From an uncultured Alphaproteobacteria bacterium (GTDB lineage Bacteria; Pseudomonadota; Alphaproteobacteria; Methylaequorales; Methylaequoraceae): DNA of 64,000 bases. Position numbers and translations under genes: made by a program. The stretch spans positions 1 through 64,000 of the forward strand of contig CACJRF010000008.1 of the NCBI GenBank assembly GCA_902595755.1, given 5' to 3'. The notes under the pieces were generated by a model. The model saw only the letters and a program-made list of their open reading frames with translations, ran no database searches and was not told where the DNA came from. Positions 1-64,000 of the stretch are shown here, piece by piece (the stretch's first letter is position 1; each line of letters opens with the position of its first letter).

Positions 1-2
1 CA

Positions 3-98
3 TCTCCTCCAGCAGAAGAAGCTAAGACAGAAACAAAACCTACCGAGGTAGCAACTCCTCCAGCAGATGATAAGCCAGCAGAAGATGCAAAGAGGTGA
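3..98 (+). CDS. rpsP: 30S ribosomal protein S16, C-terminal low-complexity tail only (5'-truncated by window edge)
   Basis: Open frame ...SPPAEEAKTETKPTEVATPPADDKPAEDAKR* directly upstream of rimM-trmD-rplS; inferred from conserved rpsP-rimM-trmD-rplS order. Confidence 0.6.
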   Translation, partial: SPPAEEAKTETKPTEVATPPADDKPAEDAKR

Positions 99-263
99 AG
101 AAAAAAAAACTGATGTTAAAGATTAAATAAATTTTTATATAGTTAATTTTTGTTTATTTTTGTTACATTCTAGACAAATTTGAACAAAATTAATTAGGCA
201 TTTTATCTATTTTTCTTATTAAACAGTAGATCCTTAGATATAATCTAAGAAGTATAAAATTAA

Positions 264-770
264 TTGGAGATTAAAATTAATTTTAAAGAAAATAAATTTG
301 TGGCTGCCAAATTTGGAAAAGTTAATGGTATTGAAGGCTGGCTGAGTGTTAACATATATCTCACAGCCTCATCTGGAATTGATAAATTCTCAAATTTTTA
401 TATCAACAACAAGGCAACAAATTTATTATTTAAAAAAAAAGGAAAGAAAGTTCTTTGTAAAATTGAAGGTGTGAATGATATTGATACTGCAAAACAATAT
501 GTTGGAAGTGAAATATTTGTAGATAAAAAAGAACTACCAAAACTAGTTGAGGGGCAATATTATTACAATGATTTGTTAGGTTTGAGTGTTAGAATTAAAA
601 ACAAAAAAATTGGGGAAATTATTGATGTTCAGAATCATGGCGCTGGCGATTACCTTACAATTAAAAGAGAAAAGGATGAGATATTAGTTCCATTAATTAA
701 TGATCACGTTATAAGCATCGAACTATCTAAGAGAATATTAAATTTAAATCCTGACTATTATGAATTTTAA
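264..770 (+). CDS. rimM: 16S rRNA processing protein RimM
   Basis: 168 aa; RimM-like sequence (GQYYYNDLLGLSV, GAGDYLTI, VPLINDHVISIEL); precedes trmD; TTG start. Confidence 0.93.
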   Translation: MEIKINFKENKFVAAKFGKVNGIEGWLSVNIYLTASSGIDKFSNFYINNKATNLLFKKKGKKVLCKIEGVNDIDTAKQYVGSEIFVDKKELPKLVEGQYYYNDLLGLSVRIKNKKIGEIIDVQNHGAGDYLTIKREKDEILVPLINDHVISIELSKRILNLNPDYYEF

Positions 771-1467
771 AATACTCACCTTATTCCCAGAGCTTTTTCC
801 TGGCCCATTGAATCACTCAATTATTGGGGCTGCTCTTAGAAAAAAAATTTTCTCTGTTGATCCTGTTAATATAAGAGATTTTGCAACAAATAAAGCAAAA
901 TCAGTTGATAGTAGTCCCTACGGTGGCGGGGCTGGTATGATATTGAAACCTGATGTATTGCAAAAAGCTTACGACTTTTGTCTTAAAAGATTCGATAAAA
1001 AACCTAAAACTATCTATCTTTCCCCATCAGGATGTAAGTTAAATCATGATAAGTTATTAGAAATAAATAAGTATGAAAATGTAGTTATAATTTGTGGAAA
1101 ATATGAAGGTATAGATTCCAGATTTATTACGCACAACAAAATTGAGGAAGTATCTCTAGGTGATTATGTTCTATCTGGTGGTGAAATTGCTTCATTTATT
1201 TTAATTGATGCTTGCGTTAGGTTGATTCCTGAAGTATTAGGTAATAAAAATAGTTTAGTTTCTGAAAGTTTTCAGAACCATTTATTAGAATATCCTCAAT
1301 TCACTAAACCTAGGGTTTGGCAAAACTTAGAGGTACCAGAAATCTTATTAAATGGAAATCACGAAAAAGTTTCAGAGTGGAAGTTGAAAACATCAATTGA
1401 GGTGACCAAAAGAAAAAGGCCAGATTTGTTTAAAATATATAAGAAAAAGCTTAAGGAGAGAAAATGA
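760..1467 (+). CDS. trmD: tRNA (guanine37-N1)-methyltransferase
   Basis: [47 protein letters not shown] motifs. Confidence 0.97.
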
Positions 1468-1955
1468 ACACTTTAGAAAAATTTGAAAAAGACCAGCTTG
1501 AAAGTCTAAAGACTAACAAAACTTTTCCCAAATTCAACCCTGGTGATACTGTTAAAGTTCACCTAAAAGTAAAAGAGGGTGAAAAAGAAAGAATTCAGAT
1601 TTATGAAGGAGTTTGCATAGCTAAAAAAAATGCTGGAATAAACTCATCATTTACAGTTAGAAAAATTTCATATGGTGAAGGTATTGAAAGAGTTCTTCCA
1701 CTCTACTCACCACAAATTGAAAAGATAGAGCTTGTGAAAAGTGGTGACGTTAGAAGATCAAAACTCTACTATCTTAGAGGAAGAAGTGGTAAATCTGCAA
1801 GAATTGCTGAAAAGAATATATATAGCCAGAATACTCCAGAAAAAAATGATGCCAAAAAAATAGATAATATTAAGTCTGGCACGTCAGAAAAACAAACTGC
1901 TAATAGTAAAGAAGTTAAAACTAAAGTTGCTGACGATGTAGAAAAAAAAAAATAA
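1464..1955 (+). CDS. rplS: 50S ribosomal protein L19 with lysine-rich C-terminal extension
   Basis: [32 protein letters not shown]; follows trmD. Confidence 0.95.
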
Positions 1956-1976
1956 TAACTTTGTAAACTTTAAATA

Positions 1977-3377
1977 ATGCAGCCACAAACAATTTTTGAT
2001 AAGATCTGGTCAAGTCATATTGTAAATGAAGATAAAAATGGTGAATGTCTTATTTATATTGATAGACACCTTGTTCATGAAGTAACAAGCCCACAAGCCT
2101 TTGAGGGACTAAAAACCAAAAAGAGGGTTGTTAGAAGACCCAATCTTACTCTCGCAGTACCAGATCATAACGTCCCAACTATCGATAGAACAAAAGGAAT
2201 TGTAGATAATGAATCAAGAATTCAAGTTGATACACTTTTAAAAAATTGTAAAGATTTTTCTGTTCCATTTTTTAATATTGATGATGAAAGACAGGGTATT
2301 GTTCATATAATTGGTCCTGAACAAGGTTTCACACTTCCAGGAACAACTCTTGTTTGTGGTGATTCACACACCTCAACTCATGGAGCATTTGGTTCTTTAG
2401 CATTTGGAATTGGAACCTCAGAAGTTGAGCATGTTCTATCTACACAAACTTTAATTCAAAAGCCTGCTAAAAACTTCCTAATAAAGTTTACTAATAAATT
2501 AGGTAAAGGTGTAACAGCAAAAGATGTAATATTGTACCTAATCGGTCAGATTGGAACAGCAGGCGGTACAGGTTATGTTTTAGAATATGCAGGTGAAATA
2601 ATAGATGATATGAGTATGGAAGAAAGAATGACTATCTGCAACATGTCAATAGAAGCTGGTGCTCGTGCTGGACTTATAGCTCCAGACGAAAAAACTTTTG
2701 ATTATCTTTACAACAAACCACTAGCACCAAAAGGGAAAGATTGGGATATGGCTGTTAAATGTTGGCTAAAACTTAAAAGTGATCCAGATGCAAAATACGA
2801 AAAAACACTTCTAATTGATGCCTCAAAAATTGAACCACAAGTTACATGGGGTACGAGTCCAGAAGATGTTCTAACTATAAACTCAACAATTCCAAATCCA
2901 GAACAGTACACTAATAGCGAAAAAAAAAAATCAGTCATAAGATCTCTAAAATACATGGATCTAAAACCTGGACAAAAACTTACCGATGTTGAGATTGACA
3001 AAGTATTCATCGGTTCTTGTACCAATGGTAGAATAGAGGACCTTAGAAAGGCTTCAAAAATTTTAAAAGGAAATAAAATAAATCCAAATGTAAAAGCTTT
3101 TGTTGTTCCGGGGTCTGGCTTAGTAAAAAAACAAGCTGAAGCTGAGGGATTAGACAAAATATTCAAGTCATCGGGATTTGAGTGGCGGGAACCTGGATGC
3201 TCAATGTGTTTGGCAATGAATGCGGATAAACTCAAACCATACGAACGATGTGCTTCAACCTCAAATAGAAATTTTGAGGGAAGACAGGGTAGGCTTGGAA
3301 GAACGCATTTAGTAAGCCCAGAAATGGCAGCAGCCGCGGCAATTAAAGGTAAATTGTTTGATGTTAGGAAGATATAA
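1977..3377 (+). CDS. leuC: 3-isopropylmalate dehydratase large subunit
   Basis: [32 protein letters not shown] aconitase-family motifs. Confidence 0.97.
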
Positions 3378-3380
3378 CTT

Positions 3381-3989
3381 ATGAAAGAATTTACTGAAGT
3401 TCAAGGAGTAACTGCGCCAATTGAATTATCAAATATTGACACTGACATGATAATTCCAAAGCAATTCTTAAAAACAATTAAGAGAAGCGGGTTGGGTGAA
3501 GGACTATTTTATGAGATGAGATACGATGAAAAAGGAAATCTCAACAAGAATTTCATATTAAATGAAAAACCTTTTTCTGATTCTAAAATATTAATAGCTT
3601 TTGAAAACTTTGGTTGTGGATCATCAAGAGAACACGCGCCATGGGCTATTAAAGATTTTGGAATAAACGTTATTTTAGCAATCAGTTTCGCTGATATTTT
3701 TTTCAATAATTGTTTTAAGAATGGAATTTTACCAATCAAACTTAATAAAGAAGAAATTGACTTTATAATCTCTAATCTTCAAAAATACAAAAATATTTTA
3801 AAAGTGAATCTAATTAATCAGGTCATAACACTAGGAACATCAGACATAAAGTTCGATATTGAAAGTCACAGAAAAGAAAGCTTGTTGAATGGTTGGGATG
3901 ACATTGATTTGACACTTAAACACAAAGAAAAAATTACTAGTTATGAAGAAAATAACCCAAACTCTTTTTGGATACATATAGAGAGATAA
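3381..3989 (+). CDS. leuD: 3-isopropylmalate dehydratase small subunit
   Basis: NIDTDMIIPKQFLK, FGCGSSREHAPWA motifs. Confidence 0.97.
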   Translation: MKEFTEVQGVTAPIELSNIDTDMIIPKQFLKTIKRSGLGEGLFYEMRYDEKGNLNKNFILNEKPFSDSKILIAFENFGCGSSREHAPWAIKDFGINVILAISFADIFFNNCFKNGILPIKLNKEEIDFIISNLQKYKNILKVNLINQVITLGTSDIKFDIESHRKESLLNGWDDIDLTLKHKEKITSYEENNPNSFWIHIER

Positions 3990-3992
3990 ACT

Positions 3993-5099
3993 ATGAATAG
4001 AGAACTTAGTATTGTGGCTTTACCTGGTGATGGGATTGGTAATGAAATATTTAATGAAGCAAGAAAAGTACTTAATTGGATAAATAATAATAGTCACTAC
4101 AAACTAAATATAACAGAGGAGTTAATTGGCGGAAGCTCAATTGATGCATCTGGAGAACCATTAACAAATAATGTTCTAGAAAAACTTAGGGTTACAGATG
4201 CTATACTTTTAGGAGCAGTTGGAGGACCAAAGTGGGAAGACCTCACTTTCGATAAAAGACCAGAAAGGGGACTTCTTAAAATCAGAAAAGAACTTGATTT
4301 ATTTGCAAACTTCAGACCTGCAATCGTTTTTGATTCTCTAGCTTCATCATCATCATTAAAGCCAGAAATTATAAATGGGCTTGATTTAATGATAATTAGA
4401 GAACTTACTGGAGGTATTTACTTTGGAGAACCTAGAGGTGTAGAAAAATTAAACGAAAATAACTATAAAGGATTCAATACATTAGTTTATACCTCTGAAG
4501 AAATCAGGAGAATAGCATCTGTTGCATTTGAAACTGCACAATCAAGAAGTAAAAAATTATGTTCGGTAGATAAAGCAAACGTATTAGAATCAACTGAGTT
4601 ATGGAGAAAAGTTATTATTGAGGTGAGTAAAGATTATCCTGATGTTGAACTAAATCATATGTATGTAGATAATGCCTCTATGCAATTAGTAAGAGATCCA
4701 AAACAGTTTGATGTTATTGTGACTACAAATATGTTTGGTGATATTCTTTCGGATTGTGCCTCAATGCTTACTGGTTCATTAGGAATGCTTCCATCAGCAT
4801 CAGTTGGAGTTAGTACATCAGGCAAAAAAAATGCAATGTATGAGCCTGTTCATGGCTCTGCACCAGACATATCAGGAAAATCAATTGCAAACCCTTTAGC
4901 AATGATATTAAGTGTTTCTATGATGTTCAAATATTCATTTGAGGATGACAACATGTCAAATATAATAATTAGAAATGTAAATAAAGTTCTAAATAATGGT
5001 TATAGAACCAAAGATATTTTTACCGATGAATGTAAACTTTTGAGTACTTCTGATATGGGGGATGCTGTTATAGAGGAATTAAAAAATGAAAAATTATAA
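3993..5099 (+). CDS. leuB: 3-isopropylmalate dehydrogenase
   Basis: [36 protein letters not shown]. Confidence 0.97.
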
Positions 5100-6102
5100 C
5101 TTAGCAGTTGTTGGAGCAACTGGAAACGTCGGTAGAGAAATACTGAATATATTAGATCAAAGAAGTTTTCCAATCAAAAATCTTCATGCTTTAGCTTCAA
5201 ATAAATCAGAAGGGATTAAGCTAACATATGGGGATGATAAAGAAATAACTGTTGAGGATTTAGATAAGTTCAACTTCAAGAATACCGATATAGTTTTATC
5301 TTCGCCTGGCTCAATCGTATCAAAAAAGTTTGTTCCTAAAGCAACAAAGGCTGGTTCAATTGTTATAGATAACACTTCGCTCTTTAGAATGGATAAAGAT
5401 ATCCCTCTTGTTGTCCCTGAGGTAAACCCAGGTGATCTAGAAACTTTCACAAAGAAAAAAATTATAGCCAACCCTAACTGCTCAACTATCCAAATGGCAG
5501 TAGCGTTGAAGCCTATTGATGACCTTTTTAGTATTAAAAAAGTAATTGTTTCTACATATCAGTCAACCTCTGGTGCGGGAAAGCTTGCTATGGAGGAATT
5601 ATTCCATCAAACATTAGATGTTTATAAAAATAAACCATTAAAAACTAATATTTTCCCTAAACGTATTGCTTTTAACCTAATACCCCACATAGATGATTTT
5701 ATTGAATCTGGAGATACAAAAGAGGAGATGAAAATGGTTAATGAAACACAAAAAATCATGGGTAAAAAAATCGAAATTTTCTCCACATGTGTTAGAGTTC
5801 CAGTTTTTGTTGGACACGGTGAATCTATTTATTTAGAGACAGAGAAAAACATAGACTTAAAAAAACTAGTCACTAAACTCAAAAAAATAAATGGCATATC
5901 AATTGTAGATGAAAAAATAGATGGTGGGTATGTTACGCCCGATGAGTCAGCAGGTGAAGATTACGTTTTTTTAAGTAGGTTAAGGCTGGGTAGAAATAAA
6001 AATTCATTAGGGCTTTGGGTTGTTGCAGATAACTTAAGAAAAGGTGCAGCACTTAACTCTGTCCAAATCGCTGAATTATTAATTAAGAAGTATTTGAAAT
6101 AA
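5086..6102 (+). CDS. asd: Aspartate-semialdehyde dehydrogenase
   Basis: [22 protein letters not shown]; downstream of leuB. Confidence 0.96.
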
Positions 6103-7139
6103 TGAAAAATTTTAAAAGTAGATTCTTTGAAGATTATTTTATTGGTGACGAAATAAAGCATAGCGTTCCAAGAACAATAACTGAAGGTGATGTTGCTCTT
6201 TACTTAGCAACAACTGGAAGTAGATTTGCTCTTAATTATTCCAAGGAATTCTCAAAATCACTTGGTTATGATCAGACTCCAGTAGATGATATTTTGATGT
6301 TTCATTTAGTTTTTGGAAGAACAGTTCCAGATTTATCATTAAATGCCATTGCTAATTTGGGATATGCAGGTGTCAGGTTTCAAAGACCTGTATATATTGG
6401 AGATACTTTGAGTGCAAAGTCAAAGATAATTGGTCTCAAACAAAACTCAAATGGCAAAACTGGAACTGTTTATGTTGAATCATCTGGTTTTAACCAGAAA
6501 GGGGAAGTTGTTCTAACTTACTTTAGGTGGCTTATGATGAGAAAAAAAAAGGAGGGATTGGTAGATTCATTTAAAAATGTTGTGCCAGAACTCCCTGATA
6601 AAGTTGATTATAAAGATTTCTTCATACCTAAAGATTTAAATCTAAAGAGTTGGAATATTGATTTTTCAGGTAGCGATGCATTTTTTGATGATTACAAGAT
6701 TGGGGAAGAAATAAACCACTTAGATGGTCAAACAATCGAGGAGGCTGAACATCAGATGGCTACTAGACTGTACCAAAATAACGCAAGAGTTCATTTTAAT
6801 CAGCATGTAGAGAAAGAAGGTAGGTTTGGAAAGAGAATTATATACGGAGGATATATAATATCACTTGCAAGGGCTTTAAGTTGTAATGGATTAGCAAATA
6901 CTTTTAAAATTTCAGCTATTCATTCGGGTAAGCACTCATCTCCAACATTTTCTGGTGATACAATATACGCATGGTCAAAAGTTATTGAAAAAAATAAAAT
7001 TAACGAAGATATTGGAGCTTTGACAATGCGTACTATTGCGTCAAAGAATAACTCTAATGTGTCTTTCCCAGATGAAAAAAATTTAACTGAAAACATTGTT
7101 TTAGATTTAAAATATTCTGTTTTAATACCGAAAAAATAG
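6102..7139 (+). CDS. mch: Mesaconyl-CoA hydratase (beta-methylmalyl-CoA dehydratase), double-MaoC type
   Basis: 345 aa with two hot-dog halves (RFFEDYFIGDEIKHSVPRTITEGD; YKIGEEINHLDGQTIEEAEHQMATRLYQNNARVHFNQ), matching remembered Mch of the ethylmalonyl-CoA pathway. Confidence 0.88.
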   Translation: MKNFKSRFFEDYFIGDEIKHSVPRTITEGDVALYLATTGSRFALNYSKEFSKSLGYDQTPVDDILMFHLVFGRTVPDLSLNAIANLGYAGVRFQRPVYIGDTLSAKSKIIGLKQNSNGKTGTVYVESSGFNQKGEVVLTYFRWLMMRKKKEGLVDSFKNVVPELPDKVDYKDFFIPKDLNLKSWNIDFSGSDAFFDDYKIGEEINHLDGQTIEEAEHQMATRLYQNNARVHFNQHVEKEGRFGKRIIYGGYIISLARALSCNGLANTFKISAIHSGKHSSPTFSGDTIYAWSKVIEKNKINEDIGALTMRTIASKNNSNVSFPDEKNLTENIVLDLKYSVLIPKK

Positions 7140-7144
7140 CTATT

Positions 7145-7531
7145 ATGAGTAAACAAGACTTACCATTATCACCACATCTTCAAATATATAAACCTCAGAT
7201 TACATCAGTTCTGTCTATAATGCATAGGATCACAGGTTTTTCTTTAGCTTTTATTGTTATTCTCTTTATTTTAGGTTTATTGACTGTAGCAGTAGGAGAA
7301 AGATATTATAATACTTTCATTTTTTATCTTACAAGTTACCCTGTTAAATTAATTTTTTTTCCTGTAGTCTATGGATTTTCATATCATATGCTAAATGGAA
7401 TTAGACATATACTTTGGGACTTTGGTTTACTAATTTCAAACAGACAAGCCACAATTTCTGGGATTTTTATTATAGCTCTTTCAATCTTAGTTAGTATTTA
7501 TATACTTTATTTTTTAGGAATTATTCTATGA
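7145..7531 (+). CDS. sdhC: Succinate dehydrogenase cytochrome b556 subunit
   Basis: SPHLQIYKPQITSVLSIMHRITGF; upstream of sdhDAB. Confidence 0.95.
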   Translation: MSKQDLPLSPHLQIYKPQITSVLSIMHRITGFSLAFIVILFILGLLTVAVGERYYNTFIFYLTSYPVKLIFFPVVYGFSYHMLNGIRHILWDFGLLISNRQATISGIFIIALSILVSIYILYFLGIIL

Positions 7532-7854
7532 AATATAAGCATAAATGGATTATTCAAAAAATTTCAGCAATTATATTTGCTATCACACTGATCTTAACAA
7601 TTATAAATTTTAAAGAAATTGACTTATTCGATCACAGTAGTGTTATTACTTTTTTTGAAAGTAAATTAAATTCTCTTATTATTTTAATTTTAGTAGGCTC
7701 TATTCTTATACATTCTAATATAGGGGTTTCCTCGATAATTGATGATTACATTCATAATCAGAATTCTAAAACTATGATTTTAGTATTTAAAAATTTTTTA
7801 CTGGCCGTTTTATTTATTATAACAATATTAAGCTTAGTATATTTGGTAATTTAA
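7528..7854 (+). CDS. sdhD: Succinate dehydrogenase membrane anchor subunit
   Basis: Small TM protein between sdhC and sdh[16 protein letters not shown]. Confidence 0.9.
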
Positions 7855-7855
7855 A

Positions 7856-9634
7856 ATGAATGTTATTAAATTAGATTATGATGTCGTTGTGGTTGGGGCT
7901 GGTGGGTCAGGACTTAGAGCAGCTATGGGTTGTGCTTCAGATGGTCTGAAAACAGCTTGTATTTCAAAAGTATTCCCCACAAGAAGTCATACAGTTGCTG
8001 CTCAAGGAGGGATTAGTGCTGCCCTTGGAAATATGGGTGAAGATGATTGGAAATGGCACATGTACGATACTGTTAAAGGGTCAGACTGGCTTGGTGATCA
8101 AGATGCTATAGCCTTTATGTGTAAAGAGGCACCAGAAGCTGTTATAGAACTTGAACATTTCGGTGTTCCTTTTTCAAGAACTGAAGATGGAAAAATATAT
8201 CAAAGACCATTCGGTGGGATGACAACTAATTTTGGAGATGGTACGGCACAAAGAACCTGCGCTGCAGCAGATAGAACAGGTCATGCTATGTTACATACTC
8301 TTTATCAAAAATCACTATCCTATAATACTGAATTCTATATAGAACATTTTGTAGTAGATTTAATTTTCAACGAAAATAAAGAATGTTGTGGGGTACTTTC
8401 TTTTAATCTTCATGATGGAAAATTTTATGTGTTCTCTTCAAAAATGGTCATACTTGCTACTGGAGGTTACGGAAGAGCATATTTTTCCTGTACATCTGCG
8501 CATACCTGTACAGGTGATGGAGGTGCAATGGTCCTTAGATCTGGTCTTCCCTTACAAGATATGGAATTCACGCAATTTCATCCAACTGGTATATATGGTG
8601 TAGGTGTATTGATTACAGAAGGAGCAAGGGGTGAGGGTGGCTATCTTACTAACTCAAAGGGTGAAAGATTTATGGAAAAATACGCCCCCAATGCAAAAGA
8701 TTTAGCCGGTAGGGATGTTGTTTCTAGGTCAATGACAACTGAAATAGTTGAGGGCAGAGGCTGTGGAAAGTTTAAAGATCATATTCATCTCAACCTTCAT
8801 CACCTTGATCATAATGTTCTTGAGGAAAAGCTTCCCGGCATAACAGAATCAGCAAAAATATTTGCTGGTGTTGATGTAAGGAAAGATCCGATACCTGTTC
8901 AACCTACTGTACATTATAATATGGGGGGCATACCAACTAACATTAATGGTGAAGTTTTAAATACAGACTCGAAAGGAAAAGATAAAGTTGTAAAGGGATT
9001 AATGTCAGTTGGGGAAGCTGCTTGTGTATCAGTACATGGAGCTAACAGGCTTGGATCAAACTCCCTTCTAGATCTTGTAGTTTTTGGAAAGTCGGCGGCT
9101 AAAAGATGTAGTAAGATTATCAATACTAAGAAAAAAAATAAGCCTATTAAAGTTGAACACTATGCTGATATCTTACAAAGATTTAATGATTTAAGAAATT
9201 CAAATGGCAAGAACTCCGTATCCAAAATAAGGCTAGAGATGCAGCATACAATGCAAAATTATTGTCCTGTTTATCGTTCTGGAAAAAAAATGAAAGAGGG
9301 TAAGAAAATTTTACTTAGTCTTCTTGAAAAATCTAAGTCACTTAAGATCACAGATAAAAGTTTGATATGGAATACAGAATTAGTCGAAGCATTAGAACTC
9401 AATAATCTTCTTATCCAATCAATCGCAAGTATAGATACTGCTCTAAGTAGAGAGGAAAGCAGAGGAGCACATGCAAGAGAGGATTACAAATTAAGAGATG
9501 ACAAGAAATGGTTAAAACACCTTCTTACATTCGTGGAGCATAGTGGTAAAACTAAAATTAGGTCAAGGAAAGTAAACTTAAAAACTAATTCAAAAGAAAT
9601 AAAAACAATTGAACCTAAGGCAAGAGTTTACTAA
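7856..9634 (+). CDS. sdhA: Succinate dehydrogenase flavoprotein subunit
   Basis: [30 protein letters not shown], full length 592 aa. Confidence 0.98.
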
Positions 9635-9643
9635 ATTGTATTT

Positions 9644-10402
9644 ATGGTTAATCTAAATCTTCCAGATAACTCAAAAATTATGCCAGGTAAAACTCATGGT
9701 GTAAACGGTCAAAATAAAATCGTATTCAATATTTATAGGTGGAATAGAGAAGATAATAAAAATCCTAGAGTCGATAAATACTTTGTGGATAAAAAAAAAC
9801 TTGGGCCCATGACTTTAGATGCCTTAATGTTTATAAAAAATGATCTTGACCCAACCCTAACTTTCAGAAGATCATGTAGAGAGGGAATATGTGGTTCATG
9901 CTCTATGAACGTTAATGGTACGAACACACTTGCCTGCCTAAAACCTATCGAAGGTAAAGAAATAAACATTTACCCCCTTCCTCATATGCGTGTATTAAAG
10001 GATCTCGTACCTGATCTAAGTGAATTTTATGAACAGTATAAATCAATTGAACCATGGCTTAAAAACTCAACCAAAGCTAAAAAAGAGCAAAGACAAAGCC
10101 CTGCTGATAGAAAAAAATTAGATGGTCTATATGAATGTGTTCTTTGCGCATGTTGTTCAACCTCATGCCCAAGTTATTGGTGGAACGGTGATAAATTTTT
10201 AGGACCCGCTATTCTACTTCAAGCCTATAGATTCATTGTTGATAGCAGAGATAACAATAAAAAGGAAAGATTGCAGAAACTTGAGGACAAATTTAAACTC
10301 TACAGATGTCACACAATCATGAATTGCACAAAAACCTGTCCTAAAAATTTAAACCCGGCAAAAGCAATTAGCGAAATTAAAAAATTACAAGTATCCTCTT
10401 AA
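9644..10402 (+). CDS. sdhB: Succinate dehydrogenase iron-sulfur subunit
   Basis: [44 protein letters not shown] clusters. Confidence 0.98.
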
Positions 10403-10405
10403 AAA

Positions 10406-11449
10406 TTGGAAAAACTCAACAAGAAATTATTAAATCATTTAAAAACTTTCAATAATATTAAGCCAAATCCTTGTCAGATAGAGGTTACAAAGATCATATC
10501 AAAAAAATTAAGTAGACAAGCAAACTTCCCAATAATACGCTTCCTCTTCGATGTAAGAAATTTCTACCTTCACGGGTCTTTTGGTGTAGGAAAGTCAGTT
10601 TTAATAAAAGCTTTAAATTATATTTACCCAAATTCTATTATCTTTCATTTTAGTGATTTGATTTTTTTTCTGCAAAAGAATCATAATAAAGAAACAGAAC
10701 TTTTAAAAAAATTTGGAGGCTGCAAAGTAATTCTTGTAGATGAATTTTTTATAAACAATCTGACAAACTTAATAATATTTAAGAAATTTTTCTACTTTGC
10801 AAAAAAAAAGAATATCTTACTAATATTAACTAGTAATAAACATTTAAAAAATATTTATAACGATCCTGTAAATCCGAATTTGTCAAAAAGAATTATAACT
10901 TTATTTATGAAAAATTTTGAAATTTATAATATGAAATCAAAAATTGACTATAGAACTACTAAGTCAAAAAATGAAAATTTTTTTTTTGAAGGGATACAAA
11001 ATAATATAAAAAAAAAGCAAAATAGTTTAATTAAAAAATATGCTATAACATCAATACCTCGCGAGATTAATTTCAAAAGAATTGGAAATAAATTTAGTCT
11101 AAATAACTATTATGGGAATATCATTGACTTAGATTTTAGTCATTTCTTCAATTATGACCTTGTATTCAAAGATTACGATATAATTTCAAAGAAAGTAAAG
11201 ATCTTTATTCTAAGAAATCTTACTAAAGAAAATATAGAAAATGAAAAATTTATGGCGCGATTTATTTTTTTTATTGACGTTTTATATGAAAATAAAAATA
11301 TTCTTTCTTTGTCATCAGAAATGGAATTAGATAAAGTAAATGTTAAAAACATTAATTCTTTTGATTTTAAAAGAACAGTTTCTAGACTCAAAGAAATGAG
11401 ATCTGGTGAATATATTAAGGATAATTTAAAATTAGTATTTAAAAGGTGA
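10406..11449 (+). CDS. zapE: AFG1/ZapE-family ATPase
   Basis: Walker A HGSFGVGKS, Walker B VILVDEFFI; TTG start; downstream of sdhB. Confidence 0.85.
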   Translation: MEKLNKKLLNHLKTFNNIKPNPCQIEVTKIISKKLSRQANFPIIRFLFDVRNFYLHGSFGVGKSVLIKALNYIYPNSIIFHFSDLIFFLQKNHNKETELLKKFGGCKVILVDEFFINNLTNLIIFKKFFYFAKKKNILLILTSNKHLKNIYNDPVNPNLSKRIITLFMKNFEIYNMKSKIDYRTTKSKNENFFFEGIQNNIKKKQNSLIKKYAITSIPREINFKRIGNKFSLNNYYGNIIDLDFSHFFNYDLVFKDYDIISKKVKIFILRNLTKENIENEKFMARFIFFIDVLYENKNILSLSSEMELDKVNVKNINSFDFKRTVSRLKEMRSGEYIKDNLKLVFKR

Positions 11450-12393
11450 TGGGAATTTTAGAAAAAAATTTCATAAATATTGAGGATGAAATTCTTCATT
11501 TGAAAAGAGAAAAAAATGCGATAATACTTGCTCACTATTATCAAGACGAAGATATTCAAGATATAGCTGATTTTGTTGGTGATTCATTAGACCTTTCAAA
11601 AAAGGCAGAAAAAAATGATGCAGACGTTATAGTCTTCTGTGGTGTTAAATTCATGGCAGAAGTTGCTAAAATCCTAAGCCCATCAAAAAAGGTAATATTA
11701 CCAGATATAAATGCTGGCTGTTCTTTGGAAGAATCTTGTCAGGTAAAAGACTTTAAAAAATTTAAAAGGAATTACCCAAATCATAAAGTTGTGACTTATA
11801 TAAATTGCTCTGCTGATATTAAGGCTGAATCCGACATAATTGTTACATCATCAAATGCTGAGAAAATAATTAATAGTATTCCTGAAGATGAAAAAATTAT
11901 TTTCGCACCGGACAAGCATCTTGGAAATTACTTGGTGAAAAAAACTAAAAGAGATATGGTGCTTTGGGATGGTTCATGTATTGTCCATATCACGTTTTCT
12001 GAAAGAGAACTAATAAAATTAAGAGTAAGAAATGATGATGCAAAAATAATTGCACATCCAGAATGCCCTGAAGATATTTTAAAGCATGCTGACTTTATTG
12101 GATCAACGTCATCATTATTGAAATTTGTAAATCAAGACTCATCACAAAAGTTTATTGTTGCTACAGAGCCACATATTATCCATCAAATGAAAAAACTTGA
12201 ACCTAATAAGGAATATTTAATAGCACCTGGAGTTGATGGAAATTGCTCTTGTTCTAATTGTCCATTCATGGAGCTTAACACGATGGAAAAGTTAAGAGAT
12301 TGTCTAAAAAATTTATCTCCAGAAATTTTGATTGAAAATGAGCTTATTTTACGAGCAAAAAAATCTTTAAATACTATGCTTAAATTAAGTTAG
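11446..12393 (+). CDS. nadA: Quinolinate synthase A
   Basis: ILAHYYQDEDIQDIADFVGDSL, NCSCSNCPFMELN. Confidence 0.96.
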   Translation: MMGILEKNFINIEDEILHLKREKNAIILAHYYQDEDIQDIADFVGDSLDLSKKAEKNDADVIVFCGVKFMAEVAKILSPSKKVILPDINAGCSLEESCQVKDFKKFKRNYPNHKVVTYINCSADIKAESDIIVTSSNAEKIINSIPEDEKIIFAPDKHLGNYLVKKTKRDMVLWDGSCIVHITFSERELIKLRVRNDDAKIIAHPECPEDILKHADFIGSTSSLLKFVNQDSSQKFIVATEPHIIHQMKKLEPNKEYLIAPGVDGNCSCSNCPFMELNTMEKLRDCLKNLSPEILIENELILRAKKSLNTMLKLS

Positions 12394-12400
12394 TATTTTT

Positions 12401-13246
12401 ATGAATTTTTCTAGTCTAACAAAATTGGCTGCAAATCTTTTAATATCAGAGTTAAAAGCAGACCTTGGTAAAATTAATTTTAATCAAGATAAAACTACAA
12501 GACTTCTTATTAAAAAAACAAAAATTGTAAATGTTAGAATTTTTACAAAAGAAAAAATAGTATTATGTGGTGGAAAGTTTGTTAAAGATTTTATTAGTAA
12601 AAATTTTCCAAAAATTAAAATTAAACTGAATTATAGGGATGGAGATGAAATTAATAAAAACTCTAATTTAATTTTATTAGATGGGGATGTAAGACTTATC
12701 TTAAAAATTGAAAGAACAATACTAAATTTTTTACAACACTTGTCATCAATTTCAAGTGAGACAAAAAAATATGTTGTTAAACTTAAAAAATCAAATACAA
12801 AATTACTAGATACCAGAAAAACAACTTGTGGATTAAGATATTTAGAGAAATATGCTACCAAAATGGGAGGTGCTATTAATCATAGGTTTGGATTGTTTGA
12901 CGAAATTTTAATTAAAGATAATCATATTAAGGCGTTAGGTGGTATTACTAATACTTTAAAAACTTTAAAAGGAAAAAAAATTAATTATAAAATTGAATGT
13001 GATACTTTAAGTCAAGTTCGTGATTGTATCGCAGCAGGGTCAAAATACATACTTCTTGATAATATGTCGCCTAATAAAGTAAAAAAAATCATTAATTGTT
13101 TTGGTAAAAAAGCAAAGTTCGAGGTCAGTGGCGGGGTAAATCTTAAAAATATTACAAAGTACTCAAAAGTTGGTGCAAATTATATTTCTACAAGTAAAAT
13201 TACACTTTGTTCTAAATCGGTAGATATTAGTTTAGAGTTAATATAA
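12401..13246 (+). CDS. nadC: Nicotinate-nucleotide pyrophosphorylase (carboxylating)
   Basis: LDTRKTTCGLRYLEKYATKMGGAINHRFGLFDEILIKDNH. Confidence 0.96.
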   Translation: MNFSSLTKLAANLLISELKADLGKINFNQDKTTRLLIKKTKIVNVRIFTKEKIVLCGGKFVKDFISKNFPKIKIKLNYRDGDEINKNSNLILLDGDVRLILKIERTILNFLQHLSSISSETKKYVVKLKKSNTKLLDTRKTTCGLRYLEKYATKMGGAINHRFGLFDEILIKDNHIKALGGITNTLKTLKGKKINYKIECDTLSQVRDCIAAGSKYILLDNMSPNKVKKIINCFGKKAKFEVSGGVNLKNITKYSKVGANYISTSKITLCSKSVDISLELI

Positions 13247-13258
13247 AGTTGTAAAGGT

Positions 13259-14206
13259 ATGAATAAGATTAGTCTTATTGGAGCTGGGAATATAGGAACA
13301 ATACTTGCCTATAGTATTGCTAGAAAAAACCTTGGTGACATAGTATTGGTTGATGTTGTTGATGGGCTAGCTGAAGGGAAATGTCTCGACCTTGGTCAAA
13401 GTCTTCCAATCGATAAACTAAATTTAAAAATACTTGGAACAGATGATATTTCAAAAATTCATGATAGCGATGTCATTATTATCACTGCAGGTATTGCTAG
13501 AAAACCAGGTATGAGTAGGGACGATTTAATTGAGACTAACTTCAAGATAATGCAAAATATAGGAATAGCTATTAAAGATTTTTCACCAAACTCTTTTGTA
13601 ATTTGTATCACAAATCCACTTGATGCTATGGTTTGGGCATTAAAAGAAATTTCGGGCTTGAAGAAAAATTCTATTATTGGAATGGCAGGAATATTAGATT
13701 CTTCAAGGTTCAAGTATTTTTTAGGAAAAGAATTAAATATTGCTTTCGAAAATATTCAAACAATTGTTCTAGGTGGTCACGGTGATACTATGGTCCCTTT
13801 ACTTGATTATACAACCATTTCAGGTATACCAATAAAAAATTTCATTGATAATAAAAGAATTTCACTGGAAAAAATTAACCAAATTATTGAACGAACTAGA
13901 AATGGAGGTGGAGAGGTTGTTTCTCTTTTAAAAGATAGCTCTGCTTTCTATTCCCCTGCATGTAGCGCAGTAGAAATGCTAGAGTCTTATATCTTTGACC
14001 AAAGGAAAATTTTACCTTGCTCAGCATATTTACAAGGAGAATACGGTGTGTCTGATTTATTTGTCGGCGTTCCTGTTATTATTGGAAGAAAGGGAATTGA
14101 GGAAATTATAGAACTAGATTTAACCGACGACATTCATAAAGAATTTAATAAATCAGTAAACTCTGTTGATAACCTTGTAAAAAAATGTAAAAAACTACTA
14201 GTTTAA
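13259..14206 (+). CDS. mdh: Malate dehydrogenase
   Basis: SLIGAGNIGTILAY, ITNPLDAMVW, VLGGHGDTMVPL. Confidence 0.96.
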   Translation: MNKISLIGAGNIGTILAYSIARKNLGDIVLVDVVDGLAEGKCLDLGQSLPIDKLNLKILGTDDISKIHDSDVIIITAGIARKPGMSRDDLIETNFKIMQNIGIAIKDFSPNSFVICITNPLDAMVWALKEISGLKKNSIIGMAGILDSSRFKYFLGKELNIAFENIQTIVLGGHGDTMVPLLDYTTISGIPIKNFIDNKRISLEKINQIIERTRNGGGEVVSLLKDSSAFYSPACSAVEMLESYIFDQRKILPCSAYLQGEYGVSDLFVGVPVIIGRKGIEEIIELDLTDDIHKEFNKSVNSVDNLVKKCKKLLV

Positions 14207-14231
14207 GAAAAAAAAGTCATATATATTCTGT

Positions 14232-14255
14232 TTTTGTAACTTTGATGTTACAAAA
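14232..14255. promoter_or_regulatory. Perfect inverted repeat TTTTGTAAC-N6-GTTACAAAA upstream of sucC
   Basis: 9/9 bp arms, 6-bp spacer, 22 bp before sucC ATG at 14278. Confidence 0.6.
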
Positions 14256-14277
14256 TTGTGTCAAGGAAATTAGAAAA

Positions 14278-15441
14278 ATGGACATTCACGAATATCAGGC
14301 CAAACAGCTATTATCAAAATTCGGTGTTTCAATTCCGCCAGGAGAGGTTGTTTATCAAACACATGAAGCAGAAAATATTATTACTTGGCTTAACGAAGAC
14401 AAGATAGTTGTTAAGGCCCAAGTTCATGCAGGTGGTAGAGGAAAAGCTGGTGGGATTAAGGTTTGTAAAAACGACGATGAGGTAATTAAAACCGTTGACG
14501 AGATGATTGGTATGAAACTCATTACACCTCAAACTAATGAAAATGGTAAGATAGTAAGAAGAGTCTATTTAGAAAAAGGGTATGAGATAGCTAAAGAATT
14601 TTACTTGTGTATTACAGTGGATAGGGAGACTGGAGGGAATACTATTATTTCCTCAAGGAAAGGTGGGGTCAACATTGAAGAAGTTGCAGAGAAAAGTCCG
14701 GACGAAATACACACAATGCAAATTGCACCAGGTTCAGATTTATTGACTCATCACGCAAGAACTATTGTCTATAATTTAGGCCTTAAGGGTCAAGAAGCGA
14801 AGCAAGCTCAGAAGAATATTCTTGCAATTTATAAAGCTTTCGTTTCTCTTGATGCTGCACTAATCGAAATCAATCCGTTTGCCGTAACCAAAGATGGTGA
14901 GGTAATTGTTCTTGATTGTAAAGCTTCATTTGATGATAATGCTCTTTACCGTCAAAGACAAGTTGCTGAGATGAAAGATGAAAATGAGTATGACCCCTTG
15001 GAATTAGAGGCAGCAAGACATGACTTAAATTATGTTAAGTTAGATGGAAATATTGGTTTGATGGTAAATGGTGCCGGCTTGTCGATGGCAACTATGGATA
15101 TAATAAAATATTATGGGGGAGAAGCAGCTAATTTCATGGATGTAGCAGGAGCCGCAACCCCAGAAAGAGTGGCAGCCGCATTCAAATTGATATACAAGGA
15201 TAAAGATGTAAAGGGTATATTGATCAATATTTTTGGAGGTATGATGAGATGTAATGACATAGCGCAAGGGCTTGTAAATGCTTCCAAAGAAGTAGGTTTA
15301 GATAAACCATTAGTAGTTAGATTAGAAGGAACAAATGTTGAAATGGGAATGGATATTCTTAATAACTCAGGTTTTCCAATCAAACCAGTAGCAACAATGG
15401 AAGAAGCGGCTCAAAAAGTTGTTCAAATGGTAAAGGAATAA
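14278..15441 (+). CDS. sucC: Succinyl-CoA synthetase beta subunit (start taken at MDIHEYQAK rather than the ORF-track start 14242)
   Basis: [32 protein letters not shown]. Confidence 0.97.
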
Positions 15442-15445
15442 AGTT

Positions 15446-16321
15446 TTGGCAGTTTTACTAACAAAAGAATCAAAAGTTATTTGTCAGGGATTTACTGGTG
15501 CACAAGGAACATTTCATTCTGAAAGAGCAATTGCATATCATACAAATATGGTGGGTGGTGTAACACCTGAAAAAGGTGGTACTACACATTTAGATATACC
15601 TGTGTTCAATACAGTTGCTGAAGCAAAAAAAAAGACAGGATGTAATGCAAGTGGGGTGTTTGTACCACCACCTTTCGCAGCAGATGCTATTTTAGAAGCG
15701 GTTGAAGCAGAGTTAGATCTTGTTGTATGCATTACGGATGGTATACCAACAAGTGATATGCAAAGGGTCAGAAGGGAAATGAAAGGTTCTAAAACTAGAC
15801 TGGTAGGTCCAAATTGTCCTGGGGTTTTAACACCAGGTGTAGGTAAAATTGGAATTATACCTGGGCATATATGTAAACCAGGAAGAATTGGTGTCGTCTC
15901 TAGATCGGGGACATTATCATATGAATCAGCTGTTCAAACAGCAGCTCTTGGTCAATCTACTATTATTGGTATAGGAGGTGATCCTGTTAATGGAACTAAT
16001 TTTGTTGATGCGTTAGAACTTTTTTTAAAAGATCCAGATACTGATGGCATTGTTCTCATTGGAGAAATTGGAGGAACTGCAGAAGTAGAAGGTGCAGATT
16101 TTATAAAAAGCTGGTCTGGTAAATACAAAAAACCCGTTGCAGCTTTTGTTGCAGGAGCTGCCGCGCCTAAAGGTAGAAAATTGGGTCATGCGGGAGCTAT
16201 AGTTAATAGTGGTGCAGAAACAGCAGATGCGAAAAAAGAAGCCTTAAAAATTGCAGGAGTTGAAGTATCTGACACCATAACAAGAATTGGTGAAGCCATG
16301 AAAAAGGCAATGGGAGCTTAA
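15446..16321 (+). CDS. sucD: Succinyl-CoA synthetase alpha subunit
   Basis: [33 protein letters not shown]; follows sucC. Confidence 0.97.
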
Positions 16322-16322
16322 A

Positions 16323-16847
16323 ATGAGTAAAAATGTAATGATATCATTTCTTGGAGAAAATAAACCTAATTTAATTTCTGACGTAACTAATTATTTAACA
16401 GAGCAAGGTGGAGATTTCTCTGGAGTTACTTTTGCAACTCTTGGAAGAGTTTGTGAATTAACGATGATATATCAATTAAGTAAAAATGAAGATGCAAGCT
16501 CACTTAAGGATGATTTGAGTAGTCTGAAATCCGTTAAAAATGGTGAGTTTACTGTTAAAGATATACCAACAAATTCAGATACAGGACCAACCACAAAAAT
16601 CACTCATCGAATCGTTCTTTCAGGAGAGGATCAAAAAGGTCTGCTAAATAAGATTATCAAAACTTTAAATGATAATAATGCTTTGATAATAAGAATGAAT
16701 ACAGAAAAAATTGTTTTCCCTTCAAATACACAATATATTTCTAGGTTTGCTATTTCGATTCGAGATGAGAATGCACCTCAATGTCTATCGCAAATGGTAA
16801 AAGTTGCAGGTGAGATGAAACTAACCTTTAGATACGAAACATCCTAA
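16323..16847 (+). CDS. ACT-domain protein, GcvR-like
   Basis: Two ACT-like halves (MISFLGENKPNLISDVTNYL; IVLSGEDQKGLLNKIIKTL). Confidence 0.75.
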   Translation: MSKNVMISFLGENKPNLISDVTNYLTEQGGDFSGVTFATLGRVCELTMIYQLSKNEDASSLKDDLSSLKSVKNGEFTVKDIPTNSDTGPTTKITHRIVLSGEDQKGLLNKIIKTLNDNNALIIRMNTEKIVFPSNTQYISRFAISIRDENAPQCLSQMVKVAGEMKLTFRYETS

Positions 16848-17755
16848 TTATCTGATAGAGGATGGTTTTTCTCTAACATATTTTGAATCCTTTTTGTACT
16901 CACCGCTGTATATCGTTGTGTAGTTGATAAAGATGAGTGACCTAATAATTCCTGAATTGTTCTTAGATCTGTAAAGTTTTCTAATAACTCGCTCGCAAAT
17001 GTGTGTCTTAGCGAGTGAGGTGTTACATTTTCTGCAAAACAGAGCGTTTTTCTAATATCTCTAATTAATTTTTGTATAACGGTAGGTTGCAATGTCCCTC
17101 CCCTTTTTCCCCTAAAGAAAGACTGATCACTTTCTAAAACAAAAGGACATTCCTTTTCCAAAGTCTTTATAAAAATAATAAATTTTTCAAGCATAGGTAT
17201 AACCCTAATTTTGCCACCCTTACCCTTAATTCTTATTCCACTAAAACTTAAGTCCTTTTTTCTAAGGTTCAAAACCTCCCCTATTCTTAAACCATAACCC
17301 CACATTAAAATTAATACTGATAAATTTCTTATCAGAATCCATTTTGTTTTTTCATATTTTACAAATCTAAAAATTTCATTAACTTGATTTTTTGTAAGTG
17401 GTCTTGGAAGCGAATTTCTGAATTTAGGTCCATTAATAAATAAAATAACGCTAGATTTAATTAGTCTTTTTTTTGATAAAAATGTGAAGAAGCTTTTTAT
17501 CGATGATAGTGCTCTAGCATTACTTCTTTGAGAAAGGTTATTCTTTATCCTTTGAAAAAACCACCCAGTTAGGTCGTCCTCACTAATCTTTTTCAGATCT
17601 TTAAATTCTATCTGAATTCCATAATGTGAATTCATGAAGCTCACAAACGATCTTAAATCTCTCACATATGACAAAATTGTGTTATTACTTAATCTCTTTT
17701 CATTTGTTATCCAATCACTCCATTCATTAATTGCTGATTCAAGCATTTTATTCAT
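16844..17755 (-). CDS. xerC: Tyrosine recombinase XerC
   Basis: GYGLRIGEVL, TPHSLRHTFASELL, LLGHSSLSTTQRYTAV; beside DUF484 gene. Confidence 0.92.
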   Translation of the reverse strand: MNKMLESAINEWSDWITNEKRLSNNTILSYVRDLRSFVSFMNSHYGIQIEFKDLKKISEDDLTGWFFQRIKNNLSQRSNARALSSIKSFFTFLSKKRLIKSSVILFINGPKFRNSLPRPLTKNQVNEIFRFVKYEKTKWILIRNLSVLILMWGYGLRIGEVLNLRKKDLSFSGIRIKGKGGKIRVIPMLEKFIIFIKTLEKECPFVLESDQSFFRGKRGGTLQPTVIQKLIRDIRKTLCFAENVTPHSLRHTFASELLENFTDLRTIQELLGHSSLSTTQRYTAVSTKRIQNMLEKNHPLSDN

Positions 17756-18404
17756 TTAAAAAGCTTTTAAATTTATTTTCAAATACTAATGAGAAAAATT
17801 TGATTAAATCATACGCCTTTTTACCTATAAAATGGTTAGTTTTACTTCCAAAGACCAAAAGTGCAGGTGACCCTAAAATAAATTTATCTAATGAGAATAT
17901 TGCATTAGAGTAAATTTTTACATCAATATTATCATATAATCCAAAACTTTGATCTGTTGCGTCTAATATTAGATTTTTATCAGTACGATAAATTAAACTG
18001 ATTTTCTTTTCATTAAGAAATATCTGATCATATTTTTCTGAGAATTTTTTGTCAGATGTAATTAGCGAAATAATTTCAACTTCAAAAAGTTTTGTAAGGT
18101 CAGTGTTAAGAAAATGAAAAAAATCCTTTAAGTTTTTTTGTCTTAACAAATGAATAATTGATTCATGTACTTTTGTTTGAGTGATATAATTATACTTAGC
18201 AGTTTCTATAAAATCTTTCTGTTTGTTTTTAAGATTTCCTATAATCCAATCTTTAAATGATACTATTTTAGATGTTTTGTCATTAGAGGCTGAAGGAAAT
18301 TCTAGCTTATCTAATAGTGATGGATTTTTGATGAAGAAATCTGAATTCTTTTGAAGATATTCCTCGATATGCTTATTATTTAATTTCTTTAAGATCATCA
18401 ACAT
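17748..18404 (-). CDS. DUF484 family protein
   Basis: N-terminal FFIKNPSLLDKLEFP pattern and position next to xerC. Confidence 0.8.
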   Translation of the reverse strand: MLMILKKLNNKHIEEYLQKNSDFFIKNPSLLDKLEFPSASNDKTSKIVSFKDWIIGNLKNKQKDFIETAKYNYITQTKVHESIIHLLRQKNLKDFFHFLNTDLTKLFEVEIISLITSDKKFSEKYDQIFLNEKKISLIYRTDKNLILDATDQSFGLYDNIDVKIYSNAIFSLDKFILGSPALLVFGSKTNHFIGKKAYDLIKFFSLVFENKFKSFLNE

Positions 18405-18466
18405 ATAATATTTATATTGTTGGAATTTGACAATATTTTGATTAAAAATTTTGCTATACTTACTAA

Positions 18467-20413
18467 ATGATCTGTGAAATTTTACTTCCTAAACCAATCA
18501 AGAAAACTTTCTATTATAAAACCTCAGAGTTTCTTGAAACAGGAATTGTTGTAAAAGTTGAATTTAAAAGTAAAAAGGTTGTAGGTGTGGTAATTAAAAC
18601 TCATAGAGAGAAAATTTATAATAAGCCTTTAAAATCTATTGATAATATTTTAAGTTCAACCCCTCTTCCAACTGAAATTTTAAAAAGTACAGAATTTGTT
18701 GCTAAATATACTTGTAATTTTAGAGCATTGATTCTCAAATTATTCCTTACCGGTTTTGAGAGAAATTCAATTATTAAATTAGAAAAAAATTTATTTAATA
18801 GAACTAAAAAACTCGAATTATCAAGCGAACAAAGAAAGGCAATTAAATCTCTAAAAGAGTTAGGAAATAAATTCAAGGTCGCAGTACTTCATGGAGTTAC
18901 TGGTTCTGGGAAAACTAGAGTATTTATGAGTTTAGTCAAAGAAAAACTTCTAAATGGATTTCAGTGTTTAATTCTTGTTCCTGAGATTATTCTTACTTCA
19001 GAGTGGGTAAAAGAGATTGAAAAGGATTTTAATATAAGTCCAATTATTTATCATTCTTCAGTAAATAAAAAAAAAAGAGAGGAAATATGCAAAGCTGTAT
19101 TTAATAAAGATATAAATTTTATAATTGGAACAAGATCAGCTTTAACATTACCATTTACTAATTTAGGTGTAATTATTATAGATGAAGAACATGACAATTC
19201 CTATAAACAAAATAATCAACTAATTTTAAACTTCAGAGATTTTGCAATTGTTAGAGCAAAAAATTCGAACTGTAATATTATTTTAAGCTCTGCGACACCT
19301 TCCATTGAAACTTTTTTGAATGTTAAAACAAAAAAATTTGAGATTATTAAACTTAAAAAAAGGATAAATAAAAATGTCTTACCAACAATTAAAATTTTAG
19401 ATTCTAGAAAACAAAAAGGATTAATATCAGACAAACTTCAGCAAGAAATAAAAAGCAATATCTCTAATAATCTGCAAACTCTTCTTTTTTTAAATAAACG
19501 AGGATATGCACCTTTTGTAATTTGTAAAAAATGTGGAGTTACAAAAACCTGTAATAATTGCTCTTCATCATTAACTCTTCATGAATTTGCAGAAAAACAA
19601 AAAAGTTATCTTCTTTGCCATTATTGTAATCATAAAGAATACTTCGAAGATTCATGTAAAAGCTGTAATTCAATAAATTCTTTAATTTTTCCAGGTTATG
19701 GGGTTGAGAAAGTTTTTGAAGAAGTGTCTAATTTATTCCCTGAAGCTAAAATTTCGCTTTTATCAAGTGATAAAGTCAAAAATAAGAGCTTGAGCAAAGA
19801 GATTAAGGATATAACAGAAAATAGAGTGCAAATCGTTATTGGCACTCAAATTATCTCCAAGGGGCATAACTTTCCATTTTTAAAAACTGTTGGAATACTA
19901 AATATAGATTCTATTCTTAATGACTTTGATTTTAGGTCTAGTGAAAAAGGTTTTCAGCAAATAACTCAAGTAGCTGGTAGAGCAGGTAGAAAAGATCTTA
20001 ACGGAGAGGTTTTTATACAAACCTATCAACCAAATCATCCAGTAATAAAATCAAGTATAAATTCAGATTATGAATGGTTTGTCAATTATGAACTCCATGA
20101 AAGAAGGAAGAATTTTTTACCTCCATTTTCAAGTTTTATATCCATCATAATAAATTCTACAAATGAAAATAAAGCAAAAAATTATGGGTTAAATTTAAGA
20201 AATTCAATTAAAGAAGCTTTTCCTAATATAGTTTTATTTGGTCCATCACCCTCAATTATCTTTAAGCAAAATAAAATCTTTAGATTTAGGATGTTATTTA
20301 AATTAAAAAAAAACTCGAAATCAGGCACAATTTTCAAAAACTTTCTCACAAACATCATTACTCCAAATGGTATTAAGATATATATAGATGTTGATCCAAT
20401 AAACTTTACATAA
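18467..20413 (+). CDS. priA: Primosomal replication helicase PriA
   Basis: HGVTGSGKTRVF, IIDEEHDNSYKQ, CxxC zinc clusters (CKKCGVTKTCNNCSSSL, CHYC, CKSC). Confidence 0.95.
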   Translation: MICEILLPKPIKKTFYYKTSEFLETGIVVKVEFKSKKVVGVVIKTHREKIYNKPLKSIDNILSSTPLPTEILKSTEFVAKYTCNFRALILKLFLTGFERNSIIKLEKNLFNRTKKLELSSEQRKAIKSLKELGNKFKVAVLHGVTGSGKTRVFMSLVKEKLLNGFQCLILVPEIILTSEWVKEIEKDFNISPIIYHSSVNKKKREEICKAVFNKDINFIIGTRSALTLPFTNLGVIIIDEEHDNSYKQNNQLILNFRDFAIVRAKNSNCNIILSSATPSIETFLNVKTKKFEIIKLKKRINKNVLPTIKILDSRKQKGLISDKLQQEIKSNISNNLQTLLFLNKRGYAPFVICKKCGVTKTCNNCSSSLTLHEFAEKQKSYLLCHYCNHKEYFEDSCKSCNSINSLIFPGYGVEKVFEEVSNLFPEAKISLLSSDKVKNKSLSKEIKDITENRVQIVIGTQIISKGHNFPFLKTVGILNIDSILNDFDFRSSEKGFQQITQVAGRAGRKDLNGEVFIQTYQPNHPVIKSSINSDYEWFVNYELHERRKNFLPPFSSFISIIINSTNENKAKNYGLNLRNSIKEAFPNIVLFGPSPSIIFKQNKIFRFRMLFKLKKNSKSGTIFKNFLTNIITPNGIKIYIDVDPINFT

Positions 20414-20479
20414 TTATAAATTTCAAATATTGAATAGATTGACTTCTTATGCTAATAAAGTCTTTTAAAATTTATAAAA

Positions 20480-21019
20480 TTGACTGATAAATCAAATTAC
20501 ATAAATGAAGTATCTATAAGATACGCAAACGCACTTATCTTAATAAGTAAGAAGGGTGGACTTAAGCAAATCCAAAACGATTTTGAATCCTTTATTAAAC
20601 TCATAGAGACCAACAAAGATTTAAAGTTGGTCATAAATAATCCACTTATCAATGTTATAAAAAAATCAACTATTTTGGAAAATATATGTAAAGCTATTAA
20701 AACTCAAAAAATTTTCCTCGGTTTTTTAAAAACTCTGACAAAGCATAACAAAATAGTCCTTGTAGAAAAAGTTTTTAGTCAGTTTAATAAATTAATTGAT
20801 ATAAAGGAGGGGTTTACTGAGGTTCATTTGACAACATCGAAAAAGCTAGAAAATGAAAAATTAAAACAAATAGAAAATATTATATCCCAAAAAATAGATT
20901 GTAAGGTTAAATTAAAAAAAAAGGTGGATCCTCAGATAATTGGGGGCATAATCATTCAAATAGATTCATTTATGATAGATAACTCTGTTAGATCTAAGTT
21001 ATCTGAGAATTTAATATAA
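20480..21019 (+). CDS. atpH: ATP synthase delta subunit
   Basis: ISIRYANALILISKK-type start and position before atpA; TTG start. Confidence 0.92.
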   Translation: MTDKSNYINEVSIRYANALILISKKGGLKQIQNDFESFIKLIETNKDLKLVINNPLINVIKKSTILENICKAIKTQKIFLGFLKTLTKHNKIVLVEKVFSQFNKLIDIKEGFTEVHLTTSKKLENEKLKQIENIISQKIDCKVKLKKKVDPQIIGGIIIQIDSFMIDNSVRSKLSENLI

Positions 21020-21034
21020 AGAAAGGGAAATATA

Positions 21035-22585
21035 ATGGGAATAGATGCATCAGAAATTTCGGAAATACTTAAATCAGAAATAGAAGGCTTAACAAATGAA
21101 GGTGAAATTTCTGAAGTTGGCACCGTGCTTACTGTTGGCGATGGTATTGCCAGAGTTTATGGACTTAATAATGTACAAGCTGGAGAAATGGTTGAGTTTC
21201 CTGGTAAGATTAAAGGAATGGCACTTAATTTAGAAGACGATAATGTAGGTGTTGTTATTTTTGGTAGTGATAAATCAATTAAAGAGGGAGATATTGTTAA
21301 AAGAACAAAGTCCATTGTTGAAGTTCCTTCAGGTAAAGGTTTATTAGGTAGAGTTGTTGATGGCTTAGGGAACCCAATAGATGGAAAGGGTCCATTAAAA
21401 GATGTTAAATTTAGAAGAGCTGAAGTTAAAGCACCAGGAATAATTCCGAGAAAATCAGTTCATGAACCAATGCAGACTGGAATAAAGGCAATTGATAGTC
21501 TTATTCCTATTGGAAGAGGACAAAGAGAACTTATAATAGGAGATAGACAAACTGGAAAAACATCTGTCATCATCGATACAATATTAAATCAAAAAGAGGT
21601 AAATAAAAATTCTGATGAATCAAAAAAGCTTTACTGCATTTATGTATCTATCGGTCAAAAAAGGTCTACAGTTGCTCAAATAGTCAAAACTTTGGAGGAA
21701 AATGATGCCTTAAAATACTCCATTGTCGTTGCTGCAACTGCTTCTGACCCTGCACCACTTCAATTCCTAGCACCCTACACGGGTTGTGCAATGGGTGAAT
21801 ATTTTAGAGACAATGGAATGCATGCGGTAATTTTTTACGATGATCTTTCCAAACAAGCTGTTGCTTATAGACAAATGTCGTTATTATTAAGAAGACCTCC
21901 AGGAAGGGAGGCATTCCCTGGCGATGTATTCTATATACACTCCAGACTTTTAGAAAGGGCTGCAAAAATGGGTGATGATCACGGTGCTGGCTCCTTAACC
22001 TCTTTACCAGTTATTGAAACTCAGGCTGGCGATGTTTCCGCGTATATACCAACAAACGTAATTTCAATAACAGACGGTCAAATATTTTTAGAAACTGAAC
22101 TTTTCTTTAAAGGAATTAGACCAGCTGTTAACGTTGGATTATCAGTAAGTAGAGTTGGTTCTGCTGCACAAATCAAGGCAATGAAACAAGTCTCCGGATC
22201 AATAAAACTAGATCTAGCACAATTTCGAGAAATGGAGGCCTTCTCACAGTTTGCTTCAGATCTTGATCAATCGACTAAAGATCTTCTTGAAAGGGGTCGG
22301 AGACTAACCGAAATTTTAAAACAGCCTCAATACAAACCTTTAAAGGTTGAACAACAAGTACTTATCATTTTTGCTGGAGTAAAGGGCTTTCTTGATAAAA
22401 TTTCTGTGAACGATGTGACAAAGTTTGAATCTTTTTTATTAGAACAAATGCAAGATAGGGGAAAAAATATAATAAGTAAAATTGAAAAAGAACAAAGCCT
22501 TAGTAAACAGTTAGAGGGTGAAATCAATGTTTTTTTAGAAAAAGTTGTTGAAGATTTTTTAAGAGGAACCGATGCCAAGTCTTAA
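21035..22585 (+). CDS. atpA: ATP synthase alpha subunit
   Basis: [15 protein letters not shown], full length 516 aa. Confidence 0.98.
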
Positions 22586-23432
22586 GGATTTAAGAAACAG
22601 AATTGGTAGTGTAAAATCTACCAAGAAGATTACATCTGCCATGAAAATGGTAGCTGCCGCAAAATTGAAGAGAGCTCAAGATAATGCTGAAAAAACTAGA
22701 CCGTATGCATTAAAAATGCATGAAATAGTTGAGTCACTTACTTCGTCAGGGGTTGCTCAAGTAAAGAAATTTGGTGAAAGAAATAAGGAAAAGAAAAATA
22801 TTTTATTGATTATTTGCTCAGCAGACAGAGGGTTATGTGGGGGCTTTAATGGATCAATTATAAAATATACAAAGAAACTATCAGCAGAATTATCTAAGAA
22901 TAGTAATTTAAGTTATATATTTGTTGGAAAAAAGGCTTACCAAACTCTAAAAAGAAAATACGAAGCCTCTATCGTAGAGTTTTTTACTGATATCGCAAAC
23001 CCTAGTATAAAATTTGAGTTATCTAGCTCTGTGAGAGATCTTGTTTTAGAACTTTTCTTATCAAATAAGATTGATGAATGTCATCTTATTTATACAGAAT
23101 TTAAAAGTGCAATTTCCCAAACAGTGAAATCTCACAAACTTTTGCCTATCGACAATAGTGGTGAGATAAAAAAAACTAAGACTTATGAATTTGAACCTAG
23201 CGAAGAAAATGTTTTAAATGAGATAATTCCAAGAAATATTGCAATTCAAATTCATTCTGGTTTATTAGAAAATCTTGCAAGTGAGCAAGGCTCGCGTATG
23301 ACTGCTATGGATAATGCTACAAGAAATGCAAATGATATGATAGATAACTTAACTTTGCTTTATAACAGGTCTAGACAAGCTTTGATCACTAGTGAATTAA
23401 TAGAAATAATCTCAGGAGCTGAGGCCGTTTAA
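22572..23432 (+). CDS. atpG: ATP synthase gamma subunit
   Basis: [36 protein letters not shown]. Confidence 0.98.
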
Positions 23433-24860
<1,428 letters not shown>

Positions 24861-24863
24861 AAA

Positions 24864-25196
24864 ATGTCGTTTAACCTTCAAATAATATCACCTGATGAAT
24901 CTGTATTTGATGAAGAAATTGAAATGGTCATTATACCAGGTACAGAGGGTGACATAGGTGTTTTAAGTAATCATATGCCATTAATAACATCACTAAGACT
25001 AGGTAATATATATATTTATAAAGACAAAAAGATTATTAAAAAATTTTTAGTAAATGGAGGTATACTTGAAGTATTTGAAAATAGATGCACATTGCTAACA
25101 GAAGATATTTCCGATTCAGAGAGTAAAGTTATTAGTAACGATGATGAGCTATCTAAAAGAAAAACGGAAATAGCCTCGAAACAATTTTATACTTAA
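24864..25196 (+). CDS. atpC: ATP synthase epsilon subunit (short, 110 aa)
   Basis: MSFNLQIISPDESVFDEEIEMVIIPGTEGDIGVLSNHMPLIT; follows atpD. Confidence 0.94.
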   Translation: MSFNLQIISPDESVFDEEIEMVIIPGTEGDIGVLSNHMPLITSLRLGNIYIYKDKKIIKKFLVNGGILEVFENRCTLLTEDISDSESKVISNDDELSKRKTEIASKQFYT

Positions 25197-25654
25197 ATTT
25201 TTAAGTTCTTATATTCTTTTAATACTTCTTCGTATAGTGCCCTTTTAAAAGGTACCACCTCATTTATACATTGGGTTGGTTCAATCCATTTCCACTTACA
25301 GAATTCAGGGTTATCATCTTTTTCTAGATCAAACATAGAATCCTTACCAATAAATTTGCAGAAAAACCACCTTTGTGACTGACCAATATATTTTCCATTC
25401 CAAACATATTTAATAATCTCCTTTGGAAGGTCATAAGATAGTAACTTTTTTGAAATACCTAATATCTCATAGTTATTATTAATACCAACCTCTTCAAACA
25501 TTTCTCTTTTCATTGCTTGTTCTTCTGTTTCATATTTATCTATACCACCTTGTGGCATCTGCCAATAATTATTTTGATTATCTATTCTTTTTCCTACCCA
25601 AAGTTTTTTTTCAGAATTAACAAGAAAAATTCCAATGCCTTTTCGGTATTTCAT
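25193..25654 (-). CDS. rppH: RNA pyrophosphohydrolase
   Basis: NUDIX box GGIDKYETEEQAMKREMFEEVGI; YRKGIGIFLVN start; WQMPQGG. Confidence 0.92.
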   Translation of the reverse strand: MKYRKGIGIFLVNSEKKLWVGKRIDNQNNYWQMPQGGIDKYETEEQAMKREMFEEVGINNNYEILGISKKLLSYDLPKEIIKYVWNGKYIGQSQRWFFCKFIGKDSMFDLEKDDNPEFCKWKWIEPTQCINEVVPFKRALYEEVLKEYKNLKI

Positions 25655-25669
25655 TTTTCAAATAACTTA

Positions 25670-26923
25670 TTAATCTGTTCTTGTATTTATTAGGTTTATT
25701 GCAAGTATAAGGTCAAAAGCTCTTGTAAGTTGATAGTCGTCTACTTCTTCATCGACATTTTTTTCAGCATTTTCATTATTAGATTCATTTTTTTCGATTT
25801 GTTCATTATCTATTGCCCCTCTTAAATCTGATTCTTTTCTTCTTTGACTGTCTAATTTTTTTAGTTCCGCCTGTTCTACTAAGATATCTGGATCAATACC
25901 AGTTTGCTGGATAGATCTTCCTGAAGGCGTATAATATTTTGCAGTTGTTAGCTTAATTGCAACATCCTCACCTGATGGAATTATTGTTTGGACCGAACCT
26001 TTTCCAAATGATTTTGTACCCATAATAATGGCTCTTTTATGGTCTTGAAGAGCTCCGGCTACAATCTCAGAAGCTGATGCACTTCCTTGATTTATTAAAA
26101 CGACAAGAGGTAATCCATTTATTAAATCTTTTTTAACAGCATTATATCTACTTCCACGCTTTCCATTTCTGCCTTTTGTTGAAACAATCTCTCCTCTTTC
26201 TAAAAAAATGTCAGTGACGTTTACTGCTTGGTCTAGTAATCCTCCCGGATTATTTCTTAAATCAAGTACATAACCAATCAATGTATTTTTTTTTTTAAAT
26301 GAACTTATTGAATCTATAATTTGTTTGTCAACTTTTTGATTAAAAGAGGATACTCTAATATAACCAATATTATTTTCAACACGTGACTTTACTGATTTAA
26401 GTTGAATTATTGCTCTTACAATACTGATATCCACTCTTTCGTTTTCATTTCTTCTGACAGTTAATTTGATTTTTGAACCAACCTTACCTCTCATTATTGC
26501 CACAGCTTCTGACAAAGTCATTCCCAATACTGGCTCATCATCCAGATGTGTGATTAAGTCACCAGATTTTATCCCGGCTTTGAAGGCTGGTGTATCATCA
26601 ATCGGAGCAATTACCTTTACAAAGCCATTTTCTAATGTAACTTCAATACCAAGACCTCCAAACTCTCCTTTAGTTTGAACTCTTAATTCTTTGAGTTCCT
26701 TATCATTTAGATAGGATGAATGAGGATCTAAAGAAGATAACATTCCTTCAATTGCAGACTCAATCAAATCTTTAGAGTTTACTGGTTCTACATAATTATT
26801 TTTTATTTTCTCAAAAGCTTCTCCAAATAAATTCAGATATTTATAGACATCTTTATCTTCCTCTGCAGAGATGAAAATTGGTACTAAGAACAAAAATAAG
26901 TATGTCGTAAAAAATTTTTTCAT
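25670..26923 (-). CDS. ctpA: C-terminal processing peptidase (S41)
   Basis: PDZ domain; YVLDLRNNPGGLLDQAV, NQGSASASEIVAGALQDHKRAIIMGTKSFGKGSVQ. Confidence 0.95.
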   Translation of the reverse strand: MKKFFTTYLFLFLVPIFISAEEDKDVYKYLNLFGEAFEKIKNNYVEPVNSKDLIESAIEGMLSSLDPHSSYLNDKELKELRVQTKGEFGGLGIEVTLENGFVKVIAPIDDTPAFKAGIKSGDLITHLDDEPVLGMTLSEAVAIMRGKVGSKIKLTVRRNENERVDISIVRAIIQLKSVKSRVENNIGYIRVSSFNQKVDKQIIDSISSFKKKNTLIGYVLDLRNNPGGLLDQAVNVTDIFLERGEIVSTKGRNGKRGSRYNAVKKDLINGLPLVVLINQGSASASEIVAGALQDHKRAIIMGTKSFGKGSVQTIIPSGEDVAIKLTTAKYYTPSGRSIQQTGIDPDILVEQAELKKLDSQRRKESDLRGAIDNEQIEKNESNNENAEKNVDEEVDDYQLTRAFDLILAINLINTRTD

Positions 26924-26958
26924 ATTTAATTAAACCTTTTTTTGATTATGCAGTTTTT

Positions 26959-27975
26959 TTATAAAATCTCAACTTTTGATTTTGGGTTAATAATTTTTCC
27001 ATTTTTTCTTAATTCAAAATAAAGTTTATTCTTAAGCTTTTTTGAGATTCTTGCAATCGGCTCACCCTTAAACACCTTATTACCAGATGAAATAATTATA
27101 TTATCCATACCTGCAAGAATACAAAAATAACCATTATCATTTTCTATAATCACCAGATTTCCATAACTTTTAAACTTATTTGCAAAAACAATTATTCCAT
27201 CAAAAGGTGATGCTACAAATGAATCCTCAGAAACTTCAAAAATCACACCATTTTTAAATATTTTATCGGCTTTATTTTGCCCGAATTCAGAAACTATACT
27301 TGCCTGTAACGGCATTTGGAATCTTGTTGTGATACTTTTTTTTTTCTTAAGCTTTGGCACCTTAACCCCTTTGACTAATTCATTTATATTCTTTGCACTT
27401 TTCTTAACCTTTTTTTCTCTTTTTTTAGCCTCTGGGTTAGCTATGAATTTTTTTTGCAGTAGTGATACTTGAAGAATTTTTTTTTCTAAATTTTGAAGCT
27501 CTGTATTTAACTTTTTTTTCTTCTCTTTATATGAATAAAGTTTATTTTCAAGGTCTTGATTCACAACTTTAAGATTCTCAAAGCTTTGAAAGTAATTATC
27601 AATCCCCACTTTTACTTGGTTAAAAAAGAAACCTCTAATAATTTGTTTACTTACAAAGTAATTAGATGAGTTTTGCATTCCTTTTAAAAGACGTGAAATT
27701 TCTGAGACATATAATCTTTCTTGCAGTAAAAAAAATAAACGTTTTCCTAGTACTTCTTTATCTTTTATATATCTTAAATAGATGATTTGCTTTTGCCTAT
27801 TTCGATCAATATCTAGCTTTATAATTTTTAATTCCTTATTGTTACTTATTATATTATTATGTAATTCGACCGTTTGTTTTTTTAAATCATTTAATTTTTT
27901 TTCTAATTTACTTTTTGAATGTGTCTCGGAGAATTGAGAAAGCATAACTAAAAATGAAATAATTAAAAATTTCAT
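26959..27975 (-). CDS. EnvC-like coiled-coil protein with M23/LytM-type C-terminal domain
   Basis: Coiled-coil N-terminus, C-terminal SPFDGIIVFANKFKSYGNLVIIENDNGYFCILAGMDNI; between gpmI and ctpA. Confidence 0.85.
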   Translation of the reverse strand: MKFLIISFLVMLSQFSETHSKSKLEKKLNDLKKQTVELHNNIISNNKELKIIKLDIDRNRQKQIIYLRYIKDKEVLGKRLFFLLQERLYVSEISRLLKGMQNSSNYFVSKQIIRGFFFNQVKVGIDNYFQSFENLKVVNQDLENKLYSYKEKKKKLNTELQNLEKKILQVSLLQKKFIANPEAKKREKKVKKSAKNINELVKGVKVPKLKKKKSITTRFQMPLQASIVSEFGQNKADKIFKNGVIFEVSEDSFVASPFDGIIVFANKFKSYGNLVIIENDNGYFCILAGMDNIIISSGNKVFKGEPIARISKKLKNKLYFELRKNGKIINPKSKVEIL

Positions 27976-29471
27976 TTAATTAAAGGTCTTCCATTCATAT
28001 CATCAGGTCTTGGTATTCCTAGAAGTTTTAAAATAGTGGGAGCGATGTCACTCAGTTTTCCTTTTTTAGAGCTATAATTATATGACTCACAAATAATAAA
28101 GGGCACAGGATTTAAGGAGTGAGTTGTGCATGGTGTATCTTTGTTGTAATCAAACATCATATCAGCATTACCATGATCAGAGGTAACTATTAAAGTAAAT
28201 CCACTTTTTTTGCATTGGTTATATAAATTACCTAAACAATTATCTAAAGTTTCTACTGCTTTTATTGTAGCTGAAAGGTTGCCAGTATGTCCAACCATAT
28301 CTGTATTCGCAAAATTTGTAACTATAAAGTCATAATTCTTCTTACTTATTCTATTCACTAATTCAGAAGTAAGCTCATAGGCAGCCATTTCAGGCTTAGT
28401 ATCATATGTTTCCACTCTAGGTGAGGGAATTAAAACTCTATCTTCCCCATCAAATGAATCCTCTATTCCACCATTAAAAAAATAAGTCACATGTGCATAT
28501 TTTTCAGTTTCTGCAATCCTAAGTTGTTTTAATTTATTTTCTGAAATTATTTCCCCTAAAGAATTTTTCACATGATGACTTTCTAATAACGGAGTTACTA
28601 TTTTTTTTATTCTTTTAGAATATTCAACCATGCTAGTTGGAGAAAAGAATTTGATATAACTTTTTCTTTTAAACTCATCAAAATTTTTGTCAAAAATTGA
28701 AGTAATTAATTCTCTAACTCTGTCAGCTCTATAGTTTGTAATTATAAAACCATCTCCGTCTTGAGCACCTTTATAAGAAATATGATTTAATGGTGGGAAA
28801 AATTCATCTGTGATGTGTTCAGTATAACTATTTTTTATTGATTGAATAAAACAGTTTGTTTTTTTTAAATCACCATTAATTATTGCTCTATATGCCTTTT
28901 CAACTCTCTCCCACCTATTGTCTCTATCCATTGCATAAAATCTTCCTGACAAACTAGCAATTTTTACATTGTCATAATCTTTTATTTTTTTTTGTAAAAA
29001 CTTTACATTTTCAACTCCAGAGATAGGAGAAGTGTCTCTTCCATCTAAAATTCCGTGGACTAGAACTTTACAGTCTTTAAATATATCAATTAATTTTAAC
29101 AGATGATCCTGGTGTCCATGAACTCCACCATCAGATAAAAGACCAACTAAATGAATTCTTTTAGATTTTTCTTTGATTTTTTTTATTAGTTTATTTTCTT
29201 TAAAAACTCCATTATCAAAGGCTTTATTTATTCTAAGAATATCTTGTAGTATTACTCTTCCTGCACCAATACTCATATGACCAACTTCAGAATTTCCAAA
29301 TTGTCCCTTAGGTAATCCTACCTCCGTCTCTGAGGCATCAAGTTTTATAAAACCATATTTCTTTGCTAGATAATCAAAATTCTTAGTCTTTGCTATATGT
29401 ATGGCATTATTTTTATTTTTTTCCCCGATTCCCCAACCGTCTAAAATACATAATAAAACTTTTTTTGTCAT
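27972..29471 (-). CDS. gpmI: 2,3-bisphosphoglycerate-independent phosphoglycerate mutase
   Basis: LCILDGWGIGEK, GQFGNSEVGHMSIGAGR, TSDHGNADMM. Confidence 0.97.
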   Translation of the reverse strand: MTKKVLLCILDGWGIGEKNKNNAIHIAKTKNFDYLAKKYGFIKLDASETEVGLPKGQFGNSEVGHMSIGAGRVILQDILRINKAFDNGVFKENKLIKKIKEKSKRIHLVGLLSDGGVHGHQDHLLKLIDIFKDCKVLVHGILDGRDTSPISGVENVKFLQKKIKDYDNVKIASLSGRFYAMDRDNRWERVEKAYRAIINGDLKKTNCFIQSIKNSYTEHITDEFFPPLNHISYKGAQDGDGFIITNYRADRVRELITSIFDKNFDEFKRKSYIKFFSPTSMVEYSKRIKKIVTPLLESHHVKNSLGEIISENKLKQLRIAETEKYAHVTYFFNGGIEDSFDGEDRVLIPSPRVETYDTKPEMAAYELTSELVNRISKKNYDFIVTNFANTDMVGHTGNLSATIKAVETLDNCLGNLYNQCKKSGFTLIVTSDHGNADMMFDYNKDTPCTTHSLNPVPFIICESYNYSSKKGKLSDIAPTILKLLGIPRPDDMNGRPLIK

Positions 29472-29481
29472 TTGATTAAAC

Positions 29482-29928
29482 TTACTTATGATAATTAGAA
29501 TTTTTCTTTATTTCTAGGGCTCTGTATATTTGTTCTATTAACATTACTCTTACAAGCAAATGAGGCCAAGTAAAATTACCAAACGATATAGATTTGAATG
29601 ATTTTTTTATTTCTTTGTCTAAACCTTCTTCGCTTCCTATTATAAAATTAACTACTTTAAATCCATCAGAAAAATTTTGAAATAACAATTTTGAGAAACT
29701 TTTGCTATCTAATTTTTCGCCTTGCGAATCCATTGCAAGAGTATATTCATTGTTATAGATATACTTTTGAATTTCATGTTTTTCTTTCTCTAACTTTTTT
29801 GGCCCAAAAAAACTCTTTAATTCAATCAACTTAAGATCAAAATTAATCCTTTTTTTGTAGTAATCAAAGATTTGTCTATATTCTTGAGAGCTTTTAAATT
29901 TACCGAATGCTATAATTTTGATTTTCAT
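29482..29928 (-). CDS. rlmH: 23S rRNA pseudouridine1915 N3-methyltransferase
   Basis: LAMDSQGEKLDSKSF, FIIGSEEGLDKEI; next to rsfS. Confidence 0.93.
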   Translation of the reverse strand: MKIKIIAFGKFKSSQEYRQIFDYYKKRINFDLKLIELKSFFGPKKLEKEKHEIQKYIYNNEYTLAMDSQGEKLDSKSFSKLLFQNFSDGFKVVNFIIGSEEGLDKEIKKSFKSISFGNFTWPHLLVRVMLIEQIYRALEIKKNSNYHK

Positions 29929-29930
29929 AT

Positions 29931-30287
29931 TTAACCAAAGCTAATCTTTTCATCCTTCAATTCATTATCACTCCAAATTTTTTCTATAGAATAGTATTTC
30001 CTTGTTTCTGGTTTAAAAACATTTACTATAATATCTCCAAAGTCAACAATAACCCAATCTGTATCTCCTAGACCCTCAGATGATAAAACTCTCTTCTTAT
30101 TATTTTTTATTAAATTTGTGACTATTGAATTAACATGGCGAGAAGAACTTCCACTTGCTATAATAATAAAATCTGCAAGTGCACTTCTATTTTTTATATT
30201 TAAAGATTGAATATCGAATGCTTTAAGGTTTTCCAACTCCCTTAATATTTTATCCAACAATAGTTTTACTTTTCTATTATTCACCAT
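29931..30287 (-). CDS. rsfS: Ribosome silencing factor RsfS
   Basis: ADFIIIASGSSSRHVNSI, DTDWVIVDFGDIIVNVF. Confidence 0.94.
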   Translation of the reverse strand: MVNNRKVKLLLDKILRELENLKAFDIQSLNIKNRSALADFIIIASGSSSRHVNSIVTNLIKNNKKRVLSSEGLGDTDWVIVDFGDIIVNVFKPETRKYYSIEKIWSDNELKDEKISFG

Positions 30288-30853
30288 TAACTATTTTTAT
30301 TCCTAATTCTTGTGGAAGATTGAAAATTTGTTGTACCACTAATAAAGGTCCACGCGGGTGGCTGAAAATATTTAAAATTTTTTATCAAACTTTTATTTAC
30401 TTTTGCCTTTCTAAAATAAACTAAAGACTTAAATTTAGTTAAAGTAAAAGAGTAGAATGGACGGTCTAAAATTGCAATTGGAATATTATAAAAAATTTCT
30501 TTCCAACTTTTCCACTTATGAAAATCTATTAAATTATCAGATCCCATCAACCAAATAAAATTATATTTCGGATATTTTTTTTTCAAATATAAAACCGTGT
30601 CTATTGTAAAAGCACTTTTTTTTTCATCTAATTTAATAATTCTAATATTCTTATTAGAAACATAGTCTTTTGTTTGTTTATATCTTTTTGAAAATAAACT
30701 ACTTTTTATTTTAAATGGATTACTTGAGGTCACTATCCACCAAATTTCATTAAGCTTCATTTTTGTCAATGCAGCCTTACTTATGTTTACATGACCTTCA
30801 TGTGGTGGATCAAATGAACCACCTAGAATCCCTATATATAAATTTTTATTCAA
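30287..30853 (-). CDS. nadD: Nicotinate-nucleotide adenylyltransferase
   Basis: GILGGSFDPPHEGHVNIS, WLMGSDNLIDFHKWKSW, SSTRIR. Confidence 0.95.
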   Translation of the reverse strand: MNKNLYIGILGGSFDPPHEGHVNISKAALTKMKLNEIWWIVTSSNPFKIKSSLFSKRYKQTKDYVSNKNIRIIKLDEKKSAFTIDTVLYLKKKYPKYNFIWLMGSDNLIDFHKWKSWKEIFYNIPIAILDRPFYSFTLTKFKSLVYFRKAKVNKSLIKNFKYFQPPAWTFISGTTNFQSSTRIRNKNS

Positions 30854-30854
30854 C

Positions 30855-32112
30855 CTATTTTCTAATTTGTCCGTTGCCTCTAACCTTATACTTATAGCTA
30901 GTGAGTTGACCTACGCCAACTGGACCTCGAGCATGAACTTTTGAGGTTGAAATACCTATTTCAGCACCCATACCAAATTCACCTCCATCAGCAAATTGTG
31001 TGGAGGTATTATGCATCACTATACCACTATCAATATTTTTCATAAAATAATCTACACTATCTTTATTTTCAGATATTATTGCATCTGTGTGACCCGAACC
31101 AAATTTATTAATATGCTCTACAGCTTCTTTAACTCCATTATATATTGTTTTCACTGATACTATCTTATCAAGATATTCTGTTTCCCAATCTTCTTCTGTT
31201 GCTTTAATTATTGAATTATCTAGTTCACAAACTAAGTTATCACCTCTGATCTCGCAATTCACTTTTTTTAATTGCTCAATTATTTTAGGTAAATGAGATT
31301 TAATGATGTGTTCATCACAAAGAATTGTTTCTGTTGCGCCACAAATTCCAGGTCTTCTCATTTTTGCATTCACAGTAACATCACAACTAATTTTTTTATC
31401 AGCTGATTTCTCAATATAAGTATGACAAATACCATCTAAATGCTTTATCACATGAACTCTACTTTCTTTACTTACACGCTCAATCAATGACTTTCCTCCT
31501 CTAGGAATTATAACGTCTAAATATTGATCCATTTTTAGTAAATACCCAACTGCTTCTCTATCGATTGTTGGAATATTTTGAAGAGCTCCAATTGGCAGAC
31601 CAAATTTTTTGTATGACTCTTTTATTATTTTAACTATCGTTGAAGATGAATTAAAGCTCTCAGACCCTCCTCTTAAAATTAAAGTATTTCCAGACTTTAA
31701 ACAAAGTGCTGCTGCGTCTGCCGCTACATTGGGTCTAGATTCGTATATAACACCAATTACACCAAGTGGAACAGAAACCTTTTCTATTTTCAATCCATTG
31801 GGTCGACTCCACTCACTAATGATGTTACCTACTGGATCCTCAAGTTCTGATATATCAATTAATCCTTTACATATTGATTCAATTCTATTTTCGTCTAAAA
31901 GTAGTCTGTCAAGAAGAGCTGTGTTTAGCTTTGATTTATTTTTTTCTATATCAATACTATTTGCATCCAAAATTTTTTTTTTATTTTTCATTAAATTTTC
32001 TGATGCATCAAAAAGAATATCGTTTTTTGTTTTTTCATCTAATGTACTGACACTATGTGATGCCATTCTTGCATTTTTTCCAATATCTAACATTATTTCT
32101 TTAATTTTATTT

Positions 32113-32120
<8 letters not shown>
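30855..32120 (-). CDS. proA: Gamma-glutamyl phosphate reductase
   Basis: VPLGVIGVIYESRPNVAADAAALCLKSGN, FGMGAEIGISTSKVHARGPVG. Confidence 0.97.
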
Positions 32121-34466
<2,346 letters not shown>

Positions 34467-34477
<11 letters not shown>

Positions 34478-34883
34478 TTTTTTCTCCTTTAGTTTCTAAA
34501 GTTTTTTTTGAAATCTCCTCAGTATTTTTTGAAACTTTTGGTTTTTTTTTTTCAGTAGAGCTAAAAATATTTTCTATCTTAACTAGCGTTAGTTCTTGTC
34601 TATGGCCAATTTTCCTTCTATAATTATGTCTCCTTTTTTTTTTGAAAACTATAATTTTTTTATCCTTAATTTGAGACAGAACAGTAGCCTCTACAACAAT
34701 ATCTTTAACATACGGGTTACCTATAAGTGTCTCACCTTTTTCATTCTTGTAATATACGATTTCAGCAAACTGTAATTTGTCTTTTGGTTTTTTATCTGAA
34801 ATTTTGGGAAGCTTCAGAACGTCTCCAACCTTTAACTTATACTGCTTTCCTCTATCCTCAATGATAACCATATTTATCTCCAA
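34467..34883 (-). CDS. rplU: 50S ribosomal protein L21 with C-terminal extension
   Basis: [38 protein letters not shown]. Confidence 0.96.
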
Positions 34884-34935
34884 TAAAAATAGTAATTTGG
34901 TTATACATTGTAGTAAATAATAATCAAGCCCTTTT

Positions 34936-34949
34936 ACATTAATTAATGT
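34936..34949. promoter_or_regulatory. 14-bp perfect palindrome ACATTAATTAATGT between rplU and phaA
   Basis: Self-reverse-complementary; in the divergent rplU/phaA intergenic region. Confidence 0.45.
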
Positions 34950-35010
34950 TAATAATTTTTATTATTTTATCCTTTTTTTTTGGGGAAATTATTTATATAA
35001 ATATGGTACT

Positions 35011-36189
35011 ATGTCCAACGTTGTAATTGTAAATGCAAAGAGATCCGCGATAGGTAAGTTTCTGGGTAGCCTATCAGGGTTATCCTCAGTAGATATTGGA
35101 TCGAGTGTAATAAATTCCTTAATCGATTCTTCAAAAATTAGTAAATCAGACATTGACGAATTAATAATGGGTCAAGTTTTAACTGGAGGGCATGGACAAA
35201 ACCCTGCAAGACAAACAATGATGCTTTCCGAAATTCCATATGAAAAAAGTGCTATGACTATTAATCAAGTTTGTGGTTCTGGTTTAAGAGCAGTTTCAAT
35301 AGGTGCACAGTCAATTCTTTCAGGACAATCAGAAATAGTTGTTGCTGGCGGTCAGGAAAGTATGAGTAATTCTCATCACACAGCGAACATTAGAAATGGA
35401 ATAAAAATGGGTGATGGAAGTTTGAAAGATAGTATGATTGTAGATGGTCTATGGTGCGCTATGAATAATTACCATATGGGAACAACAGCTGAGAATATTG
35501 CCGAAAAATACAAAATAAGTAAGGAAGAACAAGATTCCTTTGCGGTTGAATCTCAGAATAAAGCTGAGAAGGCACAAAAAGAGGGTCATTTCAAAAATGA
35601 AATTTGTCCCATAAAAATTAAGGTAAAGAAAGATGAAATATCTTTTGAGGAAGATGAATTTCCAAGACATGGATCAACTTTAGATAAAATCTCTTCTTTA
35701 AAACCAGTTTTTAAAAAAGATGGTACAGTAACGGCTGGAAATGCATCAGGTCTTAACGATGGAGCCGCAGCCGTTTTAATAATGAAGGAGTCTAAAGCTA
35801 AAGATTTAGGTTTAGAGATAATGGCAAATATTGTTTCGTGGTCATCAGCAGGCGTCGACCCTTCAATAATGGGAATAGGTCCAGTTCCAGCTGTTCAAAT
35901 GGCTCTAAAAAATGCTAATTGGAAAATTGATGATCTTGATCTTATTGAAGCAAACGAGGCCTTTGCAGCACAATCTATAGCAGTAGTTAGGGAACTCGGG
36001 TTGGACATGAGAAGGGTGAATGTAAATGGAGGTGCAATTGCACTTGGTCACCCTATAGGAGCATCAGGTGCAAGAGTTTTAGTTAGTTTAGTTCATGAAC
36101 TAATTAGACAAGATAAAAATAAAGGAATAGCAACCCTTTGTATAGGAGGTGGACAGGGTGTTGCAATGTGTATTGAAAGGGTAAAATAA
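35011..36189 (+). CDS. phaA: Acetyl-CoA C-acetyltransferase (beta-ketothiolase)
   Basis: NQVCGSGLRAVSIGAQSI, NVNGGAIALGHPIGASGARVL, TLCIGGGQGVAM. Confidence 0.95.
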   Translation: MSNVVIVNAKRSAIGKFLGSLSGLSSVDIGSSVINSLIDSSKISKSDIDELIMGQVLTGGHGQNPARQTMMLSEIPYEKSAMTINQVCGSGLRAVSIGAQSILSGQSEIVVAGGQESMSNSHHTANIRNGIKMGDGSLKDSMIVDGLWCAMNNYHMGTTAENIAEKYKISKEEQDSFAVESQNKAEKAQKEGHFKNEICPIKIKVKKDEISFEEDEFPRHGSTLDKISSLKPVFKKDGTVTAGNASGLNDGAAAVLIMKESKAKDLGLEIMANIVSWSSAGVDPSIMGIGPVPAVQMALKNANWKIDDLDLIEANEAFAAQSIAVVRELGLDMRRVNVNGGAIALGHPIGASGARVLVSLVHELIRQDKNKGIATLCIGGGQGVAMCIERVK

Positions 36190-36191
36190 AA

Positions 36192-36914
36192 ATGACAAAA
36201 ATAGCACTAGTTACAGGTGGGACTCGTGGGATAGGAGCATCTATTTCTTCCAACCTAAAAGACTCTGGATATACAGTTGTTTCAAATTATGCTAGTAATG
36301 ACGAGTCTGCAGAAAAATTTTCCAAAGAAAATAATATTGAGGTTATGAAGTGGGATGTCAGTAATTATGAGCAAACAAAAAGTTGTATTTCTGAAATTTA
36401 CAACAAATATTCATCAATAGATATTTTAATAAATAATGCAGGTATTACCCAAGATGCACCACTACATAAAATGACAGTTGAAAAATGGAATAAAGTTATT
36501 TCTGTTAATTTAAACTCGGTTTTTAATGTAACTTCCTCTGTAATTAATAAGATGAGAGAAAATGGTTTTGGAAGGATTATTAATATTTCCTCAGTTAACG
36601 GTCAAAAAGGTCAATTTGGCCAAACAAACTATGCAGCTACAAAATCTGCCCTTATTGGATTTACAAAATCCCTAGCTTTAGAAAGTGCATCAAAAGGTAT
36701 AACTTCCAATGTTATTTGCCCAGGTTATATAAATACTGAAATGGTAGCTGCTATAAGAGAAGATATTCTAAAAAGTATTATTGATACAATACCTTCTAAA
36801 AGACTTGGGGAGGCAAATGAAATAGCTGAAATGGTATCTTATCTTGTTTCAGAAAAGGCAAGCTATATCAATGGAGCCACATTCTCAGTCAACGGTGGCC
36901 TATGGATGGATTAG
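36192..36914 (+). CDS. phaB: Acetoacetyl-CoA reductase
   Basis: SDR motifs VTGGTRGIGA, NNAGITQDAPLHKMT, YAATKSALIGFTKSLALE; next to phaA. Confidence 0.93.
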   Translation: MTKIALVTGGTRGIGASISSNLKDSGYTVVSNYASNDESAEKFSKENNIEVMKWDVSNYEQTKSCISEIYNKYSSIDILINNAGITQDAPLHKMTVEKWNKVISVNLNSVFNVTSSVINKMRENGFGRIINISSVNGQKGQFGQTNYAATKSALIGFTKSLALESASKGITSNVICPGYINTEMVAAIREDILKSIIDTIPSKRLGEANEIAEMVSYLVSEKASYINGATFSVNGGLWMD

Positions 36915-37690
36915 AATTGATCCTTTAACTTTCTAATTCTTCCAAAATTAACTGAACTTGACATAAAGTCCATCCCTATTGAGTCTAAATAACTTTTATC
37001 ATCAAACCTAAGAAAAGGGTTAAGTTTTTTTTCCTCTGAGAGAATTGTAGGAATTGTTGGAATATTTCTTGATCTTTTTTCCTTTATTTCAATAATTTTT
37101 TTTTTTAACAAACTATCATCTGGTGTAAGATAATTTGCAAAGCGTGAATTAGCTTCCGTGTACTCATGTGCACAATAAATCTTTGTATCATCTGGAAGTG
37201 AGCGAATTTTTTTTAAAGATCTAACCATCTGTGATGGAGTTCCTTCAAAAAGTCTTCCACAACCTAAAGAAAATAATGTATCACCACAAAAAAGAGCAAA
37301 ATCCTTTTCAAAAAAATAGCTTATGTGACCATTTGTATGTCCAGAAACTTCTAGAATTGAACAAACGGAATTACCTATAGATAATTGATCACCTTCTTCC
37401 ATAAAAATATCAATTCCTGGAATTCTATCTGCATCATTTTTATTACCAACTACCTTACAACCATATCTTTTTTTAAGAGTAATATTTCCACCTATATGAT
37501 CTGCATGATGATGGGTATTTAAAATAAAATTTAACCCTAAGTTTTTATTATCAAGATAATTAATAACTTCAGAAGTAACTCCTGGATCAACACAGGCTGT
37601 TTGATTGGTACTTTTATCTACCAAAATATAAATATAATTATCATTCATTACAGGTATTTGTTCAATATAAATCATATTTAAAGCATACAT
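36911..37690 (-). CDS. gloB: Hydroxyacylglutathione hydrolase (glyoxalase II)
   Basis: NTHHHADHIGGN, FCGDTLFSLGCGRLFEGTP, CAHEYTEAN. Confidence 0.95.
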   Translation of the reverse strand: MYALNMIYIEQIPVMNDNYIYILVDKSTNQTACVDPGVTSEVINYLDNKNLGLNFILNTHHHADHIGGNITLKKRYGCKVVGNKNDADRIPGIDIFMEEGDQLSIGNSVCSILEVSGHTNGHISYFFEKDFALFCGDTLFSLGCGRLFEGTPSQMVRSLKKIRSLPDDTKIYCAHEYTEANSRFANYLTPDDSLLKKKIIEIKEKRSRNIPTIPTILSEEKKLNPFLRFDDKSYLDSIGMDFMSSSVNFGRIRKLKDQF

Positions 37691-37696
37691 TTAATT

Positions 37697-38296
37697 TTAT
37701 TTTTTAGAAACACAAAAGATTGCTTGGTAAGCTCTGATATTATTCATAAAGTCATTTAGCTTTTCTCCTTCTTCGTTTAAGTATAAAAATTCATTAATTT
37801 TTATTCCTTTTTTTTCACAAAAATTTGTAAAATCTTTTATAGAACATAAATGTATATTTGGAGTATCATACCATTCATAAGGAAGTGCAATATTTTTTGG
37901 CATTAAGCCAGAAAAAAAAAAGTCCCTTCTAATTTTCCAGTAAGCAAAGTTTGGAAATGAAATTATTGCCCTCTCCGCAATTCTTATAAGGTTTTCAATA
38001 ACATTATCTGGATATATCATAGCTTGGATAGTTTGGCTCAGAATAGCGGTTGTAAAAGAACGATCAGGATAGTCTTTTAAATCAAAATTTGCATCTCCTT
38101 GAATAACTGATAAGCCTTTTTTTACACATTCGTTTACACCTGTTTGACTAAGTTCTATACCTCTACATTCTACTTTTTTTATTTTCATTAGATGACTAAG
38201 AAGATTACCATTTCCACAACCAATATCTAAAACTTTTTCATTGGAATTTATCAGTTCAGAAATTAGTATTAAATCTTTTCTTAAATTCTTTTTCAT
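37697..38296 (-). CDS. metW: Methionine biosynthesis protein MetW
   Basis: VLDIGCGNGNLLSHL, next to metX. Confidence 0.94.
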   Translation of the reverse strand: MKKNLRKDLILISELINSNEKVLDIGCGNGNLLSHLMKIKKVECRGIELSQTGVNECVKKGLSVIQGDANFDLKDYPDRSFTTAILSQTIQAMIYPDNVIENLIRIAERAIISFPNFAYWKIRRDFFFSGLMPKNIALPYEWYDTPNIHLCSIKDFTNFCEKKGIKINEFLYLNEEGEKLNDFMNNIRAYQAIFCVSKK

Positions 38297-39414
38297 ATTC
38301 CTTGTTTAATGATTTGTCCTTCAATAAAGCCCCCTAAAATTTCGTGAAATTCTGGTTCGTCAAGAAGAAATGCATCATGCCCTTTATCACTCTTAACTTC
38401 TACAAAACTTACTTTTGCATTAGATGTATTTAAAGATTTTATGATAGTTTTTGTTTCAGAAGTTGGAAACAACCAATCAGATGTAAAGCTAAAAAAACAA
38501 AAAGATAAATCATTATTTTTAAATGCATTAGTTAATCCACCTTTTCTGAATGAAAGATCAAAATAATCCATTGCTTTGGTTATATACAAATAACTATTTG
38601 AATCAAACCTCTCAACAAAGGAACTTCCTTGGTATTTTAAATAACTTTCTATTTGAAAATCTGTAATAAAATTGAATGAAAAATTTTTACTATTTTGTAG
38701 GTTTCTTCCAAACTTTCTTTGTAATGCTGATTCTGATAAATAAGTTATATGTGCAATCATTCTCGCTACTGCCAAACCTCTTTTTGGCTTTTGCTTACTT
38801 CCATAATAATTACCACTCTTCCAATTTGTGTCTGCCATAATAGCTTGTCTGCCGATTTCATGAAATGCAATGTTTTGAGCTGAATGTCTGTATGAAGAAG
38901 CTATTGGAATAACTGCATTGACTTTTTTTTCAAATCTCGAAGCCCACTCTAATGTCTGCATTCCACCCATTGAGCCCCCAATAACTGCAAATAATTTTTT
39001 AATACCTAAGGAATTAATTAATTTAACTTGAAGTTTTACCATATCACTTATGGTTATGACTGGAAAATTAAGACCATATTGTTTTCCAGTTTTTGGGTCA
39101 ACTGTTGACGGACCAGTACTTCCCATACATCCACCAAGAACATTACTACATATAACAAAAAAAATATTAGTATCAATAATTTTACCTGGACCAATTAAGA
39201 TATCCCACCAACCTTTTTTTTTAGTAAGAGGATTAATTCCTGAGCAAAATTGATCTCCAGTCAAAGCATGACAAATCAATATCCCATTGGATTTTTCTTT
39301 ATTAAGTTGGCCATAAGTTTCGAATGCTACTTCACATGATTGTATCTCTCTTCCTGAGTAGAGTGTAAACGAATCTTTATAAGTTATTTTTTGTGTTTCA
39401 AATTTTAGCTTCAT
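38293..39414 (-). CDS. metX: Homoserine O-acetyltransferase
   Basis: ICHALTGDQFCSG, VIGGSMGGMQTLEWA. Confidence 0.96.
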   Translation of the reverse strand: MKLKFETQKITYKDSFTLYSGREIQSCEVAFETYGQLNKEKSNGILICHALTGDQFCSGINPLTKKKGWWDILIGPGKIIDTNIFFVICSNVLGGCMGSTGPSTVDPKTGKQYGLNFPVITISDMVKLQVKLINSLGIKKLFAVIGGSMGGMQTLEWASRFEKKVNAVIPIASSYRHSAQNIAFHEIGRQAIMADTNWKSGNYYGSKQKPKRGLAVARMIAHITYLSESALQRKFGRNLQNSKNFSFNFITDFQIESYLKYQGSSFVERFDSNSYLYITKAMDYFDLSFRKGGLTNAFKNNDLSFCFFSFTSDWLFPTSETKTIIKSLNTSNAKVSFVEVKSDKGHDAFLLDEPEFHEILGGFIEGQIIKQGI

Positions 39415-39432
39415 CTAAAAATATATTAATAA

Positions 39433-39474
39433 TTGACTTAAATCGCATCATAACTATGTTGGGATAGTAGTCAA
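39433..39474. promoter_or_regulatory. Candidate overlapping divergent sigma70-type promoters for hisC (+) and metX (-)
   Basis: + strand TTGACT(39433-39438)-N16-TATGTT(39455-39460); - strand TTGACT(39474-39469)-N16-TATGAT(39452-39447). Confidence 0.5.
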
Positions 39475-39498
39475 AATAAATTTAATTGTTATACAAAT

Positions 39499-40599
39499 AT
39501 GGCTAAATTGAAAATTGAAAATATTGTTAAACCTTCAATCAAAGGAATCGCAAAATATGTACCTGGCGAGTCACCAGATAAAAATAGTAGCAAATTCATT
39601 AAACTTTCATCAAATGAGTCACCATTTGAGGTTCCAGTCAAAAATTTTTCGTCCATTAATAAAATTTTAAAAAATTCACATTTGTACCCAGACGGAGATT
39701 GTTTACTATTAAAAAAATCTATTGGACAGAGATTTAAATTAAAAAGTAACCAAATAATTTGTGGGAACGGCTCTGATGATATTCTCTCTATAATTTGTCA
39801 GGCATTTTCTAGAGAAGGTTCCGAAGTAATATGTAGTGAGTATGGATTCATTTATTACCCTATAATAGCCAAAGCTGCTGGTTGTAAAGTTGTAACTGCA
39901 AGAACAGAACAACTTTCTGTAAGTTGCAAAAATATCTTAATGAAAATTAATAAAAAAACAAAAATTATTTTTATAGCTAATCCTAATAACCCAACTGGTA
40001 GTATTATATTTAAGAAAGAATTAATAAAATTTCTTGATAAAGTACCATCCACGATTATTGTTGTACTAGATGGGGCATACTCTGAGTTTATTAAGGATAA
40101 AAGTTATACTGATGGAGTCGATTTAGTAAATAAGTATAAAAATTTGATTATTACTAGAACATTCTCAAAAATTTTTGGACTTGCAGGGCTTAGATTGGGC
40201 TGGGGATATTCCAATAAAGAAATAATAAATTTAATGGAGAGAATTAGAGGACCATTTAATGTAAATCTAATAGCACAACATATAGGTAGTTTAATTTTAA
40301 AAGATAATGAATTTTTAAAAAAGTCAATTGACCATAATGAAAAATGGCGAAAATATTTACCACAAAAACTCAATGAACTTGGATTTAAGGTCAAAACTTC
40401 TTATACAAATTTTGTACTTGTTGAAGTAGATAAAAAAAAACATTCAAAAGAAAAAATTTTAAATATTCTCAAAAAAAATAAAATTATTGTAAGGGATATG
40501 AAAAGTTATAATCTTCAGAACTTTTTTAGAGTATCAATAGGAAGAGATTCACATATGAAAAAATTTTTAAAAGTTTTAAAGTCATCTTTAGATAAGTAA
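39499..40599 (+). CDS. hisC: Histidinol-phosphate aminotransferase
   Basis: KLSSNESPF, NPNNPTGS, TFSKIFGLAGLRLGWG. Confidence 0.93.
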   Translation: MAKLKIENIVKPSIKGIAKYVPGESPDKNSSKFIKLSSNESPFEVPVKNFSSINKILKNSHLYPDGDCLLLKKSIGQRFKLKSNQIICGNGSDDILSIICQAFSREGSEVICSEYGFIYYPIIAKAAGCKVVTARTEQLSVSCKNILMKINKKTKIIFIANPNNPTGSIIFKKELIKFLDKVPSTIIVVLDGAYSEFIKDKSYTDGVDLVNKYKNLIITRTFSKIFGLAGLRLGWGYSNKEIINLMERIRGPFNVNLIAQHIGSLILKDNEFLKKSIDHNEKWRKYLPQKLNELGFKVKTSYTNFVLVEVDKKKHSKEKILNILKKNKIIVRDMKSYNLQNFFRVSIGRDSHMKKFLKVLKSSLDK

Positions 40600-40601
40600 T
40601 C

Positions 40602-41483
40602 ATGAAAAAGATTGATGAAATAACAATTATTGGTCCTGGATTGATAGGAAGCTCTTTAGGTTTAGCTTTAAAAAGTAAAAAAATAGTTAAAAAAATTGTA
40701 GGTATCGATAAATCAAAAAATAATTTACAAGATGCTCTCAATAATAATTCAATTGATGAATCAAGAAATATTATCGATCAAAGAGTTTCGAGAAGCGAGT
40801 TTATTTTTATATGCACTCCAGTAAGTTTTATAGATGAAATAGTCTCAAGATTAGTTCCCTTTGTAAGTAAAAAAAATTTTATTACTGATACGGGCTCAGT
40901 TAAAAATATATTCAAAAAGTCTACTATAAAAAAAATTAGTGCTATCTCAAATTTCATTCCTGGACATCCTATAGCAGGAACTGAAAATTCCGGAGCAAAA
41001 AGTGCATTTAATGGGCTATTTGAAGGTAAATGGTGTATTCTTACTCCTATTGATGAAAAAGATAAAAATATTAAAAAGCTTTCAGCATTATGGAAATATA
41101 TTGGTATGGAAATAGCAACAATGCCTGTTGATGAACATGACAAGATAATGTCCATTACTTCCCACCTTCCTCACCTAATAGCTTTTACTATTGTTAATAC
41201 TGCTTTCAAAATTGATATAAAAAAAAAAAAGGAGCTAATAAATTTCTCTGCAGGTGGATTTAAAGATTTCACTAGAATTGGATCATCAGACCCTAAGATG
41301 TGGACTGATATATTCATTTCGAATAAAAAATATTTAATTAGTACAATAGATGATTTTATTAATGATCTCAAAAATTTTAAGGGACTTATTAAGAAAAATA
41401 ACTTGGATGAAATATTTGATTTACTTGAACAAACAAAAAAAATAAGAAAGAGTATCCTTAAAGTTAATAAACTAAAAAGGTGA
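40602..41483 (+). CDS. tyrA: Prephenate/arogenate dehydrogenase
   Basis: IIGPGLIGSSLGLALK, ITDTGSVK, PGHPIAGTENSG. Confidence 0.92.
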   Translation: MKKIDEITIIGPGLIGSSLGLALKSKKIVKKIVGIDKSKNNLQDALNNNSIDESRNIIDQRVSRSEFIFICTPVSFIDEIVSRLVPFVSKKNFITDTGSVKNIFKKSTIKKISAISNFIPGHPIAGTENSGAKSAFNGLFEGKWCILTPIDEKDKNIKKLSALWKYIGMEIATMPVDEHDKIMSITSHLPHLIAFTIVNTAFKIDIKKKKELINFSAGGFKDFTRIGSSDPKMWTDIFISNKKYLISTIDDFINDLKNFKGLIKKNNLDEIFDLLEQTKKIRKSILKVNKLKR

Positions 41484-42170
41484 AGATCTAAACCTAGTCT
41501 CAATATTATTAAGAACTTTATCTTTTTTATAATTACTTTTTAACAAAGGAAATATCTTTACATTAATTTTGCCATTCTTTTTTATAAATTTTTTATTTAT
41601 CCAAAATCTACCAGAGTTATGAATCACTGGGAGAATAGGTACTTTAGTTAATTTATGAATAGCAAAAAAACCAGGGTTTATTTTAGCTATCTTATCTGGA
41701 TCAGTCCTTGTTCCCTCAGGAAAAATTATAAACTTTGTTTTCCCTCTTTTTATTAACGAAGAAACAGATCTATTAATCACTCTTATTGAATTCAATCCTT
41801 GATCCCTTTTAATAAAAATAAAACCAAGCCTTTTAAAATACCTTGAAAAAATCGGGATATTCTTAAGTTCATCCTTTAAAATAAATACAGATCCTTTAAA
41901 CAAGGCAGTAAAAAAGAAAGTCTCCCATGCTGATTGATGATTACTAGTAATTAAAAAGGGACCCTTCTTGGGAATATTTTCCTCTCCTAATACTTCGTAA
42001 TCTATCAAAAGAATCTTTTTACATATTAAGACTACCGATCTACTCCAAAAGTTGGATAAAGAAATAATGAAACTATCAGAAAAAAATCTTACTTGTGAAA
42101 AAAACACAAAAAAGCAAAATGTCCACAAATAAAAAACAAAATAAAAAATTAATGAGCGAAAAAAATTCAT
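41472..42170 (-). CDS. plsC: 1-acyl-sn-glycerol-3-phosphate acyltransferase
   Basis: SNHQSAWETFFF, FPEGTRTDPDK. Confidence 0.92.
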   Translation of the reverse strand: MNFFRSLIFYFVFYLWTFCFFVFFSQVRFFSDSFIISLSNFWSRSVVLICKKILLIDYEVLGEENIPKKGPFLITSNHQSAWETFFFTALFKGSVFILKDELKNIPIFSRYFKRLGFIFIKRDQGLNSIRVINRSVSSLIKRGKTKFIIFPEGTRTDPDKIAKINPGFFAIHKLTKVPILPVIHNSGRFWINKKFIKKNGKINVKIFPLLKSNYKKDKVLNNIETRFRSSPF

Positions 42171-42760
42171 AATAAATAAATAAATGTGTAAAAAATTTTT
42201 AAATATTCTGAAAAAATTAACCTTATGTGAAAAAATAACTCTTTACTAAAGCTAAATTGACTTACTGGGACTGTAATTAACTTTTTATTAGGAAAAAATT
42301 TTTTGAAAATAATTAGGCTTCTCGGAATATGGTAGTAAGAAGTTATTAATTGGATTGAATCTATATTTACTTTTCTTTCTTTAAGCCAATTAGAAACTTC
42401 AGTTGCATTTTGAAATGTATTTTTTGCTTTCTCCTCAAAAAAAATACAGCACTCCTTTAAATTTATATTATCCTTAAATAAGTACTTATCCTTTACTTTT
42501 TCTTTTTGAAAAACACCAGATATTAAAAGAAATTGTCCATTACCTTCTTTTAAAAGTTGTATACCTTTTTCTATTCTCCCTTTTCCACCAGTAAGAACTA
42601 CAATAAGAGAACTATTTGTCGATAACAATTCCCTTTTTGGCGAGTAATTATCTTTTGAAATACTATAAAGTAATAAAGCCCAGGCAAAAAATGAAAATAA
42701 GATTAAAATACTTATTATGTAAATTATATATTTAAACTTTATCAAAGAATCTTTTCTCAA
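42167..42760 (-). CDS. YdcF/DUF218-family membrane protein
   Basis: IVVLTGGKGRIEKGIQLLKEG, TSYYHIPRSLIIFKKFFP. Confidence 0.85.
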   Translation of the reverse strand: MRKDSLIKFKYIIYIISILILFSFFAWALLLYSISKDNYSPKRELLSTNSSLIVVLTGGKGRIEKGIQLLKEGNGQFLLISGVFQKEKVKDKYLFKDNINLKECCIFFEEKAKNTFQNATEVSNWLKERKVNIDSIQLITSYYHIPRSLIIFKKFFPNKKLITVPVSQFSFSKELFFHIRLIFSEYLKIFYTFIYLL

Positions 42761-43631
42761 AAAAATAAAATAAATATATCATTAGAAATATTAATAATAA
42801 CGCTAACAAGATGAGAATAAAAATAATTAATAAAATTAAAGTTTTAAGAGTTTGTTCAAAATAAAAATTATCACTAAAAAAATAAAAGTTCGCCCCCAAA
42901 AACTTTATCAAAAGTGAGCTAACTGTAGATACAAAAATTATACTTATGATTGAGCCTGGTAGAATTCTTTTTAATATAGTTATTGATATATTCTTTGAAA
43001 GACCATAACTACTTTCTCCCATAATTTGTATCATTTCTAAAAACTTGTAGTTACTTATAAGTGCTGCCTTTGTAATATTTAATACAAGAAATGCAAATAA
43101 AATACTTATTACTAATAACATTAAAAATATAATTACTTTTATCCTTTTGAATAAATTAACAACCTCAAATAACTGATCTTTATGTGGATATTTTTCAACT
43201 ATCCTATTGTCTGAAATCTTAAGTACTGAGGTATAGACTTCGTCGACAACTTGGTCATCCGAGTTTTGAATCAAAAAAACAAATGGAAGTGATAATCCAA
43301 AAATATCGTCAATATTCTTTATTCCAAGACTTTCTTGAATTAAATCCTTATCTAGAATTTTAAATTTTATTAATTCCTGATTCTCTTCTAGATAGTTTAT
43401 TATTTTAAAGGTAACATCATCTGGAATTACCTTTTCATTTATATTTTTAGATATAATGAATGTCGTTTTTTCTGATTCACCAACGATCCAGTCATTAGAA
43501 AATTTATAAAAATTAAAAAAGATTGCGATATGAATTGCTATTAAACTAATAACTATAAAAGATATACCGTGGATAAAGTTATTATTATTAATTAAGAATG
43601 TTTTTTTTAAAAGAGCCTGGAAGTTTAACAT
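42732..43631 (-). CDS. ftsX: Cell division protein FtsX-like permease
   Basis: Four predicted TM segments, position directly downstream of ftsE. Confidence 0.8.
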   Translation of the reverse strand: MLNFQALLKKTFLINNNNFIHGISFIVISLIAIHIAIFFNFYKFSNDWIVGESEKTTFIISKNINEKVIPDDVTFKIINYLEENQELIKFKILDKDLIQESLGIKNIDDIFGLSLPFVFLIQNSDDQVVDEVYTSVLKISDNRIVEKYPHKDQLFEVVNLFKRIKVIIFLMLLVISILFAFLVLNITKAALISNYKFLEMIQIMGESSYGLSKNISITILKRILPGSIISIIFVSTVSSLLIKFLGANFYFFSDNFYFEQTLKTLILLIIFILILLALLLIFLMIYLFYFFEKRFFDKV

Positions 43632-44285
43632 TTAAGTATCTAATGTTATTATTCTATAGCTTTCGTCAAACTGAGATAAATCATTTGTTGTCATTATAAT
43701 TGTTGAACCCAACTTATTTAGGGAGCTAAATAAATACATTAGTTTTTTTCTGAAGTCACTATCAAGAAAGGTTTCAGGCTGATCAGCTAAAATTAATTTT
43801 GGATTGTTTATTAAGGCCCTTGCAATTACTACTTTTTGTTTTTGACTATTAGATAAGTTTTGTATTTTTTCATTTTTAATATTTTGTAAAGAAAGCCAAT
43901 TAAATATCTCATTCATTCGTGAGTCTATATTTTTAGTATTTCTCTGAATCTCACATGCAATTTCAATATTTTGATAGACATTTAAAAATGGAATTAAAAA
44001 GTCATTTTGTAAAATCACTCCGATTTTTTTTCTAAATTCTTGTACTAAATGTTTACTAGAATTCTTGAGTTCATTTCCCTCAAAAAGTATCTTGCCTTTG
44101 TTTGGCAAGCATTTAAGGTAAAATAATTTTAGTAGCATAGACTTACCTGATGAATTTTTTCCCTTAATAATTATAAAATCTCCATTTTTTACCTTAAGAC
44201 TAACTTTAAGAGGTATTGCACCTTTAATCGTTATTGAAATATCCTCTAAAGAGAAAATATAGTTCTGGGTGGGTATTTTATTCAT
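43632..44285 (-). CDS. ftsE: Cell division ATP-binding protein FtsE-like, with substituted ABC catalytic motifs
   Basis: Walker A GKNSSGKSM; signature LSNSQ; Walker B LILADQPE; H-loop MTTND; paired with ftsX and lysA. Confidence 0.85.
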   Translation of the reverse strand: MNKIPTQNYIFSLEDISITIKGAIPLKVSLKVKNGDFIIIKGKNSSGKSMLLKLFYLKCLPNKGKILFEGNELKNSSKHLVQEFRKKIGVILQNDFLIPFLNVYQNIEIACEIQRNTKNIDSRMNEIFNWLSLQNIKNEKIQNLSNSQKQKVVIARALINNPKLILADQPETFLDSDFRKKLMYLFSSLNKLGSTIIMTTNDLSQFDESYRIITLDT

Positions 44286-45492
44286 TTATAATTTTATTTT
44301 TCTTAATAAATATTTCCTTAATATTACCCCTTAAGTTGTACTCGGAAGACATACAAGCTCCGTATGCGCCAACAGAGCAAATAACTACCAAATCATCTTT
44401 TTGTAGATTTTGACTTGGATTATTTTTAATAAATATATCCGCAGACTCACATATTGGCCCAACAAAATCATATTTTTTATTCTTAAAATTTTTTCTTTTT
44501 ACTGGAAAAATTTCATGCCTAGCATTATACATAGCAGGCCTTACTAAATTATTCATACCAGCATCTATTATGATAAAATCTTTTTTTTCTCCACTTTTTT
44601 TTCTTATAACAGAAGAAAGTAAAATCCCTGAAGAACCAACCAATGATCTGCCAGGTTCAATTATAATTTCAAGCTTCATATTGGTGAATAGCTTTTCAAT
44701 TAGTAAACAATATTCTTTTGAATTAATTATTCGATCATTTTCTTGATATCTTATACCAATCCCCCCCCCAAGGTCTAAAACACTAATCTCAAACCCTAAT
44801 TTTCTCAAAGATTCTACTTGTTTTTTTATCTTCTTAAATGCAGTTTCAAAGGGTTTTATTTTTTGAATTTGTGATCCAATATGAATAGAAAGACCAACTA
44901 TTTTTAAGTACTTATTATTCTTATACTTTTCAAATAATTTTATTATCCTAGAATTTGGTATACCAAATTTATCCTCAGACCTACCTGTAGAAATTTTATA
45001 ATGTGTTTTAGGATCAACATCTGGATTGACTCTGATACAAATATTTACATTTTTTTTCTCCGCTTTTGCAATTTCTGCAATTTCTTCTAACTCCTCTTCG
45101 CTCTCAACATTCAATTGCTTTATTTTTTTTTTTAAAGCATATTTTATTTCATCCGTTGTTTTACCAACACCTGAAAAAACAATCTTATCAGGCATAATAC
45201 CATTATTTATTGACTTTTGGAGCTCACCTTTAGATACAACATCAGCACCGCAACCACTTTTGGAAAGTAGACTTAAAATTTGATTATGATTATTGGCTTT
45301 AACAGCATAACAAATCATTGGTTTTATTTTTGTGAATGATTTTTTTAATTCAATAAAATTATCGTGTATTTCGGAAAGTGAGTAACAAAAAATTGGTGTC
45401 GTAAATTTTAACTTAATATTTTCAAGGCATATTTCTTCTAAATATAAGAAATTATTCTTATAGGATAAATATTTATTAAACTTTTTAATCAT
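44278..45492 (-). CDS. lysA: Diaminopimelate decarboxylase (start taken at MIKKFNKYL)
   Basis: CYAVKANNHNQIL, LDLGGGIGIRY, EPGRSLVG, CESADIF. Confidence 0.95.
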   Translation of the reverse strand: MIKKFNKYLSYKNNFLYLEEICLENIKLKFTTPIFCYSLSEIHDNFIELKKSFTKIKPMICYAVKANNHNQILSLLSKSGCGADVVSKGELQKSINNGIMPDKIVFSGVGKTTDEIKYALKKKIKQLNVESEEELEEIAEIAKAEKKNVNICIRVNPDVDPKTHYKISTGRSEDKFGIPNSRIIKLFEKYKNNKYLKIVGLSIHIGSQIQKIKPFETAFKKIKKQVESLRKLGFEISVLDLGGGIGIRYQENDRIINSKEYCLLIEKLFTNMKLEIIIEPGRSLVGSSGILLSSVIRKKSGEKKDFIIIDAGMNNLVRPAMYNARHEIFPVKRKNFKNKKYDFVGPICESADIFIKNNPSQNLQKDDLVVICSVGAYGACMSSEYNLRGNIKEIFIKKNKIINE

Positions 45493-45613
45493 ATGACTTA
45501 GGATATGTTTTAGGGTAGTCATTTCCAGGAAACCTATCTAACGCAGCTTTTTTTCCACAAGAAGATGTACATGTAACCAAGGTTATTAATAAAATAATAT
45601 GAACTAATGGCAT
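45485..45613 (-). CDS. lptM: LptM (YifL)-like small lipoprotein, 42 aa; not in supplied ORF track
   Basis: Reverse-strand ORF MPLVHIILLITLVTCTSSCGKKAALDRFPGNDYPKTYPKSYD*: hydrophobic leader, Cys, CGKKAAL; between argH and lysA; stop overlaps lysA start (ATGATTAA). Confidence 0.8.
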   Translation of the reverse strand: MPLVHIILLITLVTCTSSCGKKAALDRFPGNDYPKTYPKSYD

Positions 45614-45614
45614 T

Positions 45615-47003
45615 TTATATTTTCTTTCTTGCTCTTCTTATTGCACTTTTGACTTGTGAAAAAGCCGTTCCTCCAAATGATTTTTTATTCTTAACTGAAT
45701 TTTCTGGTGATAATAAGTTATATATACTTTCATTTATTCTAGGTTCAATCAATTTAAATGTTTTAATGTCTAACTTATGTAGATAAGTATTTTTCTCTTC
45801 TGCAATTAAAACTAGTTTACCAGTCTTTTCGTGAGCTTCTCTGAAAGAAATCTTTAAGTTTTTAACCATCCAATCTGCTAAATCTGTTGCTGTTGTATGA
45901 CCTTTTAACGAAAGTTCATACATTTTTTCTTTATTTAATTTAATCTTTTCTATTACTTCTGACATTACATCAATCAAAAGCTCAATTGTATCGTAGGCGT
46001 TAAATGCAGGTTCTTTATCCTCTTGCAGATCTTTGCTGTATCCAGACGGCAAACCTTTTTGTAGTATTAACAAATTAATTAAATATGAGATTATTCTACT
46101 AGACTTTGCTCGCACTAGTTCAACTGAATCAGGATTTTTCTTTTGAGGCATTATTGAAGAACCTGTACTTAGTGTATCTGGGAATTTTACTAGATCATAT
46201 GCACTACTCGACCAAATTATGAGGTCCTCAGAAATTCTAGAAAAATGAATGCTCATTATTGAAAGTATTGCTAAAAACTCAATTAAAAAATCTCTGTCTG
46301 AAACACTATCTAAAGAATTCTCAGTAGGCTTTACGAAACCTAATTTTTTTGCTAGTAAGACTCTATCAATCTCAAAAAAATTTGTACCCGCTAAAGCTCC
46401 AGAACCAAGAGGACACTCAGTCATATTTTCAATTAACTGATTTATTCTATTTTTATCTCTCTTTATCATTTCAAAGAAACTCATTAAATAATGCGCGAAC
46501 GAAATGGGTTGAGCATTTTGTGAATGTGTAAAACCTGGCATTATCACATCTATATTTTTTTCAGCTTTCATTGTGATAATTGTTTGAAGTCGACTTATTT
46601 TTTTTGATAGACTTTTAAGCTTTTCTTTTACCCAGAGCTTTATATCTGTAACTACTTGATCGTTTCTAGACTTACCAGTATGAATTTTACCGGATAACGA
46701 ACCTATTTTTTTTTTAAGGATCATCTCAATATTCATGTGAATATCTTCATATTCCTCATGGAATTTTATCTTACCATTTTCTATCTCATCATTTATTTTT
46801 TTTAGATTAGATTGAATACTTTTATTTTCTGATGCTGAAATAATTTTTGCGCCTACTAATGCCTCAGTGTAAGCTTTGCAAAGTTTTATGTCTTCCTTTG
46901 CTAACCTATAATCGAAACTAATAGAATTGTTAATTTTTTCAAGAAGGTGGGAAGGTTTTTTTTTAAAACGGCCTCCCCAGACTGGATTTGTTTTTTTTTT
47001 CAT
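45615..47003 (-). CDS. argH: Argininosuccinate lyase
   Basis: NPVWGGRFKKKPSHLLEKINNSISFD, TGSSIMPQKKNPD. Confidence 0.97.
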   Translation of the reverse strand: MKKKTNPVWGGRFKKKPSHLLEKINNSISFDYRLAKEDIKLCKAYTEALVGAKIISASENKSIQSNLKKINDEIENGKIKFHEEYEDIHMNIEMILKKKIGSLSGKIHTGKSRNDQVVTDIKLWVKEKLKSLSKKISRLQTIITMKAEKNIDVIMPGFTHSQNAQPISFAHYLMSFFEMIKRDKNRINQLIENMTECPLGSGALAGTNFFEIDRVLLAKKLGFVKPTENSLDSVSDRDFLIEFLAILSIMSIHFSRISEDLIIWSSSAYDLVKFPDTLSTGSSIMPQKKNPDSVELVRAKSSRIISYLINLLILQKGLPSGYSKDLQEDKEPAFNAYDTIELLIDVMSEVIEKIKLNKEKMYELSLKGHTTATDLADWMVKNLKISFREAHEKTGKLVLIAEEKNTYLHKLDIKTFKLIEPRINESIYNLLSPENSVKNKKSFGGTAFSQVKSAIRRARKKI

Positions 47004-47008
47004 TTATT

Positions 47009-47521
47009 ATGGTTTGTATGAAATATTTATTTTTTATTTTTTTTATTATTACAAATTTATCCCATTCGCACGCGAACAATCAACTATTATTACATAAAGA
47101 AGCCAAAAATATACCAGATATAAAACTTAATTCTCTTAATTACGAAGATTATTCTGTTTTGAGTGCATCTAAAAAAAATTTATATATCGTTAACTTTTGG
47201 GCAACGTGGTGTGCTCCATGCATAAAGGAAATTCCAGATTTGATTTTACTTAAAGAAAAAGTCGGAAAAGATATTGATGTTTTTTTTATATCGATTGATT
47301 CAAATCCGTCAGATTCAATACCAAATTTTCTCAAAAAAAATAAAATTGATTTTCCACATTTCTATACAGACAAAAAAATGAAGATATCTAACGAATTAGA
47401 TATAAAAGTTATGCCCACTACACTCATTATTAATAGGGAAATTCAAGAAATTTCAAGAGTTATAGGTTATATTGATTGGAAAAATGAGGAAATAATCAAT
47501 TTAATAAAAAAATTAATTTAA
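47009..47521 (+). CDS. tlpA: TlpA-like thiol:disulfide interchange protein (start taken at ATG 47009)
   Basis: FWATWCAPCIKEIPDL thioredoxin motif with N-terminal signal/TM; beside argH. Confidence 0.88.
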   Translation: MVCMKYLFFIFFIITNLSHSHANNQLLLHKEAKNIPDIKLNSLNYEDYSVLSASKKNLYIVNFWATWCAPCIKEIPDLILLKEKVGKDIDVFFISIDSNPSDSIPNFLKKNKIDFPHFYTDKKMKISNELDIKVMPTTLIINREIQEISRVIGYIDWKNEEIINLIKKLI

Positions 47522-48451
47522 CTCATTTTCAAGTTTAGGAAGTATTTCAAATAGATCACCTACCAAGCCGTAATCAGAAAAATTAAAAATTGGTGCTTCT
47601 TCGTCTTTATTAATACAAGCTATAAATTTTGAATCTTTAATACCAGCTATATGCTGAATGGCTCCTGATATTCCAACCGCTATATATAGATCTGGTGCTA
47701 CAATCTTACCAGTTTGACCTACTTGCCAATCATTTGGAACAAACCCTGCATCAACTGCAGCTCTACTAGCTCCCATTGCTGCGCCTAGCTTATCAGCAAT
47801 ACCTTCTAGTAATTTAAAGTTTTCTCCGTTTTGCATTCCTCTTCCGCCAGATATAACAATTTTAGCCGAGGTTAATTCGGGTCTATCAGATTCAGATTGA
47901 TCGTAAGTAACGAATTCTACAGATTTGGATTGGTTTGATGATACTTCAAATTTTTCATCACTGACATTTGAGTTTTGAGCACAAGGTTCAAAACATGTCG
48001 GCCTAACTGTTATAACTTTTAACGAATCTTTAGATTTAACTTTTGAAATTGCATTGCCCGCATATATAGGCCTTGCAAATGTTTCATGATCAAATATCTC
48101 TATAATATCGGATATTTGTTGAACATCTAAAATTGTGGCAATTTTAGGCCCCAAATTTTTACCAAAAGTGCTTGAGGGCAAGAGAATATGAGTAAACTCT
48201 TTATCTTTTAAAAAAGAAATTATTACTTCAGATAAATTTTCCGCTATCTGATGCTTCAAAAAATCTTCATCACAGTAATTCACTTTTGAGATGATATCAG
48301 TTTTTTTTAGGTTTTCTAATACTCCAGAAATATTACTTCCTAGAACAAGAACTTCAACATCTTTACTAATCTGCTCCGCAGCAGTTATAGTTGATAAAGA
48401 AGTTTGCTTTATATTTTTTCCATCGTGCTCAATAATTACTAATGATTTCAT
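47513..48451 (-). CDS. etfA: Electron transfer flavoprotein alpha subunit
   Basis: [69 protein letters not shown]. Confidence 0.98.
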
Positions 48452-49203
48452 ATTACTTTAGCCTCATTTTTAAGTTTTTCTACTAAATTGGATACATCTG
48501 GTACTTTTATACCAGCTTTTCTTTCTGGAGGATCATTAACTTCAAGAACTTCTAATCTAGGTGAAATATCGAGATTTAGATCCTTAGATTCAATTGTCTC
48601 TATTTTTTTTTGCTTCGCTTTCATTATGTTAGGAAGAGATGCATAACGTGGTTCGTTTAACCTCAAATCTGTTGTAACTACGCAAGGAATTTTTACTTTT
48701 ATGGTCTCTAAACCGCCATCAACTTCACGCGTCACGTTAAGGGTCCCGTCTTCATTCTTCTTTAATTCTGAAGCAAAAGTTGCTTGCGGGTAATTCGTGA
48801 GTGTTGCAACAATTTGTCCAGTTTGATTACAATCATCATCAATAGCTTGTTTACCCATGATTATCATTTCTGGGTTTTCCTTCTCACAAACTTCTTTTAT
48901 TATTTTTCCAACACCAAGGGGTTCTAGAAGAATATCATCAACTTTTACAAGTATTCCTCTGTCTGCTCCCATTGCTAAACCTGTTCTAATTGTTTCTTGG
49001 GATGAATCTTGTCCAATTGATAAAATAACAATCTCAGAAACCAAACCATTTTCTTTTAATCTAACTGCTTCCTCAACAGCTATCTCATCGAATGGATTCA
49101 TTGACATCTTAACATTATCTGTTTCTACACCAGTTTTATCTGACTTAACTCTTATCTTAACGTTATAATCTATAACTCTTTTTACGCACACTAAGGCTTT
49201 CAT
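48448..49203 (-). CDS. etfB: Electron transfer flavoprotein beta subunit
   Basis: [53 protein letters not shown]. Confidence 0.98.
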
Positions 49204-49206
49204 ATT

Positions 49207-49755
49207 TTACCCTTTCTTCTCTGGAGTCCAAAGTATATCACCAAGTTCTCTATTCTCAAACCTTGCAGCCACAAAAAGAAAATCCGAAAGTCTGTTAATA
49301 TACTCTAGTAATGTTGGGTTAACTTCCTCTTTTTCAAGTAGATCAATGATTGATCTTTCCGCTCTTCTTACAATTGTTCGTGACAAATGTAAATAAGCAG
49401 ATGCATGTGTTCCTCCTGGTAGGATAAAAGAATTAAGTTCATCTAACTTCTCATTCAGTTTGTCTAACTCACTTTCTAGGAACAAGACTGGTTTTTGGAA
49501 TCTTTTACTATTTTCTTCTTTATATGGTTTGCAAAGATCAGCGCCTATGTCGAACAAGTGGTGCTGTATCATTCTAAGAATTAACCTTAATTCATCACTC
49601 GAGTATACGTAAGCTATGCCGATAGTACTGTTAGCTTCGTCTATCTCACCATAAGCTTTAATTCTATACTCATTTTTACTTACTCTATGACCGTCACCAA
49701 GGCTTGTTTGACCTTTATCTCCACCTTTTGTATAAATTTTATCTAATTTTATCAA
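49207..49755 (-). CDS. pduO: ATP:cob(I)alamin adenosyltransferase, PduO type
   Basis: KIYTKGGDKGQTSLGDG, YGEIDEANSTIG, FILPGGTHASAYLHLSRTIVRRAER. Confidence 0.94.
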   Translation of the reverse strand: MIKLDKIYTKGGDKGQTSLGDGHRVSKNEYRIKAYGEIDEANSTIGIAYVYSSDELRLILRMIQHHLFDIGADLCKPYKEENSKRFQKPVLFLESELDKLNEKLDELNSFILPGGTHASAYLHLSRTIVRRAERSIIDLLEKEEVNPTLLEYINRLSDFLFVAARFENRELGDILWTPEKKG

Positions 49756-49768
49756 ATTATTTTCAAGT

Positions 49769-49963
49769 CTAGGATTTCACAAATAAGGCTATCGTTAAAA
49801 CAATTAAGCTTATAAATTGTATGAGAACTCTGTATCTCATAAATAAATTTATTTTGTTATTTTTATCATCTCCCGATCTTGCTGTGTAAAATAGGCCAGC
49901 CATTAAAACTCCAAAAGTCGTAATTAAACAAATTACGATTAAAATATTTAGAAAAAAACCCAT
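49769..49963 (-). CDS. Twin-transmembrane / HIG1-like small membrane protein
   Basis: 64 aa, two TM helices with MRYRVLIQF between; position next to PduO/etf genes. Confidence 0.75.
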   Translation of the reverse strand: MGFFLNILIVICLITTFGVLMAGLFYTARSGDDKNNKINLFMRYRVLIQFISLIVLTIALFVKS

Positions 49964-51648
49964 TATCTTGCGATAAGACCCTTAGCAACAATCTGTGCTT
50001 GGATCTCGGCTGCACCTTCAAATATATTTAAAATTCTTGAGTCACAAAGCACTCTACTTACAGGGTACTCTAAAGCATAACCATTTCCACCGTGAATTTG
50101 GAGTGCACTATCCGCCGAACTCCAGGCAACCCTTGCGGCTAGGAGTTTAGCCATACCAGCTTCTATATCACATCTAACATCATTATCTTTTTCACGTGCT
50201 GAAAATAAAGTTATCTGTCTAGACACTGTAATTTCCATAACCATCCACGCCAATTTATTGAAAATTCTTGGGAATTTGATTATTTGTTTTCCAAATTGAC
50301 TTCTATCTTTGGCGTATTGAAGAGCTAATTCTAAGGCATTTTGAGCTACACCAACGGCTCTTGCAGCTGTTTGGATTCTTGCTGATTCGAATGTTTCCAT
50401 TAGTTGTTTAAATCCGTTTCCTTCCTCCTCACCTAATAATTGTTTTTTACTAACCTTAATGTCATCCAATGCTATTTCATATTCTTTCATTCCTCTGTAG
50501 CCTAAAACCTCAATTTCGCTTCCACTCATACCATCCATAGGGAAAGGGTTTTCACAATTTCCTCTGGGTTTTTCAACTAGAAACATACTTAGTCCTTTAT
50601 AACCTTTTTTATCCAAATCGGTTCTTGCTAGAACAGTCATGAGATCTGATCTTGCTCCATGGGTTATCCAGGTCTTATTTCCTGTAATTGTATAATCTGA
50701 TCCGTTGAGGGTTGCCCTTGTTGCTAAACTTCCAAGATCTGAACCAGTGTTTGGCTCTGTAAAAACTGCAGTAGTTAAGATATTTCCGCTAGCAATTTCT
50801 GGAAGATATTTTTTCTTTTGCTCCTCTGTACCACCTAATCTAATTAATTCGCCAGCAATCTCTGCCCTTGTTCCAAGTGAACCAGCTGCAAGAAAGCCCC
50901 TAGAAAGTTCTTCTGTAACAACACACATAGCGATTTTCCCCATCCCTAAACCACCATAATTTTCTGGTATAGCAATGCTAAACACACCAAGCTCAGCCAT
51001 TTTTTCTAAAGTTTGGTCTGGAATTAAGTCATCTTTTAAATGCCACTCATTCGCGTATGGAATGATTTCTTCCTCTGTAAATTTTCTAAATTGATCTTGT
51101 ATCATTTCCAAAGTTTCGTCATTTAAACCTAGGTTAGGGAAAATTCCATTTTCTAACGAATTAACGATATCTTTTTTTAACTCATTGGATAAACCAAATG
51201 AAATAAGTTCGTTTACATTAGGTTCATCAGCAAATTTAAAGTCATTTTTGGTAATACCAATGTCAGACAATCTCACAATTTCAGTTTGGCTTATCATTAT
51301 TCCGTCACGCATTTGTGAAACATACTCTGCGAATGAATAAAGTAATATATTATAATCAATTTCTGCTGCCTTATTGGAATCTTTCAATCTAATTAACCAA
51401 TTAAAGGTTTCTCTTAGACCTATTCTGTAGGTTTCAAACCATGCGAAGCCGTGGGATTCGAATTGATAATTTTCAAGTAGTGCGTTGTCGATTCTGTTAT
51501 CTTTAGTCAAAGTTTTAACAAAATAATCTTTAGATTTTTTTGACATAGCTTCTAGCTCACTAAGAACAAGTTCAAATGTCTTGATTCTCTCATCTACGAA
51601 AGATTTAATATTTATGTGGTTACTTTCAATATTTACTGTACTATCCAT
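49963..51648 (-). CDS. mcd: Methylsuccinyl-CoA dehydrogenase (acyl-CoA dehydrogenase family with N-terminal extension)
   Basis: 561 aa, acyl-CoA dehydrogenase core (TEPNTGSDLGSLATRA, QIHGGNGYALEYPVSR) plus ~170-aa N-extension; adjacent to ccr. Confidence 0.9.
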   Translation of the reverse strand: MDSTVNIESNHINIKSFVDERIKTFELVLSELEAMSKKSKDYFVKTLTKDNRIDNALLENYQFESHGFAWFETYRIGLRETFNWLIRLKDSNKAAEIDYNILLYSFAEYVSQMRDGIMISQTEIVRLSDIGITKNDFKFADEPNVNELISFGLSNELKKDIVNSLENGIFPNLGLNDETLEMIQDQFRKFTEEEIIPYANEWHLKDDLIPDQTLEKMAELGVFSIAIPENYGGLGMGKIAMCVVTEELSRGFLAAGSLGTRAEIAGELIRLGGTEEQKKKYLPEIASGNILTTAVFTEPNTGSDLGSLATRATLNGSDYTITGNKTWITHGARSDLMTVLARTDLDKKGYKGLSMFLVEKPRGNCENPFPMDGMSGSEIEVLGYRGMKEYEIALDDIKVSKKQLLGEEEGNGFKQLMETFESARIQTAARAVGVAQNALELALQYAKDRSQFGKQIIKFPRIFNKLAWMVMEITVSRQITLFSAREKDNDVRCDIEAGMAKLLAARVAWSSADSALQIHGGNGYALEYPVSRVLCDSRILNIFEGAAEIQAQIVAKGLIAR

Positions 51649-51680
51649 TTTATCGTTCCAAAGGTTAATCTATATATATA

Positions 51681-52907
51681 TTATACTTCATTCAAAGTTT
51701 TCAATCCAGTTTTTTTAGCTTGTACTAAAGCAGCCATATTACCTGGAAGATGCTTGTTATTCATCATTTTTGTGTGAGCGAATGGTATTTCCTCCCATTT
51801 GAAGCATTCAGACATCAAAGGATTTATGAGTTTCTGAATCATCATTTCATTAGCCTGATTTGCTTGATATAAGTTTGCGAAGTGACTACCTTGTATCCTT
51901 TTTTGTCGCATCCATACATATCTTGCATCCATTGTTAGATTATAGCCAGATGTACCAGCGCATATAACAACCATTCCGCCAGTTTTAACAAGATAAGTTG
52001 AAACTGGGAATGTCGATTCACCAGGGTGTTCAAAAACTATGTCTACATCTTTTTTTCCAGTGATTTCCCAAATATCTTTCCCTAGAACTCTACATTTTTT
52101 AATAAAATCACTGTAACCATTTGGATCCTTAACATCTGGTAGTTGACCAAAACAATCATAGTTTTTTCTATTGAGTACTCCTACGGCCCCCAGATTTTTT
52201 ACAAAAGGAATTTTATCATCGTCAGATATGACACCAATAGCGTTTGCACCAACAGCCTTACAAATTTGAACAGCCATACTTCCTATGCCACCAGATGCTC
52301 CCCAAACCAGAACATTCATTCCAGGTTTAAGCGCATGTGGCGGATGTCCAAATAACATTCTGTAGGCTGTAGCAAGAGTTAAAGTATAACACCCACTTTC
52401 CTCCCAGGAAAGGTGTTGAGGTTTTTTCAATAATTGACGAGACTGAACTGTAGTAAATTGTGCAAATGAACCGTCATTTGTTTCATAACCCCAAATTTGT
52501 TGAGATTTAGAATACATTGGTTCTCCACCATTACATTCTTCATCATCACCATCATCCCGGTTACAATGTATAATAACTTCATCTCCGATCTTCCACCTTT
52601 TCACATTTTCGCCAACTGCCCATACTATGCCAGATGCATCTGAACCTCCAATGTGATATCCTGTATCTTTTCCTATAACTGAGATCGGGATACCTTGAGA
52701 TGCCCAAACATTATTGTAATTAATGCCTACTGCCATGACCATTACAAGAACTTCATCCTTACCAGGTTTTTGTACTGGCATCTTTTCAATTTGCATAGCT
52801 TTTTCTGGCACACCCAATCGATCTTCTCTTATTACCCAGGCATACATCTCGTCTGGTATTACTCCTAATTCTGGAATTTCTCCAAGCTCATATATTTTTT
52901 TTGCCAT
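51681..52907 (-). CDS. ccr: Crotonyl-CoA carboxylase/reductase
   Basis: AVGINYNNVWASQGIPISVI, HIGGSDASGIVWAVG, WGASGGIGSMAVQICKAVGA. Confidence 0.96.
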   Translation of the reverse strand: MAKKIYELGEIPELGVIPDEMYAWVIREDRLGVPEKAMQIEKMPVQKPGKDEVLVMVMAVGINYNNVWASQGIPISVIGKDTGYHIGGSDASGIVWAVGENVKRWKIGDEVIIHCNRDDGDDEECNGGEPMYSKSQQIWGYETNDGSFAQFTTVQSRQLLKKPQHLSWEESGCYTLTLATAYRMLFGHPPHALKPGMNVLVWGASGGIGSMAVQICKAVGANAIGVISDDDKIPFVKNLGAVGVLNRKNYDCFGQLPDVKDPNGYSDFIKKCRVLGKDIWEITGKKDVDIVFEHPGESTFPVSTYLVKTGGMVVICAGTSGYNLTMDARYVWMRQKRIQGSHFANLYQANQANEMMIQKLINPLMSECFKWEEIPFAHTKMMNNKHLPGNMAALVQAKKTGLKTLNEV

Positions 52908-53036
52908 AGTTTTTCCTTTAAAGTCTGTTATCTACAAAACAATTTGAATTATAAAAAAATTACGTTATATCACTTAATTTAAAAATTACATTAATTTTTT
53001 ATTGTTACCCAAATTATTTGATATAATTTATTTATT

Positions 53037-55019
53037 ATGAATAATACCGTAAAAGACAAACCATGGATGATCAGAACTTATGCTGGTCATTCTAGCGCCG
53101 AGGCATCAAATAGTTTATATAAACAAAACTTAAAAAAAGGACAAACCGGACTTTCAGTTGCATTTGATTTACCTACGCAAACTGGCTACGATTCCGACCA
53201 TATTCTTTCTAAAGGGGAGGTAGGTAAGGTTGGAGTGCCAATAAGCCATGTAGGTAATATGCAAACATTATTCAAAAAAATACCTTTAGAAAAAATGAAT
53301 ACTTCAATGACTATTAATGCTCCAGCTCCATGGTTATTGTCCTTATATATTGCTACTGCCGAAAAACAGGGTGTTGACAGAAAACAATTGTCGGGAACTA
53401 CACAAAATGACATAACTAAGGAATATTTATCTAGAGGAACTTATATATTTCCTCCCGGTCCAAGTCTAAAACTTACAACTGATGTAATAAGGTTTACCAC
53501 CCAGGAAGTTCCAAAGTGGAATCCGATCAATATTTGCTCTTATCATCTTCAAGAAGCCGGAGCTACTCCAGAGCAAGAACTTTCTTTTTCTCTTGCTACT
53601 GCTATTGGAATTTTGGAGTTTTTAAGAAATTCTGAAAAAATTGAAAAAAATCTTTTTGAAAAGATTGTTGGTAGAATTAGCTTTTTTGTAAATTCGGGAA
53701 TGAGATTTATTACTGAAACATCCAAAATGATTGCATTTACTGAATTATGGGATGAAATCTGCAAAAAGAGGTTTTCTGTTAAGGATCCAAAATACAGAAG
53801 GTTTAGATACGGTATGCAAGTAAACTCTTTAGGACTAACAGAGTTACAACCAGAAAACAATGTCTATAGAATTTTAATTCAGATGCTTCCAGTGGTTTTA
53901 GCTAAAAATTCCCGAGCACGTGCTGTTCAACTTCCTGCCTGGAATGAAGCGCTTGGATTACCAAGACCCTGGGACCAACAATGGAGTTTAAGATTACAGC
54001 AAATTATGGCTTATGAAACAGATTTACTTGAATTTAATGATATTTTTGCTGGATCTGATGTTTTAAGAAACAAGGTTAATGACTTAAAAGATTCTGCATA
54101 TAAAGAACTAAAAAGTGTAGACGAATTTGGAGGACTGGTCCAGGCAATTGAAAATGGTTACATGAAGAGTCAACTTGTAAAATCGCAAACGCAAAGGCAA
54201 AGAAATATAGAATCAGGAGAACAAAAGGTTGTTGGTGTAAATTGCTTCGAAGATGGAGAATCTTCTCCTTTGATTTCTAAAATAGATGGTGGGTTTATGA
54301 AAGTTGATGAAAATTCAGAGAAATCCCAGGTAAAAAACGTATTTCAATGGAAAGCTAATAGAGATAAAAAGAAAATTGATAATCTCCTTTCAATATTAAA
54401 AGAAAAGGCAAAGACTGGGGAAAATATTATGGAAATATCAATAAAATGTGCTCACGAAGGTGTAACAACCGGTGAATGGTCTGATACAATGAGAGATGTA
54501 TTTGGCGAGTATAGAGCCCCAACTGGAATTGTTTCTTCAAATATTAAAAAAAGAAAGACTGCTTCAGATGAAATTGAAATTCTATCTAAGGAAATAGAAT
54601 TAATAACAAAAAAAATTAAAAGGCGTCCAAAAATGCTTGTCGGCAAACCAGGCTTGGATGGTCACTCAAATGGGGCTGAACAAATTGCTGTAAGAGCTAG
54701 AGATATCGGTATAGAAGTAGTTTATGATGGTATTAGGTCTACACCTGAGCAATTAGTTGTAGCTTCAATTGAAGAAGGAGTCCACATTATAGGTTTATCA
54801 ATATTGTCTGGATCACACGTCCATTTAGTAAATGTAGTTCTTAATTTATTAAAAAAAAATAAATACTCTCACATTCCTGTTATTGTAGGTGGCATCATAC
54901 CACCAGTAGATGAAAAAAAACTACTATCCAAAGGTGTTAAAGCTGTCTTTACTCCGAAAGATTTTAAGATCGAGAATATTTTAAAAATAATCACATCGAT
55001 AATTAAAGATTCCGTATGA
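53037..55019 (+). CDS. ecm: Ethylmalonyl-CoA mutase (B12-dependent acyl-CoA mutase)
   Basis: GLSVAFDLPTQTGYDSDH, C-terminal B12-binding GKPGLDGHSNGAEQIAVRARDIGIEVVYDGIRSTPEQ; beside ccr/mcd. Confidence 0.9.
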   Translation: MNNTVKDKPWMIRTYAGHSSAEASNSLYKQNLKKGQTGLSVAFDLPTQTGYDSDHILSKGEVGKVGVPISHVGNMQTLFKKIPLEKMNTSMTINAPAPWLLSLYIATAEKQGVDRKQLSGTTQNDITKEYLSRGTYIFPPGPSLKLTTDVIRFTTQEVPKWNPINICSYHLQEAGATPEQELSFSLATAIGILEFLRNSEKIEKNLFEKIVGRISFFVNSGMRFITETSKMIAFTELWDEICKKRFSVKDPKYRRFRYGMQVNSLGLTELQPENNVYRILIQMLPVVLAKNSRARAVQLPAWNEALGLPRPWDQQWSLRLQQIMAYETDLLEFNDIFAGSDVLRNKVNDLKDSAYKELKSVDEFGGLVQAIENGYMKSQLVKSQTQRQRNIESGEQKVVGVNCFEDGESSPLISKIDGGFMKVDENSEKSQVKNVFQWKANRDKKKIDNLLSILKEKAKTGENIMEISIKCAHEGVTTGEWSDTMRDVFGEYRAPTGIVSSNIKKRKTASDEIEILSKEIELITKKIKRRPKMLVGKPGLDGHSNGAEQIAVRARDIGIEVVYDGIRSTPEQLVVASIEEGVHIIGLSILSGSHVHLVNVVLNLLKKNKYSHIPVIVGGIIPPVDEKKLLSKGVKAVFTPKDFKIENILKIITSIIKDSV

Positions 55020-55866
55020 GCAAAAAAAAACTCTTGAATTAGCAATAGATCTTTTAAATGAAATAAATACTTTCGAGTTAAGTGCATACACACCTATAAG
55101 GTTCAAAAATAAAAATATTGGGTGGTTAAATAACAAAACTATATTGAAGAATTCTCTTACTACAAATAATGATTATATAAAATATTCTGAGTTAGATGAA
55201 TTTATAAAAAATCTTGAAAAAAATCAGTCATCAACTGAAAATTGTCCGGTCTTTTTATTCCCATCCCTAAAACCAAAAAAAGTTTTTTCCGAAACTGCTA
55301 AATTCTGCAACGAAAATATATTTATTATTAAAAGAAACTTATTATCACTTTTTGGCTTGCCATCATATGGTGTGCATTGTAACGTCTGGAGAAAGCATAA
55401 AGACAAATTTATTATCTATTTTGCTAAAAGAGCAAAAAAACTTAAAAGTTTTCCATGTTATATAGATAATACAGTAGCTGGCGGACAACCAACTAATTTA
55501 TCAATTTTTGAAAATTTAAAAAAAGAAGCATATGAAGAAGCAGGTATTAGTGGTAAATACTTAAAAAAAGTTCAACGTGGAAATATTGTTAGTTATTTTC
55601 ATAATAATAATGATGATTTTATTTCAGCCGTTATTTTTAATTATCACCTTAATAAAGTTGATGAGTTAGAACTCAAAAATATTGATGGTGAAGTTGAAAG
55701 TTTTTTTTCTCTTACTCTTGAAAATATATACAAATTACTAGAGAAGAATCAGCTAAAACCTAATTGTATAATCCCTATTTTAGATTTTATTTTATTAAAT
55801 GATTATCATTTTTTATCAAAAGGGACTATTGTTGAAATTAAGAAAATATTACGATTAGATGAATGA
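55016..55866 (+). CDS. NUDIX hydrolase with DUF4743-like N-terminus; ATG and body are in different frames across an A9 tract
   Basis: Body ORF 55144-55866 has NUDIX-like GGQPTNLSIFENLKKEAYEEAGI; its frame stays open upstream to 55003 (QKKTLELAIDLLNEINTFELSAYTPIRFKNKNIGWLN...); only ATG overlapping the ecm stop (55016) is one frame off. Confidence 0.75.
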
Positions 55867-56512
55867 ATTTTTAAATGGCCCTGCAATTAATTTTGACCAA
55901 GGACAGTTCGATAAGATAATTATATTCTTACACGGTTATGGTGCCAATGGTCATGATTTGATTTCCATTGGAAATGCTTGGCATAAAGAACTTCCTAATA
56001 CGATGTTTATTTCACCTAATGCACCATTTGAATGCCCATGGGGAAATAATGCTTACCAATGGTTTGAGCTAAGCTCAATATCCCCAAAAAATATTGGTAG
56101 TGGTTTAGATAAGGCTGGGCCATATCTTAATGGATTTATTGATCATATCTCTAAAGAAACAAAGGTTCCTCATGATAAAATATTCTTTGTTTCTTTCTCA
56201 CAAGGAACAATGATGGCTCTATATCATTTGTGTAAAAGAAAATCTAAGTGTGCTGGAATAATGGGGTATTCAGGTCTACTTTTTGACGACGAAGATTTTA
56301 ATCTTAGTATTAAAAGTAAGCCACCAATTCGATTATATCATGGTAAAAATGACGATATAATAACATTTGAACAAACCATTAATGCATCCAAAAAACTGAA
56401 ATCCCTTAATTTCGATGTTGATCATAGAATAAAGGATTTTTTAGGTCATGGAATTGATGAAGATGGTCTGGAATATGGTTTAGAGTTCATAAAAAAAACA
56501 TTTAATATTTAA
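55859..56512 (+). CDS. Phospholipase/carboxylesterase family alpha/beta hydrolase
   Basis: IIFLHGYGANGHDLISIG, VSFSQGTMMALYH, LGHGID. Confidence 0.9.
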   Translation: MNEFLNGPAINFDQGQFDKIIIFLHGYGANGHDLISIGNAWHKELPNTMFISPNAPFECPWGNNAYQWFELSSISPKNIGSGLDKAGPYLNGFIDHISKETKVPHDKIFFVSFSQGTMMALYHLCKRKSKCAGIMGYSGLLFDDEDFNLSIKSKPPIRLYHGKNDDIITFEQTINASKKLKSLNFDVDHRIKDFLGHGIDEDGLEYGLEFIKKTFNI

Positions 56513-56554
56513 AATTGTAATAAAATCCCAATGTTATTAGAATAGGAATTTATT

Positions 56555-57115
56555 ATGAGTATATCTTTAAACAGTTGCCCAGCACTTGTACTAAACGCAG
56601 ATTATCAACCTTTGAGTTATTACCCTTTATCTACTTGGTCTTGGAAAGATGCACTCAAAGCCGTGTTTTTAGAAAGAGTAAATGTAGTCTCAGAATATGA
56701 CAAATATGTAAGGTCACCCTCAATAAAATTTAAACTCCCAAGCGTAATTTCATTAAAAGATTATATCCCCCTTCCAGAGAAAGCAGCTTTTACAAGATTT
56801 AATGTATTCTTACGAGACAAATTTCTATGCCAATATTGTCACACAAGTTTTAAAGTTGAAGATTTAACCTTCGACCACGTTCTGCCAAAATCAAAAGGAG
56901 GACAAACAACCTGGGATAATGTAGTTACATGCTGTAGAAAATGTAATACAACCAAGGGAAATAAGCTACTTACTAAAACAAGTTTTTCATTAATTTCAAA
57001 TCCGTATACTCCAAACAACTATGAATTGAAAGAAATTGGAAGATTATTCCCACCGAATTTTTTACATCAAAGTTGGAATGATTTTTTATATTGGGACTCA
57101 GAGCTAGAGCCTTAA
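56555..57115 (+). CDS. HNH endonuclease
   Basis: LCQYCHTSF...LTFDHVLPKSKGGQTTWDNVVTCCRKCNTTKGNK. Confidence 0.92.
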   Translation: MSISLNSCPALVLNADYQPLSYYPLSTWSWKDALKAVFLERVNVVSEYDKYVRSPSIKFKLPSVISLKDYIPLPEKAAFTRFNVFLRDKFLCQYCHTSFKVEDLTFDHVLPKSKGGQTTWDNVVTCCRKCNTTKGNKLLTKTSFSLISNPYTPNNYELKEIGRLFPPNFLHQSWNDFLYWDSELEP

Positions 57116-57637
57116 TCATAATTTTTTTGATATTTTTATTGCTAATTTTGTAATATTTTTTGTAATTAATTTAAAGAAAAACGTCCCTTTTTGGTTATCA
57201 TTTTTTTTTCGAGACCTCAATTTATGCTGATTTTCTTCATTACAAAATTTTATAATATTTTTTCTTAAATCACTTCTTACATTCTTTTTTTTCAAATATT
57301 CTACTTGTTCTTGATAATGATCAACAATTGTACTTTCGATTGCTTCAGTACAAGCATGAACATATTTTTCTCCTAGTACGGACGACACAAACCCTAATGC
57401 AGTTCCTCCGACTTTCCATAAGGGTTGCATTATTGTTGGTCTAGTTCTGCTTAATAATATTTGTTGTTCAAAATATTCTAGGTGAACCTTTTCTTCAGAG
57501 GAGATTCTTTTAAGTTCCTTTTTGAGAAGATTATTTTTACTGAATCTAATTTGAGAATTATAAATTATTTGCGCTCCATATTCTCCGGCATGGTTAACTC
57601 TAAGAATTTCCTCAATCTTTTTTTTATTTTTGTTCAT
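57116..57637 (-). CDS. coq7: Demethoxyubiquinone hydroxylase
   Basis: RVNHAGEYGAQIIYNSQ, EEKVHLEYF, EKYVHACTEAIESTIVDHY. Confidence 0.95.
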   Translation of the reverse strand: MNKNKKKIEEILRVNHAGEYGAQIIYNSQIRFSKNNLLKKELKRISSEEKVHLEYFEQQILLSRTRPTIMQPLWKVGGTALGFVSSVLGEKYVHACTEAIESTIVDHYQEQVEYLKKKNVRSDLRKNIIKFCNEENQHKLRSRKKNDNQKGTFFFKLITKNITKLAIKISKKL

Positions 57638-58109
57638 TAATTCTTAACATAGCAAATGCCCACATAATTAAAAGTACCGATACTATTATATTAAAATTAG
57701 CTAATGATAAACCCATTATTGAAAATAAGATTTCGTTACATTTAGCAATAGGAACCTTTTCTAAGAAATTCCTAAGTTCCTCAATTGTCTCTATATCAGA
57801 TCCAGAAGAAGTACAATTCATTTCATATTTTACTACACCCCTTTCTACTAGACTGTGAAAAGATGCTATAAAAAAATTAGCTATCTGTAAAATTATAAAA
57901 ATAAATAAGAACTCTCTTATTTTTTTAAAAAAGACTAGACCTATACCAAAAATTATTGAGAGCAAATAAGGAATACGTTGGTAAATACATAATTTACACG
58001 GTGGGAAATTAAAAATATATTCAATCAACAAAGTTGAAATTAAAATACAGAAACTCACAGTAATTAACAAATATTCTGTGTTTTTTCTTATGAATTGAAA
58101 ATTGAACAT
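57624..58109 (-). CDS. dsbB: Disulfide bond formation protein DsbB
   Basis: FPPCKLCIYQRIPYLLSI, later Cys pair (NCTSSGS...AKCNE), four TM helices. Confidence 0.92.
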   Translation of the reverse strand: MFNFQFIRKNTEYLLITVSFCILISTLLIEYIFNFPPCKLCIYQRIPYLLSIIFGIGLVFFKKIREFLFIFIILQIANFFIASFHSLVERGVVKYEMNCTSSGSDIETIEELRNFLEKVPIAKCNEILFSIMGLSLANFNIIVSVLLIMWAFAMLRINEQK

Positions 58110-58130
58110 ATAAAGTTATTATTTAGAAGA

Positions 58131-58832
58131 ATGCTAGCATCTTTTAAAAAAAAATTTATAAAAACATCTCTAATCTACTACATATATAGGTATTTTAAAT
58201 ATAAATTTAAATCATTTACCTCTTATGGTGGAAGTGGCGAAGATATTTTTATCGCAAAATTCTTCCGAAATTTTAAAAAAGGTTTCTATGTTGACGTTGG
58301 TGCACTTCATCCAATTAATGGATCTCTTACTTACTTGCTTTATCAAAAAGGATGGAATGGAATTAATATTGATATGATCCAAGAAAATCTAAAACTATTT
58401 AATATTTTTAGAAAAAGAGATATAAATCTTGATATTGCAGTTTCATCGTCAAGGGGTTCCATAAATGCTTACTTATTTGAAGTAGGCTCTGGAGTTAATA
58501 CAAATCAATTGAAAATTGCTAGAGAATGGGAAAATAAAATTAATAAAAATTTTGTGATAAGAAAAGTAAAAAAAAATACACTTAATAATATTTTAATCAG
58601 TAATAAGGTTGTTAAGGAATTTGATTTTTTAAATATTGATGTTGAAGGTCATGAATTTGATGTTCTTAAGGGTCTAAATTTAAAAAAATATAGGCCCAAA
58701 CTTATTTCGATAGAAATTCATGTTTTAAAAACAAAAGAAATCTTTCGCACAAACGTATTTAAGTATTTAAGTAAGAATAATTATGAGCTTGTTTCGCAAT
58801 ACAAACAAACTTCTTTTTTCACACCTAAATGA
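58131..58832 (+). CDS. FkbM-family methyltransferase (start taken at ATG 58131; ORF track starts at TTG 58095)
   Basis: GFYVDVGALHPINGSLTYLLYQKGWNGINIDMIQEN, DFLNIDVEGHEFDVLKGL. Confidence 0.9.
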   Translation: MLASFKKKFIKTSLIYYIYRYFKYKFKSFTSYGGSGEDIFIAKFFRNFKKGFYVDVGALHPINGSLTYLLYQKGWNGINIDMIQENLKLFNIFRKRDINLDIAVSSSRGSINAYLFEVGSGVNTNQLKIAREWENKINKNFVIRKVKKNTLNNILISNKVVKEFDFLNIDVEGHEFDVLKGLNLKKYRPKLISIEIHVLKTKEIFRTNVFKYLSKNNYELVSQYKQTSFFTPK

Positions 58833-58833
58833 T

Positions 58834-59400
58834 TTATAGAAAAAAATATAGTAATAAAATCACTATAAATATCAAACTTAAAGTACCAATATATTTTGGA
58901 ATTAACTCATTAGCTTTTTCCTGAAATTTATAAAATAAATAACAAACTAAAAAAAATCTTAATCCACGAGAAATAAAAGATAAAAGAATAAATAATGCAA
59001 AATTTAAGCTCATAATTCCAGATGCAAAGCATGTTACTTTAAATGGAAAAGGAGAAAATCCACCAATTAATATTAAAGCTATACCATATTCTTTAAATTG
59101 TAAAATAAACGAATTTAGCTTGGCACTAATTGATGGATAGTATTCCAAGAAGAAAAGATTTGCTTGGTCCCATAAAAGTAATCCAATAAAAAAGGAAAAA
59201 CACCCCCCTAGTACAGAGAATATTGTAGTCATTAAGGCGATATGTAAATAATTTTTTTTATTTGCTAAAACAAATGGAATTATAAAAATATCAGTAGGTA
59301 GCGGAAAAATAATTGACTCAAAAAAAGATATTAAGTACAAGTAGTACTTATTTTTTTTCTGATTACATTTTAATAAAATTAATTCATATAACGCTTTCAT
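58834..59400 (-). CDS. VTT/DedA-like (YqaA-type) membrane protein
   Basis: FESIIFPLPTDIFIIPFVLANK, GGFSPFPFKVTCFASGIMSLNFALFILLSFISRGLRFFLV. Confidence 0.85.
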   Translation of the reverse strand: MKALYELILLKCNQKKNKYYLYLISFFESIIFPLPTDIFIIPFVLANKKNYLHIALMTTIFSVLGGCFSFFIGLLLWDQANLFFLEYYPSISAKLNSFILQFKEYGIALILIGGFSPFPFKVTCFASGIMSLNFALFILLSFISRGLRFFLVCYLFYKFQEKANELIPKYIGTLSLIFIVILLLYFFL

Positions 59401-59436
59401 ATTTTAAATTTCAATTTTAAGTAATTTTAATCTTAT

Positions 59437-60129
59437 TTATTTGGAGTCAATAAATTTCATTGCCTCTTTACACGAAATAATTGGAAGTTTTCTAAAGTAT
59501 TTATTATAAAATGTCTCAAATCTTTCTTTTTCAAGTCCCTTTAAAACCCTATAATCATAGTTTTTTTTTTTTTTTAAGATACCAACACCATGATCAATAT
59601 TAACAATCCTAAAATCTAAATTTTTTGACAAGTTTAATTCAACTGCAACTTTCCATACATCACCCGTCCATGTTTTATTCCTCTGCGGAACAAACTCCTC
59701 ATCAGCATTTTGTGGTAACAGGTCATGGAGTAAAATTATACCGTTTGGTTTTAGAAATTTTAAAGCATTTATACAATCTTTCTGGCATTGCTTATAATGA
59801 TGTAGGCCATCAATAAAAATCACATCAAAAAGTATTTTATTTTTTGAAAAGAATTCGTCGCTAGTCATTTTATAATTCCCACCACTTTGTGGATCAACTC
59901 CATATTTATTATTTTCTGAAAGATAAATTGTATCAAATACAGCGTTTTGAAAAACACCAATTTCAAGATATTTTGCTGTTTTTTGTGGAAATTTTCTTAA
60001 CGCTCTATGTATAAAGCTAATTCTATTAAAATTAGCTTTTTCAAAAAAAATTTTGTTTTTACTTTTTATTTTTAGTTTTTTTTTAATATACCAAAAGAAC
60101 TTATACTTTTTTAAATCTTCTAATTTCAT
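59437..60129 (-). CDS. Class I SAM-dependent methyltransferase (Methyltransf_24-like)
   Basis: KYLEIGVFQNAVF, DVIFIDGLHHYKQCQKDCINALKFLKPNGIILLHDLLP; contains A15 (coding sense) tract. Confidence 0.82.
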   Translation of the reverse strand: MKLEDLKKYKFFWYIKKKLKIKSKNKIFFEKANFNRISFIHRALRKFPQKTAKYLEIGVFQNAVFDTIYLSENNKYGVDPQSGGNYKMTSDEFFSKNKILFDVIFIDGLHHYKQCQKDCINALKFLKPNGIILLHDLLPQNADEEFVPQRNKTWTGDVWKVAVELNLSKNLDFRIVNIDHGVGILKKKKNYDYRVLKGLEKERFETFYNKYFRKLPIISCKEAMKFIDSK

Positions 60130-60145
60130 AATCTATTCTTTAAAG

Positions 60146-61105
60146 TTAGTTTTTATAATTTGAATCTGATTTGTATAATTTATTTAAATTTTGACTTATT
60201 GGAAGTAGAAAAAAAAATATATATATTCCTAAAAATTTTATATAAAATCGCCAAATTTTATTCTTAAAAACTATTTTTGATCTTATTAGGCAAAAATATT
60301 TGGAAAAAATTATTTTTTTAAATTGAGGAACTAAAAAGTTGAGATGAATTAAACTATCATTATTATTTACTCTTTTTATATAATTTACATATCTACACTT
60401 TGGTCTTAAAATCTCAAAAACTTTATTCATTCTTTTTAATCTGTAAGGGTTAGAAACTATATTTTTAACTTTAAAAAAAGGAAGTTTTCTATTTAAAAAT
60501 AAATCGATACATTTTTCATCAGCAAATAGGTCTCTAGAACAGTTTGTAAGAAGTGTATTGCATTTCATTCCATTTTTTAACAGCCCCTGAGTTAAACCAA
60601 TTTCATATTTTCTTACTAATTCACTTTTTGAGCTTACTTTTTTTATGCCTGAAAAAAAATCTTTAAAAAATTTACTGCTTAAACATTTTTTTTTAAAAAA
60701 AATAAAATAACTTTGAATATGGTAATTTTTTCCCTTGCCTGCGGAGGTAATACCCCAAAAATCACATTTTTGAAATTTAATATTTTCTAAAATAAGATTT
60801 AAATTCATAAATGGACCAATAACCGAGTCATTTATTAGAAGAATATTTTCTTTTTTTTTCTTTTTAATGAATTCCAATCCAACTTTCCAACTTCCGAAGT
60901 CCATTTCGTTATGTTCACTCACTATAACTTTTTCTACAAAACTTATTTTTTTTTGTTCTTTTTTTTTTATAGAAATATTACTAACAAAGATTATAGTGAA
61001 AAATTTACTGTATTTTTTAAGCGACTCAATTATGTGAAAATCAATAATTCCCATCCTGTCATAAAAGGCGTATATGAGATAGTTATTACTTGATTTATAT
61101 TTCAT
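60146..61105 (-). CDS. RgpF-like (rhamnan synthesis F) glycan protein
   Basis: EMDFGSWKVGLEF, LLINDSVIGPF, CDFWGIT, YHIQSYFIFFKK. Confidence 0.8.
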   Translation of the reverse strand: MKYKSSNNYLIYAFYDRMGIIDFHIIESLKKYSKFFTIIFVSNISIKKKEQKKISFVEKVIVSEHNEMDFGSWKVGLEFIKKKKKENILLINDSVIGPFMNLNLILENIKFQKCDFWGITSAGKGKNYHIQSYFIFFKKKCLSSKFFKDFFSGIKKVSSKSELVRKYEIGLTQGLLKNGMKCNTLLTNCSRDLFADEKCIDLFLNRKLPFFKVKNIVSNPYRLKRMNKVFEILRPKCRYVNYIKRVNNNDSLIHLNFLVPQFKKIIFSKYFCLIRSKIVFKNKIWRFYIKFLGIYIFFFLLPISQNLNKLYKSDSNYKN

Positions 61106-61109
61106 TTCA

Positions 61110-61850
61110 TCAAAATTTAAAATTTTTTAGATGTCTCCAAAGTCTTTTCAAACCCTTTGGTGCGTTTGTTTTTCTTCTTTTTGGCCATTTTCTTGTTGGG
61201 TCTAGTATTGTTCTATCTAGACCAATATCAATAACTGCCGGCTGCTCTATTATTACAGTATAAAATCCTTTATCCTTATACGTAACACCAATATCTAATT
61301 CATTTTTATATCCACTATATCCTCCTATCAGATTATAATCAGACATTCTTTTTATGCCCGGCCTAAAAGAAAAATAACCCCATTCCCAACCATCTTTACA
61401 AAATACCTTTCTAAAACCTATTTTTCCTACTTTTTGAAGGGTGCCATATTCAAAAATGTTAAGTCTACTTGCGCTTTCTTTACTTTCTAACCACACTTGA
61501 ATAATTTTTTCATCAGTAGACATAATTTTAAATGAATCTTCTATAAATTTTTCCCTTGTATAAACCCAATCGTCCTCACAATGAAAAATAAATGGTGTTT
61601 TCACTTTTTTATAAGTATCTACAATTGAGGTGATCTGACCTTTTTTTTTTTTATTAAAAATTAACTTTAACTTTTTGTCCCATTTTTTTCTGATATGGTT
61701 ATAAATTTCTTCATTCACAGAATCCTCAACGAGAAACAACTCCTTACATTTATAAGAGTTATATTTAAAAAAACTTTCTAGTGTTTTGTCTAGTAAGTCA
61801 ATCCTACCGCAACTAGTTAGAACAAAAGTGATTTCTTTTTTCATAATCAA
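61110..61850 (-). CDS. Family 2-like glycosyltransferase
   Basis: ITFVLTSCGRIDLLDKTLESF, FIFHCEDDWVY. Confidence 0.87.
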   Translation of the reverse strand: MIMKKEITFVLTSCGRIDLLDKTLESFFKYNSYKCKELFLVEDSVNEEIYNHIRKKWDKKLKLIFNKKKKGQITSIVDTYKKVKTPFIFHCEDDWVYTREKFIEDSFKIMSTDEKIIQVWLESKESASRLNIFEYGTLQKVGKIGFRKVFCKDGWEWGYFSFRPGIKRMSDYNLIGGYSGYKNELDIGVTYKDKGFYTVIIEQPAVIDIGLDRTILDPTRKWPKRRKTNAPKGLKRLWRHLKNFKF

Positions 61851-62091
61851 AATAATTATATTTTACTGATCCATCTTATCCAATAGAATTTAATAAATTC
61901 GCAATATTTATTAAACTTTTTTTTACAAAATGATATAAAATTTGATCCTATTCATAATTACAGGAAATTCAAACATAGTGAAAAAAAAAATCATTGATAA
62001 TTAAGTTGATTATTTATATCAATATCCAAAAATAAAATTTGTTCTAATAAACCTGAAATTTTCTATATAATAATCATAATTCTAAAAATTA

Positions 62092-62178
62092 GCCCCTATG
62101 GCGGAATTGGTAGACGCGACGGATTCAAAATCCGTTGAACTTCGGTTCATGTCCGTTCGAGTCGGACTAGGGGTACCA
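62092..62178 (+). tRNA. tRNA-Leu (anticodon CAA)
   Basis: GCCCCTATGGCGGAATTGGTAGACGCGACGGATTCAAAATCCGTTGAACTTCGGTTCATGTCCGTTCGAGTCGGACTAGGGGTACCA: 7-bp acceptor, anticodon stem ACGGA/TCCGT with loop TTCAAAA, long variable arm, encoded CCA. Confidence 0.96.
62122..62178 (+). repeat. Direct repeat copy 1 (3' part of tRNA-Leu, attL-like)
   Basis: 57 nt GATTCAAAATCCGTTGAACTTCGGTTCATGTCCGTTCGAGTCGGACTAGGGGTACCA, identical to 63355-63411. Confidence 0.97.
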
Positions 62179-62212
62179 TATAAAGTGAATGGGGGTAAGG
62201 ATTTTTTGTTTA

Positions 62213-62346
62213 CTAGTAATTTTCTTGAAAGAATTTTCCATTATTACAGACATCGACACTAATATTTTCATATGAGTAGAAAATAAACTAACAAAGTCTT
62301 TCAAGAATAAAAATAATTACTTAATTAACTAATCTTCAATTACTAG
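62213..62346. repeat. Nested inverted repeats (CTAGTAATT/AATTACTAG enclosing TTCTTGAAAGA/TCTTTCAAGAA)
   Basis: Arms 62213-62221/62338-62346 (9/9) and 62222-62232/62297-62307 (11/11). Confidence 0.75.
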
Positions 62347-62408
62347 GTATATCCGTGATTTAGTGCATTTTAATTTTAAACAAATTTATTAAATCTTTAG
62401 TTTTTGAA

Positions 62409-63122
62409 TTACCTGGGATCATATTGATACTTTTCAATCAATTTATTTATATCTGTATCTGTTTTTTTAAATCTAAGATGAGCAATTCTCCCAATTACTT
62501 CGATATCAAACAACTGATGAAGAATTTGGTAATAATTCCTATTTCTAAAGTCATCAACTATAATTGAAATCTTATCATTTTTACTTTTTAATAAAAATTT
62601 ATAAACAAAGAGACAGCATAAAACTCTATACCTTCCATCAATTAATACAAAATCTGGTTGTTTTTGATCTCTTATAATCTTTTTCAATATATAGCTTGCA
62701 TATTTGATTGCCCTTCTGTTTAAATAAAATCTTCTTATGCTCGAAAATACAGGTGTAGAAAAAAAGAAAACAACCCCAAGACTAACAAGTATATAATTTT
62801 CTTTAAAATTTGATTTTAAAAAATTAAAAAAATTTGCATCACTTTCAACAGCATAAAAATCTTTATCTAATTTTTTTGCAAGCAAGGTTGAATTCCCTGA
62901 GCCATATTCCAAATAGCACTTAGACTTTAAAAGTTTATAAAAATAGAAATTAGTTGCTTTCTTTGAACCAAAATTAATATGAGTTGACACATTGTAATTT
63001 GGTCTAATGTAACTTTTAAATCTTAAATAGTGATAAGGTATGCTAAAATTTCTAAAAATATAAAAAGGAATTAAAATTATTAAAATAAAGTAGCTATAAA
63101 ATCGGTAATTTTTTAGAAACAT
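62409..63122 (-). CDS. Hypothetical membrane-anchored class I methyltransferase-like protein
   Basis: N-terminal TM segment, CYLEYGSGNSTLLAKKL (SAM-motif-I-like), PDFVLIDGRYRVLCCLFVYKFL, IIVDDFRNRNYY. Confidence 0.7.
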   Translation of the reverse strand: MFLKNYRFYSYFILIILIPFYIFRNFSIPYHYLRFKSYIRPNYNVSTHINFGSKKATNFYFYKLLKSKCYLEYGSGNSTLLAKKLDKDFYAVESDANFFNFLKSNFKENYILVSLGVVFFFSTPVFSSIRRFYLNRRAIKYASYILKKIIRDQKQPDFVLIDGRYRVLCCLFVYKFLLKSKNDKISIIVDDFRNRNYYQILHQLFDIEVIGRIAHLRFKKTDTDINKLIEKYQYDPR

Positions 63123-63282
63123 TTTTTGAATATAAATGCTTAATGTTTAATAATTATTACAAACTAAAACCTCTGAATAAATCTTCCCATAATTCAGTAA
63201 ATTTCAAAAGCCTTACTCTCCATTTCATTGCTAAGGTTATTGCTTTCCCATTCATAGGTAAATTTTAGAGATTTTGAAAAAA

Positions 63283-63307
63283 AAAGTGTGATAGTAAAGT
63301 GTGATAG
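63283..63307. repeat. Two tandem copies of AAAGTGTGATAG (13-bp period)
   Basis: AAAGTGTGATAG at 63283-63294 and 63296-63307. Confidence 0.8.
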
Positions 63308-63354
63308 AAAAAACTTTATCAATTGAAATCAACTACTTACAATCAAACGCAACT

Positions 63355-63411
63355 GATTCAAAATCCGTTGAACTTCGGTTCATGTCCGTTCGAGTCGGAC
63401 TAGGGGTACCA
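63355..63411 (+). repeat. Direct repeat copy 2 (tRNA-Leu 3' fragment, attR-like)
   Basis: 57/57 identity with 62122-62178; lacks the tRNA 5' half. Confidence 0.97.
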
Positions 63412-63548
63412 CTTTCAGAGATAATATATTTAATATTGAGTGTTAGTAATATCACTTTTTATTCTTTGTAATAAAAATGATTTAATTTAAACTAATCATA
63501 TGGAACTTTATTGAAAGAAAAATTTAAACTGAATGGAAAAATATAAAA

Positions 63549-63947
63549 ATGCCTCATCTGCAGTTTGAGATAAATAAAAAGCTAGAAAAGAAATCTAAAA
63601 AAGAATTCATAATTTATATAGAGAAAAATTTTTCTAAAGTAATGCAAACTGGGACTGACCATATTGCTATAACGATTAGGGAATTAGAAAAAGAAAATGT
63701 AAGTCTTGGAAGAGTAAAAAATAATGACCACGTTTGCTTGATGAATTTAGATATTCGTTTAGGTAGAACAAAAAAGCAACAATTAGAATTAGTAAAGACT
63801 TTTATTATTGGAGTTGAAAAAATTTTTGGAATAAACAGAAATAATCAGTACGTAACATTTACTAATCATCAAGGAATTGAATTTAATTTCTATGAAAAAT
63901 CTCTTACGAATTGGGTTAAGAATGATAATCCAAATAAGGACTTATGA
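63549..63947 (+). CDS. Tautomerase-superfamily protein (CHMI/MIF-like)
   Basis: MPHLQFEINKKL with Pro directly after Met; LDIRLGRTKKQQLELVKTF pattern. Confidence 0.65.
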   Translation: MPHLQFEINKKLEKKSKKEFIIYIEKNFSKVMQTGTDHIAITIRELEKENVSLGRVKNNDHVCLMNLDIRLGRTKKQQLELVKTFIIGVEKIFGINRNNQYVTFTNHQGIEFNFYEKSLTNWVKNDNPNKDL

Positions 63948-64000
63948 GTTCAATCATTCTTCAGTAGATAATATGTATTAAAATTTAAATACTTTCTGTT

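Follow-up and report, generated by a model that had tools for sequence, protein, structure and literature searches.

The locus examined here raises the question of how part of a tRNA gene came to stand a second time, a short way downstream of the gene itself, and whether the DNA enclosed between the two is a relic or a unit that still moves. The only tRNA gene that ARAGORN found in the window, by which the whole 64-kb stretch of DNA that was analysed is meant, is tRNA-Leu(CAA) at 62092–62178 on the forward strand. As the initial annotation reported, the 57 bp of its 3′ part (62122–62178) recur exactly at 63355–63411, a match too long to be due to chance. The similarity was also said to run further 5′, and a BLAST search of the whole genome carries the match back to 63347, so that 63347–63411 corresponds to tRNA positions 23–87 (97% identity, E 1.7e-25). 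The 1.3-Mb assembly (G000; 36 contigs, 87.5% complete) holds two copies of tRNA-Leu(CAA), both at the window locus, and all other matches are short. The worry that the duplicate might be an assembly artefact can be set aside, as the same arrangement is present in many independent assemblies.

The DNA from the base after the CCA of the tRNA to the end of the displaced 3′ copy is a mobile cassette of 1,233 bp (62179–63411, forward strand), and its limits are placed where identity to the units of two other genomes, G009 and G004, stops at both boundaries. It was noted at first sight to have one substantial ORF and no recombinase, and this is borne out: the cargo is a 237-amino acid ORF on the reverse strand (62409–63122) with no match in Pfam or NCBIfam, for which the best clue is a methyltransferase-like protein found in a search of PDB sequences (3cvo, E 5.7e-7). 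The distal end of the cassette, read on the forward strand, is more elaborate. It starts with a TTTTGAAAAAAAAA tract that marks the outer edge of an att module (63272–63285), followed by two direct repeats of GTGTGATAG at −61 (63286–63294) and −48 (63299–63307) from the tRNA copy, which are presumed to be integrase arm-type sites and are the only two occurrences of this sequence on the forward strand of the window. An IHF-like site at −20, AATCAACTACTTA (63327–63339), fits the IHF consensus WATCAANNNNTTR. The left core half-site CAACTGATT (63350–63358) is borne by the cassette, the tRNA having CGACGGATT instead, and it leads into the displaced tRNA 3′ part (63355–63411, forward strand). In the tRNA gene, which is the integration target (attB), identity to the displaced copy starts with the anticodon stem-loop GATTCAAAATC (62122–62132, forward strand), the stretch that must contain the crossover, and the gene remains whole, its 3′ part being supplied anew by the cassette. 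Taken with the evidence from related genomes given below, the window probably contains a single unit of a system of gene cassettes anchored at a tRNA, with an integrase acting in trans.

Directly upstream of the tRNA, at 58095–61850, are methyltransferase, glycosyltransferase and RgpF-like genes, and the content of this upstream region differs in some relatives, so that there is a variable region on both sides of the tRNA.

Cassette arrays in the family

The comparison covered 32 genomes of the family, including that of the window. These are probably marine alphaproteobacteria of the order HIMB59 (formerly AEGEAN-169, SAR11 subclade V), an assignment based on the marine names of the records, the literature (PMC12416821, PMC10734472) and the gene order of the phosphate island. 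The same tRNA 3′ end is found in marine single-cell genomes (AG- and AH- series) and in marine MAGs (TMED13, MED657, MED715). Partial copies of tRNA-Leu(CAA) are present in 27 of the 32 genomes and in 9 of 12 genera; in the other five, either the genome is incomplete, a contig breaks off close to the tRNA, or the tRNA itself gave no match. Nearly all copies begin at tRNA position 23–32 (around 23, 28 or 30) and run to the 3′ end at position 87, and most follow the intact tRNA and point the same way, one to six of them per array. A cassette is made up of cargo, a distal att module and the 3′ part of tRNA-Leu(CAA), and cassettes are arrayed behind the tRNA. Those bounded by tRNA copies are about 0.7–12 kb long and often hold one gene. 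Cutting at the copies gave 76 intervals with a median of 2.0 kb, counts to which contig-start pieces and non-cassettes (L067–L069, L071) add some noise, and 38 of the 76 have a single ORF of at least 120 amino acids, in either orientation; fusion or decay of units probably accounts for some intervals, of up to 12 kb. It had been asked whether all close relatives carry the same segment at this tRNA. They do not, and hold different cassettes there, in differing order.

Four genomes also have degenerate, near full-length tRNA-Leu copies some 2–5 kb upstream of the intact gene (L042:4844, L047:4392, L045:2421 and L053:1995), and these are possibly older, displaced target genes.

Arrays of this kind could also be built from decayed integrative elements (CIMEs, as known from the biology of ICEs), whose own integrase is lost and whose movement now depends in cis on a neighbour that has one and inserts beside them. 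CIMEs have been documented to accrete at tRNA and ssrA sites (PMC5704250), 15 of the Dehalococcoides ssrA islands are without an integration module (PMC3146451), several large intervals are present in the arrays, and the cassettes, like CIMEs, have attL/attR flanks and are without integration or transfer genes. Nevertheless, such an origin is unlikely. Among the array ORFs examined, with gaps left by contig breaks, no integrase was found by a PF00589 search of the 32 genomes or by Pfam (none of the 25 of 156 families viewed in the tally of array content is an integrase), and the integrase-bearing neighbour that mobilisation in cis calls for was likewise not found in these arrays. Moreover, single cassettes recur alone between different neighbours, and single-gene units of 0.7–1.2 kb recur intact, unlike the products of random deletion.

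An att module shared by unrelated cassettes

What is new here is a module of about 75 bp at the distal end of each cassette that is common to unrelated cargo. The roughly 75 bp before the tRNA copy are alike (E < 1e-4) in 507 of 2,535 pairs of cassettes with unrelated cargo, and the corresponding figures are 9 of 1,559 pairs at the tRNA-proximal end and none of 2,535 pairs for random internal 75-mers used as a control. The module consists of two direct repeats and a left core half-site, usually with an IHF-like site in type I. Typing by repeat sequence, in which a few borderline assignments are uncertain, distinguished 29 type I modules (GTGTGATAG) in 22 genomes, 19 type II modules (CATTGATAC) in 14 genomes, and the smaller groups III and IV. 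The repeats of types I and II lie at −61 and −48 from the copy with a 13-bp pitch, though their sequences are unrelated. The IHF consensus is present at −20 in 21 of the 29 type I modules, in two of type II and in one of type III (background 0.012 per 87 nt), and the TTTTGAAAAAA of the tract in the window recurs close to 26 of 74 modules, where 0.006 per 70 nt would be expected; these motif counts are not independent, as the modules are related by descent, and the same geometry in two unrelated repeat sequences is the stronger evidence. Most genomes of the family have three genes of the HU/IHF family. Strong matches to the module anywhere in these genomes adjoin a tRNA-Leu copy, and none was found outside the family among 386 genomes of the class.

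The copies read CAACT before GATTCAAAATCC and the tRNA reads CGACG, the two differing up to this point and agreeing from it onwards, which places the crossover within the anticodon stem-loop. The geometry of a lambda-type attP, with arm-type repeats, an IHF site and a core, is present on one side, and the module resembles one arm of such a site, the roles of the arm and of IHF being presumed from geometry and consensus. The initial suggestion of tRNA-targeted, site-specific integration by a tyrosine-type integrase is well supported. A tRNA-proximal motif like TCTAAACTCAATGTGAGTAAGGGTTTTAGA was observed in a subset of cassettes with different cargo (L037, L055, L056, L061 and L062), a possible second att arm.

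The arrays also have a polarity, in that the likeness of displaced copies to the tRNA declines with distance from it (Spearman −0.41, p 0.006, n = 44; permutation within 12 arrays, p 0.008). The means by array position are not strictly ordered, as mean identity at position 1 is pulled down by one degenerate copy. This divergence with distance fits entry at the tRNA and ageing outward.

Transfer between genera

Many intervals match over their full length between genomes, with whole-unit identity of 98–99% across genera. The window cassette itself is also found in G009 (98.6% identity) and G004 (98.5%), both of other genera, with a coverage of 0.99–1.00 both ways, whereas core genes near the tRNA are 62–80% identical between the window genome and G009 and 58–78% between it and G004. 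A 4.3-kb cassette is shared at 99.2–99.4% by G014, G018 and G019, in which it takes array positions 2, 2 and 3, respectively, and a cassette with a 309-amino acid FkbM-type methyltransferase is found in five genomes at differing positions. The cleanest pairs are 97–99% identical in the first 150 bp inside the unit and 30–50% just outside. These observations also bear on the three origins first offered for the locus. Mobilisation in trans fares best, and neither a decayed island nor the scar of a larger element agrees with a 1,233-bp unit that is found complete, from one end to the other, in two further genera between unrelated flanks, and with similar units arrayed in relatives.

The spread of cassettes might instead be due mainly to homologous recombination between tRNA-Leu copies and conserved neighbours, with site-specific integration an ancient event. 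The tRNA and its copies of 57–65 bp do offer short homology, a process of this sort has been invoked for the HIMB59 phosphate island (PMC10734472), and two pairs share the right neighbour as well (right flanks 93–99%), so that adjacent cassettes sometimes travel or persist together. As the main route it is quite improbable, however, because 57–65 bp is short, the flanks are unrelated in most pairs and the order of the cassettes varies freely, and because it gives no role to a conserved module of fixed geometry. Homologous recombination between the conserved tRNA copies could still be an additional route for exchanging existing cassettes.

Some pairs differ in the last 150 bp and have the same cargo joined to another module. 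One such cargo, an MFS transporter, is followed by type I in G018 and by type II in G008, G023 and G028, and it seems that cargo is able to change its att module. The loci of this cargo are L048:8840–11239 for type I and L053:9377–12507, L057:3162–6308 and L059 for type II.

Phosphate genes as cargo

The 4.3-kb cassette carries an alkaline phosphatase and the ornithine-lipid enzymes OlsA and OlsB, is 99% identical across genera, and is plausibly a kit for phosphate limitation. Its fourth gene (L044:7295–7843) matches PycTM, the membrane domain of Pycsar effectors (E 5.3e-16), which is unexpected company for phosphate genes.

A module with a tRNA copy is also found at a second location, remote from the tRNA and bounded by the pst genes and ppx/ppk, in six genomes that belong to two genera. 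These remnants adjoin an operon of alkaline phosphatase, OlsA-like and OlsB-like genes, which is related to and the same operon as that of the 4.3-kb cassette in the tRNA arrays, and a SixA-like gene. Exchange of the HIMB59 phosphate island has been credited to homologous recombination, with no tRNA seen at its borders (PMC10734472). Since remnants of module and tRNA lie inside the island, the present findings suggest that site-specific insertion contributed to it. The six loci (L247, L248, L249, L250, L251 and L252) have type I att modules and tRNA-Leu 3′ copies and no intact tRNA, and the SixA-like gene is on different sides in the two genera.

The search for a recombinase

Recombinases of the XerC/XerD type are present in nearly all of the 32 genomes and phage-type integrases in about twelve, those that could be placed being at tRNA-Ser, tRNA-Thr(TGT) and tRNA-Leu(GAG). 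None of the neighbourhoods of phage-type integrases inspected contains a Leu(CAA) module, and among the 32 genomes no competent phage-type integrase consistently co-occurs with the cassettes. G018, G019 and G004, which hold recent cassettes and are 78–96% complete, have no catalytically complete phage-type integrase. Given this, and arrays without an integrase, the enzyme probably acts in trans and comes from a phage or other element that has not been sampled. Searches of IMG/VR for a helper phage with exact 3′-end, core and arm patterns returned nothing or chance matches in coding sequence, and INPHARED gave one weak match to a Moraxella phage.

It had been proposed to look for an integrase near another tRNA-Leu, and one does lie beside tRNA-Leu(GAG), although its catalytic residues are lost. 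This DUF6538 gene (G000:C10:19507–20730 in the window genome, reverse strand, locus L164; homologues at L154–L171) is present in 20 of the 32 genomes, in most as one copy, and wherever the assembly covers that end it lies directly downstream of tRNA-Leu(GAG). Its fixed position and purifying selection (dN/dS 0.11–0.20) would suit a resident cassette recombinase comparable to the IntI of an integron. Such a role is very improbable and was rejected, as the alignment shows the box I arginine and the HxxR motif to be gone in all members examined, and the gene is missing from G004, a 96% complete genome with a fresh shared cassette; from its sequence, the protein is apparently a domesticated, inactive integrase. 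It is just as hard to credit that XerC/XerD insert the cassettes in the way that they insert elements targeting dif, since these recombinases, though nearly universal in the family, have no arm-binding domain, which leaves the spaced repeats unexplained, and the core is unlike dif.

The core CAACTGATT also resembles the anticodon stem of tRNA-Thr(TGT), but the elements at that tRNA are without arm-like repeats. The window genome has a 451-amino acid tyrosine integrase (PF00589) directly behind its tRNA-Thr(TGT) (G000:C2:115924–117276, reverse strand, L146), which is 91% identical in G015, of another genus.

In the reading preferred here, of cassettes served in trans, a tyrosine integrase with an arm-binding domain, aided by IHF, would join a circular cassette to the anticodon-loop region of the tRNA. 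The copy on the incoming cassette would rebuild the tRNA 3′ end, and the old 3′ end, displaced downstream, would become the next repeat, so that successive insertions would grow the array outward from the tRNA. The integrase would not be encoded by the cassettes, and would come from an unsampled phage or other element. The anatomy of the cassettes and their transfer are seen in the genomes themselves; the enzyme and the vehicle of the cassettes are what we infer.

Relation to known systems and significance

Several known systems share features with these arrays. In Ca. Actinomarinales, additive flexible genomic islands are described as small cassettes at tRNA genes with envelope-related cargo (PMC7771536), and Ca. 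Methylopumilus has tRNA-Lys repeats at its additive islands (PMC10872708). The variable cassettes and tRNA 3′-end repeats that define such islands are found here too: the cassettes are small, sit at a tRNA of which part is repeated at each end, and vary among strains. Cross-genus transfer is recent here, however, at 98–99% identity compared with about 75% reported for Actinomarinales (PMC7771536), and a conserved att module, defined here by its arm-like repeats and IHF-like site, goes unmentioned in the available parts of both accounts (PMC7771536, PMC10872708). The tycheposons of Prochlorococcus (Hackl et al. 2023), summarised in PMC10872708 as elements of 4–200 kb with a tyrosine recombinase, are likewise tRNA-anchored cargo elements of streamlined marine bacteria; going by that summary, the units here are mostly smaller and without a tyrosine recombinase. 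The Dehalococcoides ssrA islands, 16 of which have serine integrases (PMC3146451), and CIMEs also show tandem accretion behind an RNA gene, 3′-end repeats between units and some units free of an integrase module, whereas the units examined here are all integrase-free, many are single-gene and the site is the anticodon loop.

The likeness to integrons lies in promiscuous arrays of single-gene cassettes with a recombination site at one end, a fixed entry site and a recombinase that the cassettes do not encode, and, as in integrons, cassettes common to several arrays are found in different order. The differences are that there is no intI or attI (the PF00589 search of the 32 genomes found no intI beside an array), that the site is based on a tRNA with arm-type repeats, and that cargo lies in both orientations. 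Integron attC sites are imperfect palindromes that are recombined as single strands; the repeats here consist of the 3′ part of the tRNA, with arm-like direct repeats before it. The case combines traits of additive islands, CIMEs and integrons, with integrase-free and often single-gene units, a module of several types and movement across genera.

In the surface ocean, streamlined bacteria of this kind are common. The integrase that is missing presents a clear target for identification, and a defined cassette predicts excised circles with a known junction. As the cassettes have recognisable ends, gene flow in the order can be counted from sequence alone. Finally, and more tentatively, since we hold it at somewhat short of even chances, the arrays may represent an active, integron-like capture of genes that is independent of IntI and attC, in which tRNA-Leu(CAA) would be the entry site, a double-stranded module of about 75 bp in several specificity classes would be the tag and a trans-acting integrase would load the arrays, so that single genes and small operons, the phosphate-stress operon included, would spread across a whole order of streamlined ocean bacteria.
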